The notes under the pieces were generated by a model. It saw nothing but the letters and a program-made list of their open reading frames with translations. It was not told where the DNA came from and did not search any database. 38,566 nt of DNA from a virus. Every line of letters starts with the position of its first letter. The stretch's first letter is position 1. The stretch covers positions 1 to 38,566 of IMG/VR virus record IMGVR_UViG_3300046323_000828; one strand, 5' to 3'. Positions 1 through 38,566 of the stretch are shown piece after piece. A program made the translations under genes and the position numbers.

Positions 1-126
1 TTTTTTTACAATAAATTTAACCTTTTTTTAAAATATTAACAAATTTGCAGTCAAAATAAATATAAACACTTGATAATAAATCAATTATGTTACATTTATA
101 TTCATTTTTAATTCAATTTGAAAGGC
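1..126. repeat. Direct terminal repeat, left copy
   Basis: Positions 1-126 are identical to 38419-38544. The late operon reads sensibly across the ends (TerS, TerL, small gene, portal), so the repeat is best explained as the overlap of a circular or circularly permuted contig. The segment is very AT-rich and holds no gene. It contains an inverted repeat TTGAT-N5-ATCAA at 70-84. Whether it also has a biological role (promoter for the gene ending at 38089, packaging or origin site) cannot be told. Confidence 0.85.
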
Positions 127-189
127 TTGATTGCGACGCCCTTTATTTTTTGGCAGTATGACTGCCTCAACATTTTAGGTTATATGTGA
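116..189. other. Non-coding gap after TerL with core TTGATTGCGAC
   Basis: This stretch lies downstream of terL on the minus strand. It holds the 11-base core TTGATTGCGAC at 127-137, flanked by GGC and GCC. The same core occurs in the opposite orientation at 38545-38555. A small hairpin (GGCAG, TATGA, CTGCC) sits at 152-166; no T-run follows it on either strand, so I do not call it a terminator. Confidence 0.5.
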
Positions 190-1749
190 TTACTTTGGAA
201 ATATTATTGGTGAAGGCTCGGACACTCCTGCCAGCCTTGTAGCATACTTATCATACAGTAGGTAATCGGAAGCATCACCCAAGTCGGTTGCTTCTTCTCG
301 TCTATCCGTTAGTTTCCTTTCGGATGACTTATCCTTTTTGAATCCATCCTTAGCTGGTGTCTTGAGGATTGATATGATTGTAAATTTACAACCCTCTTGT
401 ATGTACCTAACTTTTGGTACGACTGGATATTCCTTCTCCGAGTATATCCGGTTAATCACATCATATCTAAGCGTATGGAGTTGCTCAACACCTCCTGTGC
501 TTATGTGATTAACTTGCCATCCCTTTTCATTGAACTTCATAATTATTGATTCAAAGTAAGATGGTGCATTATCAGCATCCTTCTTGTTTCCATTCCTATC
601 GCCCATAAGATTGACGATTTTAGTAGGATAGTCCTTGAACTTCTTGCAGAACTGCTCTACTAATTCAAGGTAAGATTCGTGCTTAACAAATAGCTCCTCG
701 TGAAATACAAATAAGGAATCGGATTCTTGACCCCATATCAAACTATTGAAGGCTGCATTAAAATCAAACGTAATATCAATTGCATTGTATGGATTGATTA
801 CATAATCAGTACATCCCAAGATACTGACACACTCATATACTCCTAACCAATCGCCACTATCCTGCAATCGCTCTATATTTTGTATTTGAGATGAATCTAA
901 ACCATATTGATAATAATAGTTATAAATGTCCTTTTGAGACACAGTATTCCTTTTTTCATCAAAAGCATAATAAAAGCAATCAGGCAACTTACTGATTCTT
1001 TCATTCATTATCTCAACGCTGAATTTGATGGGTGGCAATCGTTCCCGTTGGTCTTCTATCCATTGTTCCCCAAGAACTACCACATTATCCTCAGCAGATG
1101 CCTCCATGAAATAGTAAGTTTCAGGCTTTTCCTCTGCTAACTTTTCAAATATATAAATCCATTGCCCGGAAGGTAGCCAAGGGATGGAAGTATAGAGGCT
1201 AATAGACTGGTGCAAGTGATGCTTATATACATAGATATTGCCTCTGACCGTTTGGCTCAATACTTCAGTAAAGTCGTCTTTGTCGCATAGTGCTGCCTCA
1301 TCTATATCCATTGCATCAAAGCTCGCACCTCTTACCTTATCAATATCAACCAAACTAACCAATTCAATATGATAGCCATTTGGAAAACTTATGACATAAT
1401 CCCAATCCTTTGGCGGAGCAATCATTTCCTTTATCCACGATTTTGGGGGCTTGCGAAACAGAACGTAATCGCCTTCACCAGTTTCAAAATCATACTCCGA
1501 CATTTCATGCTCTCGCCAACACATTTCCATTGGTATCAGCGTCTTATTTTTCAAATGGCGGTAGGTCATGCCCACAAGTGCAGATTTTGCACCCGGAAGA
1601 GCTTTCATTTTGTCTATATTGTGCGCACCAATCAAATGCGACTTTCCAAACCCACGCCCACACAAAGCAAACTTGATTCTTTGCTTTGCAGCCAAAAAAT
1701 CCAGTTGCTTTGAATTAAAATACACATCTATTTCTTTTGCCTCAGTCAT
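190..1749 (-). CDS. terL: Terminase large subunit (ATPase/nuclease)
   Basis: This is the packaging motor that translocates phage DNA into the prohead at the portal and cuts the concatemer. The 519-residue protein has both expected domains. In the ATPase domain, Walker A is GRGFGKS at residues 31-37 and Walker B is MDIDE at 147-151, the E being the likely catalytic glutamate. In the C-terminal RNase H-like nuclease domain, acidic positions occur in TFDFN (D329), GDRNG (D384) and ATDLGDASDY (D489, D492, D495). Length is normal for TerL. Its start overlaps the end of the upstream gene by 8 bp, suggesting translational coupling with the small-subunit candidate. On the circle the portal gene follows after one small gene. 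Confidence 0.95.
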   Translation of the reverse strand: MTEAKEIDVYFNSKQLDFLAAKQRIKFALCGRGFGKSHLIGAHNIDKMKALPGAKSALVGMTYRHLKNKTLIPMEMCWREHEMSEYDFETGEGDYVLFRKPPKSWIKEMIAPPKDWDYVISFPNGYHIELVSLVDIDKVRGASFDAMDIDEAALCDKDDFTEVLSQTVRGNIYVYKHHLHQSISLYTSIPWLPSGQWIYIFEKLAEEKPETYYFMEASAEDNVVVLGEQWIEDQRERLPPIKFSVEIMNERISKLPDCFYYAFDEKRNTVSQKDIYNYYYQYGLDSSQIQNIERLQDSGDWLGVYECVSILGCTDYVINPYNAIDITFDFNAAFNSLIWGQESDSLFVFHEELFVKHESYLELVEQFCKKFKDYPTKIVNLMGDRNGNKKDADNAPSYFESIIMKFNEKGWQVNHISTGGVEQLHTLRYDVINRIYSEKEYPVVPKVRYIQEGCKFTIISILKTPAKDGFKKDKSSERKLTDRREEATDLGDASDYLLYDKYATRLAGVSEPSPIIFPK

Positions 1750-2305
1750 CTAATTGAATTCTTTTTTTAATTTTCTCCTCTTGCTTTTTCTTAAACAAAT
1801 CCGGGTCTGATGACCTAACAATAGTCACATTTTGGAAATACAAAGAAGGTTTTACGTCTTCTTTTTTATCATCATCAAACAAGCCATACAATTTATCAGC
1901 CTTTTCGCGCAATCTTCCGGCTGTTTCATAATCTCCGTCATCTTCTGCTTTTTGAGCTAATTCAACATATTTTTCGTGCGAAAAATACCTTTCAGCTTCT
2001 TTATTGATTTTATAGACATCCCCAAAAACCTCTATTGAATTATTGTATATGGTATAAGCCTGTCGAATACTAATTTTTAATCCTTCCTCAAAAAAATTAG
2101 GATTTTGTATAATCGCAATAACTTGCGATTTTGTATATTTTTTTTGCCTTAATTGCTGAATCTTGAGATACTTTTCAAGTTGTTTCTCAAGTTTGGGTAC
2201 TATCTTTTTTCGTCTTCCAAAAAGATAACCCTTTATTTTGTCAATATGCGATAGCTTTTTTTCAGCTAAAGCCATTTCTATTTTTATAAGTTCTTGATTA
2301 TCCAT
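1742..2305 (-). CDS. terS: Putative terminase small subunit
   Basis: A 187-residue, highly charged, mostly helical protein directly upstream of and overlapping terL, the usual place for the DNA-recognition subunit. Residues about 55-110 (KYTKSQVIAIIQNP and following) could form a helix-turn-helix-like unit, and residues about 105-145 look like a helical hairpin with the repeated acidic motif AEDDGDYETAGRLREKAD. The extreme N-terminus and the C-terminal tail are lysine-rich. The call is mainly from position and composition; I see no diagnostic motif. It could instead be a Bacteroidota phage gene of unknown role beside TerL. A copy of the AAATTTAATTAGTG leader element lies about 75 bp upstream. 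Confidence 0.55.
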   Translation of the reverse strand: MDNQELIKIEMALAEKKLSHIDKIKGYLFGRRKKIVPKLEKQLEKYLKIQQLRQKKYTKSQVIAIIQNPNFFEEGLKISIRQAYTIYNNSIEVFGDVYKINKEAERYFSHEKYVELAQKAEDDGDYETAGRLREKADKLYGLFDDDKKEDVKPSLYFQNVTIVRSSDPDLFKKKQEEKIKKRIQLDD

Positions 2306-2376
2306 AAGTTAATTTACGAAAAAAAGGCGTTAAAGTAAAATTCACTATATTTGCACATTGGATTTTCATTCATTTG

Positions 2377-2391
2377 AAAATTTAATTAGTG
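2377..2391 (-). promoter_or_regulatory. Leader element AAATTTAATTAGTG, copy upstream of terS
   Basis: The element reads AAAATTTAATTAGTG on the plus strand, identical in its core to copies immediately before the start codons of six accessory genes. Here the first minus-strand ATG downstream (2373) opens only a 19-codon frame ending at 2314, and terS itself starts at 2305. It may be a shared transcription or translation start element for the terminase operon; the short frame could be a leader peptide or chance. Confidence 0.45.
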
Positions 2392-2393
2392 AC

Positions 2394-2430
2394 GAAAAAA
2401 CCCCGCTTTTAGCAGGGTTTTTTCTTTTTT
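2394..2430. terminator. Bidirectional intrinsic terminator
   Basis: Hairpin 2400-2418 (arms ACCCCGC and GCAGGGT, loop TTTTA) is flanked by six A on the left and a long T-rich run on the right, so it can stop transcription on both strands. On the minus strand it directly follows the stop codon of the RarA-C-like gene and separates the accessory genes from the terminase operon. Confidence 0.85.
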
Positions 2431-3011
2431 CAGCTATTAAACAGATCCTTGGAAGGATTAGAAATGGAATTTCTTGCCTTCTCTCTATAATCATCTTCGC
2501 CCGGCACACTGCCTCGATTTTCCAACCAAGTACCTTCATCAAAAAAATGCTTCCAAGCCCTGCCAAGTTTTCGCCCACGCTCATTGTGCTTATCCAATGC
2601 AAAATCTGGAATATCTTTTTGCTCAAAATCGTGAACGTTCCAATGGTAGAGCAAAGCCCAGTCAATCAAACGAGATTTTTCAGCCCTGCAAAGCAAGATG
2701 ACAGCATGAGTAAGAAACAATCGTTCCGGCTGGTTCTTATCATCGCTCTGCTTGCTTTTTTTCGCTTGTTCCTGGTACATCTGATACAATGATTGAATAT
2801 TGGCAGATATATTCGGCTCGGCTAATCCAACATCCTCACTTGAAATAATTTTAAGGCGTTTCCATAAATACTCACCAAAATTGGAATTAAATAACTCCAC
2901 ACTCCAATACATTGCATCATCTTCCAAGCCTCTACGAATTGACTTTTGAAGCGCGCTTGCCACTTCAAATAAATCGTACCCTTTTTTAGTGGTTAAATTA
3001 TATCTATTCAT
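2430..3011 (-). CDS. Stand-alone RarA/MgsA C-terminal-like domain protein
   Basis: The 193-residue protein resembles only the C-terminal oligomerisation part of the RarA/MgsA (WRNIP1) family of AAA+ replication-recombination factors. The diagnostic segment is SALQKSIRRG at about residues 19-28, then DDAMYWSVEL, then WKRLKIISSEDVGLAEP near 51-67. This matches the family pattern ALHKSxRG..DAALYW....RR....SEDVGxA.P. No Walker A or B is present, so the ATPase half is absent by design or loss. RarA tetramers act at stalled replication forks with SSB and the clamp-loader system. A free C-terminal domain could interact with the host protein as a decoy or partner; that is inference. It is followed immediately by a terminator and is the last gene of the accessory block. 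Confidence 0.7.
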   Translation of the reverse strand: MNRYNLTTKKGYDLFEVASALQKSIRRGLEDDAMYWSVELFNSNFGEYLWKRLKIISSEDVGLAEPNISANIQSLYQMYQEQAKKSKQSDDKNQPERLFLTHAVILLCRAEKSRLIDWALLYHWNVHDFEQKDIPDFALDKHNERGRKLGRAWKHFFDEGTWLENRGSVPGEDDYREKARNSISNPSKDLFNS

Positions 3012-3053
3012 AATTTTAAAATATGGGCGTTTGCACGCCCACTGTTTTAGTTT

Positions 3054-3260
3054 TTAGTTTTTAATTTTTTCAATTACAACCTTTGTCAATCGCTCAATTT
3101 CAGTACAATAAAACTCATAGAAATCATTCATATCATCAATTTGCTCCTGTATGCCGACTTCATTAATAGTCATTTGCAGAATGTCAAAAAAATTGTCTTT
3201 TAATTCCAAATTTCTAAGAATTTCATTTTTTAGCATCTCTAAAATTACTTGATTTTTCAT
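3054..3260 (-). CDS. Small acidic helical protein, unknown
   Basis: A 68-residue protein, apparently all-helical and acidic in the middle (IQEQIDDMNDFYEFY). I recognise no family. The start is well supported: the ATG is preceded at the normal short distance by the leader element at 3269-3282 and by a full copy of the long regulatory module shared with three other accessory genes. It is separated from the next gene by about 40 bp, so the two may be cotranscribed. Confidence 0.7.
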   Translation of the reverse strand: MKNQVILEMLKNEILRNLELKDNFFDILQMTINEVGIQEQIDDMNDFYEFYCTEIERLTKVVIEKIKN

Positions 3261-3268
3261 TTGATTTT

Positions 3269-3383
3269 AAATTTAATTAGTGATTTATTATACTGTAAAT
3301 CTCTTGATTATGAGCGAATTACAGAAATAAACAACCTTTTATTTTTCATCTTTTTGAAAGATTTACCTACGCATTTCCTACAC
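3269..3383 (-). promoter_or_regulatory. Accessory regulatory module, copy 1
   Basis: A conserved upstream module, read on the minus strand toward the gene starting at 3260. From distal to proximal it has tandem TAGG(A/T)AA repeats (3361-3383), a degenerate operator-like site TTGATTATGAG on the plus strand (3304-3314), the inverted repeat GATTTA-N8-TAAATC containing TATAAT (3282-3301) and the leader core (3269-3282). It is the most diverged of the four copies. Confidence 0.65.
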
Positions 3384-3391
3384 GAGAAAAG

Positions 3392-3447
3392 TTTGCATTT
3401 TGTAAATTAAATTTGCATTTTGTAAATTTAATTTACAAAATGCAAAT
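3392..3447. repeat. Direct repeat plus 37-bp near-perfect palindrome
   Basis: TTTGCATTTTGTAAATT occurs at 3392-3408 and again at 3412-3428. The second copy is followed, after one base, by its exact reverse complement at 3430-3447 (18-bp arms). The element lies just after the ardC stop codon and before regulatory module 1. It may act as a rho-independent-like stem, a protein-binding site or a recombination site; no T-run supports a classical terminator. Confidence 0.8.
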
Positions 3448-3452
3448 AGGTT

Positions 3453-4313
3453 TTAGTTTTCAAATTTTACATCTAAGATGTAATCCGCTGCTTTTTGTGC
3501 TTTATTGGCAGCATCAATGATAAACTTTTTATCACCCTTCAGAACCTTCAACCAGCCATCAATATAAGCTGCCGAATTATCCAAAGTACCGTTATCAATG
3601 CCTGCAAATCCACAAAGAAAGCTCGCGGTCATCTCCGCAGTTAGCTCCTCTTTTGAGTAATTGTAATCGCCATACTGAGACATTTCAGTTAGCTCGGGTC
3701 TATTGAGTCTGTTTTTATGCCCTGTGCTATGCGCTAACTCGTGGAACAGCGTAGCATAATACTCCTCGCCAGTGCTGAACTCTGTAATTTCAGGCATTTT
3801 GATTTCGTCAAAAATCGGAGAATAATAAGCCCTGCCGATGTACTCTGAAATGCTCGGTGCGTTTGGCATCAACTTAACAATCTGCTCACAAGCCTCAATT
3901 TTCTCATTGGCAGTTTTCACGCCTTCAGGAATATCAAATTCAATTCCCTCAACATCATCCACACTAAAAACGGTGTAGTATTTCAAAAAAGGAATTTTTT
4001 TGGCTTCGTCCCCAGCGTTTTCGCCTTCTTTTTCTACAAAATTATAGTAGATGACCGGAAAGCCCTTTGCACCCTTTTTCACATTTCCCTTCAGCTCTTT
4101 GGCTTGCAGGAAAGTAAGATAATAAGGCGTTTTCCCAGTAAAATTAAGCAAGAACGAATTGATGCCTCGATAATGCTTTCCGCTCTCATAATTCTTTGGC
4201 AATCCATAACGATTAAACGGACACTGCCAAGGAGCTACGCCCTGCTCGAGTTTTTCGATAATGATGTTCGTAATTTTTTCATAAACATCAATTTTTACAT
4301 TTTGATTTTTCAT
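3453..4313 (-). CDS. ardC: ArdC-type antirestriction protein
   Basis: ArdC proteins bind single-stranded DNA and protect incoming DNA from type I and some type II restriction; they carry an N-terminal ssDNA-binding domain and a C-terminal zinc-metallopeptidase domain. The 286-residue product has the N-terminal signature (Y-E-K-I-T, then GVAPWQCPF at 26-34, NYESGKHYRGINSFLL) and the metalloprotease motif HELAH at 191-195, followed by STGHKNRL. The downstream KEELTAEMTASFL (221-233) offers the third ligand glutamate. Length and order are complete for the family. It has its own regulatory module (copy 2), which suits early expression on entry. The best supported counter-defence gene in the window. 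Confidence 0.93.
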   Translation of the reverse strand: MKNQNVKIDVYEKITNIIIEKLEQGVAPWQCPFNRYGLPKNYESGKHYRGINSFLLNFTGKTPYYLTFLQAKELKGNVKKGAKGFPVIYYNFVEKEGENAGDEAKKIPFLKYYTVFSVDDVEGIEFDIPEGVKTANEKIEACEQIVKLMPNAPSISEYIGRAYYSPIFDEIKMPEITEFSTGEEYYATLFHELAHSTGHKNRLNRPELTEMSQYGDYNYSKEELTAEMTASFLCGFAGIDNGTLDNSAAYIDGWLKVLKGDKKFIIDAANKAQKAADYILDVKFEN

Positions 4314-4320
4314 TGACTTT

Positions 4321-4437
4321 AAAAATTTAATTAGTGATTTATTATACTGTAAATCTCTTGATTATCAGCAAGATACAGAAATTTACAACCTTTTATTTTG
4401 CAGCATTTTTGCGTTTTTTCCTACACTTTTCCTACAC
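4321..4437 (-). promoter_or_regulatory. Accessory regulatory module, copy 2 (ardC)
   Basis: Contains the leader core at 4322-4336, the inverted repeat GATTTA-N8-TAAATC with TATAAT (about 4336-4355), the site TTGATTATCAG at 4358-4368, and two head-to-tail TGTAGGAAAA repeats at 11-bp spacing (4413-4437). It is nearly identical to copies 3 and 4 over about 60 bp. TTGCTG is found 19 bp upstream of TATAAT on the minus strand, so a sigma-70-like reading is possible; a good TAnnTTTG box is not obvious. Confidence 0.7.
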
Positions 4438-4439
4438 AA

Positions 4440-4471
4440 TTTTAAAAAAAATACCCTCATTGCTGAGGGTA
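4440..4471 (-). terminator. Intrinsic terminator after J-domain gene
   Basis: Perfect 8-bp stem TACCCTCA / TGAGGGTA with loop TTGC at 4452-4471. On the minus strand it is followed by a run of eight T, immediately after the stop codon of the gene ending at 4478. Confidence 0.9.
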
Positions 4472-4477
4472 AAAAAC

Positions 4478-4945
4478 TTAAAACAAACCTATTTGAACCT
4501 TTGAAATTTTGCCTTTGTTGGCTTCATTTTTAGCCCATTTCCACGCTTGTTTCATTGCTTGGGAAAAGGTGTAATGTTTCGGTTTTTCGTTTTTAATTAT
4601 CTTAGGCTTGCCGTTTTCTCTTACTATTTTGAAAGCCTTGTTATCCTTATAGATAGCCCAAGCCTTTTGCATCACTTTTGCCAAAAATTGCTTTTTCAAT
4701 CGCATCAAAAGACTTTCTTCCTTGATTGCTAAGGCGTTGGATGACTTTGATTTCTCAATTTTTACAACTGCCTTGCAAGTTTCGGTTTTCTTTTTTTGGT
4801 ACTTTTTCAATGCCTTTTGATAGGCAATATTAATCTTTGACATCACATCCGCATTACCACCCATATCTGGGTGGTTAATTTTGGATAATCTTTTATACTC
4901 TGCTTTTACCTCAGCTTCAGTATTGAAATTTTTAAAATAATTCAT
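4478..4945 (-). CDS. J-domain (DnaJ-like) protein
   Basis: A 155-residue protein starting with a minimal J-domain: MNYFKNFNTEAEVKAEYKRL then SKINHPDMGG with the HPD motif, and a final helix MSKINIAYQKALKKY. J-domains stimulate DnaK-type Hsp70 ATPases. The rest is lysine-rich, ending in a helical segment around FSQAMKQAWKWAKNEA. No Gly/Phe-rich or zinc domain is present, so this is a type-III-like co-chaperone that may recruit host DnaK for replication or assembly. A longer frame opens at 5023, but the ATG at 4945 is chosen because the leader element (4951-4966) precedes it and the extra 26 residues overlap the upstream gene. Confidence 0.85.
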   Translation of the reverse strand: MNYFKNFNTEAEVKAEYKRLSKINHPDMGGNADVMSKINIAYQKALKKYQKKKTETCKAVVKIEKSKSSNALAIKEESLLMRLKKQFLAKVMQKAWAIYKDNKAFKIVRENGKPKIIKNEKPKHYTFSQAMKQAWKWAKNEANKGKISKVQIGLF

Positions 4946-4955
4946 TGGTGAAAAT

Positions 4956-5120
4956 TTAATTAGTGGGTTTGATAAATACCAAATATGATTTTGTTGGCGT
5001 GTCAAAAGACACAGAACACACATATTCTTTTAAAATTTCTAATGCCTCAGCTTCGCTGATTTGCACTGAATTTCGGAAATAGGTTATTTCACCTGTTTCA
5101 AGATTGATTACTGCTTCCAT
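4956..5120 (-). CDS. Small protein of 54 residues, unknown
   Basis: This short frame begins MEAVINLETGEITYFRNSVQ and ends LVFIKPTN. It is supported by its own leader element (5131-5144) placed just like those of its neighbours, and by its stop codon lying inside the leader element of the next gene. The pattern NLETGEITYFRNS suggests a small beta-hairpin. No family recognised. It lies between two other small genes of the same design in one probable operon. Confidence 0.65.
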   Translation of the reverse strand: MEAVINLETGEITYFRNSVQISEAEALEILKEYVCSVSFDTPTKSYLVFIKPTN

Positions 5121-5130
5121 TTGATTTTTA

Positions 5131-5144
5131 AAATTTAATTAGTG
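5131..5144 (-). promoter_or_regulatory. Leader element before the 54-residue gene
   Basis: Copy of AAATTTAATTAGTG (plus strand) ten bases upstream of the ATG at 5120. The longer module is not present here, so this short core probably works at translation or as a minimal internal start. A further short copy is at 4951-4966, before the J-domain gene. Confidence 0.5.
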
Positions 5145-5149
5145 ATTTG

Positions 5150-5329
5150 TTAAAAGTTTGAAGGACGCTCGTTGGCATCAAACATATCAATTATCCTCAA
5201 TGCTTTAAAAAAGACATAGCCCGCACCTGCTTTTCTTGAATAACAGGCAAAATCTTTTTCATTGAAAAGGTAGGCTTTTCCTTTTGCATCAAGCAACTCT
5301 AAAACCCAAGATTTAATCGTTTTTTTCAT
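5150..5329 (-). CDS. Small protein of 59 residues, unknown
   Basis: The frame begins MKKTIKSWVLELLDAKGKAY and ends MFDANERPSNF. It is preceded by the full regulatory module (copy 3) with the leader element at 5338-5351, so it is the first gene of a three-gene operon with the 54-residue protein and the J-domain protein. The sequence looks globular, mixed alpha/beta. No family recognised. Confidence 0.7.
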   Translation of the reverse strand: MKKTIKSWVLELLDAKGKAYLFNEKDFACYSRKAGAGYVFFKALRIIDMFDANERPSNF

Positions 5330-5337
5330 TTGATTTA

Positions 5338-5452
5338 AAATTTAATTAGTGATTTATTATACTGTAAATCTCTTGATTATCAGCAAGATACAGAAATAAA
5401 CAACTTATTATTTTGCATCATAATTGCGTTTTTTCCTACGCATTTCCTACAC
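5338..5452 (-). promoter_or_regulatory. Accessory regulatory module, copy 3
   Basis: Leader core 5338-5351, palindromic segment with TATAAT at 5351-5370, TTGATTATCAG at 5373-5383, and tandem TAGGAAA repeats at 5429-5452. Nearly identical to copy 4 from the leader core through the motif ATACAGAAATAAACAACTTATTA. Confidence 0.7.
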
Positions 5453-5462
5453 TGGTTTATAA

Positions 5463-5512
5463 AAAATAATAGTCCATTTTGGACATTTAACTGTCTTAAA
5501 TGGACTATTTAA
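5463..5512 (-). terminator. Intrinsic terminator after the 5525-6136 gene
   Basis: Twelve-base arms AATAGTCCATTT (5468-5479) and AAATGGACTATT (5498-5509) form a strong stem. On the minus strand it is followed by a T-rich tract. It lies just downstream of the stop at 5525. Confidence 0.85.
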
Positions 5513-5524
5513 AAAACAAATTAT

Positions 5525-6136
5525 CTAAAATGGACAATTTCCAACTTTTTCAATTACTTCATTTTGAATTGATTCTGATTTCTTAACACCAAAAAATTGA
5601 TTAATTAAGTGCTGGCAGTAGTAATCTTTTGGCTCAAATCCGGTTAGTGTATAGAAGTCATCAATCGCACTTTGTAGCTTCTGCTTGTACTGTGTTATAT
5701 AAGTACCTTTACGGTATGTACTCACAAAATTGATAATTTCCTGAATTACTTCCTGTTCGTCAAGCAATAAGCTATACATTTCAATCATCTCATTTGCTTG
5801 GATATCCAATGGCAACCCTGCATTATCAAAGTACCCGGAAGAAACATCCTTCAAAAAATTCTTATCTCCCCACTTTTCAAAGTTAGCTTTTGGGAACGGA
5901 CTTAGATTACTGGCGATGATACCTTCAATGCTCAAATCAATTTTTTCGGCACTAAGAGCCTCCAAATAATTCATTGAAACTTGAATAAGCTCATCAGTAG
6001 GCTTGCCAAATTTCGCACTTACTTTTTTATCACATTTGTTGATGTGGTTTTTTCTACCTACCTCAGTAGCCCACGTTTGATAATCGTTTTGAGTTAAACC
6101 CTCGTTTTTTTGCAAAAATCTTTCTGAATTTTTCAT
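5525..6136 (-). CDS. Accessory protein, unknown
   Basis: A 203-residue soluble protein without signal peptide or membrane segment. The middle (about residues 45-110) mixes helical and loop segments, and the C-terminal half is helical with DFYTLTGFEPKDYYCQHLINQ near 170. I recognise no domain. It is a single-gene unit: its own full regulatory module (copy 4) is upstream and its own strong terminator downstream. Being packaged with ArdC-type neighbours under the same control suggests an early host-takeover or counter-defence role, but this is inference only. Confidence 0.8.
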   Translation of the reverse strand: MKNSERFLQKNEGLTQNDYQTWATEVGRKNHINKCDKKVSAKFGKPTDELIQVSMNYLEALSAEKIDLSIEGIIASNLSPFPKANFEKWGDKNFLKDVSSGYFDNAGLPLDIQANEMIEMYSLLLDEQEVIQEIINFVSTYRKGTYITQYKQKLQSAIDDFYTLTGFEPKDYYCQHLINQFFGVKKSESIQNEVIEKVGNCPF

Positions 6137-6143
6137 TTGAATA

Positions 6144-6259
6144 AAATTTAATTAGTGTTTTATTATACTGTAAATCTCTTGATTATCAGCAAGATACAGA
6201 AATAAACAACTTATTATTTTTCATCTTTTTTGCATTTTTTCCTACGCATTTATTACGCA
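6144..6259 (-). promoter_or_regulatory. Accessory regulatory module, copy 4
   Basis: Leader core 6144-6157, TATAAT segment about 6157-6176 (one arm of the inverted repeat carries a change), TTGATTATCAG at 6179-6189, and tandem repeats TGCGTAATAAA / TGCGTAGGAAA at 6235-6259. Confidence 0.7.
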
Positions 6260-6303
6260 TTCTTACCCTCAAAAAACCAATCTATCATCTATTTTATGAG
6301 CTA

Positions 6304-6311
6304 TATTTTTG
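6304..6311 (+). promoter_or_regulatory. Candidate Bacteroidota -7 box, plus strand
   Basis: TATTTTTG fits TAnnTTTG, the known -7 consensus of the Bacteroidota primary sigma factor. No clear TTG is found at the -33 distance. It would drive a plus-strand transcript through the mini-ORF and the structured segment, against the direction of all neighbouring genes. Confidence 0.3.
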
Positions 6312-6350
6312 TAGTGCAATGGGCAAATATTCCCCAAGGCAAAATAAAAA

Positions 6351-6446
6351 ATGAAACGTAAATATTTGATGTTGCTCAAAAGAGCATTAAGCTGGCTTAC
6401 CCAAATAGGAAATTTAGCCTATTTGATTTATCGGTTTTTATTTTAA
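6351..6446 (+). CDS. 31-residue hydrophobic, basic mini-ORF
   Basis: The frame starts MKRKYLMLLKRALSWLTQIG and ends LAYLIYRFLF: a basic N-terminus and one long hydrophobic stretch, like small membrane-active peptides. It lies on the plus strand, opposite to neighbours, after a TAnnTTTG match and before a stem-loop. Such short frames arise by chance in AT-rich DNA, so the call is tentative. Confidence 0.35.
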   Translation: MKRKYLMLLKRALSWLTQIGNLAYLIYRFLF

Positions 6447-6453
6447 AACAACA

Positions 6454-6476
6454 AAGCCCCTCAAATTGAGGGGCTT
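6454..6476. terminator. Strong stem-loop, likely minus-strand terminator
   Basis: Eleven-base arms AAGCCCCTCAA and TTGAGGGGCTT with a one-base spacer. On the minus strand it is followed by the T-rich TTGTTGTTTT, which suits termination of the late/accessory transcript that ends with the glycosyltransferase-like gene. On the plus strand no T-run follows. Confidence 0.75.
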
Positions 6477-6607
6477 GTCATTTTCGGCAGTAACCTGCTC
6501 TTCCTTGTAATCCCCTGAATTGTTGCTGGGGTAGCGTTATATTAGCGGGAAGCCTAACTCAGCCTGAACGTTACCTGAAAGGTTTGCTTCCCTTTTTGGG
6601 AGTTTTT
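6477..6607. ncRNA. Candidate structured RNA segment
   Basis: This gene-free stretch is richer in G+C than its surroundings and full of complementary segments. GGGAAGC (6547-6553) pairs with GCTTCCC (6586-6592), enclosing ACCT-GAA-AGGT (6573-6583). CCCC (6512-6515) pairs with GGGG (6528-6531). GCAG (6487-6490) pairs with CTGC (6495-6498). GTAAC (6490-6494) can also pair with GTTAC (6570-6574). On the plus strand it ends in TCCC-TTTTT-GGGA followed by five T (6589-6607), a small terminator that competes with the first stem. It could be a plus-strand small RNA or the 3' untranslated end of the minus-strand transcript. I match it to no known family. Confidence 0.45.
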
Positions 6608-6639
6608 CAAATCAGAAGCACAAAAATAAAAAAAAATAT

Positions 6640-7374
6640 TTAAAAAGGCAATTTCATAGTCTTTTGATATGGGTGCTTTCTTTTGGCTTTTTTGGTGTCC
6701 ATCTTGAATTGAATCGCCTCACCGAAATACTTTTTCAAAAGTTTAAAATCATCTTCCTCAACGCCCAAACTCCTAAACTCAGCCAAACCGCCTGCACTGG
6801 TGAAGGTATCTTTTTGCACAAAACAAAACCGCAAATCCTTCCAAATGATACGATGATAGTACGCATTCAGGCAACTTATCCAATAATCTTCATTGCATTT
6901 TATTTGAGGATTGTACTTTAATCTTGAACCTTCAAGCAATCCGGTTGCACAACCAGTTATGTAACCAGTCAAACGGATAGGCTCAAAGACATTATACAAA
7001 GTCGGATTAGGCACATTGGAAAATCCCCACAGATACGCTCCGGCTTGCTTCGCACAATAAGCAGTTTCTTCAATGATACTTTTTGCTAATTCCATCCCTA
7101 TTTTATCATTCTCCTTGGGACCAATATAAACCCTGCGAAAATGAGTAATATCATCATCCAACATCATCACATTTCCGAAGTATCTATAAATCCAATCCCT
7201 TTTTGCTGCCAATCCTATCACACTATCTGGATGCGTTACTATTTCGCAATCAGGATTATGCTTTTCATAATCGGTTTTTTGAGATTCAGGCACGCAAATA
7301 ATCACCTCTACCACTTTTTTGGTAAGGCATTTATTTGCTCTTTTATGGCTGGGTACTACGATTTTGATTTCCAT
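6640..7374 (-). CDS. Glycosyltransferase-like (GT-A fold) protein
   Basis: A 244-residue protein with features of a compact GT-A glycosyltransferase: an N-terminal strand IVVPSHKRA (5-13), an ICVPESQKTDYEKHNP segment, AAKRDWI (56-62) and the metal/nucleotide-binding motif MMLDDDIT (70-77) with D73-D75. CNEDYW near 165-170 may hold the catalytic acid. It resembles the small DNA-modification-associated glycosyltransferases of phages more than cell-surface enzymes, and no membrane segment is present. It overlaps the upstream ParB-like gene by 19 bp, so both are made together. A role in glycosylating modified DNA bases is inferred from fold and context; a protein or saccharide substrate remains possible. 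Confidence 0.65.
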   Translation of the reverse strand: MEIKIVVPSHKRANKCLTKKVVEVIICVPESQKTDYEKHNPDCEIVTHPDSVIGLAAKRDWIYRYFGNVMMLDDDITHFRRVYIGPKENDKIGMELAKSIIEETAYCAKQAGAYLWGFSNVPNPTLYNVFEPIRLTGYITGCATGLLEGSRLKYNPQIKCNEDYWISCLNAYYHRIIWKDLRFCFVQKDTFTSAGGLAEFRSLGVEEDDFKLLKKYFGEAIQFKMDTKKAKRKHPYQKTMKLPF

Positions 7375-8018
7375 AACTCTGCAAATTTTTTGGCACTGAT
7401 TACTTTACTCGTTCCTATTTCTTTTGATTTGTGGCTTTGCTCGGTCTCAATCTGCAATACTTCCTTCAAAAAATTGGTATCAATTTCATTTGTAGAAACA
7501 ATAATAAAAGCATCATACTTTTCCGAAAACTTCGGCACAATATTATAAACAGGCTTTTCAATGGCTTCAATCTCATCATTAAAATTCCCATTTCCACTCT
7601 CCAATATCTTTTCGATATCATCAGCCGAAAACCCGCTTTCTTCCAAAACAGTCAAATCAAACTGCTCTTTCAATATAAAGTTATCCCATTCACCCCCTGC
7701 TTTGTTGGCGATGATTACAGCTCTCTCGCACTGCTCAGCAGTCCAAGCCACTTGCCTATAAGCAAACTTCTCGTTTTCAAAAATCACATAACCCAAAGCC
7801 ACAGTTCCCTGAACAGTAGGCGGGTCAAAGGTTTGTGCAATTTCAATTTCGGCAATACTCAAGTCGATCACTTTCATTCTTTGATTGCCTGAAATGATTT
7901 CATCACTATTCAAGTCATGAACAATACCGCCCAAGTCGCCTAATTCCTTCATCCATTTGGCAAGGTCATTGAGGCTTTCTTCAGAGATTTTACGAGGATT
8001 CTTGTGATAATTTTTCAT
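7356..8018 (-). CDS. ParB N-terminal-domain-like protein
   Basis: A 220-residue protein whose first about 90 residues follow the ParB/Spo0J N-terminal (CTPase/nuclease-like) pattern: NPRKISEESLNDLAKWMKEL, then GIVHDLNSDEIISGNQRMKV with GNQR at 44-47 in place of GHRR. Later parts (YRQVAWTAEQCERAVIIANK, GEWDNFILKEQFD) match the region found in phage ParB-like proteins that accompany DNA methylases. No ParB helix-turn-helix is seen. The overlap with the glycosyltransferase-like gene points to a two-gene DNA-processing or DNA-modification unit. It probably does not serve in partition. Confidence 0.8.
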   Translation of the reverse strand: MKNYHKNPRKISEESLNDLAKWMKELGDLGGIVHDLNSDEIISGNQRMKVIDLSIAEIEIAQTFDPPTVQGTVALGYVIFENEKFAYRQVAWTAEQCERAVIIANKAGGEWDNFILKEQFDLTVLEESGFSADDIEKILESGNGNFNDEIEAIEKPVYNIVPKFSEKYDAFIIVSTNEIDTNFLKEVLQIETEQSHKSKEIGTSKVISAKKFAELWKSKS

Positions 8019-8025
8019 AATTTTT

Positions 8026-8151
8026 ATGCGAAAAAAACATTACCCTAATTCATACAAAGGCAATCTAATCTTAGGTTTGATATGGATAGCCATATTAGGC
8101 ATCATAGCCCTAATCGATTATCTATTTGACTTGAATATTTTCAAGCATTAA
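8026..8151 (+). CDS. 41-residue single-span membrane peptide (tentative)
   Basis: On the plus strand between two minus-strand genes. The frame begins MRKKHYPNSYKGN and continues with a hydrophobic span LILGLIWIAILGIIALI, ending in DYLFDLNIFKH. The basic N-terminus and clean membrane span are more protein-like than expected by chance, and it nearly fills the gap. Its orientation against the operon and the lack of a visible promoter weaken the call. If real, it could be a small holin or antiholin beside the holin candidate. Confidence 0.4.
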   Translation: MRKKHYPNSYKGNLILGLIWIAILGIIALIDYLFDLNIFKH

Positions 8152-8153
8152 TT

Positions 8154-8453
8154 TTAATTTGCTTGTTTTTTTTCAATCATCTCATCATACAAGGCAAACA
8201 CCTTTGTCATCAAATCCTCAATTCTTTTATCCGAAGCTGCTCGGATTCTTTCTTCTTCATCCCTGAATTTATCCGTTAGTGTTTCAAGTTTTTTGTTCAA
8301 ACTCCAAGCAATATACACCAGTATCGCCATAGTTGATATTTTATCCACTACCGAAAACAAATCAAACTCGTGTGGCACTTGCAAAAAAATATTGGACAGA
8401 AAAAAATAAGTAGATGATAGAAGAAGCACTAAAGACGTTTTAATTTCAGTCAT
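8154..8453 (-). CDS. Putative holin
   Basis: A 99-residue protein with two hydrophobic segments (TSLVLLLSSTYFFLSNIFL, residues 6-24; ISTMAILVYIAWSL, about 39-52) followed by a charged coiled-coil tail rich in K, E, D and R. Size and topology fit a class II-type holin that makes membrane lesions for the endolysin, though the endolysin gene lies elsewhere. It overlaps the upstream coiled-coil gene by 8 bp. It could also be another small phage membrane protein. Confidence 0.55.
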   Translation of the reverse strand: MTEIKTSLVLLLSSTYFFLSNIFLQVPHEFDLFSVVDKISTMAILVYIAWSLNKKLETLTDKFRDEEERIRAASDKRIEDLMTKVFALYDEMIEKKQAN

Positions 8454-9123
8454 TGAATAATTTTATTTTGTGGTTAATATTTTTAATTTCAGCTTCAAGC
8501 TGCACAATGGCTTCTTGAAACTTCTTGATTTTATCTTGTGTAGTCGCCTCTCTCAGCAACTTCCTTTTTTTGCTCAATCGGCTATGCAAGTCTTTCAATG
8601 AAAGTCGCAACTCTGCCAATCCTTTTTTTTCTTCAGCTTCAGGAGTTTCAGCTTCAGATGGCATTTCTCCAAACTGCTCATAATACTTCTTCCTTACGAA
8701 CAAAGCATTATATTCGCTTTTCAGATTTAGTATTTCGGTTACAACCAAACGCCTTTCAGCGTTTTGATGTTCTGCATAATCACCCAAAGAATTAGATAGC
8801 TTTGCTTTCTTATTCCAGATATACTGCATTTGCTTTTGCAATTCAGCGTACTCAGGCTTACTCAAATCCGTTTCAACCCAATCCGATTGTTTTACAATCG
8901 GATTGGGCTTATCCGATGGCAATGGCTTTACCTTGGTAACTTGTTTTTTTGGAACTGGCACAAGTGCAGCCAATTCCCTCAGCATCATATCAACATGATG
9001 TTGCGAAGGATTTCGCTCAACCCTGTTCGCAAATGCAATCCTATCAGGAAAGTATTTTTTGTACAGGCTAAGTCCTTTTTGCCAATCGGCACTATCTTCC
9101 AAAAAAACTTGAATTTCTTGCAT
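8446..9123 (-). CDS. Coiled-coil protein of late operon, unknown
   Basis: A 225-residue charged protein. The N-terminus (EIQVFLEDSADWQKGLSLYKKYF) looks globular; residues about 85-225 form long coiled coils (ELRLSLKDLHSRLSKKRKLL and beyond). No family recognised. It sits between the tail-tube candidate and the holin candidate, so a structural or assembly role is likely. Confidence 0.75.
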   Translation of the reverse strand: MQEIQVFLEDSADWQKGLSLYKKYFPDRIAFANRVERNPSQHHVDMMLRELAALVPVPKKQVTKVKPLPSDKPNPIVKQSDWVETDLSKPEYAELQKQMQYIWNKKAKLSNSLGDYAEHQNAERRLVVTEILNLKSEYNALFVRKKYYEQFGEMPSEAETPEAEEKKGLAELRLSLKDLHSRLSKKRKLLREATTQDKIKKFQEAIVQLEAEIKNINHKIKLFND

Positions 9124-9131
9124 AATAAATT

Positions 9132-9162
9132 AAAAAAAAGCCTGAGCAATGCCCAAGCCTTT
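9132..9162 (-). terminator. Terminator after tail tube candidate
   Basis: On the minus strand GGCTTGGGC-ATT-GCTCAGGCT forms an 8-pair stem with two G-U pairs, followed by eight T. It lies between the tail-tube candidate (ending 9186) and the next gene (start 9123) and probably gives partial termination, allowing more capsid and tail-tube mRNA. Confidence 0.7.
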
Positions 9163-9185
9163 TTTGGATTCTGAAACAAAAAAAC

Positions 9186-10034
9186 CTAACTTACTACGGC
9201 TGTCAATGTGGTTTTTGGGCTTACTTGTCCGGCAGCATTTTTAAACCAAGCATCCACTTTCACCACATTCCCAGCACCTATGTTGAAAACAACGATACTG
9301 GCAGTTCCTGCACTACGCAAAGCCACATTAGCACGATTGAATACGTCCCCAGTCGTTTCATTCTTGATAGTTACTTGCAATTGGTCAGTTCCTTCGGCAT
9401 TATCAAAATAATCCGAATTATCCAAGAACGTCAAAGCAACTGTATCGGTCGCCACAGTAGCCGTAACAGCCGTAAACCTGCTGTTCTCCAAGCTATCGCC
9501 CTCTACCAAACCAGCCAACCCACCAGTATAGTAATAACAGCCAAATCTCGCAGGAGCTTTGAACATAAATCGCGTGTGGTTTCTGTCAGCATAAGCCTGA
9601 CCAGTATCGGGACCGCCTTCCTCAAATTTCGCAGGCAAATCCGTAGTACCTATCACCATCACTTGACCGTTGGCATCTTTTGCTATCACTATCAAAGAAG
9701 CATTTTGAGCATAAGCGATTTGCTCTTTTACCTTTGGCTGATTCTTTGGAATGATGAACTCAACAGCAGGCTCTTGCGATTTGCCATCCGTTTCACCAAC
9801 TACGGCTTCGCTAAATTTTCCAGTGCCGGGAGTAAAATACCATTTCTTGAACTTTTTGCCCGGTTTCATTTGAATATCCGCAGTGATGGTCAAGGGGTCG
9901 GCACTATCCAAGGAAGGAATATTCAAGTTTAGGATGTCATTCCTATCCGCAACATAGATGCGGTCGACAAGCGCACCCATATTGCCCTGACCTAACGCAA
10001 TATCCTCCTCAGTAATATTTTTTAAAGTAAACAT
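9186..10034 (-). CDS. Putative major tail (tube) protein
   Basis: A 282-residue beta-rich protein with no cysteine clusters, signal or membrane segment. It contains ASLIVIAKDANGQVMVIGTT (about 111-130), a hairpin arrangement often seen in tail tube proteins. The last about 95 residues (TAVTATVATDTVALTFLDNS and VTIKNETTGDVFNRANVALR) look like an added Ig-like domain. Position directly after the major capsid gene and the following terminator fit a highly expressed structural protein. It could instead be a head decoration protein. Confidence 0.6.
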   Translation of the reverse strand: MFTLKNITEEDIALGQGNMGALVDRIYVADRNDILNLNIPSLDSADPLTITADIQMKPGKKFKKWYFTPGTGKFSEAVVGETDGKSQEPAVEFIIPKNQPKVKEQIAYAQNASLIVIAKDANGQVMVIGTTDLPAKFEEGGPDTGQAYADRNHTRFMFKAPARFGCYYYTGGLAGLVEGDSLENSRFTAVTATVATDTVALTFLDNSDYFDNAEGTDQLQVTIKNETTGDVFNRANVALRSAGTASIVVFNIGAGNVVKVDAWFKNAAGQVSPKTTLTAVVS

Positions 10035-10094
10035 AATTTTTTAGGTTAAATAATTGAAATTAAAAATCAAATACCATCCAAATTTCCCTATCTG

Positions 10095-11030
10095 CTAAGG
10101 AATAACTTTAGCGTACCAAATTTTATTTGCTTGACCGTAATTGACACCGATATTGAAATCCATCATCACGTTGATGTTTCTTTTCTCCTTCTCTATCACA
10201 AGATTTTCCAAGTCGCCTTCAGTATCAACACCAATAAATAAATTACTTTCAGGTGCAATAAAAAATTTGTCTAAAGCAACAATACTTGGTTGAGCTACTA
10301 TTTCAATCATAGTACCGTCAATCATTACTTTTTCAAATTCCTTGTTGTAAGGAAGCGCGCCATATCTTGCTCTGTAATCAAGACTGTAATATCTTGCACC
10401 AACTGCCGAAACAAAAAGTTTTAAATTTTCTTTCAAATATTTTGAAGGAATATTAGCAACCAACAATTCAAACTGAGCCACAGCGTTGCCGTTTGTCAAA
10501 GCTGTAATATCGGTAGGCGTTATTTCACTTGCAGTAACAGAAGCCTCCAAAAGTGTAAAAAAACCACTCATTGTATCAGCAGGAGTATCGCCATCAGCAT
10601 CATAAACACCCGAATAGATGCCATCATTCTCAATATCATCTTTAGCCTGTTTGATGATTCGGTTCATCAAAAACGCTTCAAAAGGCAAATTGTACGCATC
10701 AGCACCCGGACGTTTCACCATACCAAGCCAAGTTTTGTGCAAGGCTTTTACTTTCAATTGCAAATCAACTTTACAAGCACGAGTTTTTAAAATACGCGGT
10801 TTAAATTTCAAAGCATTGAGCGTAGGTTCAAAGGCATCCTTGTAGGGCTTAACAATTTTTTCGCTTACAAGTTCGGTAAGAACTATTTCGTCGACCACGC
10901 CATCCATCAAGGTCATGTCCTCACGTGAGGGAAGTTCAAGCAAAGTGCTTTCAAGCAATTCGGTGCTATACTCTCGACAATAATCGCCCAGCGTGGTAGC
11001 TAAGGCAGATACATCTACAGATTGAGCCAT
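10095..11030 (-). CDS. Major capsid protein
   Basis: A 311-residue protein directly downstream of the S49 prohead protease, the classical order for HK97-fold capsids. The N-terminus holds a helical stretch, then a mixed alpha/beta body with a central segment SKYLKENLKLFVSAVGARYY and a C-terminal NINVMMDFNIGVNYGQANKIWYAKV, in keeping with the closing strands of capsid P and A domains in Bacteroidota phages (phage capsids with VxxDFxxGVxY-like ends). No N-terminal delta domain of the long HK97 type is obvious; scaffolding may come from the coiled-coil tail of the protease. Confidence 0.8.
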   Translation of the reverse strand: MAQSVDVSALATTLGDYCREYSTELLESTLLELPSREDMTLMDGVVDEIVLTELVSEKIVKPYKDAFEPTLNALKFKPRILKTRACKVDLQLKVKALHKTWLGMVKRPGADAYNLPFEAFLMNRIIKQAKDDIENDGIYSGVYDADGDTPADTMSGFFTLLEASVTASEITPTDITALTNGNAVAQFELLVANIPSKYLKENLKLFVSAVGARYYSLDYRARYGALPYNKEFEKVMIDGTMIEIVAQPSIVALDKFFIAPESNLFIGVDTEGDLENLVIEKEKRNINVMMDFNIGVNYGQANKIWYAKVIP

Positions 11031-11086
11031 AAAATTTTCTTATTGTTTAATTGAAAAAAAAAATTTAGTAATAGGAAAAAGGAAAA

Positions 11087-12226
11087 TTAATTTTTGTTAA
11101 ATTTCTGATACCTTTTATTCAAAATCTGATTATGAGCAGCCGTTTCCCAGCTTTTTTTCTCATTATTTATCAGATTCGTTACATCGTTCTGTGAACCCAC
11201 TTTCGTAGGCTCATCAGCAGGAAACTTGGCAAGAGCCTCGTTGTCTTTTTGGAGCTTCTCGATTTTGGCTTCCAAGTCAGTCAATTTATTACCTTGAGCT
11301 TTGAAGGCTTCAAGTTCAGCCGTAAGGCTTTCGATTTTCATTTGAGCTTGCTGTAACTGATTTTCTTTTTCAGTCAAAGCAGCTTCAATCTTTGCAAGTC
11401 CCTCCTCATCTGTTTTGGGAGTTTCCTTGACAAAAAGCGAGGAAATTTTAGGAAAAAACATACTCGTATATTTGGGTTTAGAAGTAGCGTAATTTTTGGC
11501 TTTGGCTAAGGCATCATCAAAAGTGCCTATCTTATCAATAAGCCCAAGAGCCAAAGCATCCTTGGGTTTATAGCTCAATCCTGTAAGAGCCGATTCATCA
11601 ATTTTTTTTCTGGAAGAAAGCAAGGCGTTTTTAAAATCTTCATAGATACCATCGGCAACCGACTGATACATTTCCCTTCCTTCAGGTGTTAGTGGCTCAT
11701 GGCTGTTGCCCAATGTTTTGTTAGGTGAATTTTTTGATTGAATTACGGTAACACCATAGCCGGCATCTTGGTAATATTTGGAATAATCAAAATGCACATA
11801 ATACACGCCTACACTGCCAATCGTAGGAATCGCCTCATCCGAAGCCATGATATGATGCCCTTGGCTACCAGCCCACAATGCACCTGATTCCATTCTTCGC
11901 GCAAATACCTGCACTTTCTTCTTGGCGTTTTTGATGGCGTTGGCAAATTGCATAGTCCCTTCTGCACTTCCTCCCGGCGAATTAATATCAAGCAAAATGG
12001 ATTCAATATCATCATCCTCATCGGCAGTTTTGATAAGACTTTCCAAACTAATCAAGTTTCTTTCATCACTCCAAGCTGAAGGCGATAGAACACCATCAAC
12101 TTTTATCACAGCCACATTATCATGTTTGTAGCTGCGAGTCCACATATTCAGCAATTTTTCATTATACAACCCATTCAAACCAAGCAAGTAATCAGTACCA
12201 ATCAGCCAAATGTTTTTCATATACAC
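11087..12226 (-). CDS. S49-family prohead protease with coiled-coil (scaffold-like) tail
   Basis: Peptidase of the SppA/ClpP fold (family S49, like lambda gpC) that would mature the capsid shell. Visible are AVIKVDGVLS (39-48), the ILLDINSPGGS stretch with SPGG at 83-86, the nucleophile segment ESGALWAG with S114, TIGSVGVYY (135-143), and a likely catalytic lysine in the QSKNSPNK region (165 or 170). Residues from about 275 to 340 form a long coiled coil (LQQAQMKIESLTAELEAFKA), then a short tail. A scaffold fused to the protease, as lambda C/Nu3 share sequence, is the likely reading. An alternative ATG two codons further in (12220) is equally possible. It heads the head-gene operon. Confidence 0.9.
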   Translation of the reverse strand: MYMKNIWLIGTDYLLGLNGLYNEKLLNMWTRSYKHDNVAVIKVDGVLSPSAWSDERNLISLESLIKTADEDDDIESILLDINSPGGSAEGTMQFANAIKNAKKKVQVFARRMESGALWAGSQGHHIMASDEAIPTIGSVGVYYVHFDYSKYYQDAGYGVTVIQSKNSPNKTLGNSHEPLTPEGREMYQSVADGIYEDFKNALLSSRKKIDESALTGLSYKPKDALALGLIDKIGTFDDALAKAKNYATSKPKYTSMFFPKISSLFVKETPKTDEEGLAKIEAALTEKENQLQQAQMKIESLTAELEAFKAQGNKLTDLEAKIEKLQKDNEALAKFPADEPTKVGSQNDVTNLINNEKKSWETAAHNQILNKRYQKFNKN

Positions 12227-12328
12227 ATCAAATTATAGTAGAATTTACGAAAAAAAATTTGAATTGACAAATTCAAAAACATTTTTAGAAAAAATGCTTA
12301 AAATTTTGTATATTTATTTAAAAAAAAG

Positions 12329-13018
12329 ATGGCTATCACAGAGCAATTTTCAAACGGTAACAAAGGCGGTATCATATCGATTGAACTGATTGATGTTGAT
12401 GAAATATTAGACGATTCAATTGATAACCTCATAGTAAATTCAAGCACAAAAATCTATTTCGTGCAAGAAGAAGCACGATACACAGTCGCGCAAAAAAAAA
12501 CCGATGCAGGAAGTTTTTTTGAATCAAAAATAATATTCAGCATCCCGAAAATAAGGCAGGAAGTAATAGACTTCATTGCCAATAATTCAGAAAAATATTT
12601 TGTTGCCTTGGTCAAAGATGTGAATGAAATTAACCACAAAATCGGAAAAAAAATCAAGCCACTCAGATTCGAGTCCGATATGACAGTAGGCAGTTTCACG
12701 GCTCGCAATGAAGCAAGATTTGAACTATTTGGAAAAAGCCTCAAGCCATCACGAGAATACAACTACACGCCAACGGTACTAACCACAACTACAATCATGT
12801 ACGAATCCCTAAGCATCAACCTAACCGCAAACGTATCCTTGAATTACCAAATGCCCTTGGATATGGACTTATCAACCTTGATAGCACAGTTCTATCTTGC
12901 TTCAGGTGAGCAAACAGAAGTAGCCATCACCGCCATCAATAACACTACCAAGGTAATCACCCTTTTTGCTCAGGAGAGTGTAACAGTTAAAATGAATGCC
13001 ATCACAAAAGCCAATTAA
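12329..13018 (+). CDS. Structural protein of plus-strand island, unknown
   Basis: A 229-residue, mainly beta protein with a repeated Ile/Asp-rich start (GGIISIELIDVDEILDDSID). No family recognised. It is the first gene of the only large plus-strand block, followed after 5 bp by the tail fibre gene, so a tail tip or fibre-attachment role is likely. TATATTTA at 12309-12316 resembles a -7 box and would give a very short leader. Confidence 0.75.
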   Translation: MAITEQFSNGNKGGIISIELIDVDEILDDSIDNLIVNSSTKIYFVQEEARYTVAQKKTDAGSFFESKIIFSIPKIRQEVIDFIANNSEKYFVALVKDVNEINHKIGKKIKPLRFESDMTVGSFTARNEARFELFGKSLKPSREYNYTPTVLTTTTIMYESLSINLTANVSLNYQMPLDMDLSTLIAQFYLASGEQTEVAITAINNTTKVITLFAQESVTVKMNAITKAN

Positions 13019-13023
13019 TTAAA

Positions 13024-14880
13024 ATGAAAAAAAATTCAGTCAATCAAAAATATCCAACCCTCCCGGCACATCCCGCAAACCTTGGTACTTTCGAGTGGGC
13101 GGTCTATACGCTCACCGCAGAGCCTGCAAATCTGTACTTGAAAGTTGGAGCTAATACACCGATTTTGGTAGGCAAAGCAGGCATTACCTACAAAGGTACT
13201 TGGAACGCTACAACCAATACACCCGCTATTGTATCAAGCGTAGGAACAGCAGGCGATTACTATATTGTCGGGGTTGCTGGAACGACTTCGATTAATGGGA
13301 TATCAGATTGGGGCGTAAACGATTGGATTATTTTTAGCGGTTCAACTTGGCAAAAAATTGATAACTCCGAAACTGCATCACCAACAGCCTCAAACGGACT
13401 CACCAAAACAGCGAATAATTTTAAGTTTGGTGGTGAAATTACCGAGGAAATAACAAAAATTTATAAAACTCTTGGTGTAGATAAAGAGGTTTCATATACT
13501 TTATTTGATGATACGGGAGCAGCAGCCATAGGGCATAGTTTTTTGATAACAAGAGGCGACGCAATATCACAAATTTTGATTTCACAAGAATACTCAGGAG
13601 CAAACACTTTCCCCTACATACAAGTAAGAACGGTAAAAGGCACTTCTGAGGCAGCCGTTTCGCTTGGCTCTGATGGAATTTTAAATATTATTTGTGTAAC
13701 GAGCGGTGGTAGTGCGACTTATGCAGTTTCAAAAGATGGCATTACGGTAAATAAAGACTTTACTACACCTTCAGCAAGAGACTTTGTTCAAAGACAATAT
13801 GTCGATGTAATTTCGGATGCGGTCACAGCACTTCAAATATTGGTAACTGATTTGGGTACGCAATATACTTCGCTTTCCGGCTATGTGGATGATATAGTCA
13901 ATAATTCGCTTAATCCACTTATTGATGCTGTAAATAATTTGGCGATTGGAAATATATTAGGATTAAATGACGCATTAGACGCAAAGCAATCTACAAGCGA
14001 AAAAAATGCTACTAATGGATATGTAGGCTTAGACGCAAACCAACAAATCAGGCTTGGTACATCAGTCATTGCAAGTACAACCACTCTTGTCATGACAGGC
14101 TCAGGAAATGTCATTCAAGTGTCGGGAACTACCGAAATAGTAACCATTCCTGCACCTACCAATGCGACTATGTTGTATTTAATTGGTGACCCATCTGCTA
14201 ATTTTTTGATAAGCAATACGGGTAACGTGCGAAGCATTACAGGCGAAAAAATAAGGGTTAAGGCTGGGGCTTGTGTGCAACTCGTTTGGAATCCTTATGA
14301 TTTTTATTGGGAACAGGTGAATATTCTTGCAAGTCAATTTGTAGATACAAATTATTATAGAAATGGAAATACCTATCCGATAACAGGATTTGGCAAATTT
14401 ACGGGCAATACGGTTGCATTAGGCACGACAATGAAGGGTTATCCCTTCAAACTTGAAAACGATTTGCAAGTATCTGAATTGAGAATCAACGTAACAACTG
14501 CGATTGCAAGCAGTTTTATACGTTGCGGAATTTACGAAGTAGATGCAAATTTTTATCCTACTACCCCGATTTGGCTTTCAGGTGAAATAAACAGCGGTAC
14601 AACAGGCGTGAAAAATATACCTTCCTCAGCTTTTACTTTTGAGGCAAATAAAATTTACAATTTTGTAATACAAGCAAGTATTACGGGTGTGTTGGTAAGG
14701 GGTGTAGATGACAGCAATGTTTATCCGATTTTACCCGAAGACCCTGCAATGGGAACAGCACCTTATATGAATTGGAGCGTAACCAGAACTTACGCAGCTC
14801 TGCCAAATCCATTTACGGCAGGCGGGACATTGAACACTACGGATATGCCTTTATTATCAGGAATTGCGGTTGTAGCTTAA
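13024..14880 (+). CDS. Tail fibre protein
   Basis: A 618-residue fibre-type protein for host adhesion. The N-terminal part contains ITYKGTWNATTNTPAI and GTAGDYYIVGVAGTTSINGI then WGVNDWIIFSG...WQKIDN (about residues 54-120), a module common in phage tail fibres. The middle has helical and repetitive segments (ALQILVTDLGTQYTSLSGYV, LDAKQSTSEKNA) suited to trimeric shafts. The C-terminal 200 residues are beta-rich and probably form the receptor-binding tip. Low-complexity Thr/Asn/Gly content fits. The beta-helix gene follows after 11 bp. Confidence 0.85.
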   Translation: MKKNSVNQKYPTLPAHPANLGTFEWAVYTLTAEPANLYLKVGANTPILVGKAGITYKGTWNATTNTPAIVSSVGTAGDYYIVGVAGTTSINGISDWGVNDWIIFSGSTWQKIDNSETASPTASNGLTKTANNFKFGGEITEEITKIYKTLGVDKEVSYTLFDDTGAAAIGHSFLITRGDAISQILISQEYSGANTFPYIQVRTVKGTSEAAVSLGSDGILNIICVTSGGSATYAVSKDGITVNKDFTTPSARDFVQRQYVDVISDAVTALQILVTDLGTQYTSLSGYVDDIVNNSLNPLIDAVNNLAIGNILGLNDALDAKQSTSEKNATNGYVGLDANQQIRLGTSVIASTTTLVMTGSGNVIQVSGTTEIVTIPAPTNATMLYLIGDPSANFLISNTGNVRSITGEKIRVKAGACVQLVWNPYDFYWEQVNILASQFVDTNYYRNGNTYPITGFGKFTGNTVALGTTMKGYPFKLENDLQVSELRINVTTAIASSFIRCGIYEVDANFYPTTPIWLSGEINSGTTGVKNIPSSAFTFEANKIYNFVIQASITGVLVRGVDDSNVYPILPEDPAMGTAPYMNWSVTRTYAALPNPFTAGGTLNTTDMPLLSGIAVVA

Positions 14881-14891
14881 ATAAATAATGT

Positions 14892-15929
14892 ATGTTTAAA
14901 AGAATTGCAAATAAATCAAAATTTGTGGTGGTTACACCTCAAACATATTCATTCACAAGTAGCGGCTTGCTTGACATTCGCAATACAAATAATGTTGTCT
15001 TGGATAGTTTGGAAATTGACGGTGCAAGTTTGGCGGTCGACCAAAGTGTTTTTCTTTTGAACTGCAACAATTCTACAATTAAAAAACTGATTATTCGCAA
15101 TTCAAAAGACGTTGCATTACAGTTGCAAAATTGCAGTAATGTAACGATTGAGGCTGTTTATATTGATACGCCTTTGAATGGCGGTATGTATCTTTTGAAT
15201 TGCGAAAATGTCAGAATTAAAAACTGTTTTTTCAAAAACATAAAAAGGCAGTCAGGCAATAGCAGGGGGCAATCGGTACAGTTAAATAATTGTAGAGATT
15301 GTGTTGTAGAATGGTGCTTTACTTTCAATGAATCTGGCTTTGCTCCTGAAGATATTTACAACAATTACAATGGGCAAAGGAATAAATTTAGGTATTTATT
15401 TGGTAGAAGTACGGATGTATGTACTTCTTCAGGTACTTTGGCTATCAACGATGGAAGCAAGCGAGTTGCAGAAATAGATAAAGGTGGTGTTTTAGACGAT
15501 GACTACTGGGGCAAATTGACGGGTATTTATAACATGGGCAATGATAACGTAATAGAATATTGTTACGGTGTCAATCCTGCAAATGTAGGTGTAGCGATTG
15601 CGGTAGGAAGCCGTAATTTGATGCAGTATTGCAAGGTATTTTCAGACGGAACGCTCACGGGTTCTGTGCCTGCTGGTTGTGGTGCATATCTTTCTGACCA
15701 AGGCGGGTTTGGGGAAATAAATCAAAACACAGTCAGACATCTTAGAATGAAATTCAATAATGGCACATCTGATAATCATTATTTCTATGACCTTACACCT
15801 CCAAACAATGACGCAAATGCAACTTGGACGGATAATACAGTCGATAGCACCTTATCATTAACTTTGCTTCCTGAAGGTGCGAAAATGATTGATTACAATA
15901 AATTTATAAGAATCTGTTTAGCAGCATAA
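14892..15929 (+). CDS. Right-handed beta-helix tail protein
   Basis: A 345-residue protein with regularly repeating short strands and Asn/Cys ladders: VFLLNCNNSTIKKLIIRN, ALQLQNCSNVTIEAVYI, MYLLNCENVRIKNCFF, VQLNNCRDCVVEWCF, each about 22-25 residues apart. This is the pattern of right-handed parallel beta-helices found in tailspikes, pectate-lyase-like enzymes and Beta_helix-repeat proteins. It may bind or degrade a capsular or exopolysaccharide. Catalytic residues cannot be assigned by eye. The ATG at 14892 is used; the one at 14888 closes at once. Confidence 0.85.
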   Translation: MFKRIANKSKFVVVTPQTYSFTSSGLLDIRNTNNVVLDSLEIDGASLAVDQSVFLLNCNNSTIKKLIIRNSKDVALQLQNCSNVTIEAVYIDTPLNGGMYLLNCENVRIKNCFFKNIKRQSGNSRGQSVQLNNCRDCVVEWCFTFNESGFAPEDIYNNYNGQRNKFRYLFGRSTDVCTSSGTLAINDGSKRVAEIDKGGVLDDDYWGKLTGIYNMGNDNVIEYCYGVNPANVGVAIAVGSRNLMQYCKVFSDGTLTGSVPAGCGAYLSDQGGFGEINQNTVRHLRMKFNNGTSDNHYFYDLTPPNNDANATWTDNTVDSTLSLTLLPEGAKMIDYNKFIRICLAA

Positions 15930-15933
15930 AAAT

Positions 15934-17106
15934 ATGGCAATCACAATACCAACATCAAGAGAATTTTTCTTCCTTGGCAATCCAATTGCCATCACCCTAC
16001 AAGATGCCGAAGTAGTCAACTTCGTGCGGTTCTTGTATGCCGTTTCAGTCGGAGCAGTAGACTCCGAAGAATACGAGGCATACAGATTCGGAGGCAGCAC
16101 AGAAGCAATCATCAATCTGAAAGCAATCTTAAAAGGCTTTTTTGATATGAAAGATTATCCATTGCCTGACCTTACAAGCAATAGTTTTGAAGTATTAAAC
16201 AACCAAACCGCAATCTGCAAGCCCTTCACGCTAACGGCAAAAAGCGAATACGCAACAGGCTCACCATCCACAACCACGCGCACAGGCTACGCCATGATTG
16301 GCGGATTTCCATATCGCAAGCACCCAAGCGTTGCTGAGGATTTTTTCTTGCAAGCAAGACCAAATACATACATTATCCTCAATCCCTACACAAGCAAAAA
16401 AACAGATCCTCAGCAAAAGGAATTTCTATACTTCACGAATATATTTTTGAATAACGTTCCTGAGCAAATCTATTTTCAATATTTTCTGAGCAAAGAAGGC
16501 AATGAAGATTTTTTTGTAGGAGCAATTGACCTTACTCACTTGCAAAAAAGCAAGACGAGCTGCATTGATGTAAGCTATGCAAAGATTATAGCAGATTCGG
16601 GATTGCTGGATATAATCACCAAAATCAAAATCAAAATTATTGCCGTATATACCGCATTAGATTACGAAGCTCCTGTATTCACTTTCGATATTGACCATGC
16701 GCATTATGCCCAAAAGCATTACTTTTTATACCTCAATACCTTGGGTGGTATGAGTACCATCAGGCTGACAGGTCAAAGAAAAACGGAGTTTGAAACAAGC
16801 CAAAGCGAAGCAAACGAATATGTAAGCCCAACATATACCATGCCCGCAGTTCCAAGCCGAATCATCAGCAAACAATCACAAGAAAAATTTACAATCGAGT
16901 CAGGCTATCAATTCGAAACTTACGAAGAAGCAAGGCAATTCAAAGACTTTTTTCAATCCACTCTGATATACGAAATTTCAGGAACGGACTTATTGCCGGT
17001 CAAAATCAACACGAAAAAAATCGCCACTTTGGATGACGATTTGACTGAAATTCCAAACACAAAATTAGAATTTGAGTATCTTTTTGATTCGGATTATGAA
17101 GTATGA
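15934..17106 (+). CDS. Tail/baseplate-associated structural protein, unknown
   Basis: A 390-residue beta-rich protein. The N-terminus MAITIPTSREFFFLGNPIAI and the C-terminal YQFETYEEARQFKDFFQSTL followed by PVKINTKKIATLDDD look like phage structural segments; I know no named family. Placed after the fibre and beta-helix genes and converging with the large tail-hub gene, it probably joins fibres to the baseplate. The stop codon ends at 17106 and the neighbour's stop starts at 17107, leaving no intergenic base. Confidence 0.75.
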   Translation: MAITIPTSREFFFLGNPIAITLQDAEVVNFVRFLYAVSVGAVDSEEYEAYRFGGSTEAIINLKAILKGFFDMKDYPLPDLTSNSFEVLNNQTAICKPFTLTAKSEYATGSPSTTTRTGYAMIGGFPYRKHPSVAEDFFLQARPNTYIILNPYTSKKTDPQQKEFLYFTNIFLNNVPEQIYFQYFLSKEGNEDFFVGAIDLTHLQKSKTSCIDVSYAKIIADSGLLDIITKIKIKIIAVYTALDYEAPVFTFDIDHAHYAQKHYFLYLNTLGGMSTIRLTGQRKTEFETSQSEANEYVSPTYTMPAVPSRIISKQSQEKFTIESGYQFETYEEARQFKDFFQSTLIYEISGTDLLPVKINTKKIATLDDDLTEIPNTKLEFEYLFDSDYEV

Positions 17107-18963
17107 TTATTTTGAGTATTTCACAAGTATTGCCGTAGCTCCTGCCGAAAATGGTGCATTTGTATCGGTTATCTGTATTTGCATAGACTTGACCATGTAG
17201 TACAAATTATCATGATAGATTAATACTTCATCTATCTTATCAACCATTCGCTTTGCTGTGTCCATGTCTAACCAGCACACTGCATCAGCCTGTTTAGTAT
17301 TCAATAGGAAGGTAATATAATCCTTCCAAAGGTTTTCGTACAACCCCTTGGCACCGTCCCAACGCAATGAGTAAGGAAAGCCATCCATTTCCTTTGAGGT
17401 TGCAACAGGTCTATCATTTATGAACCCGTGCCAAAACAAAAAAAGCAAAGGGAAATCATTATCCGTACCTAATCCGAACATTTCGCTATTTCCATCAAAA
17501 TTTGAAGCAATGGCGTAATAAGTCGCATTGCTTGTAAATGTACCTGCTTCCGATGGCATAATATCCGTCTGTGCGAATGTGCCTGCACTCGCTGAGCCAA
17601 GCTCGGTCTTAGAGTCAATATTGGTGCTATACTTCAATAAGATGTTTTTCTTTAGGATTACGTCTTCGTAGTCTATCACTACACGCCCATCCAAATTAGA
17701 AGCTGTGCTTGCGGATAAGTTCAATCGATTTTTGCGTAGCTTCACGTTCATTATTTTTTCCTTTATGGAAAAAGTGAAATACGCACAAAACATATTCTGA
17801 AATTTCTCAAAAAATTCATTTACGCTCATGTCCGGTAAATGATTGGCATACTTTATAATATTGCTATGCACATTCAGAACATCAATGCTATTATCCGCAT
17901 CCACAATTAAGCCTTGGTCGGTTGCGTAGGTATTGGCAATGATGAGCTTCGCGAGGTCTGCATCATCTAAGAACTCCCCTTCTACCGTGTAACCGGCAGC
18001 CTGAGCAATGTAAAAAAATACCCTATTCAAACGCAACTGCGGAGAGTGCGCGAACTTATTGAATATCGTATCAAAGGGACCGTTGCGGTAGTATGCTCCT
18101 TGACTTACCTCATAATAATTGAGGATTTTCAAAAAATTTTCATTCCCACCATCATAGAAATTTTGATGGTATATTTCGGGAAAAACAAAGTCCTGAAAGT
18201 CCCCATCTTCTAAGTTTGGCAAATACAAAGTATTTTCAGACAAAGACGAGGTAATTATATCGGGCGCGCCACCGCCCAAGTATTGCAATACCTCAACAAA
18301 TTGAAATGAATCGGTAGAAAGATTCGTAGGAAAAATCGTGATTATAAAACTGTTGCTGGAAGGCTGCAAATAAGCCCTCAATGTTGGCTGGGTAGCATTA
18401 ATTTCATCTACCGAAGCCTGAAATATTACCTCTTTGTCGGCAACCTCAGTACCTAATAGCTTCAAAAACCCGCCTGTTATTTTTACACCATTTTTTTGGA
18501 TTTCATAAGTATAAGTATATACTGCATCAGGAACAGCAGGGAATAGTTGATAGAAAGAGCGAAAATCAGTAGCTGTAGTCGGCAAATTGTAAGTCTGTGT
18601 GATGACTTCACGCAATGTCTTATTGCCTATTTCGTTTCTGAAATCACCAAAATCTATACTGATTCGCACATTAAACTCTAAATCAGCCTTGCCTTTTTCG
18701 GCAAATAGCAAGCCCTCAAACCAAAAAACATCATCTATATAAATATACACGGCAACCGAATTTTGATGCTCGGCAATGGATTGCATCACACCAATAGCCC
18801 CCAAAATTGCAATATTGGGCGGTGTGTATGGCATTTTGAAGGTATGGACAAAGCTCCCGCGAACTTCCGAAAAGAAGAACGGGTTTTGTATTTCCAAGTT
18901 GATTTTCTCTTTTGGAAACAGGTCAAAATATCTTCCTGTGGATTTTTCTTGTATGCTAATCAT
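17107..18963 (-). CDS. Large tail-tip/baseplate hub-like protein
   Basis: A 618-residue protein right after the tape measure gene, where distal-tail or hub proteins lie in siphophages. The start ISIQEKSTGRYFDLFPKEKINLEIQNPFFF with SFVHTFKMPYTPPNIAILG (about 37-55) resembles a domain that opens tail-hub proteins in Bacteroidota phages. The middle contains LRLNRVFFYIAQAAGYTVEG (about 315-335) and VNEFFEKFQNMFCAYFTFSI, like hub D1-D4 regions. Beta-rich throughout, no signal. The last about 100 residues may contact the fibre. Confidence 0.75.
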   Translation of the reverse strand: MISIQEKSTGRYFDLFPKEKINLEIQNPFFFSEVRGSFVHTFKMPYTPPNIAILGAIGVMQSIAEHQNSVAVYIYIDDVFWFEGLLFAEKGKADLEFNVRISIDFGDFRNEIGNKTLREVITQTYNLPTTATDFRSFYQLFPAVPDAVYTYTYEIQKNGVKITGGFLKLLGTEVADKEVIFQASVDEINATQPTLRAYLQPSSNSFIITIFPTNLSTDSFQFVEVLQYLGGGAPDIITSSLSENTLYLPNLEDGDFQDFVFPEIYHQNFYDGGNENFLKILNYYEVSQGAYYRNGPFDTIFNKFAHSPQLRLNRVFFYIAQAAGYTVEGEFLDDADLAKLIIANTYATDQGLIVDADNSIDVLNVHSNIIKYANHLPDMSVNEFFEKFQNMFCAYFTFSIKEKIMNVKLRKNRLNLSASTASNLDGRVVIDYEDVILKKNILLKYSTNIDSKTELGSASAGTFAQTDIMPSEAGTFTSNATYYAIASNFDGNSEMFGLGTDNDFPLLFLFWHGFINDRPVATSKEMDGFPYSLRWDGAKGLYENLWKDYITFLLNTKQADAVCWLDMDTAKRMVDKIDEVLIYHDNLYYMVKSMQIQITDTNAPFSAGATAILVKYSK

Positions 18964-18964
18964 T

Positions 18965-21900
18965 TTATGATTGATTTTCTGCCCTTTGCTTTTTTATTCT
19001 TTCCATTGCATCCATCAGAGGTAAAATACTGAGGTTTACTTCTTTCACCATATCCGATTTTTCGTTTAGCAAGTTTATCAAATTACGCATTTCTACAAGT
19101 ACCATCTGCATCATTGCGGTATCGCCAACGGGTAGGCTTTCAGTTCTGACACTAGTGTTCGATTCGGTTGCGAGTTGCCCTCCAGTTTCGTATTTTCGTA
19201 CCGGCTCGGCTATATAGGATATATCAGGATTTGCATTTATTTTGCGCAATGTATCCAGATTTCGCAAACTACTGAGGCGGTTTGTTACAAACTCCCCTCC
19301 TTCTACTTCTATATTGCTGCCTTCTATTCTCATGCCTCCATTTGCGTGTTGGGGACCTCGCAACATCCCTCCATTTGCCATTTTATATGCAGTATTGAAG
19401 TTTTGAAGAAATGGCAATTGCCCTCCGTCCTCAAACTTAACAGACCTAACCGTTTTTGCTAATACTGTGGCAATTCCAAGCCCTGCTCTTAGTCTTGCAC
19501 CTGCCGATAATGTTGCTGCTACTGCCGAACCTCCCGGAATGAGTGAATAAGCTGCATAATAACCGGCTATTTCAGCATTCATTTTTTGATAAATGCCCGC
19601 AATGGTCAAGCCTGCATCAATGATTCCCAAGGCAACTTTTGCTTCTGCATTCTCTCCGGCTATTTCCAAACCGAAATCAAGAAACGCCTTGGCAGTATTT
19701 AACTCAGATTGTTGTATTGCCTTTTTTCCTTCGGCTAATTTTTTATCCGCTTCAAGTTGCTTTGCCCTTCTTTCATTGTCTATCCTGACTATATCATTGG
19801 CAGTTTTTTGAGCCTCTGCACTTTGCCCCTGTCCGAATGTTGTGAGCAAAGCCAATCTTTTTTCCAAATGTTGTTTTTCAAGCTCGTATTCGGCGTTTTG
19901 TCTTTCCTGTTCGGCAACTGCAAGTTCTTCATAGCGAGCAATGGCAGATTCGTCATCGAGTGCGTGCTGTTCTTCAATCCGCAAACGCTTAGATTCATAA
20001 GCAAGTGCGTCCTGTTCGCTTCTTGCCTGCTCCTCAGCATCAAAAAGACTCAAAGAATCGTCAATGGCTTTTTGTGCTTGGGCGGCTTGGTCATCATACC
20101 TTTTTTGATTGATGGCTATTATTTTGGCAGCTTCTTCTTGCTTGATAAGTGCTATCTGTTCGGATGCAAGTTTCTCCAATTCGGCAGAGCCTTTGGCATT
20201 TTTTTGTATATCTGCTATTTTGCGTGTGTTGGCAGTTTGGAGAACTGCAATTTCTCTATCATAGCTATCCTTAATCAGCGAATTGCGAAGGTCTTCGAGC
20301 GCTTGTTCTGCATTGCGTTTTTTTTCGGCATAGGCTTTTTGGGCTTCAATGAGTTTTTCTTGCTGTTGTTTGTAGTTTTCTAACTGCTCTTGGCTTGCCT
20401 GTTTTTCTTTGTCTGCTTTTTGCTTATTGTAGTCGTCCAATTCTTTGAGTGCCTGTTTTCTATCCTCTTCTTCGGCTTTGATGGCATCATCAGCAGCTTT
20501 TTTATTGGCTTCTTCGCGGGCTTTTTGTTGCTTATCTGCTTCGGCTTTGTACGAATCATTGAAGGCTTTTGCAGATTTTTCGCCTGCGGTGCTGAAAGAC
20601 TTGTATGCTCCCGAAAAGTCTAAAGTTGCCAAGGCAATGATTCCTTCAGCTATGGAAGATATAAAAGTCTTGAAAGATGCCCAAGCAGCATCCACAAAAA
20701 GCCTGAAATCTTTGAAGGAATTATAAGCTACAATTACACCACTTACCAAGGAAGCTATTAAGCCAATCACAAAACCAATCGGATTGGTACGCATTGCCAA
20801 ATTGAGTGCTATTACACCATATCGCCATGCTGTTGTGGCTGCATTGGCAATACCCATCGCTATTGCCGAGGCTCGGCTTACGGTTGCAGTATATAATAAC
20901 TGCGCATTGAAAGCTATCAATGCGATGGTGAGCGGAATAAGTGCCGTTCTGTTTTCTATTATAAATCTGGTGAATGTGCCAATCGCAGAAAAAACGCCAT
21001 TCATAATTTGCAATAATTTGATGAAGGCAGGTGCTAAGGCATTACCTATGGCATAGACATAACTAAGGGTTGTTTTTTGTGCTTTTTCTATTTGCGCTGC
21101 AAGTGTGGCATTTTTGATATTGAATTCATTGGTAAGGCTTGTACCTTTGGCAAGTTCTTCAGATGCTAATTTTTGTTTGGCAGTTACGAGGTCAGTATTA
21201 TTTGCCAATTGCCCTAATACCTTGATGCTTTCCTGTGTGCCTATTCCTAATTCTTGCATTTTTTTGATTATCTCTGTATCGGATAATCCTTTGAAAGATT
21301 GGGCAAGCCTCAAAATTGTGGCATTGGAATCTTCATTGAATGCCTTTTTGAACTCAGCTTCAGTAATACCAAGTTGTTTGGCAAAGGCTTTGGAGTTTTC
21401 GCCTGCTTTCAAAAATACATTGGTCAAACCACCGGACGCAAGTTCGGCACTTAGCCCCAACTCTTGCAGAGCTGCACCAAGTCCCAAACTTTGCGCCAAT
21501 GTCGGGGCAATCCCTCCCGGCAATTGTCCGATACGGGCTGCGAACTCTGCAACCACGGGACCTGTGGCAGTTCCCGCACTGCCGAGCGCATTGAGTGCAG
21601 AGCCTATATCATTGATTGCCTTGCCTGCATCCAAGTTTTTTGTTTCTGTGAATAATTGCTTTAGTGTACCAAGGGTTTTAGAAACTTCTACTGCACCACC
21701 AGTAAACTCGTCGCCCAAGGCAACCACTGCTTTGTCGACTGATTCGGTAAAAGAAAAAATTTGGTCTTTGGCTATTCCGATTTGTCCGGCTACTTTGGCA
21801 ATATCAAGCAAATCGCCAAGGGATGTACGCGTATTGAGTTTACTCAATTTATCCGATAGTTTTTGCACTTCTACGGCAGTCAATCCGGTTGTTTTTCGGA

Positions 21901-22402
21901 TATCCGCAAACTGGTCTGAAAGCTCGGCAGCTTTGTTGATGGATGTACTGATATTTGATTTGAGCAGGTTCATTACATCGCCCACATCAACGGTCAAAGC
22001 AAAATTATTTTTGAATTTTGACCAAGCAGATTCCACGCCTTTGATTTCGTTTTTGAGGGAATCTAATCGGGCGTTTACTTTTTTCAATTCTTCCGTTTTG
22101 CGGATATATTCATCTGTACCCGGAATAAGGTTTTTTCTTATTTCTTGATACAGTTGGTTTTTTCGGTAAGTCAATTGGGCAATGGTTAGCCCTGACAAGC
22201 CAATTTGCTGTTGATGCTTCTGCAATTTTTGATTGACTTCATTCAGCTGCTTGTAAGTATCAACATACTCTTGTGTTCCTTTTTTAAGCCCATTGATTTG
22301 AGCTTGTAGTTTATTGGATTGTTTTTGAAGCAAGTTTAGTTCACTCGTGGCAGCATTGCCATTGATGATTAGATTGACTTGCACATTATCTTGTCTTGGC
22401 AT
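18965..22402 (-). CDS. Tail tape measure protein
   Basis: At 1145 residues the longest protein here, and it sets tail length. The N-terminus is coiled coil (SELNLLQKQSNKLQAQINGL). A TP901-type core follows (about 150-430) with LSDQFADIRKTTGLTAVEVQ, ALGSAGTATGPVVAEFAARI and LGLGAALQELGLSAELASGG. Hydrophobic segments lie near residues 470-500 and 540-560 (NPIGFVIGLIASLVSGVIVA). A very long Ala/Glu/Lys coiled coil spans about 600-940. The C-terminus has Gly-rich FEDGGQLPFL and GGMLRGPQHANGGMRI motifs typical of tape measures. It is followed by the hub gene at 1-bp spacing. Confidence 0.95.
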   Translation of the reverse strand: MPRQDNVQVNLIINGNAATSELNLLQKQSNKLQAQINGLKKGTQEYVDTYKQLNEVNQKLQKHQQQIGLSGLTIAQLTYRKNQLYQEIRKNLIPGTDEYIRKTEELKKVNARLDSLKNEIKGVESAWSKFKNNFALTVDVGDVMNLLKSNISTSINKAAELSDQFADIRKTTGLTAVEVQKLSDKLSKLNTRTSLGDLLDIAKVAGQIGIAKDQIFSFTESVDKAVVALGDEFTGGAVEVSKTLGTLKQLFTETKNLDAGKAINDIGSALNALGSAGTATGPVVAEFAARIGQLPGGIAPTLAQSLGLGAALQELGLSAELASGGLTNVFLKAGENSKAFAKQLGITEAEFKKAFNEDSNATILRLAQSFKGLSDTEIIKKMQELGIGTQESIKVLGQLANNTDLVTAKQKLASEELAKGTSLTNEFNIKNATLAAQIEKAQKTTLSYVYAIGNALAPAFIKLLQIMNGVFSAIGTFTRFIIENRTALIPLTIALIAFNAQLLYTATVSRASAIAMGIANAATTAWRYGVIALNLAMRTNPIGFVIGLIASLVSGVIVAYNSFKDFRLFVDAAWASFKTFISSIAEGIIALATLDFSGAYKSFSTAGEKSAKAFNDSYKAEADKQQKAREEANKKAADDAIKAEEEDRKQALKELDDYNKQKADKEKQASQEQLENYKQQQEKLIEAQKAYAEKKRNAEQALEDLRNSLIKDSYDREIAVLQTANTRKIADIQKNAKGSAELEKLASEQIALIKQEEAAKIIAINQKRYDDQAAQAQKAIDDSLSLFDAEEQARSEQDALAYESKRLRIEEQHALDDESAIARYEELAVAEQERQNAEYELEKQHLEKRLALLTTFGQGQSAEAQKTANDIVRIDNERRAKQLEADKKLAEGKKAIQQSELNTAKAFLDFGLEIAGENAEAKVALGIIDAGLTIAGIYQKMNAEIAGYYAAYSLIPGGSAVAATLSAGARLRAGLGIATVLAKTVRSVKFEDGGQLPFLQNFNTAYKMANGGMLRGPQHANGGMRIEGSNIEVEGGEFVTNRLSSLRNLDTLRKINANPDISYIAEPVRKYETGGQLATESNTSVRTESLPVGDTAMMQMVLVEMRNLINLLNEKSDMVKEVNLSILPLMDAMERIKKQRAENQS

Positions 22403-22404
22403 AT

Positions 22405-22947
22405 CTACAAATTTTGAAATTCTTGTTTGATAATATCTACTGCCGAATTACTGAGTATAATCGTAATGATGTCTTTTAAGTCTGCCAATTCGCTGTATAG
22501 TGTTTTGGCATACTTCCAACCTCCTTTTTTCCTTTTGATTGTGCCTTTTTGCTTATAGCTCTTTGCAATGCCCCAAGCGATTTGCTTGATGGCCGTTTCT
22601 TTGGTAGGCGAATAATTTTTGCCTTCAAAACCCGATACATATTGAAATGCTGCTAATCCTTTTTCCCTTACAAATTCCTCCATTGCTTTTACTGGCGGTT
22701 GTTTGGTGTAATTGACGGTTCGCATATCCTGAAATCTACCTTGTGCTGCAAACTCCAAGACTATTTTGCTACTCAGCGTTTGTGCATTGACATCTATGTA
22801 AGATTGAAAAGAAGAAAGCAAATCGCCTGTAAGTTTGATTTTCTTCTTTTCAATGTTGGATTTGAATATTTGAAATAATGCGCGCACCCAATCTTGAACA
22901 GCAAGTTTGATTTCGGTGCTTACGCTGTTGATATCTGTCATAGCCAT
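22405..22947 (-). CDS. Tail completion-type protein, unknown
   Basis: A 180-residue protein with FAAQGRFQDMRTVNYTKQPP (about 87-106), an Arg/Lys-rich loop GTIKRKKGGWKY (about 137-148), and helical N- and C-termini. It lies just before the tape measure gene and overlaps the upstream gene by 10 bp. Position fits a head-tail joining or tail completion factor (HK97 gp10-like place); no firm motif. Confidence 0.7.
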   Translation of the reverse strand: MAMTDINSVSTEIKLAVQDWVRALFQIFKSNIEKKKIKLTGDLLSSFQSYIDVNAQTLSSKIVLEFAAQGRFQDMRTVNYTKQPPVKAMEEFVREKGLAAFQYVSGFEGKNYSPTKETAIKQIAWGIAKSYKQKGTIKRKKGGWKYAKTLYSELADLKDIITIILSNSAVDIIKQEFQNL

Positions 22948-23423
22948 TTGGTTTTATCGTGATACATTCCTTTCGTTCTACCGATACGAAATTCGTATCG
23001 GTAGCCTATGTCCAAATCTTGGGTTACGGTACTGATTATATTTGCTTCAGTATTATCGACTTCAAAATGGAACTTGCGGTAAGTAACGGACTCATATTGA
23101 AGGCGGGCGATGATGTCTTCAAGTATGATATCCAATTGGTCAAGGATTGTAATTTTCTCATCTTGCGTATTGGTTCTTTTGTTTTGCAAGACGATGAAAG
23201 CTCCTTCCAAATATTTGATTCGATAGTCAGCCCTGTTGTCTTTGTAGCTGTTTTCGGGCAATTCCAACATCAAACAAGGATAGGCAATATTGGAACGAGT
23301 TTCGGCAATCAAATCAAAGTAGGTCCCAGAAAGAAAATGTTTGATATCGGGGTGTTCTTCTTTGATTTGCGCGAAAGCTGCTTTTAATGTAGCGATGTTA
23401 TTGATTTCGGGGAGTTGTTGCAT
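22938..23423 (-). CDS. Tail terminator/neck-type protein, unknown
   Basis: A 161-residue alpha/beta protein: CLMLELPENSYKDNRADYRI with an antiparallel continuation (YLEGAFIVLQNKR), a helix QLDIILEDIIARL and closing strands (GYRYEFRIGRT). This strand-helix-strand order resembles small tail terminator proteins. It overlaps both neighbours, so the three genes before the tape measure form one coupled unit. Confidence 0.65.
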   Translation of the reverse strand: MQQLPEINNIATLKAAFAQIKEEHPDIKHFLSGTYFDLIAETRSNIAYPCLMLELPENSYKDNRADYRIKYLEGAFIVLQNKRTNTQDEKITILDQLDIILEDIIARLQYESVTYRKFHFEVDNTEANIISTVTQDLDIGYRYEFRIGRTKGMYHDKTKWL

Positions 23424-24195
23424 CTCGTGGCGATTTTAATAATTCATCTTTTGCTTTTTTGTTCAAATAAGCAAATATGTTATGAATATAAGCATTTTCA
23501 GCGAGATTTTTAGCATCACCGAATATTTTTGTTTCGGCGATGTTGAATAGTACATCAGTCCAATTGATGGGTGTTGGCTTGGGTTCTATTTCGGATTCTT
23601 CCGGCTTGGGAAATATGTATTTGTATAGCTTGGTCATTTCTATTTTGCAGGATGCCCAAAACAGAATCGTAGTCAATTTGAATTCAACCGGCAGTTTCGA
23701 AACACGCTTCAATATGCTGTTTTGATAGTGAACATTCAAAGCAATTCTTATGTCCTCGTCTCCTTTTTTTCTGTGAAAATAGGGTTTGGGTTCGCGGTAC
23801 AGGTAAGCTATGAAGCTATTGAGTGAAGTTGTGTCCTGCGGGTCGGCTATGAACCTGCGAAACATCATGTCGCACTCTATGTATTCGTAGAATGTAACAT
23901 TCTCGATACTATTTTGGCATCCGTGTAATCCTTTAAATTCGGGAAAAGGATTGTTTGTAAGTTCAAGTTCTGCACTTGCAAAGTCTATTAGCTTGGTGAG
24001 GTAATAGATTTGCTCGGCATCCAATAGTTTCAAGCTACGCAAGGGCAATAGCTTTGTGAGGATTTGAACTGATAGTTCATTTTTTTCTATTTCCGAAAAA
24101 AACAAAGGTGAAATTTTTAGCCACTGGCGAGGTGTTATTTCTCGCCAATGGCTTGGTAATGTGTAGGTACTGTTTTTAATTTTGATGGTGTGCAT
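23398..24195 (-). CDS. Tail operon protein, chaperone position, unknown
   Basis: A 265-residue protein starting with a small beta unit (HTIKIKNSTYTLPSHWREIT) and then largely helical. Tail assembly chaperones often sit just before the tape measure, but two genes intervene here and I see no slippery sequence that I could defend. Function not assigned. Confidence 0.7.
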   Translation of the reverse strand: MHTIKIKNSTYTLPSHWREITPRQWLKISPLFFSEIEKNELSVQILTKLLPLRSLKLLDAEQIYYLTKLIDFASAELELTNNPFPEFKGLHGCQNSIENVTFYEYIECDMMFRRFIADPQDTTSLNSFIAYLYREPKPYFHRKKGDEDIRIALNVHYQNSILKRVSKLPVEFKLTTILFWASCKIEMTKLYKYIFPKPEESEIEPKPTPINWTDVLFNIAETKIFGDAKNLAENAYIHNIFAYLNKKAKDELLKSPRDATTPRNQ

Positions 24196-24197
24196 AG

Positions 24198-25973
24198 TTA
24201 TTCGGGGTAAGTTTCACAAACACTTTTTTCATCTTTCAAAAGCTCCTCAATTGCACGCTTCCAATCGGCTTTTGTTTTATGCTTTGATTTGTTTTTCCAG
24301 CTTCCGATATCGGAGAACTCTTTGATGATATACTGAGGATTTTCCTCATAACGAGTCGATTCACAACGATATATTTTGAATCCAGCATTGAATAACTTGA
24401 ATCTATCATAGCCAGCAAAGCACCATCTGTTTTTTTGTTGCAGTTCCTCAATTTGCTTTTGAAAGTCATCATAATTTTTCTTTACTTCTTCGACTTCTTC
24501 CTTTCTTTTTTGGCACACAAAACTAATGAAGCCTCTAAAGTATTTGTATTGATTGCGAGGAATGGCAACATAATCCTTTTGAAACTGAACAGGCATTTCA
24601 GCATATAAGCCGAAAAATTCTTTTTGAAGTTCTTTGTTTTTATAGTCTTCTTCCGTGAATTTGTCTTTTTCGGGAATTATTGGTTTGGCTTCTTGATGAT
24701 GAACACCAAAATATTTGAGTGCAGCTTGAAACACTTCTCTATATTCGGCTGATGTGATTTCCGTAAAATTGCTAAATCTCGGCATTTCCTCCTTGAATGG
24801 GGCAATTATCTTATATCTTTGATTCATACTATCTTCCTCAACCATTTGGAAATTTTCATTCGCACAATCAATATAGATGGTAGTTTGATACTCCTCAGCC
24901 TTACATTTATAGTAGCCATCTTTCCAATCAACTTCCGCAGCTTCCGAAATTTCGGGAAATTTCGGAGTTTCGGGAATTTGCTTAGTAGTATTTGCAGGAT
25001 TGACTCGATATATTTTATCCAACATCCCAGTCGACCTTCTTGACAATAATCGCTTTTCATTTATCATTTTGGTCAATATATTTTCAGTTGCACCAAATAC
25101 TTTGACCAAATTCGTAAAGGTATTTTCACCAACTTTTAGAAGGTGATTGTAAATATTACGTTCAATTTCCGTTTCTTTCGGGGTTTTTACTTCATTCAAA
25201 AATTTTGCAAACTTTGTTTCAGCTTCTTCCGGCAAAGGCTGTTCCATCGGTTTTGTTTTGGGAAGCAAATCACTTAATGGCTTGCCTTGCTCCAATCCTT
25301 CAGCTATATCAATAATTTCAACCATTGGCAATTCCGCAATTTCAAGCAATTTCTTTTTCGGAATATCAATTTCCTTACTCAATATCTTGTTTCGCAAGGT
25401 AGAAGAACCAAGAACCGACACCTTATCGAGTGCATCAGCAAATTGCTCATCTCTTTTGATTGTATTTTCCGATACTTTGTGAGTTTCGGCAAGTTTCTTC
25501 GCAGTTGTTTTCAATTCAGTATGTTTGAATGATTCAATTCCCGTTTCATTCAAAGGCTCATTGTGAGCTTTTGAAATTTCGGTTTTTCTATCGCCTCCAT
25601 GAGTGTTTTTCATTTGGCGATACTGCAAACCTCTAAGGTAAGATATTTCGTTTTCGGTCAAATTTCGCTTGCCTAATTGATTATCAATCATCCATTCTTT
25701 GACCTTTTCTATGTTTTCAAATTCTCTTTCAACATACAGAAAATCAAGTCCGTATTTTTGGGAAATTGAAAATCGGTTATGACCATCCACGAGTATATGC
25801 TCCTGCCCTCTTTTCCACAATATGAGCATATCTCGGATTCCTTCTTCTCGGATGTTTTCTTCCAATTGCTCATACTCTAATTTGCTTAGTGGGCGTATCA
25901 AATCCCGCAGTTCCGGGAGTATGATTATTTGTGGATTGTTGTGGTTTGGTTTATTGATTATTTGTGCATTCAT
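24198..25973 (-). CDS. ParB-family protein with long C-terminal extension
   Basis: A 591-residue protein whose first about 200 residues form a complete ParB/Spo0J core: LSKLEYEQLEENIREEGI, the CTP-binding box LVDGHNRFSI (GHNR at 64-67), IDNQLGKRNLTENEISYLRG, and a helix-turn-helix region AKKLAETHKVSENTIKRDEQ (about 155-175). The remaining residues include a possible winged segment (IYNHLLKVGENTFTNLVKVF) and unknown C-terminal part. No ParA-type ATPase is encoded in the window. Lying downstream of the GTCGAT array and replication genes, it may bind this array for partition, transcription or replication control. Confidence 0.85.
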   Translation of the reverse strand: MNAQIINKPNHNNPQIIILPELRDLIRPLSKLEYEQLEENIREEGIRDMLILWKRGQEHILVDGHNRFSISQKYGLDFLYVEREFENIEKVKEWMIDNQLGKRNLTENEISYLRGLQYRQMKNTHGGDRKTEISKAHNEPLNETGIESFKHTELKTTAKKLAETHKVSENTIKRDEQFADALDKVSVLGSSTLRNKILSKEIDIPKKKLLEIAELPMVEIIDIAEGLEQGKPLSDLLPKTKPMEQPLPEEAETKFAKFLNEVKTPKETEIERNIYNHLLKVGENTFTNLVKVFGATENILTKMINEKRLLSRRSTGMLDKIYRVNPANTTKQIPETPKFPEISEAAEVDWKDGYYKCKAEEYQTTIYIDCANENFQMVEEDSMNQRYKIIAPFKEEMPRFSNFTEITSAEYREVFQAALKYFGVHHQEAKPIIPEKDKFTEEDYKNKELQKEFFGLYAEMPVQFQKDYVAIPRNQYKYFRGFISFVCQKRKEEVEEVKKNYDDFQKQIEELQQKNRWCFAGYDRFKLFNAGFKIYRCESTRYEENPQYIIKEFSDIGSWKNKSKHKTKADWKRAIEELLKDEKSVCETYPE

Positions 25974-25978
25974 TGGAT

Positions 25979-26350
25979 TTAGGGGTTTAATATTAGTAGA
26001 TAATTACTCTGCTTTGCAGCTTCCTTTTTAGCTCTTTCAGCTTCAAGGAATTGGCTGATGTGTTCGGCAAATCGGTCTTTGGTTTCGGCATCCATCTTGG
26101 ATAGCTCTAACAAAAGATTTGAGAAGCCCTCTCCTATGTCGTCCTGTACACCTAAGTCATACGCACCCCATACTTTTTCAAGCAGGCGTTCATATCGTTG
26201 CATTTTGTCAAGTGCATCTTTGAATATATACTTTACTTCGTGCTTCATTCCTTGCTGTTCCAATACCCGAAACCATTTGGAGGCTTCAAACAAAAGTGTA
26301 TTGAAGATGAATAGTGCGTTTATGTCTCTTTCTTGTGTTTCTGTTTTCAT
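25979..26350 (-). CDS. Helical protein, unknown
   Basis: A 123-residue, all-helical charged protein (QERDINALFIFNTLLFEASK, KMQRYERLLEKVWGAYDLGV). No family recognised. It lies 5 bp before the parB gene in the early operon and its ATG is preceded by CCAATAAATA, a leader also used by the next gene upstream. Confidence 0.7.
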   Translation of the reverse strand: MKTETQERDINALFIFNTLLFEASKWFRVLEQQGMKHEVKYIFKDALDKMQRYERLLEKVWGAYDLGVQDDIGEGFSNLLLELSKMDAETKDRFAEHISQFLEAERAKKEAAKQSNYLLILNP

Positions 26351-26351
26351 T

Positions 26352-26588
26352 TTATTTATTGGGGTTTAAGTTTCCTTTGCAATAGTTCCCATCTTTTCTG
26401 CCATCATATCCTGAATAAACTTCTTCAGAATTAAATTTAAGTACATCGCCATGCTCTATCTTATTTACTATAACCCATTGCCCATCAAATTTTTCGTTGA
26501 TAATTGTAGTGATGTCGTTTTCTCTTGAATCTAAAAATAAGATACACCTTTCGGTTGTGTTTATTTTTGCCATAATTACTAATTTCAT
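26352..26588 (-). CDS. Small protein, unknown
   Basis: A 78-residue beta-rich protein (TERCILFLDSRENDITTIIN, QWVIVNKIEHGDVLKFNSEE). An alternative ATG five codons in (MAKINTTERC, at 26573) is plausible. It abuts the next gene and has the same AAACCCCAATAAATAAA leader as its neighbour. No family recognised. Confidence 0.65.
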   Translation of the reverse strand: MKLVIMAKINTTERCILFLDSRENDITTIINEKFDGQWVIVNKIEHGDVLKFNSEEVYSGYDGRKDGNYCKGNLNPNK

Positions 26589-26603
26589 TTTATTTATTGG
26601 GGT

Positions 26604-26927
26604 TTAATTATTAATATTCAAAAAACTATCCTCACCTATCCTTCTGACCGCAATCATATAGTTTAGGTGTCTGTACTTCGCTTGTATATCCTCAGCCCAA
26701 GCGCGCGCCCAGTATTCGGATGTGTAATAGATATCCTCTATCAAGTCAATCGCTTTATTCTTAGCGAAAATCAATGCTACGCAATGGAAATGCGTCTTTT
26801 CGGTGCTGTATTCCTGCACTGGTGCAGGTACGTAGGGCGTTTCGGTCTCCGCAGGTGTTTGCTCTATTGGTGTAGGCTCTACCTGCGGGTATTGGGTGAT
26901 TATGGGTGCTAATTCTATTCTTTTCAT
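26604..26927 (-). CDS. Small proline-rich then globular protein, unknown
   Basis: A 107-residue protein. Residues 9-42 are Pro/Thr/Glu-rich and unstructured (PTPIEQTPAETETPYVPAP); the rest is alpha/beta with DLIEDIYYTSEYWARAWAED. It lies immediately downstream of the repeat array. No family recognised. Confidence 0.7.
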   Translation of the reverse strand: MKRIELAPIITQYPQVEPTPIEQTPAETETPYVPAPVQEYSTEKTHFHCVALIFAKNKAIDLIEDIYYTSEYWARAWAEDIQAKYRHLNYMIAVRRIGEDSFLNINN

Positions 26928-26973
26928 TTGTGTTAGGGTGTATGTGTCCGTTCTATTTTAATGCTTATTTACT

Positions 26974-27171
26974 ATCGACTTATCGACTAATCTTCTTATA
27001 CTGCTCAAAAACAGGGTTTTTGTAGTCGATAAGCCCTGTTTACTTATCGACTTTCTATCGACTTTAGTCGATAAGTCGATAAGTCGATAGCAAGTCGATA
27101 GTATTTTTTTTGCTATCGACTGTTTTTTGTGCGTTTCTGCATTGGAAATGCAGTAAAGTCGATAAGTCGAC
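26974..27171. repeat. GTCGAT repeat array: replication origin or parS-like candidate
   Basis: Eleven GTCGAT/ATCGAC hexamers plus one GTCGAC occur within 198 bp: starts at 26974, 26982, 27025, 27046, 27057, 27067, 27075, 27083, 27094, 27115, 27158 and 27166. In the centre three are in tandem at exact 8-bp spacing (27067-27088). Both orientations are used. Two hairpins lie inside: AAACAGGG/CCCTGTTT (27009-27041) and CTGCATT/AATGCAG (27137-27153). The array sits between the primase-helicase and the downstream small genes, with no convincing gene in the whole gap 26928-27260. It looks like initiator iterons or a ParB-binding centromere. Confidence 0.8.
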
Positions 27172-27260
27172 AAGATATTTTAATTGAAAAGCTACACCCC
27201 TAAAAAATAATAAAGCGGAGCTTTGAAAATCGGACGTGTTGTGTTTTTTTGACATCTTAT

Positions 27261-29660
27261 TTACTTTTTAAAGAATTTGATGAGTAATTGCCCTGAGCTT
27301 GGGCGTTCGTTTATTTCGTAGTTCTTGTATTTTCCCCACGCACGCAAATACTCTGTAAATGTGCGTTGCTTGAGGGTTTCTTTGGCATCTGGATAGATGT
27401 TGATGAATTGCTCCATCAATGGTTTTTTGTCGTATTCAATGCCTTCGTGTATGTATTCTTCGCAGAAATCCACAAAGCCATCTGCATTTTTGGATGTGTA
27501 TTGTAAGAGCTTCTTCAGCTGAAGATTAGTATTGTTGGGTGTAATCACTGGCTTGCCGTTCTGATAGGTGTTGAAATATTCAGCAGAACAGCGAATCATT
27601 ACATTGTAGAATCTATTCCACTCCTGAGCATCCCATTGCGAAAAGAAGTTTCGCTTAAATTCGTCCAATGGGCGATGCTTGGATGAGTAATGTGCTGCAA
27701 TCTCCACTTCCAATTTTCTGCGGTTAGAACTCTCATCGTCCGACTCGACTACGTAGTTGGTAGTAAGTGCAAATTTTGGGGCGTGTTCAAAAGGCAAGGA
27801 AAAAGTTGTTTTGCCCTTGGGCGTTACCTGAACGGGACCGGTTAAGTCATTGAACAGGCGTTTGAAATCAAAACGAGGATGTACGTCATCAAAAAACACG
27901 ATGTTGGTATTGGCATTAACCCTATCGTATAAGTGAGCATAGTTCATGTCCACTTTTTTGCCGTCAATCGTTATCACATTTCTAAGTTGGCTAATGGCTT
28001 GCATAATTAAGCCTTTGCCTCGTCCGCCCTTCTCTTGCATATTTATTCCCTCATCACCCAAGATTAATGCAACCGGGTAAGATGGGTTCTTGAACCTGTG
28101 GAGCAGATAGCCGATAGATGACAATAGCACTCCGTAATCTTGTGGTTTTTGCCCGGATACGTTCCAAAGAAATTTTTGGTAATCGCACTCTATTTTATCC
28201 GTTTCAAGCAAATCAAATTCAAAATCTTTGATATCAGTGCGCCAAATGTAGTTTTGCAAATCCTTGTATTCGCTGAAGGTAGCACTTACTTTTTTGCCTC
28301 TGCTTACTTCTACGAATCCATTTTTGAAGAAAAAATAAGAAGCATCATTTGTATCGGTCTCTATATGTCCTGTAAATGGTGGAAGCCAGTCAAATTTTGA
28401 CTTGGCGAAATATACATTCTCCCCTCTTATCAAGGCATCCAATAAGTCTAATTTGGTTTTGACTACTGTTTCGGTGTTGTCTTTTTTCTCAATTTCTTTT
28501 TCAATGATTTTATCAGGCAAGCAATTTTTTATGAAGTTCATCGTCTCTTGCTTGGCAAAATAGGTATCTACATCATCCAAGATTTTATCTTTGATATGGA
28601 CGACTTGTATTTCGCCGTCCTGTTTCTTGAAACTTCTATAACCCTGCTCCTCAAAAAATAAAGTCAATCGCATTTGATGGACTTTGATTTCTTTGTTTGA
28701 CCCCAAATACCAAAACTCTGTTTTTTTTCTTTCGGGGGCTGCATTAATGGCACGAGCCAAGTCGGGGCGTTTGCCTTCTGAAATTGCATCGGCTATGTCA
28801 AAGCCTTTTTTGGGGTCATCTTTTTCGACTCCGATTTTCGGGAATAAATCTATTAATTTGTGTCGAATTCCATATTTATCGAGTTTGTCTAAGCTGGAGT
28901 TTTTTCGCCCTGCTATGTCAGCATCACAGAGCCAGTAACAGAACCGCCCCATGAGTGGCGTTATTTTGTCGTTTGTTGGTGCATCGCCTCCCCAACTCCC
29001 ATCGCTCAAGCCGGATGAGGAACTGCAAGCAACCCAAATATAATCTGCATAAAAAAACGAGGCAATAACTGCGGTTTTTTCGGACTCGACAATCATTACA
29101 GGCGTTTCTTTATTCTCCTCAGTCAAAAACTGCTCGCCAAAGAGCGGTAATAAGTAGCGTTCCGGCTTTGGGTTTTTTGGGTGTTTATATGGTTGAGGTA
29201 ATGAAAGAAAATCGTATTTATTTTCCTTTTCTTTTTGTCTTTTGCCTGTTGGCAAATATGTTCCGGCTTTTAGATTGCACCACTTTTGTTTTTGATTTTG
29301 GAATATGAAAACGGTTTGTCCTTGGGCATCGGTGCCGACATTCCAATTCAATAGGTGTTCTGCGGATATCCCTATCGCTTTGCAATAAGTGTGAAAAGTA
29401 GATGTGTGGTTGCTGCGGATAGCTTCTATTTCTTTTTCATCCAAATAGATAGTTTTCAATTCAACTTTGGGCTTGATTTCAATGGGTGTGCTTGGAATTT
29501 CCTTATCTGGAAATATGCCTGAAGCTGCGGAGCATTTATTTTTTTTGTCGCATATTCCAAACTTTTGATGTTCTTCGTAGCCTATTATTGGCGAGAAACA
29601 TTTTTTTGATTGGCAATAGGGACAATCTATTTTAGCTTTATTATTGAATTGAAATGACAT
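27261..29660 (-). CDS. Primase-helicase with toprim and SF3-like ATPase regions
   Basis: A 799-residue replication protein. The N-terminal zinc-binding part has C13, C16, C37 and C43 (CPYC...C...C). A toprim-like region includes PVMIVESEKTAVIASFF (about 187-203) and CDADIAG (245-251), which suggests primase activity. The C-terminal ATPase has LILGDEG...KGGRGKG (532-550), Walker B IVFFDDV (587-593) and a sensor-like ALTTNYV with N635, the layout of D5/SF3-type phage helicases. The P-loop reads GGRGKG, with glycine where serine or threonine is usual. It would make primers and unwind DNA at the adjacent repeat array. Confidence 0.85.
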   Translation of the reverse strand: MSFQFNNKAKIDCPYCQSKKCFSPIIGYEEHQKFGICDKKNKCSAASGIFPDKEIPSTPIEIKPKVELKTIYLDEKEIEAIRSNHTSTFHTYCKAIGISAEHLLNWNVGTDAQGQTVFIFQNQKQKWCNLKAGTYLPTGKRQKEKENKYDFLSLPQPYKHPKNPKPERYLLPLFGEQFLTEENKETPVMIVESEKTAVIASFFYADYIWVACSSSSGLSDGSWGGDAPTNDKITPLMGRFCYWLCDADIAGRKNSSLDKLDKYGIRHKLIDLFPKIGVEKDDPKKGFDIADAISEGKRPDLARAINAAPERKKTEFWYLGSNKEIKVHQMRLTLFFEEQGYRSFKKQDGEIQVVHIKDKILDDVDTYFAKQETMNFIKNCLPDKIIEKEIEKKDNTETVVKTKLDLLDALIRGENVYFAKSKFDWLPPFTGHIETDTNDASYFFFKNGFVEVSRGKKVSATFSEYKDLQNYIWRTDIKDFEFDLLETDKIECDYQKFLWNVSGQKPQDYGVLLSSIGYLLHRFKNPSYPVALILGDEGINMQEKGGRGKGLIMQAISQLRNVITIDGKKVDMNYAHLYDRVNANTNIVFFDDVHPRFDFKRLFNDLTGPVQVTPKGKTTFSLPFEHAPKFALTTNYVVESDDESSNRRKLEVEIAAHYSSKHRPLDEFKRNFFSQWDAQEWNRFYNVMIRCSAEYFNTYQNGKPVITPNNTNLQLKKLLQYTSKNADGFVDFCEEYIHEGIEYDKKPLMEQFINIYPDAKETLKQRTFTEYLRAWGKYKNYEINERPSSGQLLIKFFKK

Positions 29661-29691
29661 TTGCTATTTTTTTGAGATGATTTGGGAAAAT

Positions 29692-29720
29692 AAACCCTAC
29701 TCGCAATGCAAGCAGGGTTT
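29692..29720 (-). terminator. Possible weak terminator
   Basis: Stem AAACCCT/AGGGTTT with a 15-base loop lies in the gap between the genes at 29750 and 29660. On the minus strand it is followed only by ATTTT, so it may be partial. Confidence 0.45.
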
Positions 29721-29749
29721 GAGGAATTAACAAACTAAACTTAACCTAA

Positions 29750-30136
29750 CTAATCTAAGGGCTTGAGCGTGAAGATTGGAAACATTCGGATTCCATCACT
29801 TAGTTTGTCATTTTGGGTATCTACCAAAAAGGCTTTTGAACCGACAAACTCAATACTTTTTCTCATTTCTTCAACCAAGGATGCTGCATTGATGATGAAG
29901 CCTGAGCTTTTGTTTTTGTTACGCAACTCTATACCTTCCTCATGCTGAGCAATGTACCAGTCCTTCGGGTTGGCTTTGTCTTGAATAAAGACGATTTTAC
30001 TATTTTCCCTCAATCCTACTTGGTCGCAAAGGGATTGTGTAAATGAGATTGTGGTTTTAGAAATTCTTATTCTTGGAGGGATATTTTTTCTTATTTTTTT
30101 CTGAATATCCTCTTTTTTATAGATTTTGAAAGCCAT
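29750..30136 (-). CDS. Early operon protein, unknown
   Basis: A 128-residue protein: a lysine-rich start (FKIYKKEDIQKKIRKNIPPR), then alternating strands (KIVFIQDKANPKDWYIAQHE) and a C-terminal beta hairpin (AFLVDTQNDKL...FPIFTL). It might bind nucleic acid by charge, but no fold is recognised. It lies 4 bp after a small overlapping gene. Confidence 0.75.
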   Translation of the reverse strand: MAFKIYKKEDIQKKIRKNIPPRIRISKTTISFTQSLCDQVGLRENSKIVFIQDKANPKDWYIAQHEEGIELRNKNKSSGFIINAASLVEEMRKSIEFVGSKAFLVDTQNDKLSDGIRMFPIFTLKPLD

Positions 30137-30140
30137 AGTT

Positions 30141-30281
30141 TTAAATTGTTTTTAAATCATTGATAATATTTTGAATAATTTGACTTGCTTGCTTGGCGGT
30201 TATTTTGCCTTTTTTGACGCTTCTTGGCAGATATTTGCAAAAACTTCTAAGCGTGTTCATTAGGATTTGTTCTTTATTCAT
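30141..30281 (-). CDS. 46-residue small protein, unknown
   Basis: Basic, helical frame starting MNKEQILMNTLRSFCKYLPR and ending IINDLKTI. Its ATG overlaps the stop of the previous gene (ATGAATAA arrangement), and the next gene begins 4 bp later, so it fits the coupled chain exactly. No family recognised. Confidence 0.65.
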   Translation of the reverse strand: MNKEQILMNTLRSFCKYLPRSVKKGKITAKQASQIIQNIINDLKTI

Positions 30282-30432
30282 CTTTGTTAGATTTATATTT
30301 GACCAAATAAACTTTCAGGCGATAAGCATTTCCGTTTTTGATGTCTTGCAGTTGCAAGCTCATGCTGGGCATCACGCTTTGTTTTTTGACTTGTGCGTGT
30401 GTGAGGTATTTAATTTGCGGTGCGTTCTTCAT
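30274..30432 (-). CDS. 52-residue small protein, unknown
   Basis: Basic frame starting MKNAPQIKYLTHAQVKKQSV and ending LVKYKSNKDE. It overlaps the 3' end of the secreted-protein gene by 23 bp and the next small gene by 8 bp. The coupling pattern supports it. No family recognised. Confidence 0.6.
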   Translation of the reverse strand: MKNAPQIKYLTHAQVKKQSVMPSMSLQLQDIKNGNAYRLKVYLVKYKSNKDE

Positions 30433-30721
30433 GTCTTTTTTGGTTTGCGTATCTTACAAAATATGATTCAGGGTACTCATACCAGCCAAAATGCAAAGAA
30501 ATCCAAATCTTATCTTTTCCTTGACCAGTCCGGGTGTAACAAATTTGATTGATATAAACTGGCTGTATGCCAACTATTTCAAATATGGTATCAAGCTCAT
30601 CAATCGTGATTGCTATGCTATCCATCAAGCGTACAAAATCCTCGTAGTTTGTATCTTGATTGATTTGGGCGTGTGCCTGCAATCCGAGCAGACAAGCAAA
30701 TGTGGTGAGGAGTTTTTTCAT
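30410..30721 (-). CDS. Small secreted protein with signal peptide
   Basis: A 103-residue protein with a classical signal peptide (MKKLLTTFACLLGLQAHA, cleavage after AHA) and a mature part of about 85 residues rich in acidic and aromatic residues. It would be exported to the periplasm. That is unusual inside an early replication operon. Its start overlaps the previous gene by 4 bp (ATGA). It could act on the envelope, for example in exclusion of other phages; unknown. Confidence 0.75.
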   Translation of the reverse strand: MKKLLTTFACLLGLQAHAQINQDTNYEDFVRLMDSIAITIDELDTIFEIVGIQPVYINQICYTRTGQGKDKIWISLHFGWYEYPESYFVRYANQKRHEERTAN

Positions 30722-30882
30722 TGGTTGCTTCCCTCCTTTCCATAGTAAATTTTCCCATACATCTGGGATATTTTGTCTTTGTCCTTTTGCGGGTCCAGAT
30801 TTTGAATTGACATCATGAAGACGTAAAGTTTTTTGAGGTTTTCATCTTCGGGTTTTTTTCTTAATTTTGCGCTTGCACTCAT
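30718..30882 (-). CDS. 54-residue small protein, unknown
   Basis: Charged helical frame starting MSASAKLRKKPEDENLKKLY and ending IYYGKEGSNQ. Its stop overlaps the next ATG (ATGA). It is the first gene after the Cro-position regulator, and the ATG is preceded by an AT-rich leader with AAACCCC similar to others in this operon. No family recognised. Confidence 0.65.
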   Translation of the reverse strand: MSASAKLRKKPEDENLKKLYVFMMSIQNLDPQKDKDKISQMYGKIYYGKEGSNQ

Positions 30883-30902
30883 AAAAATTTATTTAGGGGT
30901 TT

Positions 30903-30950
30903 ATAAAATAATACCCGCTTCCAAATCATTGCACTGATTCGGTTGCGGGT
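30903..30950 (-). terminator. Stem-loop over the 3' end of the regulator gene
   Basis: Arms ACCCGC...AATCA and TGATT...GCGGGT (about 30909-30950, three mismatches) form a long stem. On the minus strand it is followed by ATTATTTTA. The gene's last codons lie in the stem. This may limit read-through from the regulator into the early operon and could be a site of control. Confidence 0.6.
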
Positions 30951-31267
30951 TTTGTTTTTCGAAGTTTACTGAGTCCGTGTCTTTTGGCAACGGACTTTTT
31001 TTGGATTTGAAAATCTATCCTCAGTTTGGAAAAAGGTTTCATCGGACTTTTGTAGTTGAATAAATCTTGCGCATCACATTCAAAGATTGCTGCGAGGTCA
31101 AATAAATGCTTGGCACTTATTTCGGCTTTTTCATTTATGCCAATCCTCATCCATCTGTAAAATGTAGATGTCCCAACAGCCATCAGTTTAGGGATTTGCT
31201 TTATTGCAAATTCATAATCTTTTTGATTGAGGGATTTCATTTTTTCGTAAATGGTATATTTCAACAT
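30926..31267 (-). CDS. Helix-turn-helix regulator, Cro position
   Basis: A 113-residue DNA-binding protein with a lambda-repressor-type helix-turn-helix: FAIKQIPKLMAVGTSTFYRW, followed by ISAKHLFDLAAIFECDAQDL (about residues 50-70). The C-terminal 40 residues are very basic (KKSVAKRHGLSKLRKTK). It is divergent from the other regulator across the palindrome-rich gap and leads the early operon, the position of Cro in lambda-like switches. Confidence 0.75.
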   Translation of the reverse strand: MLKYTIYEKMKSLNQKDYEFAIKQIPKLMAVGTSTFYRWMRIGINEKAEISAKHLFDLAAIFECDAQDLFNYKSPMKPFSKLRIDFQIQKKSVAKRHGLSKLRKTKPATESVQ

Positions 31268-31436
31268 TTTGGGTTATTAAAAATAATTTATTACTATTTT
31301 ATCATTTTTGATAAACTTTTGCTAAATTTGATAGTATATTATCAAAAATGATATTGCAATAGTAAAAAATATTTTACTAAAAGTAAAATATTTTTACTAA
31401 TATTTTTTATTTTTTTTATAACAAATTGATAATCAA
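31268..31436. promoter_or_regulatory. Divergent switch region with two families of operators
   Basis: Between the two regulator genes lie TATCATTTTTGATA (31300-31313) and TATCAAAAATGATA (31340-31353), both TATCA-N4-TGATA, and AGTAAAA-N4-TTTTACT (31361-31378) and AGTAAAA-N3-TTTTACT (31382-31398). A fifth palindrome, TTGATAATCAA (31426-31436), touches the ATG at 31437. TAAATTTG at 31323-31330 matches the -7 consensus on the plus strand, between the first pair. The order suggests two proteins binding competing sites. Confidence 0.75.
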
Positions 31437-31772
31437 ATGAATAATTTCGAGGGAAAAGTAAAAAGACTATTGGCAGAGCGTAAAATCACAATTGACCAAC
31501 TTGCTGCCGGAATTGAGATGACTAAGCAGAATCTGCATGACAGGTTTAAAAAGGAAAGCATTGACACCAAGCATTTGGAAAAAATTGCTGATTTCTTGGA
31601 AGTCAATATTTCTTATTTTTTCGCTGATGATGAAAATAATACACTTCTTGACCCGCCCGGAAAATATGGGCTTTATGAAGAAGTAATCAAGGCTAAGGAT
31701 GAAACCATTGACAGTCTTAAAAAATTGGTTAGGAATTATGAATCACAACTAAACAATAGAATACAGGCATGA
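31437..31772 (+). CDS. XRE-family helix-turn-helix repressor
   Basis: A 111-residue protein with an N-terminal HTH_3 domain (KRLLAERKITIDQLAAGIEM, TKQNLHDRFK, IDTKHLEKIADFLEVNISYF; residues about 8-62) and a C-terminal coiled coil (EEVIKAKDETIDSLKKLVRN) for dimerisation. No S24 autopeptidase domain, so induction is not by RecA-type self-cleavage. Position and coupling to a lipoprotein gene fit the prophage repressor. It probably binds at least one of the palindromes in the gap, including the one overlapping its own translation start. Confidence 0.85.
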   Translation: MNNFEGKVKRLLAERKITIDQLAAGIEMTKQNLHDRFKKESIDTKHLEKIADFLEVNISYFFADDENNTLLDPPGKYGLYEEVIKAKDETIDSLKKLVRNYESQLNNRIQA

Positions 31773-32107
31773 GAATATTTATAATCTTTTTATTTTTTAT
31801 GAGTTCCTGCGGTTCAACGCAAGAAACAAGGGACTGGCGTCCGTCTGTAAGCATGAGTGCTTCTAATCTTGTGATTGTGAATAGTGATACAATCATTGCA
31901 AAAAATATAAATGTGGAGTTAAACGGTGAATTTAACTATAAGGTAAATGATTTAAAAATAGGCGATAAAGTAGAAATTCCATTTAGTGAATTTACTAATA
32001 GTAGTTCTGAAAGATTTGATATTTCTAAAATCAAAATAACCAAAATTTCTATGTTTGGTGAAAATCACGTAGGGCAAAGTATTTTCACTTATTTAGAACC
32101 TAATTAG
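31769..32107 (+). CDS. Repressor-coupled lipoprotein
   Basis: A 112-residue protein with a type II signal peptide (MRIFIIFLFFMSSCGST, lipidated cysteine at 14). The mature domain is beta-rich (VSMSASNLVIVNSDTIIAKN, YKVNDLKIGDKVEIPFSEF). Its ATG overlaps the repressor stop by 4 bp, so it should be made in the lysogen. Phage lipoproteins expressed with the repressor commonly cause superinfection exclusion by blocking receptors or DNA entry; here that is inference. Confidence 0.8.
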   Translation: MRIFIIFLFFMSSCGSTQETRDWRPSVSMSASNLVIVNSDTIIAKNINVELNGEFNYKVNDLKIGDKVEIPFSEFTNSSSERFDISKIKITKISMFGENHVGQSIFTYLEPN

Positions 32108-32280
32108 AGTCAGTATTTTGCGTCAATACAATAGTGTTGCGTCAGTAATTTTTTTAATATAAGTAATTGATAATCAAAAGATTAATTGAAATGAGTAAAG
32201 AAGTTTATATAACTGATACATACTTGATTATCAATAAGTTAATACTTCTTGCGTCAGTAAAATTGTAATTTGCGTCAAAT
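32108..32280. other. Candidate attP arm region with TTGCGTCA repeats
   Basis: Four direct repeats of TTGCGTCA(G/A) stand at 32118-32128, 32137-32147, 32249-32259 and 32270-32280, with a partial GAGTCAGTA at 32107-32115. They form two pairs about 110 bp apart, the last overlapping the integrase start. Between the pairs lie two operator-like palindromes, TTGATAATCAA (32167-32177) and TTGATTATCAA (32224-32234). Repeats next to int are the usual arm-type integrase sites. The core cannot be identified without the host att site. I see no gene in this gap. Confidence 0.65.
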
Positions 32281-33427
32281 GGATAATTATAAATTGGCTC
32301 GCCTTGTGGACTGTGGGGGCAATATATCTAAAAGGTGGTATGTTGTTTTTTATGTAAAAAATTTGGCAAATGGTAATCTTGAACGCAAAAGAGATTATTC
32401 AATCAATACGATTGAGGAAGGCAATGAGAAACGAGCTTCAACCGAGAAAGAACGTAGGGTTCTGGCTGCAAAGCTCATCAAAGAAATTAATAGTTTGCTC
32501 AAATCCGGTTATGTGGTAGAGCCAAAACAAGCTGAAGAAAAGCCTTTAAAATTGATTACTGAGGCTTTATTTTTTGTAATTCAAAAGGATAGTAATTTAT
32601 CTAAAAATTCAGTTTTCAGCTATGAAAAAATAGTCAAAAGGATTCTTGATTTTGAGGAGTTTAAGAAAAAAAAATTCACACTTTGTGAATTTGATTTTCA
32701 ATTTGTGCAAGAGCTTTGCGACTGGCGAAAGGAAAAAGTAGGGAAAACAACCTTCAAACATTTTATCGTACATTCAAAATCCCTTTTTAACAAATTAGAA
32801 AAAAGGAAATTGATTGAAAAAAATTACTTTCTTGAAATCGCCAACACTGAAGCTGAAGTAAAAAGTAATGTCCCCTACTCCGAAACTCAGGCTAAAGTAA
32901 TTCTCGAATTTTTAAAAAATAAATACCCTTCTTTGTGGCTCTTTGTGATTACGGTGTATTATACTTTCATTCGCATAGATGAACTTCGTAATATGAAGAT
33001 AGGCTGGATTAGCTGGGAGCGTTCTTTGATTCGCATTCCTGCGGAATTTGCCAAAGGTCGAAAAAAAGGAAGGTATGTTTCGATTCCAAAAAATCTAATG
33101 AAAATATATTTGGATTTGAAAATTAATGAGATGGATACAAATTTATATATGTGTGGCAATCACAAACCCAGCTATGTCGCAAGTGTTCCCCGATATTTCA
33201 ATAATTTGCATCACAAATCTTTGATTGATTTGGGTTTTGGCGGTCTGAATCATACAATGTATTCATGGAAGCATACTGGCGTAATTGCTGCTTATCGTGC
33301 TGGTATTGACATCAAAACGATACAAAGGCAATGCGGTCATTCTACCTTGCAAATAACTGATATTTACCTTCGCGATTTGGGTTTGCATCAGGAAGGCTCG
33401 GCAATGGATTTGATGCCGGAGTTTTGA
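32279..33427 (+). CDS. int: Tyrosine recombinase (phage integrase)
   Basis: A 382-residue site-specific integrase. The N-terminal part has an arm-binding-like fold (WYVVFYVKNLANGNLERKRD), then a SAM-like core-binding domain (about 90-185). In the catalytic domain, TFIRIDELR carries the first arginine (R232), AKGRKKGRYVSIP the beta-hairpin lysine, YSWKHTG box II with K331-H332, GHS has H354, and DIYLRDL the nucleophile Y363. Box II lysine replaces the usual arginine. A frame with TTG opens three codons upstream, but the ATG at 32279 is preferred. The start overlaps the last arm-type repeat, so integrase binding could repress int. Confidence 0.92.
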   Translation: MDNYKLARLVDCGGNISKRWYVVFYVKNLANGNLERKRDYSINTIEEGNEKRASTEKERRVLAAKLIKEINSLLKSGYVVEPKQAEEKPLKLITEALFFVIQKDSNLSKNSVFSYEKIVKRILDFEEFKKKKFTLCEFDFQFVQELCDWRKEKVGKTTFKHFIVHSKSLFNKLEKRKLIEKNYFLEIANTEAEVKSNVPYSETQAKVILEFLKNKYPSLWLFVITVYYTFIRIDELRNMKIGWISWERSLIRIPAEFAKGRKKGRYVSIPKNLMKIYLDLKINEMDTNLYMCGNHKPSYVASVPRYFNNLHHKSLIDLGFGGLNHTMYSWKHTGVIAAYRAGIDIKTIQRQCGHSTLQITDIYLRDLGLHQEGSAMDLMPEF

Positions 33428-33642
33428 GCTTCAGGCGAAATTATAAAGGTCTCCCCTCCTATTTCTATTGTTTCGAGTTTGCCTTCATCAATTAGACGTT
33501 TGATGAAATTATAATGAGTGCCAATCTTACCATTTTTTTTTTGGTAATTTTTTGCATAGTAAGAAATCGTTACAAGTCTTTCGGCATCAATTTCCCTATT
33601 CCCTTCAAAAGTGTCAAATATTTTTATCATAATCTTTCGCAT
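33388..33642 (-). CDS. Excisionase-like helix-turn-helix protein
   Basis: An 84-residue protein with a MerR/excisionase-like winged helix: ERLVTISYYAKNYQKKNGKI, then THYNFIKRLIDEGKLETIEI, then GGETFIISPEAQ. The pattern (helix, turn, IDEGKL, short wing) is that of Xis-type or helix-turn-helix-domain proteins of Bacteroidota elements. It overlaps the integrase gene tail-to-tail by 40 bp, so transcription of one opposes the other. It lies opposite a promoter region with strong palindromes. Assignment as Xis is by context. Confidence 0.65.
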   Translation of the reverse strand: MRKIMIKIFDTFEGNREIDAERLVTISYYAKNYQKKNGKIGTHYNFIKRLIDEGKLETIEIGGETFIISPEAQNSGIKSIAEPS

Positions 33643-33751
33643 TTACAAAAATCTACACAAAAATAGTTAAAAAAGTCTAAAAAATTAGACTAAATTTTTT
33701 AGTCTAATTTTTTAGACTAAATTTGTAAAATAAACCCTAAATAAATTTTTT
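33643..33751. promoter_or_regulatory. Second divergent promoter/operator region
   Basis: Overlapping palindromes with unit AGTCTAA/TTAGACT: AGTCTAA-N4-TTAGACT at 33674-33691 and 33701-33718, plus TTAGACTAAA-N3-TTTAGTCTAA at 33685-33707. Perfect -7 boxes flank them: TAAATTTG on the plus strand (33718-33725) and TATTTTTG on the minus strand (33665 to 33658). The plus box overlaps the last palindrome, so a bound protein should block both promoters or switch between them. Confidence 0.75.
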
Positions 33752-34033
33752 ATGAAACAGATAATTAAATATCTCAAGATTTTGCTCAAATGCGTTGCCG
33801 AATTTAGACGCAACGAAACGGTGTATATGCGTGAAACGATTGAAATGAAGAAAAAAATTGACGTGTTATTAATCGTCAATAATGAGATGGCAAAAAAGGT
33901 CGATGAGGACTATGCCAAACACGTTCAATTGAATAATACTGAGCAGTCTGAATTTCGTGTTATTGGCTTTCAGCCTTCTTCTATAAGAGCCAAAGCAACG
34001 GATTCCGTTCCTAACTCTATTCAGCAATTATAA
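33752..34033 (+). CDS. Small helical protein, unknown
   Basis: A 93-residue basic protein with a helical first half (IIKYLKILLKCVAEFRRNET, EMKKKIDVLLIVNNEMAKKV) and an unstructured tail. No family recognised. First gene of a short plus-strand operon under the second divergent promoter. Confidence 0.7.
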   Translation: MKQIIKYLKILLKCVAEFRRNETVYMRETIEMKKKIDVLLIVNNEMAKKVDEDYAKHVQLNNTEQSEFRVIGFQPSSIRAKATDSVPNSIQQL

Positions 34034-34245
34034 TGATTGAAATTAGAACGGTTGGAAAAACGCATTTTCTTAATGAGAGTGCTAAGGTGTTGTTGATTGA
34101 GGACGTTTCGGATGAATTGTCTGCAAGATGTAGGATTCACGTAGTTATTGAAGGCATCGTGAATGTCTTGGTTGTGGAAATGGATAGCACGGAATTAAAT
34201 CTGTTGCTTGAAGAAAAAAAAAGAACGGATAATTCGGACAAGTAG
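34033..34245 (+). CDS. Small beta-rich protein, unknown
   Basis: A 70-residue protein with alternating strands (AKVLLIEDVSDELSARCRIH, VVIEGIVNVLVVEMDS), a compact beta fold. Its ATG shares one base with the previous stop (TAATG), so translation is coupled. No family recognised. A terminator follows. Confidence 0.7.
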   Translation: MIEIRTVGKTHFLNESAKVLLIEDVSDELSARCRIHVVIEGIVNVLVVEMDSTELNLLLEEKKRTDNSDK

Positions 34246-34308
34246 CGGTGTTCTTCAATTATATCGCTCTGTCGGAAAATCCGTTCTATGCAAAGTTATC
34301 AAATTTTT

Positions 34309-34338
34309 AGCCAAATATGCAAATATTTGGCTTTTTTG
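34309..34338 (+). terminator. Intrinsic terminator of plus-strand pair
   Basis: Perfect 9-bp stem AGCCAAATA (34309-34317) / TATTTGGCT (34324-34332), six-base loop, followed by six T on the plus strand, just before the end of the convergent amidase gene. The run to this point from 34246 holds no convincing gene. Confidence 0.9.
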
Positions 34339-34339
34339 T

Positions 34340-35092
34340 TTAGTTTTTATTGTAATCAATCAATGCACTGATGGTTGCTTGTGTGATTGCTTGGATGTAT
34401 GCCGGATTTCGCAGGGTTTGGACATCATTTAGATTGGTAAAGAAAAGATTCTCAATGAGTATGGCGGGCATTACTGTCCACATCAATTCATCATAACCGC
34501 CTTCAAATAAGCCCAAGTATTTTACTCCAAAATTGGCGGTGTATTGTTTTATTTTTTCGTTCCAATTTTTTGCAAACTCGTCTGACTTGGTGAAACCGGG
34601 TGAAGTAAATAAAGCTATTCCTGAAGCTTCGTTTTTTGATTTTCCTTTTGACTCTAATCCGATGGCGTTGGAGTGGAATGATAACCAAAGGGATTTTGCA
34701 GGTCTATCTTTTTGAAAATCGCTGTTTGCTATGAAGGTTCTTTCTTCGTTAAGCCTGTCTGCGGTGGGGTGGTAGGTTTTGATAACTTCCGCGCCGAGTT
34801 TTTGCAGTTCTATGGCAAGTGGCTCGGTAAATGTGCGGTTTAATTGACCTTCATAGGCTGAATCAATTATTTCGCCTTTGTCGTTTGTGAAATGATAGAA
34901 TTTGCCGTGGTTTGGAAAGGTAAGGTATTTGGAAGTAAGCGGGTCGATGCTTCCATGTCCGCTGTTTAGATATACAGTAAGACCTTGCAGCATTGTGGGC
35001 TTGGGTTCTTGGATGCCAGTAAGTGCGTTGTTTACTTTTTTTAAGCAATCTTCTAATTTTTTTTTGATTTCGAGGAGTTCCTTTGTATCCAT
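34340..35092 (-). CDS. N-acetylmuramoyl-L-alanine amidase (endolysin)
   Basis: A 250-residue zinc amidase of the Amidase_3 family that cuts the peptide-glycan bond of peptidoglycan for lysis. Zinc ligands are H46 (LNSGHG), E81 (SAYEGQLNR) and H140 (LSFHSNA), with the general base E214 in ILIENLFFTN. The N-terminal 30 residues are a coiled helix (ELLEIKKKLEDCLKKVNNAL). No signal peptide, so release probably needs a holin. It ends just short of the convergent terminator. Confidence 0.93.
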   Translation of the reverse strand: MDTKELLEIKKKLEDCLKKVNNALTGIQEPKPTMLQGLTVYLNSGHGSIDPLTSKYLTFPNHGKFYHFTNDKGEIIDSAYEGQLNRTFTEPLAIELQKLGAEVIKTYHPTADRLNEERTFIANSDFQKDRPAKSLWLSFHSNAIGLESKGKSKNEASGIALFTSPGFTKSDEFAKNWNEKIKQYTANFGVKYLGLFEGGYDELMWTVMPAILIENLFFTNLNDVQTLRNPAYIQAITQATISALIDYNKN

Positions 35093-35112
35093 TTTGTTGT
35101 GAGGGTTTTGTA

Positions 35113-35142
35113 ATTTACCCTGAGCGTTGGCTCAGGGTAAAT
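35113..35142. terminator. 13-bp perfect stem-loop upstream of amidase
   Basis: Arms ATTTACCCTGAGC (35113-35125) and GCTCAGGGTAAAT (35130-35142), loop GTTG. It stands between the lipoprotein gene and the amidase gene. Neither side shows a strong T-run, so it may be an attenuating or RNA-processing stem rather than a full terminator. Confidence 0.6.
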
Positions 35143-35174
35143 GGGTTTTACAAAGTCAAAGTCTTGGTTATTTT

Positions 35175-35675
35175 TTACCGATAGTTCCTACTTATTTTCC
35201 GTGAGGCTTTGAGATGTTTCCGCAAATCGGCACGTAAATATTGCTTTATTTCAAATATTCTATTGTCTGCATAAATTTTCCGTTCAAGTGGATTGGAAGC
35301 AATTGCATTTGATAGAATGAAATGCGGTAGGGGTGCAGGCGATGGAATACTTTTCTTTGCGGTAAGTTTGGGGAAAAATAGTTTATGACCTACGTGCTTT
35401 GTGCTGTCCCGAAGCGTGGAATAGTTAATCAAATACGGAACGATAAGACTATCATTCCGTTGAATGGGCAAAAAATCCACAAATCCTAACGGAGTCCGAT
35501 ACCATTGGGCGTTCATTTCGGATTTTGCGATTTTGATTTCACCTCCTTTGTACTTGTTTTCAAGATAGGAGTAAGCATGGTCGACACCAGCGTCAAACCA
35601 CCGAGTCGATGCGCAACTTGCCATCGAGATGGCTAAGATGATGACAATTGAAAATGTTTTTAGAAATGCTTTCAT
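35175..35675 (-). CDS. Lipoprotein, possible spanin-like lysis factor
   Basis: A 166-residue protein with a type II signal peptide (KTFSIVIILAISMASCAS, lipid cysteine at 21). The mature part is basic, with a proline-rich segment (IPSPAPLPHF) and very basic C-terminus (LRKHLKASRKISRNYR). Proximity to the endolysin suggests a lysis role such as outer-membrane spanin, but the length and absence of a paired inner-membrane gene make this uncertain. Confidence 0.7.
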   Translation of the reverse strand: MKAFLKTFSIVIILAISMASCASTRWFDAGVDHAYSYLENKYKGGEIKIAKSEMNAQWYRTPLGFVDFLPIQRNDSLIVPYLINYSTLRDSTKHVGHKLFFPKLTAKKSIPSPAPLPHFILSNAIASNPLERKIYADNRIFEIKQYLRADLRKHLKASRKISRNYR

Positions 35676-35739
35676 TTAATTGTTGTTTAATTGAACAATG
35701 TGAATAATCTGAACATTAATATACAAAAAAATTGTCAAA

Positions 35740-36750
35740 TTAAAAAGTAAAATTTTTTCTTCCTTCATTATCAAATTGTTGGTAGGCTCTTGGGTTTTCT
35801 TCGGTTGGCTCGGTGTATTGCGAAGAAGCTGCGTAAGTGGAATACTCGTCTATATTTTCGTCCAATATTTTTTTGACTGTCAATAGATTTTGTTCGGCAT
35901 CCATTAAGTACTGAGCTTGCAGTTCTTTTTTGGTTTTGGGGTCTAATGTGCTTTTTTCAATGATGCCATCATTGTAGCTTACAAGGCTGTAGCCTTCTGC
36001 GGATTGTGATATGGATAGGGTAGGCAGTGATTTTGAAAAGGCTAAAAAGGCTGTGGCTTCGGTTATGAGTGGCAGTATGATTTTGTTTGGCTCGCTCAAT
36101 GTGTTGTTTTTCTTTTCTGTTTTCAAAAGCTCAAAAAGAGCTTTTGAAATATTGGCACTTATAAAATCTCTTTCTATGCGAATGATGAAGGGGCGAAGGC
36201 GTAGGAACAGCCTCCTTGATGCGTTTACCGGCAGATAGTTATTAAGTTCTTCGGCTGAATTAATTATCAATTCAGTTGCAAAAGTGTAGGCTGGGCTTTC
36301 TACCCATTGCAGATAATCTTCTTGGTTTTGTTCCAAAAATCTTAGTAACTGCTCTGCGAATGTGTCTGCTGAATCGTATAGTTTTTTGAGTGTGGATTTG
36401 TATTTCCACTGCGGAAGCTGGGTTGTTTCTTGGCTGTTTGCCTGTTGTAATCCTGCTGCCGAAAAAAATATATCGATAAACTCAAAATTATCGGATAGAA
36501 TGTAATAAACCAAGGCTCTTTGAACGTGTGGCAGTAGGGCGGTTTGCTCGGTGCTAAGGGTATTGGCTTGAAAATTTTCGGCAAGGCTTTCATATTCATC
36601 TTTGCCCAAAAGATTAGGAATGTGAATTAATTGCGATTGTTCAATGAATCCTTTTATTGATTCAAAATCGAGGTTTTTTTGAATCGATGGATAATGTGCT
36701 TTGAGTTGCGTTGCATACCCATCAGCATCGGGTTTGAAAAGTAGGTTCAT
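35740..36750 (-). CDS. Head-tail connector-like protein (DUF6712-like)
   Basis: A 336-residue, mainly helical protein directly after the portal gene (2 bp apart). It begins MNLLFKPDADGYATQLKAHY, contains LPHVQRALVYYILSDNFEFI and SQSAEGYSLVSYNDG, and ends in an acidic, unstructured tail. The arrangement resembles the DUF6712-type proteins that follow portals in Bacteroidota phages, thought to be neck components. Assigned from position and general likeness only. Confidence 0.6.
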   Translation of the reverse strand: MNLLFKPDADGYATQLKAHYPSIQKNLDFESIKGFIEQSQLIHIPNLLGKDEYESLAENFQANTLSTEQTALLPHVQRALVYYILSDNFEFIDIFFSAAGLQQANSQETTQLPQWKYKSTLKKLYDSADTFAEQLLRFLEQNQEDYLQWVESPAYTFATELIINSAEELNNYLPVNASRRLFLRLRPFIIRIERDFISANISKALFELLKTEKKNNTLSEPNKIILPLITEATAFLAFSKSLPTLSISQSAEGYSLVSYNDGIIEKSTLDPKTKKELQAQYLMDAEQNLLTVKKILDENIDEYSTYAASSQYTEPTEENPRAYQQFDNEGRKNFTF

Positions 36751-36752
36751 AA

Positions 36753-38084
36753 TTAGAAATTATTTGTTTGCCCTGTTGGGTTTTGGTCGGTGGTCTTTAA
36801 TTCTTTATTTCTGAATGCAAATTGTGCTTCGGGATTCCAGCCATTTATTTTTTTTATGTTGTAAAGTGGCTTTAGAATTTTTTTTCTGTGCCTATCTATG
36901 CGCGCGTTGTAAGCGTTCCAACTGTTTAGGATGTCTGAGCCACTCGATAATTTACCCGGCACAAGCATGGACGCGAGCGATGGCGGTACTTGTGTGGCGG
37001 AGCAGAGTATTTGAAACATTTGCTCAAAGTCATCACTAAATAAGGTGTCTGGAATTTCGTGTTTGATTGGGCTTATCTCGATGCTTACTTCTTTGCCTGA
37101 AGTATCTTTCCAAAAGTAGGTAATGAGTGGCTTGCCTGCGTTTTCGGGACCTTGTAAGAATTTCTCGAGGTTTTCGGATAGTTTTTCTTTTTCTTTCATC
37201 AAATCTTCCTTTGAATAATTTGGAAAGTTAATTTTGAAATAATCAGCAGGTATTTTTACATGCCAACTTGGTGTGGCGACATGGTTAATTAATGATTTTT
37301 TGAATGTTGGGATGCTATTGAGGTACTCGATAAATTGGTTAGCTCCAATCCAAAACGGAACAGACATGAAGGGATTGCCCGGAAAGTAAGCCTTTATATG
37401 TTCTATGCTTTTTTTGCGGATTTTGGCTTTTGAAAATGATGGTATGTAGCTGTTGTTTGAAATTTGATAGTTATTCCAATCTGGGTTTAAAATGTAGGTT
37501 TGTACTGCTGTTTTAAAATCTTCGGGAATTTCAGGTCGTACATTTGTAAAATCAATATGGTTTAACAATGCAATGCCTTTTGTGTAGCCTTCCACAAATG
37601 CACCTCTACTGGCGATGTATTCGGCAAAAAAATTGCCGAAAAAATAGAAGTCTGTGGAAGCTCCTTCAAAAAAATCATCTGTTTCATTTTCAGCAAAAAA
37701 ATCTATTATTTGATTGTCTAACAATGGCTCTCTAATTTCCATGACATCATTGCCTTTTTGTTCATACCCTACAATCTTGTAAACATATAAGCCCTGTCCG
37801 AGAACCATGTCGATTTTGAAACTAAGAAGTGGTAAGAGCAAGGGAGAATCAATAATCCATTTGATTATTTTGTAGGGCAATTTATTGTCAGAACCAAACT
37901 TTGCTATCCTGTCGGAAACTTTTTGAGTTCGCTTAAAATACACATCATCAAATAATGTGCTGTCGCTCAAATCATTATTTTTTGAACCACGATTTTGATA
38001 ACCTTCTTTATCAAAATAAAATTTACCTCCGTTTTTTCCGATGTAAACTTCGTAGGAATCTGAATTTACAAAATTTCTTCTCAT
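36753..38084 (-). CDS. Portal protein
   Basis: A 443-residue protein of the dodecameric DNA gate at the capsid vertex. Supporting parts are IIKWIIDSPLLLPLLSFKID (about 72-91), VLGQGLYVY, the wing region TDFYFFGNFFAEYI, VPFWIGANQFIEYLN, the long clip/stem helices, and the C-terminal SATQVPPSLASMLVPGKLSS followed by SDILNSWNAYNARIDRHRKK, typical of the portal crown and stem end. It follows TerL on the circle and precedes the connector-like gene. Confidence 0.85.
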   Translation of the reverse strand: MRRNFVNSDSYEVYIGKNGGKFYFDKEGYQNRGSKNNDLSDSTLFDDVYFKRTQKVSDRIAKFGSDNKLPYKIIKWIIDSPLLLPLLSFKIDMVLGQGLYVYKIVGYEQKGNDVMEIREPLLDNQIIDFFAENETDDFFEGASTDFYFFGNFFAEYIASRGAFVEGYTKGIALLNHIDFTNVRPEIPEDFKTAVQTYILNPDWNNYQISNNSYIPSFSKAKIRKKSIEHIKAYFPGNPFMSVPFWIGANQFIEYLNSIPTFKKSLINHVATPSWHVKIPADYFKINFPNYSKEDLMKEKEKLSENLEKFLQGPENAGKPLITYFWKDTSGKEVSIEISPIKHEIPDTLFSDDFEQMFQILCSATQVPPSLASMLVPGKLSSGSDILNSWNAYNARIDRHRKKILKPLYNIKKINGWNPEAQFAFRNKELKTTDQNPTGQTNNF

Positions 38085-38088
38085 ATAA

Positions 38089-38418
38089 TTATCTAATAAT
38101 TTTCATTTCGTTGTAATGCGTTACTAAGTCAATGATAACAGTAAAATTTTTGCTTGTATCGTGATTGAATAACAGCAAGACACCTTTTTCTTTTATCCTG
38201 TAAAAAGTTTTTTTGGGTGTTGCTGTTTCCGATTGTTGATTTGATGAATATTTGAATGATTTTGAGCATCTATCTACTTTTTTTATCTTGCCTCTTTCAA
38301 TATCATTTTCATCTTTGCCAGCTTTGACAAACTGCAAAGAAAAAATTTTAGGTTTTTGTCCTTCAATATTTTGGTCAATTTCTGATAAAAAAGCGGTTAT
38401 GCTAATTTTTTGCATCAT
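38089..38418 (-). CDS. Small protein between TerL and portal, unknown
   Basis: A 109-residue alpha/beta protein, basic (RGKIKKVDRCSKSFKYSSNQ). The second half has FYRIKEKGVLLLFNHDTSKN and FTVIIDLVTHYNEM. No family recognised. It starts exactly where the terminal repeat begins and ends 4 bp before the portal gene, so it is in the late operon. An alternative ATG one codon in is equally possible. Confidence 0.65.
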   Translation of the reverse strand: MMQKISITAFLSEIDQNIEGQKPKIFSLQFVKAGKDENDIERGKIKKVDRCSKSFKYSSNQQSETATPKKTFYRIKEKGVLLLFNHDTSKNFTVIIDLVTHYNEMKIIR

Positions 38419-38544
38419 TTTTTTTACAATAAATTTAACCTTTTTTTAAAATATTAACAAATTTGCAGTCAAAATAAATATAAACACTTGATAATAAATC
38501 AATTATGTTACATTTATATTCATTTTTAATTCAATTTGAAAGGC
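38419..38544. repeat. Direct terminal repeat, right copy
   Basis: Exact copy of positions 1-126. The last 22 bases (38545-38566) do not continue as position 127 onward does: they are the reverse complement of positions 116-137, joined at a GGC shared by both. Confidence 0.85.
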
Positions 38545-38566
38545 GTCGCAATCAAGCCTTTCAAAT

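Follow-up and report, generated by a model that had tools for sequence, protein, structure and literature searches.

A putative phage-specific promoter, present in four copies, organises an accessory island that includes ardC in a temperate Bacteroidota-type phage

Results

Four modules on the minus strand

We analysed a stretch of 38,566 nucleotides (the window) from a temperate phage of Bacteroidota type, and found that its minus strand carries four putative promoter-and-leader segments, each of which heads one unit of an accessory island. It is probable (about 0.6) that these modules represent one phage-specific regulated promoter that was copied or homogenised within the phage and that organises an island rich in counter-restriction genes. 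The phage (38 kb) encodes an integrase and a tape measure protein of 1145 aa, and its relatives are Leef_1-like.

The modules M4 (6137–6259), M3 (5330–5452), M2 (4314–4437) and M1 (3261–3383) had been singled out in an earlier note, and they proved to be real: self-BLAST of the window recovered 6/6 module pairs (E<1e-6), and the one further repeat that it returned was a 126-bp terminal repeat. Their pairwise likeness is 71–83% over ~160 bp, and the 3′ 55 bp are nearly identical, with very few substitutions across the four copies. Each module consists of a direct repeat, a spacer, a TTTACAGTATAAT core and a leader. In M3, the direct repeat GTGTAGGAAATGCGTAGGAAA, made of two 11-bp units, lies at 5432–5452, and the core GATTTACAGTATAATAAATC, which contains TATAAT, lies at 5351–5370. 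The same direct-repeat element was located at 6238–6258 (M4), 4417–4437 (M2) and 3363–3383 (M1), and the same core element at 6157–6176 (M4), 4336–4355 (M2) and 3282–3301 (M1), all on the minus strand. No further site for GATTTACAGTATAATAAATC was found in the 38.4-kb genome with up to four mismatches allowed. The core differs from the usual Bacteroidota box, TAnnTTTG. Beside it stands TTGATTATCAG (5373–5383 in M3, 6179–6189 in M4, 4358–4368 in M2), which in M1 (3304–3314) takes the form TTGATTATGAG.

The coordinates given in the earlier note held for all four segments, and its motifs needed small corrections. GATTTA-N8-TAAATC is exact in M1–M3 only, because one arm in M4 is altered to TAAAAC; M1 carries TTGATTATGAG; and two exact TAGGAAA heptamers occur in M2 and M3 only, M1 having TAGGTAA and one unit of M4 being TAATAAA. 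Informative sites among M1–M4 conflict with one another, 3, 1 and 5 of them falling to the three possible groupings.

As had been proposed, each module has the appearance of a promoter serving a unit of its own. Each is preceded by an intrinsic terminator and ends at a start codon, with 25–27 nt between TATAAT and ATG in 4/4 cases. The leader CACTAATTAAATTT occurs seven times; at three of these sites (5144, 4965 and 2391) it has no promoter part, and the leader alone is found again before inner genes of the units. Leader and promoter are therefore separable. RNA folding of the modules was weak (z −0.8 to −2.7), hence no structured leader is claimed, and an Rfam search gave nothing close to gathering scores.

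Units, genes and terminators of the island

The late operon contains the island, which is placed between the glycosyltransferase (GT) and terminase genes, and this position gives no support to the 'early' timing suggested previously. On one flank is a TET-associated-type glycosyltransferase gene (6640–7374), with a gene for a ParB-like protein (7356–8018) upstream of it; on the other is a terminase-small-subunit-like (TerS-like) gene (1742–2305), placed by its position beside the large subunit. These genes and those of the island are all on the minus strand.

M4 precedes p203 (5525–6136), whose all-helical product represents a new family. Five related phages have homologs of p203, and one domain of this kind lies within a 2083-aa Tenacibaculum protein; none of the profile libraries searched contains a named relative of the family. 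A fold search of the PDB gave no match, and the best viral fold match, to a 1475-aa protein, was too weak to assign (E 0.0099, TM 0.37).

The M3 unit contains p59 (5150–5329) as its first gene, p54 (4956–5120), which has only a leader in front, and a gene for a J-domain-like protein (4478–4945). For the last of these, the most probable start is 4945, which gives 155 aa and places the ORF after a leader of its own. It has the HPD motif, although its Pfam DnaJ score (E=0.001, 19.6 bits) is below the cut-off of 27.8. The C-terminal part of the protein resembles small proteins of the relatives L229 and G003 and, by eye, also of L248.

M2 precedes ardC (3453–4313), whose product has the ArdcN and MPTase-PolyVal domains (E 3e-33 and 2e-34) and shows the ArdC make-up of an ArdC-N domain plus a zincin metallopeptidase (PF08401, 115 bits, cut-off 22.6; PF18818, 118.6 bits, cut-off 27.5). 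The M1 unit begins with p68 (3054–3260). The genes listed earlier for the four modules were as described, except that the second gene of this unit had been missed; it encodes a 193-aa MgsA_C-type protein (2430–3011) that matches PF12002 (37.9 bits, cut-off 27), lacks the AAA+ part and is 45–60% identical in relatives. No regulator was recognised among the island proteins scanned with Pfam, PHROG and NCBIfam.

An intrinsic, bidirectional terminator lies upstream of M4 (6454–6476, z −5.1). Further terminators mark the boundaries between the p203 unit and M3 (a hairpin at 5468–5509, z −6.0), between the J-domain unit and M2 (4452–4471, minus strand, z −4.7) and between ardC and M1 (3411–3447, z −7.2), and another closes the island ahead of the terminase genes (2394–2424, minus strand, z −6.8).

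The island in related phages

Exact-pattern scans of IMG/VR and GTDB found no exact copy of the module, and blastn against phages and plasmids returned chance matches only. When relatives were scanned with matrices built from the window alone, three phages proved to carry diverged modules in the same island. The best matches scored 38.3 in L230 and 32.7 in L229, against 16.1 and 22.4 for the best of 10 shuffles; that in L165 was weak (21.5 vs 18.2). Matches with 61-nt spacing in G006 and G007 were dropped, as their scores lay within those of shuffles and they apparently reflect conserved coding sequence. The Tenacibaculum sp. MAR_2009_124 prophage L106 has, at the same place, four modules that are 90–95% alike and of unrelated sequence; they precede the MgsA_C unit as well as an ArdcN gene accompanied by a DUF4942/MTase gene. 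L248 has two modules. As the earlier note had predicted for related phages, the diverged modules lie between genes, at gene starts, and the genes that follow them vary.

The GT gene is upstream of MgsA_C at 47 loci, with a gap of 77 bp to 4.4 kb. The island contents at these loci include ArdC, methyltransferases, DUF932, SymE-like proteins and UDP-sugar dehydrogenases. The counter-defence content claimed for the island is supported by ArdC in the window and by ArdC-N, N6-MTase, DUF932 and SymE-like genes in relatives. Because the islands of distant relatives also hold sugar-nucleotide and SAM-dependent enzymes, we regard counter-restriction as a theme of the island and not as a rule.

MgsA_C, ArdC and p203 persist from phage to phage although the module differs, whereas the modules of any one phage resemble each other. 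It therefore seems that the promoter is lineage-owned and is copied onto incoming genes, which gives no support to the proposal that each gene was acquired with its own module. An all-against-all comparison of the module-bearing phages revealed no common regulator; they share ParB, GT, MgsA_C, p203 and structural genes.

Spacing between the direct repeat and the core

In L165, in two copies of L229 and in L230, exactly 61 nt separate the direct repeat from the TTTACAGTATAAT core, distances of 40–100 having been scanned. The direct repeat is weak in L165, whose second module has none, and L248 has no clear repeat. In the window the distance is 82 nt, that is, 61+21, or two helical turns more than in the relatives. 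Offset 61 ranked first of 106 for 5/8 anchors, some of them chosen with this spacing in view; because the L229 and second L230 anchors were so picked, only L165a and L230a are unbiased. If TATAAT is taken to occupy −12 to −7, the centre of the repeat falls at about −71.5 in the relatives and −92.5 in the window. Such distances are known to work for class I activators, and the two spacings (61 and 82 nt) would fit a helically phased activator site, the start site being assumed.

Discussion

We suggest that the modules are all copies of a single regulated promoter, specific to the phage, together with its leader. A putative regulator would bind the upstream direct repeat and, from a fixed and helically phased distance, act on RNA polymerase positioned at the TTTACAGTATAAT core, and the short leader would provide a ribosome-loading region. 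With four copies, the island inserted within the late operon would become four units, insulated by terminators and controlled jointly, apart from the late promoters. New genes would fall under that control too, through copying or homogenisation of the promoter already resident in the phage. The island's role, judged from ArdC and comparable genes of relatives, may be to shield the phage DNA against restriction. The layout recurs at the same place in related phages, each with its own version of the promoter, and this DNA therefore marks out an island, under regulation, whose genes are likely to act in counter-defence.

The modules could instead be promoters repressed by the lysogeny repressor of the phage, with TTGATTATCAG as a copy of the operator TTGATNATCAA; the island would then stay silent in the lysogen and be expressed in a burst upon infection or induction, a pattern like that of Reg in p576 or of anti-CRISPR genes under Aca control. 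We take this as a serious possibility, though not the favoured one. The palindrome TTGATNATCAA occurs four times against 0.41 expected (none of 200 shuffles reached four), and three of its sites (31426, 32167 and 32224) lie around the XRE regulator gene (31437–31772) and before the integrase gene. The modules carry it one base off, as TTGATTATCAG, and the 21 bp by which the window exceeds the spacing of its relatives sit around that site. However, the module copy is imperfect in 4/4 cases, with two mismatches in M1, and 9-mers common to the modules and the immunity region are no more frequent than by chance (0.30 of shuffles). Moreover, the module palindrome GTACGTTCGTA of L106 was not found elsewhere in that prophage, outside the island, and was discarded as its immunity operator. 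We favour activation by a regulator at the direct repeat over repression.

That the units are classical morons, with lysogen-active promoters that serve the host, for example in defence against other phages, appears improbable. Promoter-gene-terminator units within a late operon match the definition of a moron, and several island genes are still without an assigned function, but one shared promoter is atypical of classical morons and no island protein matches defence-system profiles. The known members (ArdC, ArdC-N and the methyltransferases of relatives) serve incoming DNA and not the host (for ArdC, PMC7213743). Even less probable is that the modules are the late promoters of this phage, comparable to the repeated TGTCC-type promoters before the protease, ParB-like and TerS-like genes of Polaribacter, Arenibacter and Hymenobacter relatives. 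Late promoters are indeed repeated within the genomes of relatives, and the island is located in the late operon; we nevertheless reject this identity because no structural gene in the window is preceded by a module. The capsid protease and TerS-like genes share a different element, the 15-mer TTTTTTTCGTAAATT, which is found upstream of these two genes only, and L106 carries both kinds, the TGTCC type at TerS and another in the island. It is very unlikely that the repeats lack a promoter role and are instead recombination sites or integron-like or MITE-like mobile sequence. They flank variable genes, and the conflicting sites in M1–M4 are compatible with gene conversion; against this, the modules stand at gene starts with TATAAT and a fixed spacing to ATG, the repeat-to-core spacing is fixed across diverged phages, and the database scans found no copies elsewhere.

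The regulated-promoter reading may extend, more tentatively, to a clade of Bacteroidota phages that keep a counter-defence island under a promoter which is private, evolves fast, depends on an activator and is copied and homogenised per genome, so that genes landing between GT and MgsA_C/terminase join a switchable regulon. If so, the promoter repeat would be a route to new anti-defence genes (p203, p68, p59 and p54 first), and the regulator would be phage-encoded and co-evolving with its 11-bp direct repeat. Repeated private promoters would allow accessory islands to be recognised without annotation where homology fails, and would help to rank their uncharacterised genes. The modules also point to the p203 family and to a recurring insertion slot beside a DNA-glycosyltransferase-type gene in Bacteroidota phages. 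The regulator, if found, would make it possible to test when such phages turn on their counter-restriction genes.

Comparison with known systems

Repeated promoters in Bacteroidetes phages had no literature match with the terms used. Tailed phages enter as double strands. The Frpo promoters of plasmid leading regions resemble the modules in that one promoter type is copied before anti-restriction and other counter-defence genes, but Frpo acts as folded single-stranded DNA in conjugation (PMC11541004), and the modules fold weakly. Like phage morons, the units are inserted between late genes, with terminators and promoter-like modules flanking them and with conserved GT and TerS genes as neighbours. 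A moron has its own promoter, whereas here one promoter is copied four times.

The PeSLs (Arbiol 2010, Comeau 2014) reportedly carry early sigma70 promoters and a repeated stem-loop. PeSL cassettes of T4-type phages are likewise repeated terminator-promoter intergenic units in accessory regions, with proposed gene shuffling (PMC4503421). In the window, a 38-kb temperate phage and not the variable region of a T4-type myovirus with an early sigma70 promoter, it is the promoter part that is repeated and the terminators differ by unit; in L106 the hairpin belongs to the repeat.

EGeRS2 of p576, a conjugative Bacillus plasmid of the pLS20 family, has four repeated establishment promoters (PMC8708921). 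As in the window, tandem direct repeats stand upstream of separate units that include ardC; the p576 repeat is a heptamer, its copies lying 2 bp apart beside the −35 box and bound by the RHH repressor Reg (PMC8708921). The window differs in being a phage, in its 11-bp units at about −92 and in having no RHH gene identified among the island proteins scanned. The SAS/ESAS of cluster K mycobacteriophages are, like the modules, phage-specific repeats right before many gene starts, and before different genes across relatives; SAS are 13 bp, thought to be translational and genome-wide (PMC3203893), whereas the modules, of ~120 bp, combine a putative promoter with a leader and belong to one island.

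Results

The four near-identical modules that the earlier note had described ahead of separate accessory genes were found, all on the minus strand: M1 (3261..3383), M2 (4314..4437), M3 (5330..5452), and M4 (6137..6259). Read 5' to 3', each of these segments of about 123 bp consists of two directly repeated 11-bp units (consensus GTGTAGGAAAT-GCGTAGGAAAA), an AT-rich variable spacer, CTGATAATCAAGA, the GATTTACAGTATAATAAATC core, and the CACTAATTAAATTT leader; TATAAT is 25-27 nt from ATG. The 3' 55 bp are almost invariant, variation being confined to the upstream half. No comparable copy was found elsewhere in the window genome.

A stable intrinsic terminator lies 5' of every module (6454-6476, bidirectional, for M4; 5468-5509 for M3; 4452-4471 for M2; 3411-3447 for M1), and a fifth (2394-2424) closes the island; fold z-scores range from -4.7 to -7.2. 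The island therefore consists of insulated units in succession: M4-p203, M3-p59-p54-J-domain gene, M2-ArdC, and M1-p68-MgsA_C. Three genes, namely p54, the J-domain gene, and an ORF of 19 codons at 2373, are preceded by the leader without the promoter part; the leader is thus an element of translation start that can stand apart from the promoter. The last of these, the seventh leader copy (2373-2391, -), is placed right on the T-run of the closing terminator, ahead of the ORF (MNENPMCKYSEFYFNAFFS), and has the appearance of a relic left by a cassette since lost. A 31-codon ORF of membrane-like sequence (6351-6446, +) runs antisense to the island, downstream of a TATTTTTG box and ahead of the bidirectional terminator.

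The island is flanked on the same strand by capsid protease, major capsid protein, ParB-like, and glycosyltransferase (GT) genes upstream and by terminase genes downstream. The related phage Leef_1 is without the island, and there the gene preceding the terminase-small-subunit-like (TerS-like) gene overlaps it. The 15-mer TTTTTTTCGTAAATT occurs only twice in the genome, at 12256 and 2325 (-), upstream of the capsid protease and TerS-like genes; it is a candidate late promoter element, and late genes seem to use something other than the module. In Bacteroidota phages (L119, L103, L125, L114, L128, L080, L006), a late-promoter-like motif, TGTCCTWTT, followed in the first three by TTGACAATTGCCA, stands right behind terminators, ahead of protease, ParB-like, and TerS-like genes.

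The phage is temperate, encoding an XRE regulator and an integrase, and its terminase is nearest to those of Bacteroidota phages and prophages (26-35%). The record has a 126-bp terminal repeat and is therefore probably complete; an artefact of assembly is the probable source of the final 22 nt past the repeat (38539-38566), a fold-back of 116-143.

Searches of IMG/VR, GTDB, and collections of phages and plasmids gave no exact match to the module. GT and MgsA_C profile searches yielded nearer relatives: L165, L229, and L230 share ParB, GT, MgsA_C, p203, and terminase with the window; GT and MgsA_C are 54-60% identical, against ~20-35% for structural proteins. When these were scanned with matrices from the window alone (repeat-core distance 40-100; control, ten Markov shuffles), each of the three had its best match inside the island, and this outscored all ten shuffles, narrowly for L165. 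The repeat-core gap was 61 nt in each. In a fixed-anchor test of 106 offsets, 61 came out top for 5/8 anchors; two of these five had been picked without regard to the repeat, and give odds of ~1 in 10^4 by themselves. The window gap, 82 nt, equals 61 nt plus two helical turns.

A prophage of Tenacibaculum sp. MAR_2009_124 (L106) has the same architecture in different sequence: ParB, GT (47%), then four modules 90-95% alike, each a terminator plus CTTTCTGTAAAACAAGGGTACGTTCGTAC. These modules precede genes for a 61-aa protein, ArdcN with DUF4942/MTase, a 112-aa protein with MgsA_C (47%), and a 171-aa protein; its TerS upstream region is TGTCC-type, unlike the island modules. Yet another version occurs in L248, with two repeats, one before p203 and one before a small-gene operon. 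Overall, intergenic repeats ending at start codons were seen in 26/197 loci, several of which look like late promoters.

Discussion

Modules alike within a phage and diverged between phages are thus the general pattern, which argues that the promoter is copied or converted within the genome and does not arrive with each gene. The earlier proposal that each gene was acquired with its own control DNA is thus probably wrong.

The constant 61-nt gap and the two extra helical turns of the window lead us to read the direct repeat as an element that would be bound by a protein having to face the polymerase. With the start site assumed, its centre lies at -71.5 (relatives) or -92.5 (window), and such positions are typical for class I activation. 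Two candidate regulators are still in play: an activator encoded by the phage, acting at the direct repeat, and the repressor of lysogeny, acting at TTGATTATCAG. They may act together, so that confidence in one does not exclude the other. Repressor action on the modules is the more doubtful, at roughly one chance in three by our estimate. The palindrome TTGATNATCAA, a candidate repressor operator, is over-represented about ten times (4 observed, 0.41 expected), with perfect copies at 31426, 32167, and 32224, clustered around the XRE gene and before the integrase, and a fourth at 25677; however, the version in the modules is imperfect, and the operator reading fails for its analogue in the Tenacibaculum prophage. 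Inverted repeats with TATCATTTTTGATAA between two divergent regulator genes (31279-31374) are candidates for a second operator set, and iteron-like AGTCGATAAGTCGATA units (26956-27189, inside a 333-bp gap) are a possible replication origin or partition site.

The p203 protein, listed as an unknown in the earlier note, belongs to a family with members in the window, L165, L229, L230, L248, and L254. Its predicted model is all-helical (pLDDT 84), and no related solved structure was found. A p203-like domain (residues ~764-918) also occurs in a 2083-aa Tenacibaculum protein (L253:2996-9247, -), possibly of polyvalent type, that had no match in Pfam or PHROG.

The GT-MgsA_C islands of more distant relatives also hold further methyltransferases as well as UDP-sugar dehydrogenases, which as sugar genes fit a DNA-modifying GT. 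Island genes of relatives include ArdC-N, N6-MTase, DUF4942-MTase, DUF932, and SymE-like proteins, and the ArdC assignment in the window is solid. The interpretation offered earlier, a coordinated counter-defence regulon, is sound in kind, and the region is best read as a counter-restriction island. ArdC of R388 aids DNA in passing restriction (PMC7213743), and the analogy with p576 (PMC8708921) makes early action of the island plausible.
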